Below are positions 1-34,002 of a stretch of DNA of 34,002 bases, one piece after another. Position 1 is the stretch's first letter, and each line of letters begins with the position of its first letter. Both the position numbers and the translations under genes were made by a program. Where the stretch lies: positions 1 through 34,002 of IMG/VR virus record IMGVR_UViG_3300034107_000043; one strand, given 5' to 3'. Origin of the DNA: a virus. Under the pieces are notes generated by a model. It saw only the letters and a program-made list of their open reading frames with translations, searched no databases and had not been told where the DNA came from.

Positions 1-127
1 CGTTAATAGTTAAATCTAAACCTCTACAATCAAAAGTTCTAAATAAATCTCCCCTATTGGTAATTAGGAAACCTGTTGCAGAACCTAAACTTAAATTCAT
101 TGTATCAGTTCCAGTTTGTGTAATACC
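1..127. repeat. Terminal direct repeat, left copy (circular overlap)
   Basis: These 127 bases are identical to positions 33876-34002. An open reading frame is continuous across the join, so this is the overlap of a circular contig and not a biological repeat. The length 127 equals a common maximum assembly k-mer, which fits an assembly overlap. The unique genome is 33,875 bp. Confidence 0.93.
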
Positions 128-382
128 TGTTTGAACTGTAAAAGCTTGACTTGTAAAAGTTGGAAAAGCTGTATCAACTGTTAAAGAAGTAGCTGATGCA
201 ATAGCTACAATAGTTCGTGTATTTGCACCTACTGTAATAGTACCACCTACCCTTGCTTGTGTGCCTGTTGGAATACTACCAAACCCAAAGGCAAAAGAAG
301 TTCCCGAACCTGTTACTGTTGTAGTTCCTGCACAAGATACAGTTCCTGCTCCTGCTACTGCTGTATTATATGCAAATGCCAT
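1..382 (-). CDS. Long fibre/appendage protein, N-terminal part (continues at 34002-31510)
   Basis: This is the 5' end of a gene whose remainder lies at 31510-34002 once the circle is closed. ATG at 382 opens a frame that stays open to base 1. It is in phase with the ATG at 100 that corresponds to 33975 in the right-hand copy (282 nt, 94 codons). The complete product is about 915 residues. The first 94 residues are rich in Thr, Ala, Gly and Ser, with a TVTGSGTSF stretch followed by VGGTITVGANTRTI and SLTVDTAF. This beta-rich pattern is seen at the N-terminus of phage tail appendage proteins. The start overlaps the stop of the preceding 30-residue ORF as TAATG. Confidence 0.85.
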   Translation of the reverse strand, partial: MAFAYNTAVAGAGTVSCAGTTTVTGSGTSFAFGFGSIPTGTQARVGGTITVGANTRTIVAIASATSLTVDTAFPTFTSQAFTVQTGITQTGTDTMNLSLGSATGFLITNRGDLFRTFDCRGLDLTIN

Positions 383-474
383 TATTTTCTGTCAATTAAA
401 AAGATTAATAATATATATATTTTTCTGAATATCTTGCGAACTACTCCGCCAAAACTTCCTGCATATCCTTTCAT
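382..474 (-). CDS. Microprotein of 30 residues between tail genes
   Basis: A 30-codon frame fills the gap between the 129-residue protein and the long fibre gene. Its ATG overlaps the upstream stop as TAATG, and its own TAA overlaps the fibre ATG as TAATG. The product starts MKGYAGSFGGVVRKIFRK and ends with a short hydrophobic stretch, ILLIFLI, before DRK. Basic and hydrophobic segments suggest a membrane-associated peptide. Perfect coupling on both sides is the main argument that it is translated. Function unknown. Confidence 0.6.
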   Translation of the reverse strand: MKGYAGSFGGVVRKIFRKIYILLIFLIDRK

Positions 475-863
475 TAGATGTATGTTAAAGTTGTTCTATT
501 GTTCCAAACTTGATTAAACGCTTCGCTACCATTTGCGTATTCGCTTTTTAGTATTACGCCTGTAGTAGTATATTTTACAATTAACCAGTTTGCATCGCTA
601 TCTACTTTACCAATTAAAGCCTTGCCTACATAAAATAAGTTATCGCTAACTTGGTCTAATCTTACAGTTAATCTTTTATCTTCTGTATCGGTATTTAAAG
701 CAGTTAAAACATCATCTAATTGAGCAATCATTGTTACTTGATTATCTGAAGTAGCTGCTCCACTTGCACCACCATTAGCTAATGTTACTGGCAAAGGATT
801 TGTTTCACTTACCTTTATTCCATTTTGATTAATGGTTACTTGTGCTGCCGAAAATTCACTCAT
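474..863 (-). CDS. Probable virion structural protein, 129 residues
   Basis: The product is soluble, with no signal peptide. It begins MSEFSAAQVTINQNGIKVSETNPLPVT-like, has a Gly/Ala-rich linker, and then a beta-rich half containing GKALIGKVDSDANWLIVKY. It lies between the head-tail connector gene and the long fibre gene, so a tail or appendage role (adaptor or small decoration subunit) is likely. Its ATG overlaps the stop of the small ORF upstream (ATGA), and its stop overlaps the next ATG. No catalytic motif is visible. The structural call rests on position and composition. Confidence 0.6.
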   Translation of the reverse strand: MSEFSAAQVTINQNGIKVSETNPLPVTLANGGASGAATSDNQVTMIAQLDDVLTALNTDTEDKRLTVRLDQVSDNLFYVGKALIGKVDSDANWLIVKYTTTGVILKSEYANGSEAFNQVWNNRTTLTYI

Positions 864-967
864 TTTTCTATCTTTTTTAAGAATATTTCTAACTTCTTTT
901 TGTTCTCTTCTCTTGGCTTTTCATACTTGCCAACCTTTTTTCTTTTCTTACAAAACCCAGCCACCAT
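860..967 (-). CDS. Small basic protein (35 residues; longer 64-residue start possible)
   Basis: This frame bridges the connector gene and the 129-residue protein. Its TGA overlaps the next ATG (ATGA), which argues that it is translated. I chose the ATG at 967, which gives a very lysine-rich 35-residue peptide (KKRKKVGKYEKPREENKKK) and overlaps the connector stop by only 20 nt. An ATG at 1054 would add 29 mostly hydrophobic residues, making a one-helix membrane protein, but would overlap the connector by 107 nt. Function unknown. Confidence 0.42.
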   Translation of the reverse strand: MVAGFCKKRKKVGKYEKPREENKKKLEIFLKKIEK

Positions 968-1460
968 AGAAATTGTTTGTATCAGGATACATATCACCAC
1001 TAGAGTTGCTATTGTATTCAGGAAAATCTGAATTGTTAAAACATATATAATCAATAAATCTTTGAGTATAATGTTCTGCTATGTCTCGCTCTTTTTCAAC
1101 CAAATAATCAATCTCTGATTTCTCAACACTTGTTGATGCTTCGGCTGTATGCTTAAATACGCCTTTATTAGCTATTGTATAAGCTGCAAAAGGTAAATAC
1201 TGCACCATTGCAAAATGAATCAGCATAGGCTTAATATAGTCGTTTAAAAGCGTCTTATATTTAAGGTTACCAATTAAATTAATATCACTATTTAAAATTA
1301 ATGCTTGAAACTTATTATATAAATCAGTTCCTAAATAGTTTTGTATAGTTATATCTTGTGCAATTTTGATATATTGTATAAAATCATCTACATCTAAATT
1401 TCCATTTAGTATAGTAAATTTCTTAATATCTTCTGTACTGATTAATAATGCGTATGCCAT
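948..1460 (-). CDS. Head-tail connector-like protein (DUF6712-like)
   Basis: This 170-residue, mostly helical protein is encoded directly after the portal gene. It begins with a short Ile/Thr/Glu helix (LLISTEDIKKF). A helical core contains IQNYLGTDLYNKF and YIKPMLIHFAMVQYLPFAAY. The conserved-looking segment TIANKGVFKHTAEASTSVEK follows, and the Asn/Ser/Gly-rich tail is probably flexible. Size, helical content and place after the portal match the gp6/DUF6712 type of head-tail adaptor that docks under the portal ring. The alternative is another neck protein. The family assignment is from recall of similar Bacteroidota-phage proteins. Confidence 0.62.
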   Translation of the reverse strand: MAYALLISTEDIKKFTILNGNLDVDDFIQYIKIAQDITIQNYLGTDLYNKFQALILNSDINLIGNLKYKTLLNDYIKPMLIHFAMVQYLPFAAYTIANKGVFKHTAEASTSVEKSEIDYLVEKERDIAEHYTQRFIDYICFNNSDFPEYNSNSSGDMYPDTNNFYGGWVL

Positions 1461-1462
1461 TT

Positions 1463-3334
1463 CTAATTATTATTATTGTTTGGATGTCTACCGTTGTTTG
1501 GCATATCGATTGGACGCATAGCTACCTCTTTTGGATTTCTTACCCTATATCCATAACTTTCAGCTTTATTAGTGCTTATTTGCGTTGCATTTGGGTTGTT
1601 TACATCTATCTTTATATTGTCAAATGATACATAAGTTTGTCTTAACCATTTATGTTTGCAGTTAACACCGCCTTTGTATAAGAATAAATCGTAATTTTGA
1701 CCATTATGCCCTTGTCCTGGATTTACAGAATTGCTATTTGTGTTCTCAATATCTTCTTTTCTATACAATTTATTAGCTGAAAGCATATTTTTACAGAAAT
1801 CACGCTCACCATTTGCATCACCACTATACTTATAACGTGTTATAAACCTTGCTCCATCTATGTTTTGGTCTTGTTCACTCTTTGAATTTGGTCTACCAGT
1901 GATATTTGAAGCTAATTTTTGAAATAAATTAGGCTTTTTTTTGTTGTTTAATGCTTCAATTTCTGCATCTAATTCTAATTCTGTGTCTAAATCTACTTCC
2001 GTTTCATCAATTAATACCCATTCATCACCTAAAACCTCACCTTTTTCTATTAAATCTAAAGCTAAATCAGGGTCTGTATGTGATGAAAAGCTTGTTTTTA
2101 ATTGTGGATTTAAGTTAGAACCACCAGTTTCAGGTGGTAAACCTACTAAATCTCTAATCTCATTTGCAGTTAAAGACTCTAATACTTTATTTGCAACTAA
2201 TGGACTTAAACTATTTATTGCACTTACTATATCATTATCAGAAACTACTGCTTGTCCTGAATCTAATGGCTGTATTCTAACAAATTGTAAATCTAATGAT
2301 ATACCATTAATAGCTAATATCTCATCTAAAGCTTCGATTATTTCTAATTGATAAGGTTTAACAACTAAATTTAAAAACAATAAAGTTGAAGTTTCAATTT
2401 CATCTGAATTATTACCTAAACCACCGCCAGTATCTCTAATTCCTAAAAGCATTGGACTTGTAACTCTATGCCCTACAATTAATTTCTCAAAACATTCTTT
2501 ACTTAAATATTCGTAGTGTGCAGGTGCATCATTCAAAGGTATATCATCAACCGTTGTTTTGTTTTCTACACTTGCATTAAACGATACAATTACTTTATCA
2601 CCTTTTGAACCTGTTAACTTTCTTTTTACATCGTTTGCAACCTCTTGTCTTTTTTCTTCAGGCGGTATATTGTTATTAAAGTTAATTACTTTAGTACCAC
2701 TAAAACCATTCATTACATCGTTAATCAAATAATCAGATATTTCTTCTTCTAACTTTGCATAAGGTAAAGCACCAGAATAATCAATAGGAGTGTAATAATG
2801 GTATCCACTTATATAAGGTTTAATAATATATACCTCAACATCTTTTTTACTTCCATATCCAAAAGCAGGTATCTTTTTTAAATCATCACCTTTTTTATAA
2901 TTAGCCCAATCAGGATGATAATACCACGCTTCAATTTCACCTTTATCGTTACATTTTTCTGCTCTTAAAGTATGCATAGGGAAATGCTCAATAAAAGCAA
3001 CTTGTCCTTTATCATATCCTATTTGTAAAGCAGCCATTCCTAAAAGTTTACGTTCTAAAGCTACCTTTCTTAAACAGTCTTTTTTAACCAAAGAAATCAT
3101 TTGAGCGTATTCGTTTGGTTTTCTATTTGAATCAGTTGCATCAATACCTTTACCATAAACCATATTAGCTATACCAGTTATAATAGCGTGGTTAGTATTA
3201 GAATATAAAAACCTATCAATTAAATATTGAAAATAGTTATTATCGTTACCATATTCAACAAAATCTTTATTTTTAGATTCTATAATTACTGGTGAATTGT
3301 AAGCACTTAAACTTAAAATGTGTATATTACTCAT
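1463..3334 (-). CDS. Portal protein with a C-terminal Cys/His head-associated domain
   Basis: The product has 623 residues, longer than a simple portal. Residues 1 to about 400 read as a portal: an N-terminal arm, a helical crown segment (LEEEISDYLINDVMNGFSG), then RVTSPMLLGIRDTGGGLGNN, typical of portal stems, and a long helix containing KPYQLEIIEALDEILA. An acidic linker (about 430-470) with many Asp/Glu leads to a separate C-terminal domain with RDFCKNMLSANKLYRKEDI and DLFLYKGGVNCKHKWLRQTY. That domain has conserved-looking Cys, His and Trp and resembles tails of head-morphogenesis proteins. The gene sits downstream of capsid and tail-tube genes, not next to terminase. The portal call is firm; the role of the extra domain is unknown. 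Confidence 0.83.
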   Translation of the reverse strand: MSNIHILSLSAYNSPVIIESKNKDFVEYGNDNNYFQYLIDRFLYSNTNHAIITGIANMVYGKGIDATDSNRKPNEYAQMISLVKKDCLRKVALERKLLGMAALQIGYDKGQVAFIEHFPMHTLRAEKCNDKGEIEAWYYHPDWANYKKGDDLKKIPAFGYGSKKDVEVYIIKPYISGYHYYTPIDYSGALPYAKLEEEISDYLINDVMNGFSGTKVINFNNNIPPEEKRQEVANDVKRKLTGSKGDKVIVSFNASVENKTTVDDIPLNDAPAHYEYLSKECFEKLIVGHRVTSPMLLGIRDTGGGLGNNSDEIETSTLLFLNLVVKPYQLEIIEALDEILAINGISLDLQFVRIQPLDSGQAVVSDNDIVSAINSLSPLVANKVLESLTANEIRDLVGLPPETGGSNLNPQLKTSFSSHTDPDLALDLIEKGEVLGDEWVLIDETEVDLDTELELDAEIEALNNKKKPNLFQKLASNITGRPNSKSEQDQNIDGARFITRYKYSGDANGERDFCKNMLSANKLYRKEDIENTNSNSVNPGQGHNGQNYDLFLYKGGVNCKHKWLRQTYVSFDNIKIDVNNPNATQISTNKAESYGYRVRNPKEVAMRPIDMPNNGRHPNNNNN

Positions 3335-3752
3335 AAATAGTGTATTCGTTATTTGTGGTATGCTGTATATATTGGTCTTTGTTTATAGTATAATCTGCAA
3401 TAGTTTGATTAGTACAAAATATTTTATCTCTATAAACCTTTTCAGCTTCATAATCTAAACTTTCTAAAACAGAATAAAAACAAGCATAAGATTCAAATAT
3501 TCCACCATCTGCAATAACTCGGTTTTTAAAATCTATTCCTGCGGTTTTATATATTTCAATAGTATATGTTTTTCCATCTACTAATGGTAGTAATATTGTA
3601 GCAGTAGAATAATAAGAATTAGTTGTAAAATCAACAAATAAAGTTGTAGTTATATTTGTTTCTTCATCTCGCAATACAATCATATCACCAGCACCACCAT
3701 CTAAAATAGCGTTTATTGTGTGTGGCGTAGTTTGTTGTTTTAAGATTATCAT
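3327..3752 (-). CDS. Probable structural protein with an RVIADGG motif
   Basis: This 141-residue protein precedes the portal gene and overlaps it by 8 nt. Its first half is beta-rich (TTLFVDFTTNSYYSTATILL, then KTYTIEIYKT). Residues 74-88 carry DFKNRVIADGGIFES followed by a Cys. The same block, with two substitutions, occurs near the N-terminus of the 786-residue tail protein at 9264-11624. The match extends to DNA (about 80% over 45 nt). The hit suggests a shared interaction module or segmental duplication. The product is likely a neck or tail component; the exact role is unknown. Confidence 0.55.
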   Translation of the reverse strand: MIILKQQTTPHTINAILDGGAGDMIVLRDEETNITTTLFVDFTTNSYYSTATILLPLVDGKTYTIEIYKTAGIDFKNRVIADGGIFESYACFYSVLESLDYEAEKVYRDKIFCTNQTIADYTINKDQYIQHTTNNEYTIYE

Positions 3753-3818
3753 TCTTTTTATTTTAAAAATTAAAATCTTAAAGTTTTGTTAATAGTGTTT
3801 TTTTATTGTAGAATTTTA

Positions 3819-3826
3819 TATATTTG
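3819..3826 (+). promoter_or_regulatory. Candidate -7 element (TATATTTG) for the plus-strand lipoprotein
   Basis: TATATTTG fits the Bacteroidota -7 consensus TAnnTTTG and lies 24 nt before the lipoprotein ATG. That gives a leader of roughly 15-20 nt. I see no good TTG at the usual 17-23 nt spacing, so the -33 half is weak. The gene opposes the surrounding operon, so it needs its own promoter. Confidence 0.45.
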
Positions 3827-3849
3827 TCAAATAATTAAAAAAAAACATT

Positions 3850-4122
3850 ATGAAAAAATTAGCATTATTATTTTTAGCAGTATTATTTATTAGCTGTTCA
3901 GCAGACGAGCCTACAACATCAAATCCAACTCCACCAGTAGATTGTAATTGTGATAGAATTGTACAAATTAATACTTTTAACGTAGTAGGTACACCACAAA
4001 ATCCTGCATTGAATTATTACTCTGTTTATACTACAATAAACGATTGTACGCAAATTCAAAGGGAAAAAACACACAACACAACTAATCCTGATTTAGTTCC
4101 GAAACTTGGTGATTGTAAATAA
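3850..4122 (+). CDS. Small secreted lipoprotein (moron-like), plus strand
   Basis: The 90-residue product has a type II signal peptide: MKK, a hydrophobic core (LALLFLAVLF), then the lipobox ISC with the modified Cys at about 16. After it comes a Ser/Asp/Glu/Thr/Pro-rich tether and a small Cys-containing domain (CNCDRIVQINTF and YYSVYTTINDC). It should be lipidated and face the periplasm or cell surface. It is the only clear gene on the plus strand, inserted between the tail-tube and portal blocks with its own candidate promoter and a shared terminator. That is the arrangement of a moron. By analogy with T5 Llp-type lipoproteins it may block superinfection or alter the host surface, but this is inference. 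Confidence 0.8.
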   Translation: MKKLALLFLAVLFISCSADEPTTSNPTPPVDCNCDRIVQINTFNVVGTPQNPALNYYSVYTTINDCTQIQREKTHNTTNPDLVPKLGDCK

Positions 4123-4125
4123 AAA

Positions 4126-4152
4126 AAAGGGTAGCTTAAAAAACTACCCTTT
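4126..4152. terminator. Bidirectional intrinsic terminator
   Basis: Arms AAAGGGTAG and CTACCCTTT flank a 9-nt AT loop. On the minus strand a run of eight T follows, and on the plus strand a T-rich stretch follows. It lies between convergent stops (lipoprotein at 4122 and tail-tube gene at 4176), so it can end both transcripts. Confidence 0.85.
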
Positions 4153-4175
4153 CTTATTTAAAAAAAGTGCATCAA

Positions 4176-4700
4176 TTATGTTCCAGCTACAACTGTAAAC
4201 CCAGCTAATACTAAAGTAGTATCAATAAAGTTAGCAGGTACTTGTTCCATTCCTGTTAAAGTTAAAGTATAACCTGACAAATCACCAAAAGCACCACCTG
4301 TTACGATAGTACCACCTGTAACATCCATTCCGTGCTTTAAACCAGCATAAAATAAGTTACCGTTGTTATCCTCTACAATAACTTGTGGTCTACCATAAGC
4401 CATTAATTTTAATTCTTTATGGTCTTTAGGAGTTAATTTTTTAAATGTTAATTCCAAAACCTGCTCAAAAAATGTTGTACCATTCTCACGAGAACTATTA
4501 ATATTTTGTGTAAAAGTAGAAGCACCTTTTAAATCATACTTGTAAGCGGTAGGAGTACCAGTTACAGTATCGATTGCATCGGTATTAGTAGCGTCATAAG
4601 TGTAACCTGTTGCATCACCGTAATTAACGAAATAAACAGATTTTAAACCCCCAACGCTATCTTTACAAACTTCTAATCTTCCACGTGTTAAATCACACAT
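4176..4700 (-). CDS. Probable major tail tube protein
   Basis: This 174-residue beta-rich protein is encoded just after the major capsid gene. It begins MCDLTRGRLEVCKDSVGG and contains ENGTTFFEQVLELTFKKL, a strand-rich middle, and GGAFGDLSGYTLTLTGMEQ near the C-terminus. Strand-rich composition, size, place after the capsid, and the lone gene bounded by terminators on both sides fit a highly expressed tail tube subunit. No other gene here is a better candidate. The alternative is a head decoration protein. Confidence 0.6.
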   Translation of the reverse strand: MCDLTRGRLEVCKDSVGGLKSVYFVNYGDATGYTYDATNTDAIDTVTGTPTAYKYDLKGASTFTQNINSSRENGTTFFEQVLELTFKKLTPKDHKELKLMAYGRPQVIVEDNNGNLFYAGLKHGMDVTGGTIVTGGAFGDLSGYTLTLTGMEQVPANFIDTTLVLAGFTVVAGT

Positions 4701-4720
4701 AGTATATATATTTATAAGTT

Positions 4721-4746
4721 AAAAAAAAGGGAGCGGTTAAACTCCC
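4721..4746 (-). terminator. Intrinsic terminator after major capsid gene
   Basis: Read on the minus strand, GGGAG pairs with CTCCC across a TTTAACCG-type loop, followed by eight T. It lies 8 nt beyond the capsid stop. Either the tail-tube gene is transcribed by read-through or it has its own promoter; I see no convincing one. Confidence 0.8.
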
Positions 4747-4753
4747 ATTAAAA

Positions 4754-5695
4754 TTATGCCGCAGGAGTGTAAAGTACAATTTCAGAACCGAAACCGTATT
4801 GAACACCAGCTGTAAATCTCATTACAATTCTTACATTTTGAGAACCATCGATGTCAGCCATATCAATTACTTTTACCTCATTGTGGTCAGCTAATAAACC
4901 AGTACCAAAATACAAGTTAGATTTTTGAGCAGCCATCATATAACCATTAGCTAATCCGTTTGCAACGAAAATTTTAACACCGTCAAACATTAAATCACCA
5001 AAAGATTGGTTGTTTCCTTTTGCATCAAAACCAGCAGCACCTAAACCTGATGCACCAAATCCACCTAATGCTCTTACATACGCTCTGTAAACGCTTTGAG
5101 AAACATATAAATATAAATCTTCTTCACCGTATAAGTTAGCAGGAATAGCGTCAACTACTTTACCCATTTCAGCAATTACGTTTCCAGCATTTACACCACC
5201 AGCGGCAGGTGAAGCTACATCAATTACAGTTGCATCAGCAGTAGCTAAAGTTACAAATCCATCAAATTGTCCAGCAGTAGCATTAACACCACGCCAAATA
5301 GAAATTTCATTATTTTGAGCAGCTTTTGCAGCAACGTGTGCTAACAAAAATTCTTGGAACGTTGGAGGTAAATTATCAAATGCAGAATATCCCATAGAGA
5401 TAGCTTCCCAGTCTGAACGAAAATCTTTTTTACAAAGTTGTAAATTGATTTGGAATTCCTCTGGTTGTAATACATTTTCTGTTAAAGTTACAGTAGAAGT
5501 AGCATCAAAATCACAAGTAGCGTTTTTAACTAAATCATTAGTTGCAATTTTTTTAATAACCTCTTTGTATTTTACATTAGGTTTTACTTCGATACCACCG
5601 TTTTCGATAGTATTAGCTGATAATAAAGCTGCAGAAATATATTTCCCTGCAAACTCACCAGCATAAGTAGTTGTTATTGAAGTTGTTGTTGGCAT
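4754..5695 (-). CDS. Major capsid protein
   Basis: The 313-residue product forms the head shell and probably has the HK97 fold. It starts MPTTTSITTTYAGEFAGKYI and has long strand-helix stretches including CKKDFRSDWEAISMGYSAF. Gly/Ala-rich segments lie near 215-235, and the C-terminus is VRIVMRFTAGVQYGFGSEIV. The gene follows a scaffold-like gene and a protease gene and precedes the tail-tube gene, the expected order. The base composition is slightly richer in G and C than the neighbours, common for highly expressed capsid genes. No delta domain is visible, consistent with a separate scaffold. Confidence 0.82.
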   Translation of the reverse strand: MPTTTSITTTYAGEFAGKYISAALLSANTIENGGIEVKPNVKYKEVIKKIATNDLVKNATCDFDATSTVTLTENVLQPEEFQINLQLCKKDFRSDWEAISMGYSAFDNLPPTFQEFLLAHVAAKAAQNNEISIWRGVNATAGQFDGFVTLATADATVIDVASPAAGGVNAGNVIAEMGKVVDAIPANLYGEEDLYLYVSQSVYRAYVRALGGFGASGLGAAGFDAKGNNQSFGDLMFDGVKIFVANGLANGYMMAAQKSNLYFGTGLLADHNEVKVIDMADIDGSQNVRIVMRFTAGVQYGFGSEIVLYTPAA

Positions 5696-5703
5696 TTTTT
5701 TAT

Positions 5704-6279
5704 TTATTTAATATTAGAAATTTTGTTTAGTACACTATCAAAAGTTGATTTTGCTCTTTTTTGAGAATACAAATTTAATTTAACTTCTGATTTAGCTTCA
5801 GGATTGTGTGTTAAAGGCTCAATAGATAGTTCTACTTTTTCCTCAACTACTTCAACTTGTTTTGCTAATTCTGTTTTTAAAGATTCGATTTCAGCTTTTA
5901 AAGCATCTACATCCTCTTGTGAGAAATGTGATTCTTTTACTACGCTTTCAATTACTTTTTTAGCCACAGTAGCTTGTGTTGCTGATGGTGTTGATTGCGT
6001 TGCTTCAACTTCTTCCTCAACTGCAGGTGCTTCTTCCTCAACAACTGCCTCTTTGATTTCAGCAATAATTCCCTCTTCGGCTACCATTAGAATCATACCA
6101 TCTTCAAGCATATATTCCCCAACAGGCAAAGCCACTCTATCCTCACCATTTACGATAAAAATAGATTGTCCTGCTTCAAAGATTTCAGCTTCAACGATTG
6201 TACCATTATCTAAAGCCATTTGCTCGAGTTTGATTTCCATACCCAGCAACTTTTTGATTTCTGTAATTACGTTTGACAT
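5704..6279 (-). CDS. Putative capsid scaffolding protein
   Basis: The product has 191 residues. Its N-terminal region (about 1-75) is a small beta domain. A Glu/Val/Ala-rich acidic linker (about 75-105) and a Thr/Ala segment follow, then a coiled coil (about 118-150, DVDALKAEIESLKTELAKQ). The basic end, QKRAKSTFDSVLNKISNIK, may bind capsid subunits. An acidic coiled coil placed directly before the capsid gene and after a protease gene fits a scaffold cleaved during head maturation. The alternative is a minor head protein. Confidence 0.55.
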   Translation of the reverse strand: MSNVITEIKKLLGMEIKLEQMALDNGTIVEAEIFEAGQSIFIVNGEDRVALPVGEYMLEDGMILMVAEEGIIAEIKEAVVEEEAPAVEEEVEATQSTPSATQATVAKKVIESVVKESHFSQEDVDALKAEIESLKTELAKQVEVVEEKVELSIEPLTHNPEAKSEVKLNLYSQKRAKSTFDSVLNKISNIK

Positions 6280-6349
6280 TTATATTTAATTTAATTATTC
6301 TTAACTTTAAAATTAATTTATAAACTATTGTTATATTTTTAACAATTAG

Positions 6350-6577
6350 TTACCCGTTTACTCTTGTTATTGTTCTCGGTGCGTTTGTGTTTGTAACACT
6401 TGCATTTGATTGCTCTGATGTTCTACCGATTCCTTGGTGCAATAATTCACCATTACAACATTCTTTGCTATACGTTTCATCGTCGCATAAACAACCACGT
6501 TCACCACCTACTGGGCTTGTTTTACTTTCTGTTTTCTGATTCATAAATAAGTTTTTTAATTTGGTTAATAATTTCAT
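6350..6577 (-). CDS. Small Cys-rich protein with a CLC/CC motif
   Basis: The 75-residue product has an N-terminal basic amphipathic stretch (MKLLTKLKNLF), then a tight cysteine cluster (GCLCDDETYSKECCNGELL followed by HQGIG), then an Asn/Thr-rich tail. The four Cys could bind a metal or form disulfides. I have an impression of similar motifs in other Bacteroidota phages, but no function is known to me. It overlaps the protease gene by 56 nt; an internal ATG at 6544 would cut the overlap to 23 nt. The upstream start is preferred because MKLLTKLKNLF looks like a real N-terminus. It may be a head component. Confidence 0.62.
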   Translation of the reverse strand: MKLLTKLKNLFMNQKTESKTSPVGGERGCLCDDETYSKECCNGELLHQGIGRTSEQSNASVTNTNAPRTITRVNG

Positions 6578-7124
6578 CTTTTTTATTTTGTTTGCTTAAT
6601 TCTTTTTTTGTTTCTAATTTGTCGGCAAAATATCCCTCAAGTGAAAAACCTTTTACCTTTCCTGTTTTAACAAAGTCATTCCAAATATTGTCATCTTCAA
6701 CTTTTACTGATGCCATCCAACTACCAACAGGAACACTTAAATTATAAATTGCTGATTTGTCTTTTGCTACATCCTCAACTATCCAACTTTCAACTACGGT
6801 TAAACCTTTTATTTCTTTTCCGTGTTCTAATGTCCAATTATTTTGGTTGCCATTTTTAAAGAATAATTGACTTGCTTTGTTTACTGTATCTTTTGAAAAA
6901 TAAATATAATATTCATCTTCGCCATTTTTACGATAAATTGGCTTTTCAGGAATTAAAACCGCACCCATTAAAATACGTTTTTCAGTATCAACTTGTGCTA
7001 ATTTGATTTCTTCTGTTTTAAGTGCTACAAAGTTTGATTCAATAGCAGGATTTTCTACAACTGAAATAGCTTCAACACCACTTAAATCATCTTTTTCATC
7101 TATAATAAGTTCTATTAAATTCAT
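6522..7124 (-). CDS. Prohead protease, XkdF-like
   Basis: The 200-residue protein resembles putative phage serine proteases of the XkdF type. The core contains ILMGAVLIPEKPIYR, then TLEH with a candidate catalytic His101, VVESWIVED, VPVGSWMASVKV and finally KGFSLEGYF with candidate Ser161. A Lys/Glu-rich C-terminal tail may be trimmed. It is encoded before the scaffold-like and capsid genes, so it probably processes the scaffold and/or capsid N-terminus. The family is recognised by the SWIV...GSW...GFSLEG pattern; the catalytic assignment is inference. Confidence 0.68.
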   Translation of the reverse strand: MNLIELIIDEKDDLSGVEAISVVENPAIESNFVALKTEEIKLAQVDTEKRILMGAVLIPEKPIYRKNGEDEYYIYFSKDTVNKASQLFFKNGNQNNWTLEHGKEIKGLTVVESWIVEDVAKDKSAIYNLSVPVGSWMASVKVEDDNIWNDFVKTGKVKGFSLEGYFADKLETKKELSKQNKKDEIINQIKKLIYESENRK

Positions 7125-7163
7125 TTTATTTTAAAAATTAATTATTTATTAAATTGTTTTATG

Positions 7164-7179
7164 TAAACAAATTTGTTTA
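7164..7179. repeat. Perfect 16-bp palindrome between tape-measure and protease genes
   Basis: TAAACAAATTTGTTTA is its own reverse complement and lies just beyond the tape-measure stop. It contains no GC clamp and no following T run, so it is a poor terminator. A binding site or mRNA processing hairpin is possible. Confidence 0.5.
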
Positions 7180-7181
7180 TA

Positions 7182-9152
7182 CTACCCAAGTGAAGCGTTT
7201 GCTACAATGTTTCTATCTAAACTTTGTTGAGTAGTTACATTTGAAGCCACTACATAAGCCTGAACAGGTTGTTGACCACCTAAAGTTTGAGCAATTTGAT
7301 TTACACCGCTATTACCTACTACATTAAATTGAGGAGCAGCAGCAGGAGCACCACCACCGCCACCTGTATCACCACCGCCACCACCAGCAGAACCACCACC
7401 TAAACCTTTTAAACCTTTTGCAGTAGCAGCTAAAACAGATGCAATACTTATACCCATTTTAGCATATAAAACAGCCGATGTACTTAAACCAAATACACCT
7501 TTTGTAGCTACCTCTTTAGACGAACCTACATTTGTATTAGCTATAATTTGAGCAATAGATAAAGCACTGTTTGCTAATAAAGCAGCTTTTTGAATCCCTT
7601 TATTTTTTTCACCTAAACCACCTAATATAGCCACTAAACCTTGTGCTGATTCTATTGCTATGTTATTGATGTTTTTTCTTGCCTCTTCGGCAGCTAATTT
7701 ATCAGCGGTTATTTTATCTTCAATTACTTTTTTATCATCAGCTAATTTTTGAGCATCAGCTTTTGCTTTTTCATCTGCTGCTAATTTCTTTTCAGCATCT
7801 TCTAAATCAAATTTGTCTTGTAACTCTTTTTCTTTTGTACGTTGTGCCTCTTTTAAAGCGGTTGTATCTAAACCATATTTTGTAGCTTCTTCAATTAATA
7901 ATCTGTATTCTTCTTGTACTTGTCTTAATTGTTCTGCTCTACGTTCAGCTTCGGTATCAATTTCGCCTTGTCTAATACGTTCTAAAGCATCTGCTTTGTC
8001 TTTCTCGCTTTGTATAGCCTTGTCGTTAGCTACCTTTCTTTTATCAGCAGCTTCTTTATTTGCTTGGTTGTCAATATTGTTTACTGATAGTTGTAAACCT
8101 GCTCTGTCGTTTTTTAATTTATCTAAAGCCTTTCTTTGTTCGGCTACAACTTTATCACCTTCGGCTTGAGTTTCTTTAGGGTCAAAAACCAAAGAAGATA
8201 TTCCTTTAAATACTTTATCTTCTAATCCAAAATCTTTACCTAATGCAGAACCAACAGCGTCAACTGTTTTTAAAATCATTGTTAATGGTATAGAAAGGAA
8301 TTTTAATACACCTGCTAATATATCTTGATTTCTTTTTGCTGCTTCAGTTTGTGCTTTTGTAGTTGCTATTGACTGTTCAATTTGAATTTCAGATGCTTTT
8401 ATAACTTGGTCTGTTTGTGCAAGTTTTAATTTTAATATTTCTTTCTCTGATTTTCCTTGTAGTTTTAAAATATTATCTTGACCGCCTATTGCATCTAATT
8501 TTCCTTGCTCGGCTTCTAAATTTGTTTGAGCCAAAACATTCAAGTTTTCTTGCTCACTACTTACACCGCCAACCGCTTCTTTAATGTCATCCCAATAAGC
8601 TACAATAGCACCCAATGCAACTAATAAAATACCTATTCCCGTTGCAGCTATTCCTGTTCTTATTCCTGCTAATGCGTTTTTAGCAACCGCACCCATTTGT
8701 TTGAAGCTATCTATGCTTTCACCTAAACCTTGTAAACCTTGCGAAAGTGCCATAGCAGCCTGTAACCTTACCATTGTTTCTTGTAGGTTTTCACTTTGTA
8801 CACCTGCTAAAGCTAAACTACCCTCAACAGCACTAAAACCACTTGCAACACCTGCTAACGAACCACTTAAAGCACTAAATTTTGCATCAGGATTAAACGC
8901 ATCAGTTAACGCTTTTGCATCACCAATAGCATCTTTTAATTGACCTGCACGTTTAGCAGCTTCAATAGCCTCTTTTGAAGTAGCACCAAATTTATCAGAT
9001 AATTCTGCAACGTCTGCCTGTGCTTGTCTTAATTGACTTCTTAATGATTGTGTAGCTTTATCAGTTTGCTCAATAGAATTGGTTATGTTATTTATTCCGC
9101 TTGTAGCACCTTGACTATTTACATCTATTTCTATTGTCTTTGTAATTGCCAT
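7182..9152 (-). CDS. Tail tape measure protein
   Basis: The 656-residue product has an N-terminal coiled coil (about 20-75, Gln/Ala/Lys/Asp-rich). A hydrophobic segment follows (about 160-187, GIAATGIGILLVALGAIVAY). A long Lys/Ala/Glu/Asp-rich helix spans about 340-490, and a second hydrophobic region lies around 505-580. A Gly-rich linker and a conserved-looking end (FNVVGNSGVNQIAQTL) complete it. This is the standard tape-measure plan of long helices plus membrane-seeking segments. At about 0.15 nm per residue it predicts a tail near 100 nm. Among predicted tail genes it lies after, not before, the large distal-tail genes in transcription order, which is unusual. Confidence 0.85.
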   Translation of the reverse strand: MAITKTIEIDVNSQGATSGINNITNSIEQTDKATQSLRSQLRQAQADVAELSDKFGATSKEAIEAAKRAGQLKDAIGDAKALTDAFNPDAKFSALSGSLAGVASGFSAVEGSLALAGVQSENLQETMVRLQAAMALSQGLQGLGESIDSFKQMGAVAKNALAGIRTGIAATGIGILLVALGAIVAYWDDIKEAVGGVSSEQENLNVLAQTNLEAEQGKLDAIGGQDNILKLQGKSEKEILKLKLAQTDQVIKASEIQIEQSIATTKAQTEAAKRNQDILAGVLKFLSIPLTMILKTVDAVGSALGKDFGLEDKVFKGISSLVFDPKETQAEGDKVVAEQRKALDKLKNDRAGLQLSVNNIDNQANKEAADKRKVANDKAIQSEKDKADALERIRQGEIDTEAERRAEQLRQVQEEYRLLIEEATKYGLDTTALKEAQRTKEKELQDKFDLEDAEKKLAADEKAKADAQKLADDKKVIEDKITADKLAAEEARKNINNIAIESAQGLVAILGGLGEKNKGIQKAALLANSALSIAQIIANTNVGSSKEVATKGVFGLSTSAVLYAKMGISIASVLAATAKGLKGLGGGSAGGGGGDTGGGGGAPAAAPQFNVVGNSGVNQIAQTLGGQQPVQAYVVASNVTTQQSLDRNIVANASLG

Positions 9153-9271
9153 TTTATCGTTTGTTTTAATTCTTTAAAGTTTTCGGGCATTTTATATTTT
9201 CCTTTTGCTATTGCAATAGCCTCGCTGTCATTCTTTAACAACGGTAGCATTTCTATTATAAGTTTAAGCAT
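9131..9271 (-). CDS. Small protein of 46 residues before tape measure
   Basis: The frame starts with ATG at 9271, overlapping the stop of the 786-residue tail gene, and ends 22 nt inside the tape-measure gene. The product starts MLKLIIEMLPLLKNDSEAIA and has a basic end (KQTIKWQLQRQ). It bridges an otherwise empty gap and is coupled at both ends, which supports translation. Function unknown. Confidence 0.58.
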   Translation of the reverse strand: MLKLIIEMLPLLKNDSEAIAIAKGKYKMPENFKELKQTIKWQLQRQ

Positions 9272-11624
9272 TTTGTTGAATTGTTATTAAATCATTGTTG
9301 TTACTTAATATTGAAGCACTCCTTTCTAATCCGCTCACGTTTGGTTTAACTTCTATTTTAACACCTAATGCGTTTAAAGAAATTCCTGTTATCATACTAT
9401 CTACATCTTCAACAATAGTCCAAGTCAAAGGCTCTTTTGAAGTTGTAAACACATCAAATATAACTGCTTGATTATCTATACGTCTTAAAGTGCTATTGTT
9501 AAAATTAATAGTTCTAAAATCTTGTATTAATTCAAAGTCGCTTTCAAAAGTTGTTAAATCAGTTGTATATTGGTTTATAATATATCGTTTATCTCTGATA
9601 ACAATCCTATCGTTTAACCTTAAATTTAACAATTCTAAATAAGGCAAACGCATTTTAACTTTTACCATTCTTGATTTTAAAGAATATAAGTTGTTTAAGT
9701 AAGCTAAATAATAATTGTTAAATAATGAATTATTGATAGGTTCTAAAAAGTAAGAACTAATTTCAACACCCCAATTTAAAGTGTTGTTTGTTAAATCCGC
9801 AGTATCGATACAGTCTTGACCGAATACATTAAAATTTGAAATGTTTGTTGCTCCACTTCCATTATTAATAAATAATGTTCCTGATTTTCTTTCAGTAAAA
9901 TATAAAATAATTGGTTTTGGTGCATAAGGAGTTAAGTCTGACTTTAAAGCATATCCAACTTGTAAATTAGTACCTGTAAACTTATTGAATAATAAATTTT
10001 CAAATGGTAACTTAATACTATAATCAGAACCATCAGTATTAAAAGTAGAACTTAAATTTCCATATTCTCTTGAATTAGTTGTAAAAAAGTTTCTACTTAA
10101 AAAATTCTCACTTTTTTCGTATTCAAAATTAATTTTCTTATATGGTTTAATTCTATTGAAATCTAAATCAGTTGTGCAATATCCACTAAAATCTTTTATA
10201 CCGCCTAAAAAATACCAATTCTCTAATTGCTCTAATGTAAAATTAATTCCATCAGTACTAAAAGCTGTTAGGTTAAACATCTTTAATATTCCACTCAAAA
10301 AATCAGCTACCTTAATATCAGGCATATAATTTAATAAGTTAAGATTAGAATTTAAACTTCCGCTACTTGAACCTAAAGAAGTGCTTGGGAAAGTATTATT
10401 AGTAAAATTAAAATTGCTTCTTGTATATGAAAATGAATAAGTATAAGTGTAGGTTGTTGGAGTAAAAGACTCAACAAAAAACGTATAAGCACCATTATCA
10501 AATGATGCAGGAATATTTACAATAGACTGAATTGCATTAAATTGTAAAGTAGTAAATAAATCTCCATTTTTGTATATAAATACTCTATGATTTGTAATTG
10601 CTGGAAAGTTTATTACTATTCTAAAATTAGATTGACGAGCAAAAAAAGTACCAAACCCAGTTCCGACTTGAATAGTTTGACTACTAACTAAATTATAAGT
10701 ATTGTTATCAATATTAAAAACTTGGGGTAAATAGGTATTATTGTTATTTAATAAAAGTTGTTTTCTTTGCGTTGTAGAAACAAATCGTTTTGAATCGTTT
10801 CCTTTCAACCACAAATAAGCCTTACTAAATTTTTGTTGATTTAAAAAAGTACCGCTAAATGTTAGATTATATTTATCAGCAATAGCATCAAACACTTTAG
10901 AAACTTTTATAGCGGGATATAATTCATCATAATTAATTGCACCACCGCTTGTTGAAATATCACTTGCACCGCCACCACCATACTGCCAAACTCTGTCAGA
11001 GGTAATTAATGGAAACATAACATCTTGTTGAGTAGCAACACTAACTAAATTTCTTACATTTGTTCCGCTATAAGCAATAGTATAGTCATTTATTTCTTCT
11101 ATATCTTTTAATTTGTCCTCACCAAATTTATCAGTTAAAGATTTTAATTCTCCATAGAAAGTTATCTTATAATCTTCTACTCTATTATTTTTTATAGTAG
11201 CACTTTCTAACTGCCATTTACCTACTCGAAATAATTGCGTATCAAGTTCAATGTATCCATCGTATCTTACACGTTGGTCAAAACCATTATCTAAACTATT
11301 TTCGTACCAATGTCTAAATATTTCGTTGTTGTTATCACTTGCAGGAATTGTAAACGATTGAGAATAGTCCGTAAATACTTTTGATATATCGTTTACGTTT
11401 TGAATAGAAGATGTTAAAGAAATCTTTTCATCGTCAAATAACTCTATACGTTTTGCAGTAGTTGTGTTTCCAAATGTACCACCTAAAGAATTGATAGTTT
11501 GTTTACAGCAGTCTAAAGATTCAAATGTACCGCCATCGGCAATTACTCTTGTTTTAAAGTCGTTTACTACTACATTTGCAATATTCTCATAACTTTCAGT
11601 GTATATATATAAAGCTACTTTCAT
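9264..11624 (-). CDS. Large distal tail/baseplate protein
   Basis: The 786-residue product carries DFKTRVIADGGTFES at residues 22-36, shared with the protein at 3327-3752. Then comes a region typical of Bacteroidota-phage tail proteins: RIELFDDEKISLTSSIQNVND, FTDYSQSFTIPASDNN and IFRHWYENSLDNGFDQRVR. The middle is strand-rich with Asn, Ser, Thr and Tyr, and the C-terminal part reads as repeated small beta domains. It is probably the hub or distal tail protein at the tail tip. Placement between a 338-residue tail protein and the tape measure fits. No enzymatic motif is seen. Confidence 0.65.
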   Translation of the reverse strand: MKVALYIYTESYENIANVVVNDFKTRVIADGGTFESLDCCKQTINSLGGTFGNTTTAKRIELFDDEKISLTSSIQNVNDISKVFTDYSQSFTIPASDNNNEIFRHWYENSLDNGFDQRVRYDGYIELDTQLFRVGKWQLESATIKNNRVEDYKITFYGELKSLTDKFGEDKLKDIEEINDYTIAYSGTNVRNLVSVATQQDVMFPLITSDRVWQYGGGGASDISTSGGAINYDELYPAIKVSKVFDAIADKYNLTFSGTFLNQQKFSKAYLWLKGNDSKRFVSTTQRKQLLLNNNNTYLPQVFNIDNNTYNLVSSQTIQVGTGFGTFFARQSNFRIVINFPAITNHRVFIYKNGDLFTTLQFNAIQSIVNIPASFDNGAYTFFVESFTPTTYTYTYSFSYTRSNFNFTNNTFPSTSLGSSSGSLNSNLNLLNYMPDIKVADFLSGILKMFNLTAFSTDGINFTLEQLENWYFLGGIKDFSGYCTTDLDFNRIKPYKKINFEYEKSENFLSRNFFTTNSREYGNLSSTFNTDGSDYSIKLPFENLLFNKFTGTNLQVGYALKSDLTPYAPKPIILYFTERKSGTLFINNGSGATNISNFNVFGQDCIDTADLTNNTLNWGVEISSYFLEPINNSLFNNYYLAYLNNLYSLKSRMVKVKMRLPYLELLNLRLNDRIVIRDKRYIINQYTTDLTTFESDFELIQDFRTINFNNSTLRRIDNQAVIFDVFTTSKEPLTWTIVEDVDSMITGISLNALGVKIEVKPNVSGLERSASILSNNNDLITIQQNA

Positions 11625-12640
11625 TATATTACATCGTTAATTAAACCATAGTTATATTCAAATTCTATTTCGTAGTTTATATTCTTATCTTTTATGTTTG
11701 TTTTGTATTCTGAACTTTGACTTTTAACTATTACGGGTTTATTATCCAATAAAACAGTTTCACTTAAAAGTAAATCTTGAATCAACTCAAAGTAATTCTC
11801 ATCAACCCAACCTGTGTTACATTTTATCTTTTGTTTACCTTGTGAATTAAATACCTTTTTTTGCCCTTGTAAGACGTTATAATTTATTGAACTAGGTAAC
11901 ATATTAAAATCTTTAGAAGTTACATCTATCAAACTGCTATTAGCTTTAAAAAAGGTAAGGTATTGCCAACCACCAAATCTATTTATAAAAGTACAAGTTA
12001 TAGGAGTGTATTTAGGTTCGCAAAGTTTTTCTGCAATTAAATTAAATATAGGAATTGTGCCACCACTTGTATATAAACTAGAAGTGGAAAAATCAATTTG
12101 TAATTTCCAAAGAGATGGAGTTGTGTTTGAAAAAATATAATCATCAACTCGAGTTGAATATTGAAAATTACCAACAGTTTCTATAAAAACATTTATATAA
12201 TTAAAACCCGAAAATGTAGTTAGTTTTATATTTGTATTTACCAAAGGCACAACATTAGCAGTTGTGTTTTGATTATATCCACTTGAATATTGAGTGTAAC
12301 CATTTAAGCAAACAAATGTTTCAGTATCTAAAAGCGTTTCAACAGCATCTACTATTTTATATCTTTTTATTTTCATATAACACCAGCAGTTAACATTTTC
12401 TTCAGTAGGAACTGAAACAGTTACAGGTGCAATAGGTTTAATATATTCCTTTGCATAGTTTGCTACATTCCAAGCTATTAAAGTTTGTGTTTCACTTGCT
12501 ATGTTTTTAGTTAAAGTATAAGTTGCGGTTGTAGGCTCGGTAGTTCCTTTATTCCATAAGAATATTTCTATCTTTGCACCTGTTTGTCCTGCCTCATCTA
12601 TTTCAATAAAATACGGACTTCTTATAAATATCTTTTTCAT
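11624..12640 (-). CDS. Tail protein, 338 residues
   Basis: A strand-rich protein beginning MKKIFIRSPYFIEIDEAGQTG, with many aromatic and Thr/Asn residues. Segments include NRFGGWQYLTFFKAN and an end rich in Tyr, Glu and Asn (NYEIEFEYNYGLINDVI). Its stop overlaps the next ATG, and it sits between the gp10-like protein and the large tail protein. It is probably a distal tail or baseplate subunit. No domain is recognised with confidence; the assignment rests on context and composition. Confidence 0.55.
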   Translation of the reverse strand: MKKIFIRSPYFIEIDEAGQTGAKIEIFLWNKGTTEPTTATYTLTKNIASETQTLIAWNVANYAKEYIKPIAPVTVSVPTEENVNCWCYMKIKRYKIVDAVETLLDTETFVCLNGYTQYSSGYNQNTTANVVPLVNTNIKLTTFSGFNYINVFIETVGNFQYSTRVDDYIFSNTTPSLWKLQIDFSTSSLYTSGGTIPIFNLIAEKLCEPKYTPITCTFINRFGGWQYLTFFKANSSLIDVTSKDFNMLPSSINYNVLQGQKKVFNSQGKQKIKCNTGWVDENYFELIQDLLLSETVLLDNKPVIVKSQSSEYKTNIKDKNINYEIEFEYNYGLINDVI

Positions 12641-13146
12641 TTCTTATTAATTGTATATTGTAAAAATTGTTCTACATCTAAACCGTATGCCTCAACTAAT
12701 TCATCAGGTAAATTCTTAAAAGCTGCCTCAAATGGTTTGGTAAAAAATAAACTTGGCTTAATTCCATTCTTTAAAATACCACCAGCAATTAAATACGCAG
12801 TAGATTTATAAGACATAAATTTTCCTGTTTCTCTATTCCTAAATTGAAATCTTTTTTTAGTTACCCAATCCGTAATTGGTTTTATAGGTGGTCGTTTTGT
12901 TTTATAACTGAAAGGTGTGTTGTATTTCTTTTGCGTTCCTGATACTCCTTTATCCTGAAAGTTACCGTAATTTTCCATTAAGAAAGCTATACGAAAACTA
13001 TTAGCACCAACTTGTATTTCTTTATCTAAACTATTGTAAAGTTTCTTATCTACGTTTTTACCACCCTTTGTTAAATTACTTCTACTCTGCTGAATAACAT
13101 ATTTAGCAAAATCGTTTAAGTATTTATATGTTTGTTGATTATCCAT
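12637..13146 (-). CDS. Tail/neck protein, HK97-gp10-like
   Basis: This 169-residue protein begins with an Asn/Gln-rich helix (QQTYKYLNDFAKYVIQQSRSN). A segment with GANSFRIAFLMENYGNFQDK is typical of HK97-gp10-type neck proteins, where an EYG..Q..G pattern recurs. Then comes a basic insert and KPFEAAFKNLPDELVEAYGLD. It overlaps its neighbours by a few nt, indicating translational coupling. It probably helps to join or complete the tail and head. The family assignment is moderate. Confidence 0.55.
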   Translation of the reverse strand: MDNQQTYKYLNDFAKYVIQQSRSNLTKGGKNVDKKLYNSLDKEIQVGANSFRIAFLMENYGNFQDKGVSGTQKKYNTPFSYKTKRPPIKPITDWVTKKRFQFRNRETGKFMSYKSTAYLIAGGILKNGIKPSLFFTKPFEAAFKNLPDELVEAYGLDVEQFLQYTINKK

Positions 13147-13568
13147 TAACAGATAGAAATATCGTTTCTAACTAATATATCAAATGTAATTGCCCAACCT
13201 GCTAAATCATTCTCAAAACGTTCTGTAAATGGCTCAAACGTAGGATTACCAGTTAACTCCCAAAAGTCATCTGCAATATTACCAGCATTTAATTTATTTA
13301 AAACCCTTGTGCCTAAAAGTAATTGTGTATTCCAAATATCTATTTTATTGCTGTCATCTTTTTGATTGATTATATCCATCATTAAAAGCGTTATATTAAA
13401 CGATATTACATTACCCTGATGTGTAGCACTATTAATAATAATATGTGTCAAAGGGAACATTGTTTGCTTGTTTAAATCGACCTCAAATATATCACCCTCT
13501 GTAACTGTATTTACAAATGGTTCTAATAATAACGCATCTTTAATTTCTTTTATAATTCTATATACCAT
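13146..13568 (-). CDS. Putative tail completion/neck protein
   Basis: The 140-residue alpha-beta protein starts MVYRIIKEIKDALLLEPFVNTVTEGD-like, with a strand-rich core (ISFNITLLMMDI) and an amphipathic helix near IWNTQLLLGTRVLNKL. The end is strand-rich (GWAITFDILVRNDI). Size and neighbours (tail chaperones and a gp10-like gene) fit a tail-terminator or head-closure role. No diagnostic motif is visible. Confidence 0.5.
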   Translation of the reverse strand: MVYRIIKEIKDALLLEPFVNTVTEGDIFEVDLNKQTMFPLTHIIINSATHQGNVISFNITLLMMDIINQKDDSNKIDIWNTQLLLGTRVLNKLNAGNIADDFWELTGNPTFEPFTERFENDLAGWAITFDILVRNDISIC

Positions 13569-13812
13569 TTCTTTTTAGGTTTTTGATTTCTATTTCTGTT
13601 TTTTCTTTTTCAAACATTAACCAAGTCATTAATGCTGTAATTGGTAGTTTTGTAACGGCATCAAATTTGAGAATATTTCCCTGAGCTGCTGCATAGATTG
13701 ATTGATACCAACCCCATTTTTTTCCAAAACCTGCTTCGCTTGTTCCGACTGTTCCACTTCGTTCTGTATATAATGGCTCAAAGCGTTCACGCAATCGTTG
13801 AGCAAAGTCCAA
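13558..13812 (-). CDS. Tail assembly chaperone extension (GT-like), reached by -1 frameshift
   Basis: This frame has no good own start: it begins as TTG exactly at the slippery run and continues for 84 codons (KKWGWYQSIYAAAQGNILKF, LPITALMTWLMFEKEKTEIE). A -1 slip on the T9 run of the upstream gene joins residues 1-163 of the chaperone to this segment, giving about 247 residues. In lambda-like tails the frameshifted GT protein bridges the tape measure and the tail tube. The gene precedes tail genes, as expected. The alternative is a homopolymer assembly error. Confidence 0.65.
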   Translation of the reverse strand: MDFAQRLRERFEPLYTERSGTVGTSEAGFGKKWGWYQSIYAAAQGNILKFDAVTKLPITALMTWLMFEKEKTEIEIKNLKRNGI

Positions 13813-14300
13813 AAAAAAAGCATAGAACCTAATGCAATATCTAAAGGCATATATTTTAAAGCCTCTGCATATTGATAACTTGATTCGTATTCGTGGATAG
13901 TGTATAAGTCTTTTGTCTTTGATTTAATTGGTCTGTATAAAACAGCCATTGCTTGATGCAGTGTATCAACATCACTTAAATAGTTTTCCAAATCAATATA
14001 CTCACCGGAAGTTATATCTTCTAATTTAGGAATAAAACCAAACTCAACTCCAGCTAATTTAAAAGTATTTTTTAATGGTGTTCTTTGTTGTAGTATTTTA
14101 TTTAGGTGTTCTAATATTTCGTTAACGTCTGTAACTTTAATTTTAGCAACATCTTTTAAATCTATATTGCAAAATATTTCAATAGTTTTCTGATTAACGA
14201 AATCACTTGCATCGTTATCTTTTATAAGTTTGTGGAACTTTTGATATTGAAGTAATGTAATTTCATTTAAAGAATCAGGGATATTAATATCTACTTTCAT
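13629..14300 (-). CDS. Tail assembly chaperone (G-like)
   Basis: A soluble 223-residue mixed protein: MKVDINIPDSLNEITLLQYQ and helices around 20-90, then a domain containing EYIDLENYLSDVD and RPIKSKTKDLYTIHEY, then KYMPLDIALGSMLFFW with the slippery site at residues 160-164. In frame 0 the protein continues for about 60 more residues, with a helical tail and NGVGINQSM. The frameshift product at 13558-13812 overlaps it. This two-product arrangement marks tail assembly chaperones of siphophages, which hold the tape measure before tube polymerisation. Confidence 0.65.
   Translation of the reverse strand: MKVDINIPDSLNEITLLQYQKFHKLIKDNDASDFVNQKTIEIFCNIDLKDVAKIKVTDVNEILEHLNKILQQRTPLKNTFKLAGVEFGFIPKLEDITSGEYIDLENYLSDVDTLHQAMAVLYRPIKSKTKDLYTIHEYESSYQYAEALKYMPLDIALGSMLFFWTLLNDCVNALSHYIQNEVEQSEQAKQVLEKNGVGINQSMQQLREIFSNLMPLQNYQLQH
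13811..13819 (-). promoter_or_regulatory. Slippery T9 run for programmed -1 frameshifting
   Basis: On the minus strand the reading is ATG CTT TTT TTT TGG. A T TTT TTT heptamer lets P- and A-site tRNAs re-pair one base back. The -1 frame then reads TTG GAC TTT GCT and stays open for 84 codons. Position: codons 161-164 of the chaperone gene. Confidence 0.65.
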
Positions 14301-14342
14301 ATTTTATTTTAAAAATTAATTAAAGTAGTATTTGTATAATAC

Positions 14343-14372
14343 AAAAAAAAAGCTACCATTTCTGATAGCTTT
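14343..14372 (-). terminator. Intrinsic terminator upstream of the tail gene block
   Basis: On the minus strand AGCTATCA pairs with TGGTAGCT (one G-U) around a GAAA tetraloop, followed by nine T. It lies between the 74-residue protein gene (stop 14480) and the tail chaperone gene (start 14300), separating packaging and tail blocks. The rest of this 179-nt gap holds no convincing gene. Confidence 0.85.
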
Positions 14373-14479
14373 AAAACCTGTTGTTAAGCGAAATACTATT
14401 TCACTAATACATTAATACCAATTCTTATCTGTAACCTCTTAAGCGGTGTCGGTAAACGAAGTTTTTTCATTAACTAACT

Positions 14480-14704
14480 TTAAACTAACTTTAAATTTAA
14501 TACCTCATACAACTCGTGTATCTTTTCTGTAAGTGTTTCATCCTGTTTGTATTTATCGTTTCCTATTTTCTTTGCACCATTTACATTGATTTCTATTTTA
14601 ACGTAATTCTTTTTTCTTTTACCCTCAAAGTAAATATCGTTTACAACTATTGGATAAATAGTTATTCCGTTATTCAGACAATTCTTTATCGCTTTTAAGT
14701 TCAC
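14480..14704 (-). CDS. Hypothetical protein, 74 residues
   Basis: The product is basic and soluble, starting MNLKAIKNCLNNGITIYPIV. It has a strand pair in the middle (YVKIEINVNGAKKIG) and a C-terminal helix (TEKIHELYEVLNLKLV). It is the last gene before the 14343-14372 terminator. I do not recognise a family. It overlaps the preceding small membrane-protein ORF by 35 nt. Confidence 0.6.
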   Translation of the reverse strand: MNLKAIKNCLNNGITIYPIVVNDIYFEGKRKKNYVKIEINVNGAKKIGNDKYKQDETLTEKIHELYEVLNLKLV

Positions 14705-14807
14705 GGTATATAAGATAAAATGTTAATAAGCAAAATGCTATTTGTACTAAATAATTTTCAGTTAACATTGCAACTGATGCTGATACTACTCCTGTAATTG
14801 TTCTCAT
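14670..14807 (-). CDS. Small single-helix membrane protein, 45 residues
   Basis: The ORF starts MRTITGVVSASVAMLTENYL and has a hydrophobic helix, VQIAFCLLTFYLIY, then a charged tail RELKSDKELSE. One transmembrane segment is likely. It follows a candidate promoter (14828-14856) with a leader of about 14 nt, which supports it. The 35-nt overlap with the next gene is larger than usual here. Function unknown. Confidence 0.5.
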   Translation of the reverse strand: MRTITGVVSASVAMLTENYLVQIAFCLLTFYLIYRELKSDKELSE

Positions 14808-14827
14808 AATTGATTTGTTTTATGCTG

Positions 14828-14856
14828 TAAAATTACACAATTATTTTAACCTGCAA
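14828..14856 (-). promoter_or_regulatory. Candidate promoter, TTG-N18-TAATTTTA
   Basis: On the minus strand TTG is followed 18 nt later by TAATTTTA, one base off TAnnTTTG. The predicted start is about 14 nt before the ATG at 14807. It lies in the gap after the 53-residue ORF and would drive the small genes ending at the 14343 terminator. Confidence 0.4.
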
Positions 14857-14891
14857 ACTAATTATAAAATAATTAACAAATATTTAACTTT

Positions 14892-15053
14892 TTAAATTTG
14901 ATACATATAAGCTACGTTTAATTTAGCAACTTCATACATAGCTTTCATTTTCTTTACCTCACCTACGTTTCTCGGCATAGCTATTAATATATTTTGATTT
15001 GTTATTAAATAGATATAACATTCTATTGTAGCTATTATTTGTCCGTATGTCAT
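14892..15053 (-). CDS. Hypothetical protein, 53 residues
   Basis: The frame starts MTYGQIIATIECYIYLITNQ and ends KLNVAYMYQI. It has two mildly hydrophobic helices separated by MPRNVGEVKKMKAM. It lies 27 nt after the large terminase stop, with no better frame on either strand. No family is recognised. Confidence 0.55.
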   Translation of the reverse strand: MTYGQIIATIECYIYLITNQNILIAMPRNVGEVKKMKAMYEVAKLNVAYMYQI

Positions 15054-15080
15054 TTGTCAAGTTTTTTCCATCATTTACTT

Positions 15081-16247
15081 TTAGTAAATATAATAGTTTC
15101 CTTTGTGTGGGTTTTCTAATTGTGAAGTAATGGCGTAACGCATAGCATCTATTGCGTGGTTATAAGCGTCAATAGGTTTATTAAGTTTATTGTTTTGCTT
15201 ATCTACCATCCAAATATAGTTTTGAAGTTCATTGATTAAGTTCTTACTTCTTGATGTTATGTATATCTTATTTTGATTAATTAAATTTAAACCATATACA
15301 ATACTATCTCTACCTTTTGATACTGGTAGTACATTATGTCCGTAACTATTTAACTCGGCTATTGATTTAGGTTCAGCACTATCAGCATATATTACATCGG
15401 TAACATCGTTTGTTTTTAATAAGTTACTTATATCTGAATTAAGTAACCCTTTTTGGTATATCAATTCATCAAATATATAAGCATCATTATATTTATACAT
15501 AGCTATTAAAGAAGTAGGGTCATTTGAATAACCCCAGTCCATACCATAGCATAATAATCTTGCTTCATCTGGTAGGTTTATTTCTTGCCAGTCAGGAATA
15601 CAAACTCCCTCTAATGAACCTGTTTGACCAAGTCCGTATACCTGCCACCAATTAGCCCAATAAGTTGAGGTTAATGCTTTTTCTTTTGCTGATTCAATTT
15701 CTTTTACTATTGTATCTGATAATGCCTCATTATCTAAATAAGTTAAGGTTATAAAGTCAACATCATCTTGACTTAATAATTCCCTGTCAACCCAAAATAA
15801 ACTTGATGGGTTATAATCTAACCATATTTCGCCTGAAGTACGAATAGCTAATTGATAGTAAGAATCAAAGTCTACATTGTTACATTCGTTAACATACAAA
15901 ACATTTCGTCTTGCACCACGTAATTTGTCTGGTTGGTCAACTGAAAAGAATTCAATATAACTGCCATTGCCAAATGTATATTTTAAAGTTGACTTATTGA
16001 ATTGGCTATCTGTATATCTACCTAAAGCCATCATTATCTTTAAGAAGTCTTTTAATGCACCTCTACGCAAATGTGGTATTGATTCTGATACTACGCTAAT
16101 TTCTAAATCAGGTGTCTTAATCGCCCTATCAATAAGTATAGGGAGTATACTAAATGTCTTTGACGCACTTGTACCTCCCCTTACTACTTTAATACGCTTT
16201 TTAAGACGCAATAACTTCTTTAATGCAGTAGTTATTATAAATTCCAT
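15081..16247 (-). CDS. terL: Terminase large subunit
   Basis: This 388-residue motor-nuclease pumps DNA into the prohead. The ATPase part has Walker A RGGTSASKT (23-31), a Walker B-like stretch VLYVNECNNV (about 116-125; Asn where Asp is more usual), and a coupling-type motif LDYNPSSLFW. The nuclease part has GMDWGYSNDPTSL, then VIYADSAEP and a final DAYNHAIDAMRYA, the three acidic clusters expected of the RNase H-like fold. Length is slightly short but complete. It is preceded by the small-subunit gene. Confidence 0.93.
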   Translation of the reverse strand: MEFIITTALKKLLRLKKRIKVVRGGTSASKTFSILPILIDRAIKTPDLEISVVSESIPHLRRGALKDFLKIMMALGRYTDSQFNKSTLKYTFGNGSYIEFFSVDQPDKLRGARRNVLYVNECNNVDFDSYYQLAIRTSGEIWLDYNPSSLFWVDRELLSQDDVDFITLTYLDNEALSDTIVKEIESAKEKALTSTYWANWWQVYGLGQTGSLEGVCIPDWQEINLPDEARLLCYGMDWGYSNDPTSLIAMYKYNDAYIFDELIYQKGLLNSDISNLLKTNDVTDVIYADSAEPKSIAELNSYGHNVLPVSKGRDSIVYGLNLINQNKIYITSRSKNLINELQNYIWMVDKQNNKLNKPIDAYNHAIDAMRYAITSQLENPHKGNYYIY

Positions 16248-16256
16248 TATCGTTGC

Positions 16257-16520
16257 TTAAATGTCGCCTAAATCGTTTAAATCAAATATAGGCTGTTCAG
16301 TTGTTAATGTAACATCTTTTGTTTCTCTTGGTTTACCTGCATAGTAATTATAGAATAGTTGAGTGAATTTAAAATCACCACGTTCCAATCCTTTTTCTAA
16401 TGCTGCAAAAGCTAATGGCTCTAATGGTGTTAACTTCTCAATCAATGCTACTTCTTCAAGTTTTGATTTACGTCCACCAGTCTTATGTCCACCGTTATAC
16501 TTTCTTCTATCCTCTTTCAT
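16257..16520 (-). CDS. Terminase small subunit-like protein
   Basis: The 87-residue product (ATG at 16520 chosen; an ATG at 16541 adds 7 residues) is encoded just before the large terminase. It has a basic start (MKEDRRKYNGGHKTGGRKS), a short helical middle (ALEKGLERGDFKFTQLFYNY) and an acidic end (FDLNDLGDI). It is shorter than typical small terminases, with no full helix-turn-helix visible, but the basic GGRKSK segment and position fit a DNA-recognising small subunit. Its stop lies 9 nt before the next ATG. Confidence 0.6.
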   Translation of the reverse strand: MKEDRRKYNGGHKTGGRKSKLEEVALIEKLTPLEPLAFAALEKGLERGDFKFTQLFYNYYAGKPRETKDVTLTTEQPIFDLNDLGDI

Positions 16521-16568
16521 ATTGAAAAAATTTATTATCAATTTAAAAATAATAGATTTTATCTATTG

Positions 16569-16718
16569 TTAAACTACTTCCCAATAGTAATCACATTGTT
16601 CATCCTCAATAGGTGCTTCTGTAAAATACGTTTGTTGATAACTTGGTTCAGCTTTGTATCTATAACAGGTTGATTTCAATTCACAACCTTGTCCTTCGCA
16701 CATTGTTATATCAGGCAT
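16569..16718 (-). CDS. Microprotein of 49 residues with Cys motif
   Basis: The ATG at 16718 overlaps the 3' end of the preceding 59-residue gene by 8 nt. The product is MPDITMCEGQGCELKSTCYR followed by YKAEPSYQQTYF and an acidic end with one more Cys. The CX4CX5C array may bind metal. It lies directly before the terminase genes. Function unknown; this kind of small Cys-containing protein seems recurrent in Bacteroidota phages, from memory only. Confidence 0.68.
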   Translation of the reverse strand: MPDITMCEGQGCELKSTCYRYKAEPSYQQTYFTEAPIEDEQCDYYWEVV

Positions 16719-16890
16719 CTTGTTCTTCTTTTAAAGTTAGTAAATATATTGCTTTGTCTATTGTTTCTTTATGGAAACCTGCTTGTATAAGTAAGCCAAT
16801 GATTATATCAAAGTATTCATCAATACATAAATCATCATTTTCAGTTTCAATAGTGTATGTTTTTTTGTATGCTGTTAATTGTAGTTTCAT
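16711..16890 (-). CDS. Hypothetical protein, 59 residues
   Basis: The product starts MKLQLTAYKKTYTIETENDD, with a short beta hairpin and then an acidic-amphipathic helix (IDEYFDIIIGLLIQAGF), ending TLKEEQDA. The ATG overlaps the stop of the previous gene as ATGA. The fold resembles small phage proteins of unknown role. No function can be stated. Confidence 0.65.
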   Translation of the reverse strand: MKLQLTAYKKTYTIETENDDLCIDEYFDIIIGLLIQAGFHKETIDKAIYLLTLKEEQDA

Positions 16891-17138
16891 ATCTTATTTT
16901 TTAAAAATTGTTTAATGTCTTTTATTGTGTGTATTCCTTGTTGAGTATTATCTAAAGCATAAACTATTGTATCATCTTTAAATTGTTCTCCATAAGAAAC
17001 CAACCATCTTGAAGAATTACCTCTAAAAAATATTGGTTCAAATATAGTCTTTGATATATAAAAATGTAAGTCTCCATCTTCATCAACTAATTTATTATGA
17101 TCTATTTGTTCTGTTAATATTCCAAATGTTGTGCTCAT
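16887..17138 (-). CDS. Hypothetical protein, 83 residues
   Basis: It begins MSTTFGILTEQIDHNKLVDE, with a central region rich in aromatic residues (FYISKTIFEPIFFRGNSSRW) and a basic helical end (IKDIKQFLKNKI). The ATG and the stop both overlap neighbours as ATGA, so it is part of a chain of coupled small genes. No family is recognised. Confidence 0.65.
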   Translation of the reverse strand: MSTTFGILTEQIDHNKLVDEDGDLHFYISKTIFEPIFFRGNSSRWLVSYGEQFKDDTIVYALDNTQQGIHTIKDIKQFLKNKI

Positions 17139-17251
17139 ATCTTAAATTTGTATTTTAGTATTTTTAAATAAATTGTATTTACTGATTCTTTATTGCAACC
17201 TCTTTTATAATAGAAGTTCATTACTCTTTGTATTCTTTGTAGGTTACTCAT
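17135..17251 (-). CDS. Microprotein of 38 residues
   Basis: The ATG overlaps the stop of the DnaA-like gene (ATGAGTAA), and the TGA overlaps the next ATG. The product is MSNLQRIQRVMNFYYKRGCN plus KESVNTIYLKILKYKFKI: basic, helical, with no signal peptide. Coupling on both sides and filling of a gap support it. Function unknown. Confidence 0.58.
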   Translation of the reverse strand: MSNLQRIQRVMNFYYKRGCNKESVNTIYLKILKYKFKI

Positions 17252-17699
17252 ATTTTTTATAATATCTTGCTTTTTCGTTAATATTTAAAAACGCTTCAAA
17301 CTTTGCTTTTATATCTTCGTTGTCTAATATTGCGATTAAGCGGTTTATATTTTTGTTTGGTTGTAATTGTTTTATAGTTTCTTTTAGTTTGTTAATCTCT
17401 TGGTCTTTTAGTTGATTTGTTTTTTGTAATGATTCAACTACAAAATCAGGTTTTAATTCTAATAAAAAGTTTTCTAACTCTTGTATTTTTGGGTTATAGT
17501 ATTTAACACTTTCATAGTTTTTTAAGTGATGTATTATTGTAGCGTGGTTTAAGTTTAATTCTTTTCCTATTTGCTGTAATGATAAACCTTTTTGTCTAAA
17601 TAGAAACGATGCTAATACTTTCATTTCTACTTGTTCTCTTTTCCTGCCTTTTAAGGTTACATCAATTCCTGTTTCTTGTTTTATTTTTTCTATTATCAT
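17244..17699 (-). CDS. DnaA domain-IV-like DNA-binding protein
   Basis: The product has 151 residues. Residues 19-62 form a helix-turn-helix resembling the DNA-binding domain of DnaA: KREQVEMKVLASFLF, LSLQQIGKELNLNHATIIHH, then LKNYE. The NHATIIHHLK stretch sits where DnaA has DHTTVxHA. The rest is a coiled coil (about 92-112, KDQEINKLKETIKQL) and a C-terminal helix. No ATPase part is present. It could recognise an origin or act as a regulator. It is encoded in a chain with the exonuclease and microproteins. Confidence 0.6.
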   Translation of the reverse strand: MIIEKIKQETGIDVTLKGRKREQVEMKVLASFLFRQKGLSLQQIGKELNLNHATIIHHLKNYESVKYYNPKIQELENFLLELKPDFVVESLQKTNQLKDQEINKLKETIKQLQPNKNINRLIAILDNEDIKAKFEAFLNINEKARYYKKYE

Positions 17700-17926
17700 A
17701 ATTCATCAAATGTTAATTCTAATTCTTTTGGGTTAAATTTATCTATAACTGCAGTAAGTGTTAAAAAATATGATACCTCTATTGCTAAATGTATTCCAGC
17801 ACAAATTTCAAACTGCTCACGTTCTTCGTAGTCTTTTAAAATAAGTCGCATACCCTCTAACGATTCACCTTGTGCAATATCGTAAAGTGTCATAGCAAAC
17901 GCTTCTTCTTTAGTTACTATTTCCAT
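17696..17926 (-). CDS. Hypothetical protein, 76 residues
   Basis: An acidic, mostly helical protein (MEIVTKEEAFAMTLYDIAQG, FEICAGIHLAIEVSYFLTLT, ending ELTFDEL). The stop overlaps the start of the DnaA-like gene. It sits between the RecE-like exonuclease and that gene. No recognised family. Confidence 0.62.
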   Translation of the reverse strand: MEIVTKEEAFAMTLYDIAQGESLEGMRLILKDYEEREQFEICAGIHLAIEVSYFLTLTAVIDKFNPKELELTFDEL

Positions 17927-17930
17927 TTTA

Positions 17931-18695
17931 TTACAATACTCCCCTTAATACATATTGGTCTAAATCTACTCCTTCTGTTTGAAAAAAGTATTTATAGTTA
18001 CTTACACCCTGCTCAAACTTTTGTTTGCCTTTCTCGTAAAACTCATCGCTACATTCAAAGATAGCAATATCTAAACTGCCTTTGTCAATTACAACAAATA
18101 CAAAGTTATCTACTCCAAACATTTCACGATATAACCACGCTTGTAAATCATAAGAATATTTATCTGCTGAATAACGAAAGTCTTTTATACCTGTTGTAGT
18201 TTTTAAATCAATAATAGTATTACCTTTTAATATATCTGCTTTTGCTCTTATAGGTATTCCATCAATCATTGCTATTTGTGGCACTTCAAATTCCGCAGTA
18301 GTCAAGTATTCCTTTACCGCTTCGTTTCTTAATAAGGCATCACATAATCTTTCAGCAGCTTTCTTTTCAGTTTTAGTGTAAACCTCTTTTCCTGTTTCTT
18401 TTGCGAGTTTATATTCCTTTGACGCTTTTGTTGCTGCATCTACAAATACAATATCTTTTAATTTTTCAGGTTCTAATATCATTGTATGGAATAGTTTACC
18501 ATCTCTTAATGCCTGTGTTTCACCGCTACCATATTTAGTTGTAAAGTAATACGTTTTAGGTGAATTAATTAATGTTTTAATACTTGAACTACTTAAAGCG
18601 TTTTGTCCTAAATATCCATAGTAAAAACTATCATCGTGCATTTCAGCTAATAGTTCTTCTTTAGTCCATTGTTTGTTATCAAATGTTGTTATCAT
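17931..18695 (-). CDS. RecE/PD-(D/E)XK exonuclease
   Basis: The 254-residue protein has the layout of PDDEXK_12/RecE-type exonucleases: SSSSIKTLINSPKTYYF near the start, then DGKLFHTMILEP with His70. The active-site cluster AKADILKGNTIIDLKTTTG holds Asp154, Asp163 and Lys165, and YDLQAWLYREMF follows with Gln185. It would resect double-stranded DNA 5' to 3', leaving single strands for the ERF-type annealing protein encoded at 26149-26667. The pair forms a two-component recombination system, though 7.5 kb apart. Confidence 0.83.
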   Translation of the reverse strand: MITTFDNKQWTKEELLAEMHDDSFYYGYLGQNALSSSSIKTLINSPKTYYFTTKYGSGETQALRDGKLFHTMILEPEKLKDIVFVDAATKASKEYKLAKETGKEVYTKTEKKAAERLCDALLRNEAVKEYLTTAEFEVPQIAMIDGIPIRAKADILKGNTIIDLKTTTGIKDFRYSADKYSYDLQAWLYREMFGVDNFVFVVIDKGSLDIAIFECSDEFYEKGKQKFEQGVSNYKYFFQTEGVDLDQYVLRGVL

Positions 18696-18698
18696 ATC

Positions 18699-18923
18699 TT
18701 AATTATTATAAGTTTCTTTGTAGTATTGTTCTGCAAAATCTTCCGTAACTTCTTTAGGTTCATTATCGTTTCCATCAACCCAAGCATCAATTATCTGTTG
18801 CGTGTAAATTTCTTTGGCTTGTTCTATTGCTTTATCAATTATAGGATGTCCAAATGAAGGAGCTTGAATATAACTTCTTTCACTTAAATATTTTACTAAC
18901 CATTCTACTGCTGTTTGTTTCAT
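18699..18923 (-). CDS. Small protein, paralogue of the one at 20161-20352
   Basis: The 74-residue product begins MKQTAVEWLVKYLSERSYIQ, with a central AKEIYTQQIIDAWVDG and an end AEQYYKETYNN. The 63-residue protein at 20161-20352 has the same plan (TAVEFL, KQIIDACKKG, AEQYYKETFKK). This helical family is, in my experience, common in Bacteroidota phages. No biochemical role is known to me. Confidence 0.7.
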   Translation of the reverse strand: MKQTAVEWLVKYLSERSYIQAPSFGHPIIDKAIEQAKEIYTQQIIDAWVDGNDNEPKEVTEDFAEQYYKETYNN

Positions 18924-18924
18924 A

Positions 18925-19131
18925 TTATCTTATTGTTATTGCGTTTAAATTGTTAAATGTTTCTTCTTCTCTTAATACTTCTCTAATCTGCTGGTAATAT
19001 AAATCTGATTCGTTCCATTCTTTTAGTAGAAGTTCTTTAATGTTATGAAGTTTATTCTTCATATATACGTTGTCTAAATCTTTACTTAATTGTATAAGGT
19101 TTTCTAATTCGTTTATTATTTCTTTTTTCAT
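18925..19131 (-). CDS. Hypothetical protein, 68 residues
   Basis: A helical protein with coiled-coil tendency: MKKEIINELENLIQLSKDLD, LHNIKELLLKEWNESD, REVLREEETFNNL. It lies 2-3 nt from both neighbours in a tight operon of small early genes. No family is recognised. Confidence 0.62.
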   Translation of the reverse strand: MKKEIINELENLIQLSKDLDNVYMKNKLHNIKELLLKEWNESDLYYQQIREVLREEETFNNLNAITIR

Positions 19132-19133
19132 AA

Positions 19134-19289
19134 TTAAAATATTTGTTCTATTGCTCTAATTTTTACTAATCTTTTTTCTTCTCTAAACTTTGTAAATGCT
19201 TCATCAAAGTTATCAGCCATAATGTCTTGTTCACAGTCGATACAATCGTTTCCTGTTTCTCTCCAGTAAAATACTCTAAATGTTTTCAT
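19134..19289 (-). CDS. Hypothetical protein, 51 residues
   Basis: I use the ATG at 19289 (product MKTFRVFYWRETGNDCIDCE...). The upstream in-frame ATG at 19316 lies within the candidate -7 region. The protein has a strand followed by CIDCEQDI and helix DEAFTKFREEKRLVKIRA, resembling a small alpha-beta domain. It is the first gene after a terminator and a promoter candidate, so it heads an operon running to the terminases. Function unknown. Confidence 0.6.
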   Translation of the reverse strand: MKTFRVFYWRETGNDCIDCEQDIMADNFDEAFTKFREEKRLVKIRAIEQIF

Positions 19290-19313
19290 ATTGTTTTGTT
19301 TTAAATTGTTTAG

Positions 19314-19321
19314 CAAATATA
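19314..19321 (-). promoter_or_regulatory. Candidate -7 element (TATATTTG)
   Basis: On the minus strand TATATTTGCTA is followed by an AATT...AAAACAAAACAATATG leader. The -7 box and leader closely match those of the promoter at 26859-26888. It lies between the 19364-19390 terminator and the gene starting at 19289, with a leader of about 18 nt. A clear TTG at the right spacing is missing. Confidence 0.5.
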
Positions 19322-19363
19322 CTAATTATTTTTTACTTATTAACATATTAACAAAAAATTAAT

Positions 19364-19390
19364 AAAAAAAAGGTAAGCGTTAACTTACCT
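19364..19390 (-). terminator. Intrinsic terminator overlapping a stop codon
   Basis: On the minus strand AGGTAAG pairs with CTTACCT around a TTAACG loop, then eight T. The TAA stop of the preceding gene (19380-19382) lies in the loop. Confidence 0.85.
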
Positions 19391-19601
19391 CTATTTTAAT
19401 ACTATTTTCTTTTAAATTATTATCTAAAACAATTTTTATCCCATCAAACCTTACATTTTCTTGAATATCTTTTACATTAAAAACATCTAATAAATATTGA
19501 TAAAACAAATCGCTTGACAAATGTATAGTGTAATCGTTTATATTATTTATATTTTTAGTTAAGTTTGTAAGCCTACTTACTATTTGTTGTTCTCTATCCA
19601 T
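19380..19601 (-). CDS. Hypothetical protein, 73 residues
   Basis: The product starts MDREQQIVSRLTNLTKNINN, with HLSSDLFYQYLLDVFNV in the middle and a beta-rich end (VRFDGIKIVLDNN, IKIEVS). It is the last gene of an operon, its stop lying inside the terminator loop. The start overlaps the DUF3310-like gene by 22 nt. No family is recognised. Confidence 0.6.
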   Translation of the reverse strand: MDREQQIVSRLTNLTKNINNINDYTIHLSSDLFYQYLLDVFNVKDIQENVRFDGIKIVLDNNLKENSIKIEVS

Positions 19602-19804
19602 TGTTCCTGAAGTTTTTCGTGGTGTTCTATTTCACGCATTAAATAGTTTAATGCTTTTCTTAAATCATCAAGTTCATTATCTTTCTTTCCTGCTCTTGCT
19701 AAATACTTAACTATGTTTCCACGATTAAAATTCATATCGTACATTTTACAAAAGTCTATTACATCAATCTTTGTTTCTGTAATATAGTGTAGTGGTGTTT
19801 CCAT
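19580..19804 (-). CDS. DUF3310-like protein (SaV-type)
   Basis: ATG at 19804 is used because the three codons before it start with TTG and overlap the upstream stop. The 74-residue product has METPLHYITETKIDVIDFCK, then FNRGNIVKYLARAGKKDNEL, then DDLRKALNYLMREIEHHEKL. This order (Y-I/C-I-F, then N-x-VKY-x-x-R-A-G-x-K, then D-L-x-K-A) is the DUF3310 pattern. The family is often named nucleotide kinase in phage annotation, without firm proof. It is helical and probably oligomeric. Confidence 0.75.
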   Translation of the reverse strand: METPLHYITETKIDVIDFCKMYDMNFNRGNIVKYLARAGKKDNELDDLRKALNYLMREIEHHEKLQEQWIENNK

Positions 19805-19805
19805 A

Positions 19806-20156
19806 TTAATCAATCTTTAAAAATTCTGCCTCTGAATATTCCTTAAACCATTCTTTGTTATCGTTGTATTTTTCAATAACTGCGTCAATCATAATTAACT
19901 CATCTAAAGTTGAGGTTGTTAATTTAGTAACTAAACTTTCTATCTTGTTTAAAATGTTTGTAGTCATTTCAGGGTCGGTTTTATATACACTTACATATTC
20001 TTTATTTACGACACTTTCTAAATCCTTGTTAAGACTATTTATTCTATTCTTAATTTGTTGCTTGTATTGCACTGTAAAGCGTAAATTCTCGTTACATTCT
20101 AATAGTAACTGCGAAAGTATTACTTGTTTTAAATATTCTAATTGTATTGAGTTCAT
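19806..20156 (-). CDS. Hypothetical helical protein, 116 residues
   Basis: All-helical with coiled-coil regions: LEYLKQVILSQLLLECNENL, QQIKNRINSLNKDLESVV, NILNKIESLVTKL, ending EWFKEYSEAEFLKID. There is no signal peptide or catalytic motif. It lies in the early operon between the DUF3310-like gene and the small paralogue. Function unknown. Confidence 0.58.
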   Translation of the reverse strand: MNSIQLEYLKQVILSQLLLECNENLRFTVQYKQQIKNRINSLNKDLESVVNKEYVSVYKTDPEMTTNILNKIESLVTKLTTSTLDELIMIDAVIEKYNDNKEWFKEYSEAEFLKID

Positions 20157-20160
20157 TGTT

Positions 20161-20352
20161 TTATTTTTTAAATGTTTCTTTGTAGTATTGTTCTGCTAAT
20201 TTGTCTCTAAAAACTGCTGTTGAACCGAAACCTTTTTTGCAAGCATCAATAATTTGTTTCTCAAACATTTTCTTGGCTTGTTCAAAATCAACTGCTGTTA
20301 ATTTATCATTATAATTATATTGGCTTTCTAAAAATTCTACTGCTGTTTCCAT
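20161..20352 (-). CDS. Small protein, paralogue of the one at 18699-18923
   Basis: The product (63 residues) starts METAVEFLESQYNYNDKLTA and ends AEQYYKETFKK. It shares the order TAVE-(W/F)-L, an amphipathic helix, (K/Q)QIIDA, AEQYYKET with the 74-residue protein at 18699-18923. Its ATG overlaps the nuclease-like gene by 16 nt. The role of this family is unknown. Confidence 0.7.
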   Translation of the reverse strand: METAVEFLESQYNYNDKLTAVDFEQAKKMFEKQIIDACKKGFGSTAVFRDKLAEQYYKETFKK

Positions 20353-20747
20353 TCTTTTATTATGTTTTCGTTTTGTATTGTTAAATATGTTACTTCTTTT
20401 TCTATTCTTTGTGTGTTATAAAATTGTGTTGTAGCAGGATTCTTATTGTTAGTTTCCCAAATTGGCTCTATCTTTAATAGATTCCAGATATATATTCCTT
20501 TGGGTGTTGAGTTAACATAAATAGGTATATCTAAATGTTTTTCGCATTCCTGTAACATAGCATCGTATTTCTTTTTTTCTAAAAGCATTTCGTTAAAATG
20601 TCTTGTTCTGCATTTTAATTCTATACGGTGTTTGTATTCAGGTGAGTAGCAATCCCATCTTGACATTTGATTTTTTGATTTAACCAAATCTTTATAAATA
20701 TTTTCTTGCAACCAAAGGAATAAATCCTGCTCTGTCCAATTAATCAT
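20337..20747 (-). CDS. Putative PD-(D/E)XK-type nuclease
   Basis: The 136-residue product has WTEQDLFLWLQENIYKDL, then SRWDCYSPEYKHRIELKCRT, where Asp32 with Glu43-x-Lys45 forms a D...ExK active-site pattern. A basic helix with KKKYDAMLQECEKHL follows, then a beta-rich second half (IYVNSTPKGIYIWNLLK). It may be a Holliday-junction resolvase or structure-specific nuclease. Its start overlaps the previous gene by 8 nt. The fold assignment is by motif only. Confidence 0.55.
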   Translation of the reverse strand: MINWTEQDLFLWLQENIYKDLVKSKNQMSRWDCYSPEYKHRIELKCRTRHFNEMLLEKKKYDAMLQECEKHLDIPIYVNSTPKGIYIWNLLKIEPIWETNNKNPATTQFYNTQRIEKEVTYLTIQNENIIKEWKQQ

Positions 20748-21111
20748 TCTGGGCGTCGTAAACTTGTTTTAATTCGTTTATCTTATCTCGCCAACACGAA
20801 CCACAATTTGATGGGTTTATATGTTGATTAAATACATTTTTGTAAATTTCAGTAATACTTGCTTGTTGTTTAATTGTTAACTGCTCATTTGTAGTTGCAA
20901 AGAAATTAGTTAAATATTCTTTGTCTGCATCGTTTAAACATTCTGTTTGCTTGTAAGGGAATATCTTATTTAGTAATTCCTTTCTTCCATCGCAACCACA
21001 ATCTATTCCTGTTGCATCTGATATTGCATCAACTACTTTTTTAATTCCTGTTGCTTTTGTAACACTTTCTATTGTGTCGCCTAATCCTTTTGGTTTTCTA
21101 CCTCTTGCCAT
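20740..21111 (-). CDS. Small Cys-containing protein, 123 residues
   Basis: The product begins with a basic tail (MARGRKPKGLGD), followed by a helical region with GIDCGCDGRKELLNKIF, then DKEYLTNFFATTNEQ and a last segment with NCGSCWRDKINELKQVY. Two Cys pairs (CGC and CGSC), about 50 residues apart, could bind zinc. It sits between the sigma-like factor and the nuclease-like gene. No specific function can be assigned; DNA binding is possible. Confidence 0.55.
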   Translation of the reverse strand: MARGRKPKGLGDTIESVTKATGIKKVVDAISDATGIDCGCDGRKELLNKIFPYKQTECLNDADKEYLTNFFATTNEQLTIKQQASITEIYKNVFNQHINPSNCGSCWRDKINELKQVYDAQND

Positions 21112-21115
21112 AATG

Positions 21116-21628
21116 TTAAAGTTTTAAGTTATCGTAATCGTCTTGTAATAATCTTTTAAGTTTTTGCTTATTAGCTTTTAATGTGTGAAATATAGAAACA
21201 AAACTTATTCCTGTTTCTTTTGCTAATTTTCTTATTGAGGTTTTATTATCCCTATATAAAGTAAATAGCTTTTTATCGTACCATTCCCAACTGTTAACCT
21301 CTTGTTCTGCTTTTAATCTAAAGTCATTCCAATCATTCTCTTTATCTTCTGAATAGTCGTCAATTAAGTTGTAAATTTCATCATTCAACTCGCATTTGTC
21401 AATTCTTTTCCTGATGTTATGAAGCTGAAAATGTATATTTCTTATTATGATAAAACAATATCCTCTGTTTACTTTACCATTGGTGAACATTTGCTCATCT
21501 GTTACGTTGTACTTGTGTAAAAGTAAGTAAAATTCCTGAACAATATCCTCTGCCCATTCTTTATCAAACACTCCAGCAAGTTCTACCCAGTCTTTATGAT
21601 AAACTGCAACCCGTTCTAATATACTCAT
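21116..21628 (-). CDS. Sigma-70-like factor (ECF-size)
   Basis: The 170-residue protein has a region-2-like helix at 25-41 (WAEDIVQEFYLLLHKYN, compare the DxxQEF/DIVQ helix of sigma-70 proteins). Helices follow through GYCFIIIRNIHFQLHNIRKR, then an acidic linker. The region-4-like helix-turn-helix is at 130-161 (SIRKLAKETGISFVSIFHTL, then KANKQKLKRLL). It could direct host RNA polymerase to phage promoters. Homologous sigma-like proteins are frequent in Bacteroidota phages. Whether it is a functional sigma or a regulator is not visible. Confidence 0.68.
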   Translation of the reverse strand: MSILERVAVYHKDWVELAGVFDKEWAEDIVQEFYLLLHKYNVTDEQMFTNGKVNRGYCFIIIRNIHFQLHNIRKRIDKCELNDEIYNLIDDYSEDKENDWNDFRLKAEQEVNSWEWYDKKLFTLYRDNKTSIRKLAKETGISFVSIFHTLKANKQKLKRLLQDDYDNLKL

Positions 21629-21838
21629 CTACCAATAAATATTAATTGATAATACACCTAATAAAACTTGTATAGTATAATATTTTTCTTCTTCTTCCTC
21701 AAAACAATCATAAAGAAAACCTAACATAAAACCTTGAATTGAAGCTATTTTTATTTCTTTTCCTGTTTGGTCTGCCCATACTAAAGTAATAGCTAACAAA
21801 AATAATATTAAAGAAAAAAATAAAAGGATGTATATCAT
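21629..21838 (-). CDS. Small membrane protein, 69 residues
   Basis: An N-terminal transmembrane helix (IYILLFFSLILFLLAITLVW) is followed by a loop ADQTGKEIKIASIQ and a second hydrophobic segment (GFMLGFLYDCF). An acidic run EEEEEK and a hydrophobic end follow. It lies between the methyltransferase and sigma-like genes. Function unknown. Confidence 0.62.
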   Translation of the reverse strand: MIYILLFFSLILFLLAITLVWADQTGKEIKIASIQGFMLGFLYDCFEEEEEKYYTIQVLLGVLSINIYW

Positions 21839-21839
21839 A

Positions 21840-22475
21840 TTAAAATAGTTTAGTTTGGTTAGTATGGTTTATTATTCTTTGTATTGCTTTATTGTAGTAT
21901 TCTTTGTCTAATTCACAAGCTGTAAGTTCAAATCCATAATCGTGACAAGCTATTGCAATACTTCCTGAACCTAAATGTGTATCAAGTATTTTATCGTTTT
22001 CTTTTGCGTATTTGTAAAGTAACCATTTATAAAGTTTTATGCTTTTTTGTGTTGGATGTATTCTACCTTCACTTGTGGTTATTGAAATATTTTCTTTATA
22101 TATTCTTGCAGGGCTATCAAATGAACTCCAAGCAAAATCCGCATCAGCATAACTATTACCGTGAATCGTTTTATCCCAAACTATAAAACATCTTGAGGGT
22201 GGTAAAGGAAAATAATTTCCACCCCAAATAATTTGATTTTTACTTACCCTAAATAATTCTTTAAAATATTTCTCGCTTGGTATGCTGTCATCCCAATTTT
22301 TAACTTTTTTGTTTTGATTTTTTATTAGATTTGAAACACTACCGCCATTAACAATTCTTTTACCTAAACCATAAGGCGGGTCTACAATAGCTAAATCAAA
22401 ATAATTATCTGGATAGCGTGCCATCAATAACATATTATCTTCATTTGTTATTGTTATTTTATCTGTTACTTTCAT
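21840..22475 (-). CDS. DNA adenine/cytosine N-methyltransferase (beta class)
   Basis: The 211-residue protein has the catalytic motif IV DPPYG at 32-36, a target-recognition middle including WDDSIPSEKYFKELFRVS and HPTQKS (140-145), and the AdoMet motif LDTHLGSGSIAIACHDYG (164-181). DPPY before the AdoMet motif is the beta-class order. There is no companion restriction gene, so it is an orphan enzyme, likely for self-protection from host restriction or for regulation. It adds a methyl to the exocyclic amine of A or C; the sequence specificity is not readable. Confidence 0.85.
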   Translation of the reverse strand: MKVTDKITITNEDNMLLMARYPDNYFDLAIVDPPYGLGKRIVNGGSVSNLIKNQNKKVKNWDDSIPSEKYFKELFRVSKNQIIWGGNYFPLPPSRCFIVWDKTIHGNSYADADFAWSSFDSPARIYKENISITTSEGRIHPTQKSIKLYKWLLYKYAKENDKILDTHLGSGSIAIACHDYGFELTACELDKEYYNKAIQRIINHTNQTKLF

Positions 22476-22477
22476 AA

Positions 22478-22774
22478 CTAATATAATTTAGCTGTTATCT
22501 TTGCTACCTTTTGTTCTATTGCAGGTTTTAAACTTATTCTAATATCAACATCAGTTAACTCATTATCCTGCTTTAAAATCGATTTATATGCGTTCTCAAT
22601 ACTTTGCCAATATAAAACAGAATCAACTTGTAATAATTCCTCAATCATTTGTAGCTTAAAAGTTACGTCTTTAAAGTAAGATAATAATTCAGGATTATCT
22701 GAATTGTACACTAACATTCTTGAAGTTGAAACTTGCAACGCTTGTAAATGATTTTTAATAGTTAAATTTTCCAT
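22478..22774 (-). CDS. Hypothetical helical protein, 98 residues
   Basis: The product starts MENLTIKNHLQALQVSTSRM and contains LSYFKDVTFKLQMIEELLQV and LTDVDIRISLKPAIEQKVAK. It is helical, without Cys or membrane segments. It lies between the RepA-like ATPase and the methyltransferase. No family is recognised. Confidence 0.6.
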   Translation of the reverse strand: MENLTIKNHLQALQVSTSRMLVYNSDNPELLSYFKDVTFKLQMIEELLQVDSVLYWQSIENAYKSILKQDNELTDVDIRISLKPAIEQKVAKITAKLY

Positions 22775-22797
22775 TGTTCAAATTTATTAATAAGTTA

Positions 22798-23649
22798 TTA
22801 ACATTTTATATCTTTTAGTATATCATATAAATCACCCTCAACTTGCGGTAAACCAAAATTATTTACTTTAAAGTTAAAATCTTCAAAACTTGCGTTTCTA
22901 CTTCTTTTACAACTTACTTTAACCAATTCTTTATTTACTGTATTTAACTCTAATTGTATTTGTGTTTCTGCTTTCTTTTCTAAAAACGAACCTAAATGTC
23001 CTGTTGGTTTATCAGTTCCAAAGTTTGAGTGAATAACAGTTACTATGTGACAATTCAATTCTTTTGACCAACGCATTAAATGTTGTGCTACTTCACTTGC
23101 TTGTTCTATACTATTAACATCTGAACATAAATCTGCAATTCCATCAATAATAACCAAACCAATATCTTGACCTTCTAATTTATCATAAAGTATATATTCA
23201 ATAAATAAAACTCGTTCTTTAAATCCTAATTGACGTAATGCATAAGTATGGTATTTATCATCTTTTAAACCTGTCATTTGTAATGGACGTTTAAAAACCA
23301 TTAAAGCGTGGAAGTTTCCTTGTTCTGTGTCAAAATGAATAACGTGTTTGTCTTGTCTATTGCCTCTTAATTTACCACCGAAGCCTTGTAGTTCATTTTT
23401 CATATAAACTGCACTTAAAAGCGATATAAAGAACGTCTTTTTAGATTTTGGCGGTGCTTGTATAAAACTAAAATTTCCATAAGTGCCTATTGGTATCGGA
23501 TATGTTTTATAGCCATCTTTTGTTTCGTATTCTTTCTCACCAAAACTAATTGCAGGTATTGGATATTCTATTTCTTTTTCAGGATTAATGTAGCAATCTT
23601 CTTCAAGCACTTCCATCAACATTCTATTGATTGTTTCTTGTTCTGTCAT
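22798..23649 (-). CDS. RepA-like RecA-fold ATPase
   Basis: The 283-residue protein matches AAA_25/RepA-type ATPases. Walker A-like APPKSKKT is at 65-72, FDTEQ at 106-110 (the catalytic Glu position of the RecA/DnaB fold), Walker B LVIIDG at 165-170, and a sensor-like HSNF near 209. A C-terminal NASFEDFNFKVNNFGLP segment completes the fold. Such proteins act as replicative helicases or loaders in plasmids and phages. No primase or polymerase is encoded nearby, so it probably recruits host machinery. Confidence 0.78.
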   Translation of the reverse strand: MTEQETINRMLMEVLEEDCYINPEKEIEYPIPAISFGEKEYETKDGYKTYPIPIGTYGNFSFIQAPPKSKKTFFISLLSAVYMKNELQGFGGKLRGNRQDKHVIHFDTEQGNFHALMVFKRPLQMTGLKDDKYHTYALRQLGFKERVLFIEYILYDKLEGQDIGLVIIDGIADLCSDVNSIEQASEVAQHLMRWSKELNCHIVTVIHSNFGTDKPTGHLGSFLEKKAETQIQLELNTVNKELVKVSCKRSRNASFEDFNFKVNNFGLPQVEGDLYDILKDIKC

Positions 23650-23654
23650 TTTAA

Positions 23655-24383
23655 TTAATTATTTTTTACAAATGTGCCATTAATCATTTTACCTTTTCTA
23701 TTTTGTATTTCATTATATGCGGAGTTAATACAATCTTCAATTTTAAATCCACAAAGCTTTGATAAATTAGTTAATACTACAACACAATCACCTATAGCAT
23801 CAATTATTTCTGCATCATTATTATTTAATATCGCTTTTGATAACTCTCCACATTCTTCTTGCAATTTTAAATATTGTGTTTTAGGGTCGCCTTTTTCATA
23901 TATTCCTCTTTCTTGTGCCCAATTTCTAATTTTATCAAAAGTGCTTTTTCTATAATTAGTATCATAATAATTAACAAAAGAAGTTAAATATATAAATCTT
24001 TCATTATTATGTTGTGATTTAAAATTATTATTTAAAATCCAATTTTTAATATCTTCATCTATAAAGTAAATTTCATCTTTTATTTCTATTGTTGATACTA
24101 TTTTATCTTTTAAATTTAATAAATCTGAATTTTTAAAAGTAATTGTTTGTTCTGTTACGTGATACATATTTTTATTTTTTAAGTTAATTAATTTGTAATA
24201 TTTATTTTTATCTTGTTTAAACCCATATTTTTTTTGTAAATCAAATTCTAAATTTGATGCTATTAATATATCTAAAGTTTTAAATAATATTTTAAAATCA
24301 ATACAACCCTGCTGTTTTACAACTCTATTTTCAATATTTTTTGTACAGCCAATTTTATTTTTAGTTTTGTAAATATAAAACAT
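23655..24383 (-). CDS. GIY-YIG-like / MazG-like nucleotide pyrophosphohydrolase fusion
   Basis: The 242-residue protein has two parts. Residues 2-56 read as a GIY-YIG/T5orf172-like domain (FYIYKTKNKIGCTKNIENRV). Residues 145-235 resemble MazG-type all-alpha nucleotide pyrophosphohydrolases, with metal-binding EECGE (176-180) and EIIDAIGD (192-199). In the cytosine-modifying context of the next gene, the MazG part could hydrolyse dCTP to dCMP, as T4 gp56 does with an unrelated fold; this is inference. The GIY-YIG part may be vestigial. The start overlaps the synthase-like gene's stop as TAATG. Very AT-rich. Confidence 0.68.
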   Translation of the reverse strand: MFYIYKTKNKIGCTKNIENRVVKQQGCIDFKILFKTLDILIASNLEFDLQKKYGFKQDKNKYYKLINLKNKNMYHVTEQTITFKNSDLLNLKDKIVSTIEIKDEIYFIDEDIKNWILNNNFKSQHNNERFIYLTSFVNYYDTNYRKSTFDKIRNWAQERGIYEKGDPKTQYLKLQEECGELSKAILNNNDAEIIDAIGDCVVVLTNLSKLCGFKIEDCINSAYNEIQNRKGKMINGTFVKNN

Positions 24384-25150
24384 TATATGGCAATTGGTAT
24401 TTTAATAAAACTATTACAATTATAATTAATAATTTCTAATTGTTCATTTTTATATTTATAAGTAGGCAAAACTAATATATTTTTTTTTAGATATTCATCA
24501 GCTGAGTCTAATTGATTTTGATAAATATGTGCATCAATAATATTTAAACTTAATTTATTAGCTTTATATCCTGTTTTTTCAGAAATATATAATAAAAAAT
24601 TAGTAAATAATGCAATATCATAAGGAATTCCTGCTATTAAATCTCCTGACCTTTGTAATACAAACATATTTAATTTTTTATTTTCTACAAAAAATTGAAA
24701 GTATAAATAACAAGGGGGTAATTTCATTTCTTTTAACTGTAATGGATTCCATAATGAAATAATATGCCTTCTACTATTTGGAGTTGTTTTAATGCTGTCT
24801 ATTAAACTATTTAATTGATTATAGCCATTACTATTAAAATTTAATAATTGATGACCATATACAGGGCCTAAATTGCCATTTTCATCGGCCCAAGAATCCC
24901 ATATCTTTACACCTGCTTCTTTAAATCTTTTAATATTTGTTTCCCCATTTATAAACCATTCAAATTCTGTTTTAAAAGTTTTTTCAAACATTTTTCTACC
25001 TGTTAAAATAGGAAAATATTTTGAAACATTAATTTCTAAACTTTTATTAAATAAAGAATAACAACCAATACCTGTACGGTCTTCTTTATAAATACCTTTT
25101 TTTATTACTTCTTGTAATAATTTTCTATATTTTTTTTCGTAACTATACAT
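24383..25150 (-). CDS. Thymidylate-synthase-fold enzyme, likely dCMP hydroxymethylase or dCMP methylase
   Basis: The 255-residue protein is a full ThyA-type enzyme: DRTGIG near 25-29, KIWDSWADENG, catalytic Cys147 in LPPCYLYFQF, QRSGD (166-170), GIPYDIALF (174-182) and DAHIY (206-210). The Asn of E. coli ThyA residue 177 (LPFNIASY) is Asp178 here. That exchange is known to favour dCMP over dUMP: T4 dCMP hydroxymethylase has Asp179, and engineered N-to-D thymidylate synthase acts on dCMP. The His after the catalytic Cys is also Tyr148. It would make 5-hydroxymethyl- or 5-methyl-dCMP for modified phage DNA. Plain dTMP synthesis is the alternative. Confidence 0.7.
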   Translation of the reverse strand: MYSYEKKYRKLLQEVIKKGIYKEDRTGIGCYSLFNKSLEINVSKYFPILTGRKMFEKTFKTEFEWFINGETNIKRFKEAGVKIWDSWADENGNLGPVYGHQLLNFNSNGYNQLNSLIDSIKTTPNSRRHIISLWNPLQLKEMKLPPCYLYFQFFVENKKLNMFVLQRSGDLIAGIPYDIALFTNFLLYISEKTGYKANKLSLNIIDAHIYQNQLDSADEYLKKNILVLPTYKYKNEQLEIINYNCNSFIKIPIAI

Positions 25151-25406
25151 TGTCTAATAAATTATTAAGTGAACCAATATAAGCAGCGGCATCTAATAAA
25201 TTATCTTCTTTGTGAGAATTAGATTGTCTTGCAAATTTTAAAGCTATTAAAACATTATATGCATCAACTACTGTTATTTCTTTATTACTAAATTCTGAAG
25301 CTATTCTTGCTGTTTTTTTCATTGATTCAACAAAGTCTCCATACATTCTTTCTTTTTCTTCAGAACGTAAATTTACAATTTCATTTGCTTTTTCTAAAAT
25401 ATTCAT
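25143..25406 (-). CDS. DUF6378-like protein
   Basis: ATG at 25406 (product starts MNILEKANEIVNLRSEEKER) is chosen because it follows an AAAAACAAACAAT leader and a promoter candidate; an upstream ATG at 25457 would start inside that promoter. The 87-residue product has ERMYGDFVESMKKTARIASEF, then DAYNVLIALKFARQSNSHKE and DNLLDAAAYIGSLNNL. The helical pattern with H-K-E-D-N-x-x-D-A-A-A-Y matches DUF6378, found beside nucleotide-metabolism genes in phages. It overlaps the synthase-like gene by 8 nt. It may assist in nucleotide modification; the function is unknown. Confidence 0.65.
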   Translation of the reverse strand: MNILEKANEIVNLRSEEKERMYGDFVESMKKTARIASEFSNKEITVVDAYNVLIALKFARQSNSHKEDNLLDAAAYIGSLNNLLDNV

Positions 25407-25426
25407 ATTGTTTGTTTTTATTTTTG

Positions 25427-25457
25427 TAAATATATAAATTAATTTTTTAATATCCAA
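25427..25457 (-). promoter_or_regulatory. Candidate promoter for the nucleotide-modification cassette
   Basis: On the minus strand TTG is followed by 20 nt and TATATTTA (last base off TAnnTTTG). The predicted start lies about 14 nt before the ATG at 25406. It sits between the terminator of the SSB-like gene and the cassette. Confidence 0.5.
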
Positions 25458-25476
25458 ATTTTAACTTTTATTTAAC

Positions 25477-25501
25477 TAAAAAAGGGAGCGTTTAAACTCC
25501 C
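25477..25501 (-). terminator. Intrinsic terminator after SSB-like gene
   Basis: On the minus strand GGGAG pairs with CTCCC around a TTTAAACG loop, followed by six T. It ends the recombination operon 9 nt after the SSB stop. Confidence 0.82.
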
Positions 25502-25509
25502 TAATTAAT

Positions 25510-25809
25510 TTAAAATGGTAAATCCACCTCTACTGCTTGTTGCGTTGCAGGTTGCCCTTCTTTTTTAACTGCTTTAATGTTTCCATCAGTCCAAACAACT
25601 GAACCGTTTCCTAAATAGTTTTTAGACTTTTTAGCATCACGTTCTTCTTTTGTTTGTGAATCTGTTAACGAAACATTTTGACCCCATTGGTTAGCATCAT
25701 CATTAATGCCTAACGTACAATTATAATAAACCGCTCCGTCTTTACCCATTACAAATTTTTCTTTTGGTAACTTGTCAACTCTAATACTTAAATTGATAAT
25801 TGCACTCAT
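25510..25809 (-). CDS. Single-stranded DNA-binding protein-like
   Basis: A small (99-residue) OB-fold-like protein: INLSIRVDKLPKEKFVMGKD, YYNCTLGINDDANQWGQNVS, a linker and a C-terminal acidic-hydrophobic tip EVDLPF. That tip resembles the DDDIPF tail of bacterial SSB that recruits partner proteins. The N-terminal fold is shorter than bacterial SSB. It lies in an operon with the ERF annealing protein, as expected for recombination and replication on single strands. Confidence 0.68.
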   Translation of the reverse strand: MSAIINLSIRVDKLPKEKFVMGKDGAVYYNCTLGINDDANQWGQNVSLTDSQTKEERDAKKSKNYLGNGSVVWTDGNIKAVKKEGQPATQQAVEVDLPF

Positions 25810-25845
25810 AATATTTAATTTTACTTTGCCTACCTTTTTTTACTG

Positions 25846-25875
25846 TTGTCGACTATTCAGTTTTATTTAACTTTG
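25846..25875 (+). promoter_or_regulatory. Candidate plus-strand promoter opposing the lipoprotein gene
   Basis: TTG at 25846-25848, 19 nt, then TAACTTTG at 25868-25875: a full consensus match on the plus strand. It points into the 3' end of the minus-strand lipoprotein gene and no plus-strand gene follows. Chance matches are expected in AT-rich DNA, so an antisense RNA is only a possibility. Confidence 0.3.
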
Positions 25876-25880
25876 TATAA

Positions 25881-25918
25881 ACGCAATAAAAGTTATTTAT
25901 TTCAAATCATTACTGCGT
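25881..25918. repeat. Imperfect inverted repeat between SSB and lipoprotein genes
   Basis: Arms ACGCAATAA and TTACTGCGT (one mismatch, G-U in the minus transcript) with a 20-nt loop. No T run follows. It could be a regulatory hairpin or an operator in this 125-nt gap, next to the plus-strand promoter candidate. Confidence 0.35.
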
Positions 25919-25934
25919 CTATACGATAGTTAAT

Positions 25935-26147
25935 TTATTCACAAACTACAACCCAGTAATAAGTAGTATCTTGATATGTTCCTGTTTCGGTAATTTCACC
26001 ACAAACGGTATTTGGATTTGTTTGCCTTGTGTTTGAAGTTCGTTCACCGTTTACTATTTGCCTTTCGTATTTAACTTCATTAGTTTGCTCATCATTTGAA
26101 CAAGCCATCATTCCAATAGCTAATGTAAATAAAAGTAGTTTTTTCAT
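25935..26147 (-). CDS. Small lipoprotein, minus strand
   Basis: The 70-residue product has a type II signal peptide (MKK, LLLFTLAIGMMAC) with the modified Cys at 16, then a Ser/Asn/Asp-rich tether and a small domain with two Cys (VCGEITETGTYQ, YYWVVVCE). The plan parallels the plus-strand lipoprotein at 3850-4122. It sits in the recombination operon, 2 nt after the ERF-family gene's neighbour, so it is expressed early. A role in superinfection exclusion or host-surface change is possible but not shown. Confidence 0.78.
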   Translation of the reverse strand: MKKLLLFTLAIGMMACSNDEQTNEVKYERQIVNGERTSNTRQTNPNTVCGEITETGTYQDTTYYWVVVCE

Positions 26148-26148
26148 A

Positions 26149-26667
26149 TTACTTAACTTTTAAAAGTTCCTGTTTAGTTTTAGCAGCTAATTTATATTTT
26201 TTTTCTATAACATCAATAGTTCCACCGTTTTTTAAATACTCAATAGCTTTTGTAAATTCAGGTGTGTTTACGTTTAACCATTTTTGTTCATCTGCTGTTG
26301 CTGTTTTATTACTTGCTAAATTAGCATCATCATCTTCTGCTTGTAATGCTAATAAACTTTGTAGTGTATATCTTCTGTAATAAGTAATTGCTGAACCTAA
26401 CTTTTGAGGGTCGTTTAATTCTGGTAAAACTATTCCTGATTCAATACTAAATCCATTTGTATCAAATATAATACTCTTTACTAAATTATCTTGAATTGGT
26501 TGTAATAACAATAAACCATTTTTTTGGATAATAGGTTCAACGTGCAATAATAAAGAATTTACATCGAAGTATTTACTTTTAAAAAAAGGATTGCTACTGT
26601 CTTTTGAAATTCTACCAACTTCAGCTTTTACTGCTGCTAATTTTTCATAAAAATTTAATTCTTTCAT
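26149..26667 (-). CDS. ERF-family single-strand annealing protein
   Basis: The 172-residue protein starts MKELNFYEKLAAVKAEVGRI, then NPFFKSKYFDVNSLLLHVEP and ENGLLLLQPI-like strand regions. The ERF signature follows around GSAITYYRRYTLQSLLALQA and the acidic EDDDAN. The C-terminal part (KYLKNGGTIDVIEKKY-like) is a short helical domain. ERF proteins anneal complementary single strands in phage recombination. With the RecE-like exonuclease, the SSB-like protein and the NinG-like nuclease it forms a recombination set. Confidence 0.85.
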   Translation of the reverse strand: MKELNFYEKLAAVKAEVGRISKDSSNPFFKSKYFDVNSLLLHVEPIIQKNGLLLLQPIQDNLVKSIIFDTNGFSIESGIVLPELNDPQKLGSAITYYRRYTLQSLLALQAEDDDANLASNKTATADEQKWLNVNTPEFTKAIEYLKNGGTIDVIEKKYKLAAKTKQELLKVK

Positions 26668-26834
26668 AATTCGTAAGTTTTTTGTTTAATAATTGTTTTG
26701 TATTCGTTTGGGCAATCTTCATCACATAATTCAAATATGTGTGTTTTAACTTCGTTTAGTTTGTTTTCAAGTTCGCAAATCTTTTTTTGTAATGCTTCAA
26801 CCTGAAATCTTTGATAGTCAATTAAATCTTTCAT
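26664..26834 (-). CDS. Small coiled-coil protein, 56 residues
   Basis: ATG at 26834 heads an operon 18 nt after a predicted start site. The product is MKDLIDYQRFQVEALQKKIC, then ELENKLNEVKTHIFELCDED, then CPNEYKTIIKQKTYEL. Heptad spacing indicates a coiled coil, and three Cys lie in the second half. Its TGA overlaps the ERF-family ATG (ATGA). Function unknown; it may be an annealing-protein partner. Confidence 0.7.
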   Translation of the reverse strand: MKDLIDYQRFQVEALQKKICELENKLNEVKTHIFELCDEDCPNEYKTIIKQKTYEL

Positions 26835-26858
26835 TGTTATTTGTTTTTAATTATGTAG

Positions 26859-26888
26859 CAAATATATAGTGAATTTTTTAATTAGCAA
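26859..26888 (-). promoter_or_regulatory. Strong candidate promoter, TTG-N19-TATATTTG
   Basis: On the minus strand a perfect TAnnTTTG box follows TTG at 19 nt. The predicted start is about 18 nt before the ATG at 26834. It lies directly after the 26927-26954 terminator and should drive the recombination operon. The box and leader resemble those at 19314-19321. Confidence 0.7.
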
Positions 26889-26926
26889 GTGTATTTTTAT
26901 TTTTTAACAAAACCTTAACTTTTAGC

Positions 26927-26954
26927 CAAAAAAAGGGTAGCCGTTAAACTACCC
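26927..26954 (-). terminator. Intrinsic terminator after NinG-like gene
   Basis: On the minus strand GGGTAG pairs with CTACCC around a TTTAACGG loop, followed by a T-rich run. It ends the NinG-like gene 29 nt after its stop. Confidence 0.82.
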
Positions 26955-26982
26955 AATTAAAACAATAAAAACAATAGAAATA

Positions 26983-27357
26983 TTATAGAAGTTCTTTTAA
27001 CTTATCTTTGTAGTGTTGTATCATATCTTGCAAATCTGCGTCTGTAAACTTAACTGTTTGCTTTGATTTTAAAACCATTTCTTCAGCTTTGTCTAATCCT
27101 AAATATTTAGCAAATAAAAACTGTTGTCCCTGATTTGTAATATTGCATCCGTAACATTGAACTCCTACGTTGTTTTCATCCCAACGTGTTGAGTAATGCC
27201 TACGTGATTGAAAGTGTCCACATTGTAATTTTTTATAATGGTCTTTTTTTCCACAAGTTACGCATTCAGCTATTTCATTTTTTGCATAACGCAAACGTAT
27301 GTATTGTGAAAATACAGTATCTAAATTTTTTACTATTGTGGAACGTTTGATTTTCAT
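26983..27357 (-). CDS. NinG/Rap-like recombination protein
   Basis: The 124-residue protein resembles lambda NinG (Rap), a Holliday-junction-type nuclease. Zinc-type Cys32-x2-Cys35 precedes Cys46-x-His48 in LQCGHFQSRRHYSTRWDENN, with Cys68-x2-Cys71 (QCYGCN) following. The GHFQSRRHYSTRWDENN stretch is the family hallmark. It is bounded by its own terminator (26927-26954) and by the 253-nt gap upstream, so it is probably a single-gene transcript. Confidence 0.82.
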   Translation of the reverse strand: MKIKRSTIVKNLDTVFSQYIRLRYAKNEIAECVTCGKKDHYKKLQCGHFQSRRHYSTRWDENNVGVQCYGCNITNQGQQFLFAKYLGLDKAEEMVLKSKQTVKFTDADLQDMIQHYKDKLKELL

Positions 27358-27379
27358 TAATACAAATGTAAATAATATC

Positions 27380-27399
27380 TATTAACAAAGTTGTTAATA
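27380..27399. repeat. 20-bp palindrome (operator candidate)
   Basis: TATTAACAA, AG, TTGTTAATA: nine-base arms with a 2-nt spacer. It lies 23 nt before the NinG-like ATG and 7 nt before the plus-strand -33 region. A dimeric regulator could bind here and control both directions. Confidence 0.55.
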
Positions 27400-27405
27400 A
27401 ATTAA

Positions 27406-27438
27406 TTTGTTTGTTTTGTAACTTTTTATATAAATTTG
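27406..27438 (+). promoter_or_regulatory. Strong candidate plus-strand promoter
   Basis: TTTG at 27406 and again at 27410, then TAAATTTG at 27431-27438 (spacers 21 and 17 nt). Both fit the Bacteroidota consensus. It points away from the NinG-like gene into the mirror repeat, with no plus-strand gene downstream. Confidence 0.55.
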
Positions 27439-27444
27439 CGTATA

Positions 27445-27600
27445 ATAATTAACCAATGCGTTGAAGACTTGCAGAACCTAATAAAAATGGAAGCTGTTTG
27501 GAACAGGTACTTTGAAAATTTGTTTTTCTAGGGAGCTTTTTCTTTCTTTTCTTTTTCTTTTTTTAAACTTTTTTTCTTTTTCTTTTCTTTCTTTTGAAAT
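27445..27600 (+). ncRNA. Possible small RNA from the plus strand
   Basis: The predicted start lies about 7 nt after the TAAATTTG box. The transcript would carry a CTGTT-TGG-AACAG hairpin, then the U/C-rich mirror tract. A 13-codon ORF (MEAVWNRYFENLFF) ends before the tract and could be chance. The 3' end is unknown; the uridine runs near 27540-27564 may terminate it. If longer, it would be antisense to the spanin and amidase genes. Confidence 0.3.
27538..27595. repeat. Perfect homopyrimidine mirror repeat (27-nt arms, 4-nt spacer)
   Basis: On the plus strand the T runs are 4,3,4,5,7, each separated by single C, then AAAC, then 7,5,4,3,4 in exact reverse order. Both 27-base arms match base for base in mirror order. 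The arms are all pyrimidine, with 23 T and 4 C. Such tracts can fold as intramolecular triplex (H-DNA). It starts 15 nt beyond the spanin stop, where no hairpin terminator is found. Confidence 0.92.
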
Positions 27601-27610
27601 AAAAAACTTA

Positions 27611-28060
27611 TTAAATAACTTTTAAATACTTTTTAAGTATATAATATATAATTAATAAAATAATAATTAAAAATAATATATAATATTTAACATTATAATT
27701 ATCTTTTTCAGTATTCTTTTGTTTAATTACTTCTTTAGATTTAATATTTGATAGTTTACTTTCGTTTTTAATAACATTATTCTGTTTTTTATAAGTAGTA
27801 TTATCTTTTTTATTTTCGTGTCTTAAAACAACGTTAAAATACGTTTTGTTTTCATAAGTAAAAGGCTTTAAATTATCTTTAGCTTCTACTGTAAAAATAT
27901 TTAATTCGTAATCAAATTTAACTTCTACGTTTGAACTATCTTTTGTTACTGTATTTTCTACAATATTTGTTTCAACTTCTTTTTCTTGTTTGTTTATAGC
28001 TACTTTTCTTGAGCCACAGGAAGTTAAAATAATAAAAGTAAGTAAATATATATATTTCAT
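27611..28060 (-). CDS. Unimolecular spanin candidate
   Basis: The 149-residue product has a lipoprotein signal peptide (MKYIYLLTFIILTSC, modified Cys at 15). A periplasmic middle follows with strands around FDYELNIFTVEAK and a Lys/Asn-rich segment, then a C-terminal transmembrane helix (YYILFLIIILLIIYYIL, about 125-142) with a basic tail. An outer-membrane lipid anchor plus an inner-membrane helix in one chain is the layout of u-spanins such as T1 gp11, which fuse the two membranes in lysis. The gene directly follows the endolysin. It has no hairpin terminator. Confidence 0.68.
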   Translation of the reverse strand: MKYIYLLTFIILTSCGSRKVAINKQEKEVETNIVENTVTKDSSNVEVKFDYELNIFTVEAKDNLKPFTYENKTYFNVVLRHENKKDNTTYKKQNNVIKNESKLSNIKSKEVIKQKNTEKDNYNVKYYILFLIIILLIIYYILKKYLKVI

Positions 28061-28071
28061 AAAATTGTTGT

Positions 28072-28518
28072 TTAAATCGCTTTATATTCGTTTTTAGCAT
28101 CAAAACTTGGACATTCTTTAATGCGTTCCCAAGTATCTATCTTACCATTTTTATTTTTATCTGGGCTGAAATCTCTATGACCCTTCACTTTAGCTTTTGG
28201 TGCATATTCTTTAGCAAGTGCAATGGCTTGTTTTAAGCCTTCCTTTTGAGCTTCTGTTCTACTATCATAGGCTTTGGTATAATCATCCTTTAAAACACCT
28301 CCTATGTAGCTAATATGAATTGATTTAGAATTAAATCCTGCCACACCATTTGTAATAGCATCAAAATTAGCTAAGATATTTAGCTTACCATCAAGGTCAA
28401 CTATAATATGATACCCAACAGTTTTCCACCTCAAAATATTTTTCCAGTAATTCTTTATTGATTCTACAGTTCCATATCCTGCACTACAATGAATTACTAT
28501 GTATTTTATATTTCTCAT
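28072..28518 (-). CDS. N-acetylmuramoyl-L-alanine amidase endolysin (Amidase_2)
   Basis: This 148-residue enzyme cuts the bond between MurNAc and the peptide stem. Zinc ligands fit His10 (YIVIHCSAG), His114 (KGHRDFS) and Cys136 (ECPSFD), as in T7 lysozyme (His17, His122, Cys130). Between the last two ligands residues 120-131 (DKNKNGKIDTWE) form a full EF-hand loop, so Ca2+ binding is likely. There is no signal peptide, so export needs a holin. It overlaps the upstream coiled-coil gene by 4 nt and is followed by the spanin candidate. Confidence 0.92.
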   Translation of the reverse strand: MRNIKYIVIHCSAGYGTVESIKNYWKNILRWKTVGYHIIVDLDGKLNILANFDAITNGVAGFNSKSIHISYIGGVLKDDYTKAYDSRTEAQKEGLKQAIALAKEYAPKAKVKGHRDFSPDKNKNGKIDTWERIKECPSFDAKNEYKAI

Positions 28519-28820
28519 TTTGTAATTTTATCGAATTCACTTTTTAAGTCATAGTATTTACGTTCCCAAGTTCTCAACTCTTTACGCAATTCGCTATTTT
28601 CTTTTCTTAATTGAACAACCTCTGTTTTAACTTCTTGCAATTGTTCACGCATATCAGCATATCTACCCTCTATATCCTTTACAAAATTCTCGTAAACGGT
28701 TTGCATAGAAAGCACTGCATCGCTATTCGCTTTTTTTTCTTCTATTGATTTCATTTTTTGTCCGCCAAAGAAAGCTATTATTGAGCCACCTATTCCAGCT
28801 AATATTTGCCAGTTTTCCAT
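28515..28820 (-). CDS. Membrane-anchored coiled-coil protein of the lysis cassette
   Basis: ATG at 28820 is preferred because it overlaps the upstream stop as TAATG; an ATG at 28835 adds five residues. The 101-residue product has an N-terminal transmembrane helix (WQILAGIGGSIIAFFGG) and then a long coiled coil (about 40-100, QLQEVKTEVVQLRKENSELR). The layout resembles Rz-type inner-membrane spanins or antiholin regulators. Next to the amidase, a lysis role is likely, but which one is not visible. Confidence 0.6.
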   Translation of the reverse strand: MENWQILAGIGGSIIAFFGGQKMKSIEEKKANSDAVLSMQTVYENFVKDIEGRYADMREQLQEVKTEVVQLRKENSELRKELRTWERKYYDLKSEFDKITK

Positions 28821-29152
28821 TAGTGTTTTGACCATTGTTTGTAGAGGTTGTAAAAGTATTTAATGTATTGTATTGCTGTAAACCACGCTATAAAGAAAAT
28901 ATCGTTTAAAGAATAGTTTGTTTCATTGTTAAATAAAAGTACATAAATATCGTTAAATATTATTGCACAAAATAATTTTTCAATGAAATTGCCTTGTTTT
29001 TTGTATTCGATTGCTAATAATAAACATATAGATAATAACGCAAATTTTAACATAAACCAATTGTAATTATCATTTGGATATATTAGTTCACAAATGTAAT
29101 AATTTCCCCAATATAGCGTTAATATTAATATACCTACTAATTTATTATTCAT
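28820..29152 (-). CDS. Multi-pass membrane protein of the lysis cassette
   Basis: The 110-residue product has about three hydrophobic helices: VGILILTLYWGNYYI, FMLKFALLSICLLLAIEY and FCAIIFNDIYVLLF, then a further aromatic segment (FFIAWFTAIQYIKYF). It begins as TAATG with the preceding gene and overlaps the next gene in the same way. Position between a holin-like protein and the endolysin suggests a role in membrane permeabilisation or its timing; no family is recognised. Confidence 0.55.
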   Translation of the reverse strand: MNNKLVGILILTLYWGNYYICELIYPNDNYNWFMLKFALLSICLLLAIEYKKQGNFIEKLFCAIIFNDIYVLLFNNETNYSLNDIFFIAWFTAIQYIKYFYNLYKQWSKH

Positions 29153-29412
29153 TAGAATTTTTTAGTAGGAACTTCTGTTTTAATTGGGTTTGTATTTTCC
29201 CTTGACATTGTATTATCTTTTGCACCACTAAAGAAATTCTTAATTAAATAAGATAAACCACCTGCTAAAGATACAGCCAAAATATTATTCCAGTTAAATA
29301 CTAAATGTCCCTCTGATAATGATTGTTGAACAACCAATAAAGCTGGTGTTAAAACAGCAATTAATAATCCCTTTGATAAATCTCTGTAATCTAATCTTAA
29401 AAATTTACTCAT
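29152..29412 (-). CDS. Holin-like membrane protein
   Basis: The 86-residue product has two hydrophobic segments (KGLLIAVLTPALLVVQQSL and ILAVSLAGGLSYLI) joined by EGHLVFNWNN, and a soluble tail with charged residues. Small size, two helices and place just before the lysis genes fit a class II-type holin. The sequence start YRDLSKGLLIAVL resembles phage proteins I recall from Bacteroidota. Release of endolysin is inferred. The start overlaps the previous gene by 8 nt. Confidence 0.6.
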   Translation of the reverse strand: MSKFLRLDYRDLSKGLLIAVLTPALLVVQQSLSEGHLVFNWNNILAVSLAGGLSYLIKNFFSGAKDNTMSRENTNPIKTEVPTKKF

Positions 29413-29740
29413 TTGTATTTGTGTTTTGGTTAGTTTTATTATATTCGTTTGTGTTAAATCCTAAAAATGCGTGTTTTACGTTTGTTGGTGTTACCCTTGC
29501 AGTTCCGAAATCAATAGCATTGTTTACCATAATGTCAAAATGGTATCCATCTGCGTAAATAGGTGCTGTTATTTCGTTAAATTCTTCATCGTAAGTGCCA
29601 TTTGTTAAAAGTATAATTCCTAATTCTACAACCGATTGCGTTATAGACGTGTTATTTTCGTTTGTATCAATTACACCCTTTGCAATTAAATCTGTAATTG
29701 CAGTTGCTCTATTGCTATACTTTAATTTATATATGTACAT
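29405..29740 (-). CDS. Hypothetical protein, 111 residues
   Basis: The soluble product starts MYIYKLKYSNRATAITDLIA and contains TQSVVELGIILLTNGTYDEE, then YADGYHFDIMVNNAIDFG, ending with a Thr/Asn/Gln-rich tail (NKTNQNTNTNE). The gene lies between the lectin-like protein and the holin-like gene, so it is probably a virion tail component or chaperone. No family is recognised. Confidence 0.55.
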   Translation of the reverse strand: MYIYKLKYSNRATAITDLIAKGVIDTNENNTSITQSVVELGIILLTNGTYDEEFNEITAPIYADGYHFDIMVNNAIDFGTARVTPTNVKHAFLGFNTNEYNKTNQNTNTNE

Positions 29741-29741
29741 A

Positions 29742-30971
29742 TTATAAACTTGTTAGCGAAATTAATTCAGCATTTGTTAAACGTGTTTTAAATAATGTAG
29801 ATAATGAAATATTGTCTGATAATTGAGCAACATTATTATAATTTTGACCTATATCAACTCTGCTACAAGTTGGAATTGTAGCTACTATATCAGTTCCTAT
29901 TTGAACTCCATTTACATAAAAAACAATATCGTTATTTTTATAAGCTAAAGCTAATTTATAAGTTCCTGTAGTTGTTAAAGCTGAAGTGTTTATACTACAT
30001 TGCAAAGTACCACCATTAAATATTCTTGCTCTTAATACATTTGAAGCCGCACCTGAAAAGGCAATATAAATACGGTTGTTTGCTGTGCCATCTGATAAGT
30101 GAAATATATATCTTGAAGCTGCACCTATTAATTTATTAACTTTAATTTCTGTATATAAAGTTCCTTCAGTTTGACCTATTAAAGCACTTATTGCTGTTTT
30201 AGAAATTACATCAGCATTTCTTGTAACACTTGCAGTAGTTGTTTTTATATATGAAGTACTATTTGAGCCTAATTCTAATTGAGCACCCCAAAGGTAAAGT
30301 CCTGAGCCTGAAGTTCCTGTATAACTATTATTTCCTGCGTTATTTAAAATGTTAAATAATATCTGAGCTCCAACTCCTGTTAAATCGTTAAAAGTAGCAG
30401 AACATCTAAACCAACCGTTACCATAATTTTCTATCTTACCATTTAAAGCAGGTGCAGTTGTTGTAGCAGTTCCTGCTGTTAAATCAAATGTTACATTTCC
30501 TGTAAGTGCATAAAATCCTAATATTTGAAATTTAGTACGCTCTGCTGCTTTTACAAAAACTGAGACTGTATAAGCTCCTGCACCAACAGGTGGGTTAAGA
30601 ATATCAATAGTATGTAAACCTGTCGAGGTATCTTCTACTATTTTATCAGCAGTTGTATTTCCATCAGGTGCAATAATAGCGTTTGTAGTAACTGTAGTCC
30701 CTATTTGTAAATAAATAGCATTACTAAAATCTTCGCTATAAGTTTGTACATTTGTTCTTTGTGGCTCAACTAATATACTAGGACATCCGCCACCGCTATA
30801 ATCAATTCTCGGCACGTTTGCTGCTACTGTTTCAATAATTCCGTTAGCGTTTACCCTTGTAGCACTTGTTGCTCTAACTACGTTTAAATCGTCGCCTTTA
30901 ACCGCATAGAGTTTACCCGCTTTAAAAGCATTTGGAGTAATTACTAAACTTGCTTCATCAAATAAACTCAT
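29742..30971 (-). CDS. Lectin-like tail appendage protein
   Basis: The 409-residue protein starts with a conserved-looking phage motif: SATRVNANGIIETVAANVPR, then IDYSGGGCPSILVEPQRTN. A jelly-roll-like strand region (about 90-250) and a second one (about 270-400, TLYTEIKVNKLIG, FYVNGVQIGTDIV) resemble LamG/concanavalin domains. These often bind sugars on the host surface. It lies among tail appendage genes, so a receptor-binding role is likely. The exact ligand cannot be read. Confidence 0.65.
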   Translation of the reverse strand: MSLFDEASLVITPNAFKAGKLYAVKGDDLNVVRATSATRVNANGIIETVAANVPRIDYSGGGCPSILVEPQRTNVQTYSEDFSNAIYLQIGTTVTTNAIIAPDGNTTADKIVEDTSTGLHTIDILNPPVGAGAYTVSVFVKAAERTKFQILGFYALTGNVTFDLTAGTATTTAPALNGKIENYGNGWFRCSATFNDLTGVGAQILFNILNNAGNNSYTGTSGSGLYLWGAQLELGSNSTSYIKTTTASVTRNADVISKTAISALIGQTEGTLYTEIKVNKLIGAASRYIFHLSDGTANNRIYIAFSGAASNVLRARIFNGGTLQCSINTSALTTTGTYKLALAYKNNDIVFYVNGVQIGTDIVATIPTCSRVDIGQNYNNVAQLSDNISLSTLFKTRLTNAELISLTSL

Positions 30972-31510
30972 TTTTTAAATTCTTTAAAGTTTCCGTATTT
31001 GTCAATTATAACCTCTTTTCCTCTTATATTTACTACCGAATATTCAGAAGTTTCTATGTTTCGTATCTTAATTTCTGCGTTTTCTACTTTCTTACTTTCT
31101 ATTTCTAATAAATAATTATCTAATTCAATCTTTTTACTTTCGTTTTCTTTTTCAATTTCACTTTCTAAATCAGATAACTCTTTTCTTTTTTTATTAATAG
31201 ATTGCTTTTGTTTTAAAATTAAATCGTAATGCTTTTGTTTAATATCCTCAAACTCTAAATATTCTTTATATAAATTATGTTTTACATCGTTTAACGTAGT
31301 TTCTAGCGTGTTTAAGGCACTTTCTTTATCTTTTAATATACTTTCATCTTCAATTAAAGATAATGCTTTTAAATCGTTTATTTCACGCTTTAAATTTATC
31401 TCATACTCAAACGCTTCCAATTTCTCTTGAAAATGTACTAAATCAATTTCCTTAAGTTTTAGTAGCTGCTCGGTCTTACCAAACAGCCACTTTATTAAAA
31501 ACTTCTTCAT
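30968..31510 (-). CDS. Coiled-coil protein, 180 residues
   Basis: A strongly charged, Lys/Glu-rich protein with heptads over about 15-145 (KLKEIDLVHFQEKLEAFEYE and similar) and a small beta end with VVNIRGKEVIIDKYGNF. It starts MKKFLIKWLFGKTEQLL, whose amphipathic helix may touch membranes. It sits between the fibre and lectin-like genes and its start overlaps the fibre stop as TAATG. It could be a fibre trimer, chaperone or tail protein. No specific family. Confidence 0.55.
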   Translation of the reverse strand: MKKFLIKWLFGKTEQLLKLKEIDLVHFQEKLEAFEYEINLKREINDLKALSLIEDESILKDKESALNTLETTLNDVKHNLYKEYLEFEDIKQKHYDLILKQKQSINKKRKELSDLESEIEKENESKKIELDNYLLEIESKKVENAEIKIRNIETSEYSVVNIRGKEVIIDKYGNFKEFKK

Positions 31511-34002
31511 TATTTTAATGCTATAAATTGCGGCAACGTTAAAGGGTCTTTTTGAGTATCTACTTTTAAAGTAAGTTCGTCTAATTTATCAATAGTTGAA
31601 AGTAATTGCGGTGCATCAGTTGCTAATTGGATTTGATTACCTACGTAAAACGCTTGTTCGTAAGTACCTTTTAACATTGAGCTTCTTCTACGAACTCCAG
31701 AACTTGTATCACGCCCCACAATATCAAAACCACTAATACCAATAAATCTATAAGGCTCTGTATTGTTTGCTAACGTAGTTAATAAAGTTCCTGTTGCATA
31801 GTTATCCGTTGGTGTTGCAGTTGTAACTTTCCACAATTCATATCCTAAATTATCCCCACCCAATATTGATACCTGACTATCACCATTCGCATCTTCAATT
31901 AATACGTTTATAATTTCAGTATCGGTTGGTGTAATAGTTTTAGGCGGTGTAGCTTTCATAGCGTTGTACTTTGTGCTTTCATTAATTACAATAGATTTGT
32001 AAGTAATTGTTCCACTTACAACCGCTACTATTGCACTTGCATCATCTTTGATTTTTACATTGTAATTTCCAAAGTCTAAATACAAACCATCCCTTGCAAC
32101 TAATTGACCTAGTTTTATTCCTGTTTCAGTAAGTCTAAAGTTAGCGGTAGCATCATAAATTTGTGCTGTATCCGCTAAAGTTGTGTAAGCTTGTACGGTT
32201 GCTAAAGTAGCTTGTGTAATACCTACATCCTCTTGGTCTGTAATATTATACCAAACATTACCACCATTTAAAACCAAAGTATCTGCTGTACGTTTTTGTC
32301 CGTATTTTTCAGCAGCTAAATAATACGTTCCTGCTTCAGCTGGCGTAAAGTAAACATAGTAAGAACCTGCATTTACATCACTTGCAAAGTATTTAGTTGT
32401 TCCATCAGCTTTGAATATACAAAGTGAATAATCATCGCTTGGTGGGTTTATTTCTAATACTGTTGAAGTTCCTGCACTTGTTTGGTAAACTCCTGTAATT
32501 TTTGCAGTTCCTGTTAAAGTAATTGTATTTGCTTTTAACGTAGTAAAGTTTCCACTACCTGTTGAAAGTGTTACTCCATTCCCTACATTAATAGTCCAAC
32601 CAACATAATCAGAAGTTGAGTTTGCAGTTAAGCAATTATCAGCTTGAAACAAGTTAGCAGTTTGGTTTAAAGCATATTGGTAAGCATCATAAATTTGTTG
32701 GTAAGTTAAATTCCCTGTAATAGTCATTACTTTTGTAGTAAAATTAAAAGCAATACCACTAATAGCAGCAGCAGTTGAAATTACTTTATCTGAAGTTGGT
32801 AATGAAGCGTGAGATGCTGAAACTTCAAAAGTATTATTCCCACTCAAAGCCATTGTTAAAGGTTGCTTATCATAGCCATATCTACTTAAAAATGCTGGGT
32901 GAGTTTCTGCTCCTTTTGTTTGACCACTACAGAAAAATTTTGGAGTGCTCATTAAACCATCTGAGTTGGCATAATCCCAAGCATAAATAAATTCGGTTGT
33001 AGCAAAACCACCACTAATAGGAAGTGTTTTAGCTGTTAAATCAAAAGTTATATTTGATGTCCCACCTTTTGCTCTAACACCTGCCACATTTGTTCCTACA
33101 GGTTGAAAGTAAAAATATCCATCATTTAAAACATTCCCTAAAGAATCTTTTGATATTGCTTTTATTTGTTTAGAATACTCAATAACATTATAAGTTGCAC
33201 CACCAACACTTAGACTTCTCCATACAATATTAGTTCCCAACAAGTTATTTTTTAATCTAATCCAAGCACCTCCATAAGGTACAATTTGAGAGCCAGGATA
33301 ATATGCTGCTTGAATATATCTTGTATCGTAATTCTCAATATCAATTCTTGTAGCAACAGCCACAGAAGATAAATTTAGTTCTGGTCCATCTGTAAAAATT
33401 GGTGTAAATCCTTTCAAACTAATTTGAGGCACTCCAAAATTTAACCAAGTACCTATCCAAGTTTGTGTGGCTTGCAAATCAATTACAGGTGTTGTATTGT
33501 TTAAACGAATACGTGCTTGTGATGTACCTGTTCCTTTTGCACACAAAATCCAACATTCATCCCCTTGTGTTGTAATACGTGCAAAGTTGCCACTAGACAC
33601 AGTAAACCAATCACCACCAAAACGAATACAAGCATCAATTACTGTTAATTTTGCTGGATAAGTAGCATTGGTGCTATTAAGTGCTGTTGCTCCACCCATT
33701 CCATTTGTACCTAACCAATCAAGACCAGCATAAGGAATAGGACCATTACCTGCAGTTGATATTCTACCATTAAAAATTAACTCTCCACCTGAAACACTAC
33801 CGTTAACCGTTAATCTATTATTACAACTACCATCGTTTCGTAATTGTGCAACTGAACTTGATACTGTTAAAGTACCGTTAATAGTTAAATCTAAACCTCT
33901 ACAATCAAAAGTTCTAAATAAATCTCCCCTATTGGTAATTAGGAAACCTGTTGCAGAACCTAAACTTAAATTCATTGTATCAGTTCCAGTTTGTGTAATA
34001 CC
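31510..34002 (-). CDS. Long fibre/appendage protein, main part (begins at 382 in the circle)
   Basis: This stretch encodes about residues 86-915 of the protein that starts at 382. From an internal Met at 33975 the text reads MNLSLGSATGFLITNRGDLF. The product is beta-rich with many Thr, Ser, Gly and Asn, including LTINGTLTVSSSVAQLRNDG, and no long coiled coil. Later segments include a domain with GISGFDIVGRDTSSGVRRRS and a short helical C-terminus (STIDKLDELTLKVDTQ). It is the largest structural gene, encoded after connector genes and before the lectin-like gene, so it is likely a tail fibre or tail-tip appendage. No catalytic motif is seen. The gene crosses the sequence ends, so the start appears missing here. 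Confidence 0.75.
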   Translation of the reverse strand, partial: GITQTGTDTMNLSLGSATGFLITNRGDLFRTFDCRGLDLTINGTLTVSSSVAQLRNDGSCNNRLTVNGSVSGGELIFNGRISTAGNGPIPYAGLDWLGTNGMGGATALNSTNATYPAKLTVIDACIRFGGDWFTVSSGNFARITTQGDECWILCAKGTGTSQARIRLNNTTPVIDLQATQTWIGTWLNFGVPQISLKGFTPIFTDGPELNLSSVAVATRIDIENYDTRYIQAAYYPGSQIVPYGGAWIRLKNNLLGTNIVWRSLSVGGATYNVIEYSKQIKAISKDSLGNVLNDGYFYFQPVGTNVAGVRAKGGTSNITFDLTAKTLPISGGFATTEFIYAWDYANSDGLMSTPKFFCSGQTKGAETHPAFLSRYGYDKQPLTMALSGNNTFEVSASHASLPTSDKVISTAAAISGIAFNFTTKVMTITGNLTYQQIYDAYQYALNQTANLFQADNCLTANSTSDYVGWTINVGNGVTLSTGSGNFTTLKANTITLTGTAKITGVYQTSAGTSTVLEINPPSDDYSLCIFKADGTTKYFASDVNAGSYYVYFTPAEAGTYYLAAEKYGQKRTADTLVLNGGNVWYNITDQEDVGITQATLATVQAYTTLADTAQIYDATANFRLTETGIKLGQLVARDGLYLDFGNYNVKIKDDASAIVAVVSGTITYKSIVINESTKYNAMKATPPKTITPTDTEIINVLIEDANGDSQVSILGGDNLGYELWKVTTATPTDNYATGTLLTTLANNTEPYRFIGISGFDIVGRDTSSGVRRRSSMLKGTYEQAFYVGNQIQLATDAPQLLSTIDKLDELTLKVDTQKDPLTLPQFIALK
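33876..34002. repeat. Terminal direct repeat, right copy (circular overlap)
   Basis: These 127 bases equal positions 1-127 exactly. They lie inside the long fibre gene. The genome is therefore circularly closed or circularly permuted, with no unique ends shown by this assembly. Confidence 0.93.

Follow-up and report, generated by a model that had tools for sequence, protein, structure and literature searches.

Mirror symmetry is useful where two identical strands have to be placed antiparallel along one shared purine strand, which is the situation in the Y.R-Y triplex, and RNA can also bind purine DNA as the third strand. To our knowledge, the pyrimidine-purine-pyrimidine triplex is the sole known structure that requires mirror symmetry. 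In DNA, oligopurine/oligopyrimidine mirror repeats form H-DNA (PMC4060949). In RNA, MALAT1 and the ENE elements wrap two U-rich strands round an A-rich strand, protecting 3' ends (PMC10805700, PMC12501189); when U was changed to C in the U-rich loop of the Evade ENE, its triplex with poly(A) was lost (PMC12501189). As for bacteria, Holder et al. (2015; PMC4666352) described an intrastrand triplex motif which is G/C-rich, lies in a single strand, is repeated through genomes and has been linked to instability.

Here, a pyrimidine mirror repeat is analyzed in a viral DNA of 34,002 nt (IMG/VR record IMGVR_UViG_3300034107_000043, positions 1 to 34,002), the whole of which is hereafter called the window. 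Our preferred reading, to which we give a probability of about 0.45 on the strength of sequence comparison, is that the repeat would be the 3' module of an accessory small-RNA gene on the plus strand and would fold as a triplex on the gene's own template.

The mirror tract and its gene

Arm 1 (mirror part, 27538-27564) and arm 2 (27569-27595) are exact 27-nt mirrors of each other around the 4-nt spacer AAAC (27565-27568), with T runs of 4,3,4,5,7 and 7,5,4,3,4 and a single C between runs. All 27 of the 27 positions are mirrored, which is the sequence pattern of an H-DNA forming mirror repeat, and both the arms and the spacer are those given in the earlier note on this DNA. The left arm has an extra T at 27537, without a mirror partner. 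The second-longest mirror in the window measures 15 nt; when the window is shuffled 30 times by a first-order Markov model, the longest mirror arm is 9-13 nt. No other pyrimidine run in the window is as long as the two of the tract (29 and 28 nt).

The annotated genes that flank the tract are all on the minus strand. On one side lies the gene for a RAP/NinG recombination endonuclease (26983-27357, minus strand; PHROG 5034, E 1e-26), whose own divergent promoter can be read directly on the minus strand at about 27388-27363. On the other side is the last gene of the lysis cassette (27611-28060, minus strand; PHROG 5885, unknown function), which is convergent with the RNA and has a spanin-like layout: as in a one-piece spanin, its product of 149 aa combines a lipobox (LTSCGS) with a membrane helix at the C-terminus. 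Farther away, in the tail gene region, the minus strand encodes a protein of 821 aa (31510-33975) that has no PHROG match.

According to the earlier note, the tract ends the lysis operon. As a description of the unit this is wrong or incomplete, since the tract appears to be the 3' module of a small-RNA gene on the plus strand. Judging from its sequence and that of its relatives, the region 27411-27595 is almost certainly an RNA gene. From 5' to 3', the following elements can be distinguished on the plus strand: (i) a predicted promoter of the Bacteroidetes type, TTG-N17-TAAATTTG (27411-27438), found by a regular-expression scan and by the enrichment of its box in the family; (ii) an optional 5' RNA hairpin, CAA-UGCG-UUG (27454-27463), read directly from the sequence; (iii) a conserved RNA core, ACUU-[P1]-ACCUAAUAAA..GGA-[P1']-UUGGAWC (27467-27504), defined by alignments, P1 covariation and a covariance model; (iv) a partial mirror arm, arm 0 (27518-27527), recognized by run-length matches in the family; (v) a G-rich spacer, CUAGGGAGC (27528-27536), between arm 0 and arm 1; and (vi) the oligopyrimidine arm 1 (27537-27564 with the extra T), the AAAC spacer and arm 2, the latter being the probable region of the RNA 3' end, whose position is likewise predicted. 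Both oligopyrimidine arms were read from the sequence and compared across the family. The promoter, the conserved core and the third arm do not figure in the earlier note.

The two strands of the core hairpin, P1, are identified by covariation (27471-27474 with 27494-27497) and in the window read GCAG/CUGU; covariance model R1 has a single match in the window, at the core (E 8e-14). The 5' hairpin varies among members (CGA-UGCG-UCG in L050, an extra C-G pair giving CCAA/UUGG in L162), and other members have GCU-UAU-AGC or GCAA-GAUG-UUGC in its position. Arm 0 consists in the window of T3 G T5 (27519-27527), which read backwards (T5 G T3) partly mirrors the outer end of arm 1. A G-containing spacer follows arm 0 in nearly all mirror members (GTAGG, CTAGGGGGC, ACTAGG and others), while the 4-nt spacer between arms 1 and 2 can also be ACTC, GTCC, ACCT or ACCC and is sometimes replaced by GGTTAC.

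The RNA family

A scan of IMG/VR with a loose core pattern, CTAAYAAAN{1,4}GGAN{5,7}TTGGAWCAG, finds the core in more than 120 contigs, usually where the lysis genes meet the RAP gene. The carriers are uncultured phages whose hosts are probably flavobacterial. The same block lies upstream of the RAP gene in the related loci L028, L036, L037, L038, L050 and L064, and also in L005, L015 and L021. In a set of 57 distinct cores collected by pattern, without any pairing requirement, P1 is fully paired in 56, with 26 different stems, compared with 12% when the strands are reshuffled. Alignment A1, whose 37 members were selected for a paired P1, has 65 cells with double changes; shuffles give 16.3, and slid controls no more than 10. 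Of 99 members, 71 have the promoter box TAnnTTTG no more than 75 nt 5' of the core, most commonly 16-17 nt ahead of ACTT, as opposed to 11 of 99 control stretches. A Watson-Crick fold of the whole RNA gives no gain over shuffles (z 0.3 to 1.9), and the P1 hairpin alone is supported.

Other identities for the conserved block were considered. A coding role is rejected: the core looks peptide-like in two frames, each of which is broken by indels (L005/L015) and by stop codons in some members. A mimic of a CRISPR repeat (RNA anti-CRISPR) appears less likely, as P1 with its 26 sequences is unlike a fixed repeat; GTTGAAGACTTGCANARCC has just 11 scattered matches in GTDB contigs. Mimicry of the 16S 3' end (UUGGAUCA) was given up, since some half of the members carry UUGGAACA.

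As regards earlier descriptions, no family in Rfam 15 reaches its gathering score (permissive matches are at chance level), and no match is found among 50,697 INPHARED records of isolate phages. None of 395 bacterial genomes, from the phylum of a Prevotella genome chosen for the Prevotella label of L154, carries the RNA by pattern or by a model that had no positive control genome. Nothing comparable was found in a search of open-licence papers. The small-RNA gene is not previously listed.

Orientation and gene neighborhood

Mirror members with a RAP-like motif in reach number 79. In 68 of them, RAP lies on the strand of the RNA, downstream of it; in the other 11, the window among them, it is upstream on the opposite strand. 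The RNA strand is the pyrimidine strand in every member and in both gene orientations, and the tract therefore belongs to the RNA, not to the gene order. The purine-rich minus-strand transcript evoked in the earlier note does not hold in general, as the genes are codirectional with the RNA in 68/79 oriented loci.

Among the 80 closest relatives of the RAP locus, the core is present in just 8 and absent from 72. In the codirectional group, RAP often starts shortly after arm 2. Relatives that do not have the RNA unit (L029-L033, L039, L040, L045-L049) carry in the gap between lysis and RAP genes a near-perfect palindrome, e.g., the GCGTGTACACGC hairpin, then TTATTTT, both read in the plus direction of the window.

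The core is also found without the mirror, in other neighborhoods and with other 3' domains. In L199, L217, L263, L290, L297 and L353, the RNA (with or without mirror) has as its neighbors not lysis or RAP genes but genes that encode Zn-ribbon and sigma-factor-like proteins. Class B RNAs (L005, L021, L143, L204, L250) join the P1 core to a pseudoknot-like 3' domain. This has a U-rich strand that faces an A-rich one (CCUUUGUUAUUUU / AAAAUAACAUAGG) as well as CCACCC/GGGUGG, likewise in this order, and appears to covary. Since class B swaps the mirror for another 3' domain, the mirror is an exchangeable module, which fits a function at the 3' end.

Conservation of the mirror symmetry

The earlier note had proposed to check whether mirror symmetry, and not just pyrimidine bias, is conserved in relatives, and the result is strongly positive. 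Among 104 distinct sequences selected on the core only, which makes the test unbiased, 72 carry a tail rich in pyrimidines. For 62 of the 72 tails, the mirror score is reached by none of 60 shuffles of the T-run tokens (mean 22.3 vs. 10.7), and mirror order is ahead of direct order in 60 and behind it in 7.

Members with a mirror score of at least 15 provide 24 distinct asymmetric run patterns, all of which are then mirrored, with 0 direct copies; for instance, 4,3,4,5,7 (the window), 4,3,4,5,6, 4,3,4,6, 5,3,5,5, 3,4,3,5, 4,4,3,5,5, 4,4,5,3 and 4,5,4,3. Consequently, at least 23 changes of pattern preserved the symmetry. The chance product, counting one per pattern and equal run sets, is about 10^-26, a figure which takes the patterns as independent and is thus a guide, not a probability. 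Facing separators are C/C in 208 of 235 cases, and A/A, G/G or mixed in the rest; paired changes include C-to-A at both mirrored sites in L028 and G/G in L195. A few members are partly symmetric (L015/L163, L176, L178, L186/L202, L187, and L036 at one site), as expected of half-compensated states. The symmetry extends to arm 0: its final pair of T runs is the mirror of the pair that opens arm 1 in 55 of 72 members vs. 15.3 on reshuffling.

We know of no process of DNA or RNA copying that makes or repairs mirror repeats, which, together with the repeated symmetric change, argues for selection; the mirror symmetry is very probably under selection, as far as sequence comparison can tell. One version of the mirror pattern, searched alone, has at least 120 occurrences in the fetched loci, and 57 of those listed have the core. 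Many of the listed matches outside these 57 have a broader version of the core, and some resemble coding or chance tracts. In L359, a T-rich mirror (TTTCTTTTTCTTTTT ACCC TTTTTCTTTTTCTTT) has no core and sits in G+C-richer, apparently structured surroundings; it may belong to an unrelated RNA with the same tail.

A possible mechanism

The triplex suggested in the earlier note gains good support from the conserved mirror symmetry, and triplex formation is likely to be the reason for that symmetry. The mechanism that we propose would run as follows. The small RNA would be transcribed on the plus strand from the promoter at 27411-27438; two identical pyrimidine strands, bridged by the conserved 4-nt loop, would lie antiparallel on one purine strand as a Y.R-Y triplex (U.A-U, C+.G-C); and the purine strand would most likely be the template DNA strand of the same RNA gene, an RNA arm, once made, folding back onto the next arm's purine strand. 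Such a triplex would stall and release RNA polymerase, leaving the RNA with a defined, protected 3' end and insulated from the neighboring lysis or RAP gene.

The identity of the purine strand is the more tentative part of this proposal. The RNA itself has no purine strand for the arms, and the longest match of an arm elsewhere in the fetched phage loci is 8-14 nt. As run patterns vary between phages and C faces C, a fixed target in trans fits less well than the tract's own complementary strand. In the codirectional group, moreover, no listed gene yields the tract as purine RNA, so that the template DNA strand remains as the candidate. A partnership with this strand, and with it a role in ending the transcript, is conceivable but falls somewhat short of an even chance. 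The same caution applies to the fuller version, in which the three arms may fold, during transcription, onto their own gene's purine strand as a hairpin-free triplex terminator or 3'-end lock. The nearness of RAP after arm 2, as well as the hairpin and TTATTTT of relatives without the RNA unit, speak for a role at the transcript end; against the template triplex, A or G separators weaken the corresponding triplets, and arm 0 is superfluous for a simple two-arm clamp. Besides, we know of no bacterial polymerase that terminates at a triplex. The purine partner may alternatively be a host target, or tracts in parts of the phage genomes outside the fetched loci. In any case, the tract may have the stop or insulator role put forward in the earlier note, because it is located where the RNA must end.

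Alternative explanations

The tract could be a pure DNA element, forming H-DNA under negative supercoiling as a topological or transcription barrier where the genes meet, with the RNA as just a transcript that crosses it. An exact Y/R mirror with a 4-nt spacer is indeed of the type known to form H-DNA (PMC4060949), and its symmetry is conserved in the family. Nevertheless, a DNA element should also occur with opposite polarity or in core-free copies, whereas the pyrimidine tract is found on the RNA strand throughout the family, it accompanies the core in both orientations and most core-free T-rich mirrors look like chance or coding tracts, all of which makes this explanation unlikely. About equally unlikely is a triple helix of RNA only, in which the finished RNA would clamp an RNA rich in purines, be it an added A-rich tail or a transcript of the host or the phage, for 3'-end protection or target capture. 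The strand geometry and the place of the arms at the RNA 3' end are those of MALAT1 and the ENE, and freely varying run patterns would suit a partner as featureless as poly(A). Yet no A-rich tract follows arm 2, the fetched loci contain no phage-encoded purine target, and a C is kept here every 3-7 nt, whereas U-to-C changes cost the Evade ENE its triplex (PMC12501189), an effect which argues against poly(A) as the partner of the phage RNA.

Slippage yields direct or homopolymer repeats, not mirror order. It is hence improbable that the tract is an ordinary U-rich 3' end, whether a terminator or a tail for an Hfq-like protein, whose symmetry came from repeat slippage: an RNA gene does precede the tract and a classical hairpin terminator is not found there, as such an end would have it, but slippage does not account for the mirroring of all 24 asymmetric patterns, nor for that of the third arm. 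A phage replication origin or packaging signal, to which the earlier note gave equal weight, might be sought at an intergenic site adjoining recombination genes; such a role is very improbable, however, because the unit is accessory, being absent from most of the closest RAP-locus relatives, and because the core occurs in other neighborhoods without the mirror. The reading that we prefer is still that of a small RNA whose mirror module would fold as a triplex on its own template.

Significance

Covariation ordinarily exposes Watson-Crick helices. Here, it exposes a conserved mirror symmetry, a signature that ordinary searches for RNA structure would miss and that we know from no RNA family. 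If the arms do form a triplex with their own template, this would be a new way of ending a bacterial transcript and among the clearest natural cases of selected triplex formation. If, on the other hand, the partner is a purine RNA, the novelty shrinks to a variant of the ENE/MALAT1 kind. The more than 20 naturally rewritten versions constitute a ready-made mutant series, with which the long-argued biological role of triplexes becomes directly testable.

Comparison with known systems

The RNAs of Bacteroidetes in Rfam, such as 6S-flavo and Flavo-1, are noncoding RNAs from the same host phylum, from which the phage RNA differs in scoring below the Rfam gathering threshold. The bacterial intrastrand motif of Holder et al. 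(2015; PMC4666352) is likewise a conserved, triplex-capable motif of prokaryotic DNA, but it is not the tail of an RNA gene.

Intrinsic (Rho-independent) terminators also form the T-rich end of small-RNA genes and insulate the neighboring gene. In the phage gene, by contrast, no G+C hairpin precedes the T tract (a scan of 27500-27600 found no G+C-rich hairpin directly before it) and the order of the T runs appears to be selected.

The triple helices of MALAT1/MENbeta and of the ENE, from eukaryotes and their viruses, resemble the phage RNA in having two U-rich strands with single-base interruptions at the 3' end of a noncoding RNA, and in requiring a purine third partner; the two U-rich mirror strands are present in the phage RNA. 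The differences are that the latter has no A-rich tract or poly(A) as a purine strand, either in the RNA sequence or just after arm 2; that its arms are joined by a stemless 4-nt loop, with no G-C stems flanking a U-rich internal loop; and that its C interruptions are regular and its host is a phage.

Finally, with the mirror repeats of H-DNA the phage tract shares a mirror-symmetric pyrimidine strand, a short spacer and the same strand geometry, whereas it differs from them in its constant association with an RNA core and with the RNA strand, in having three arms and in being conserved through covariation.
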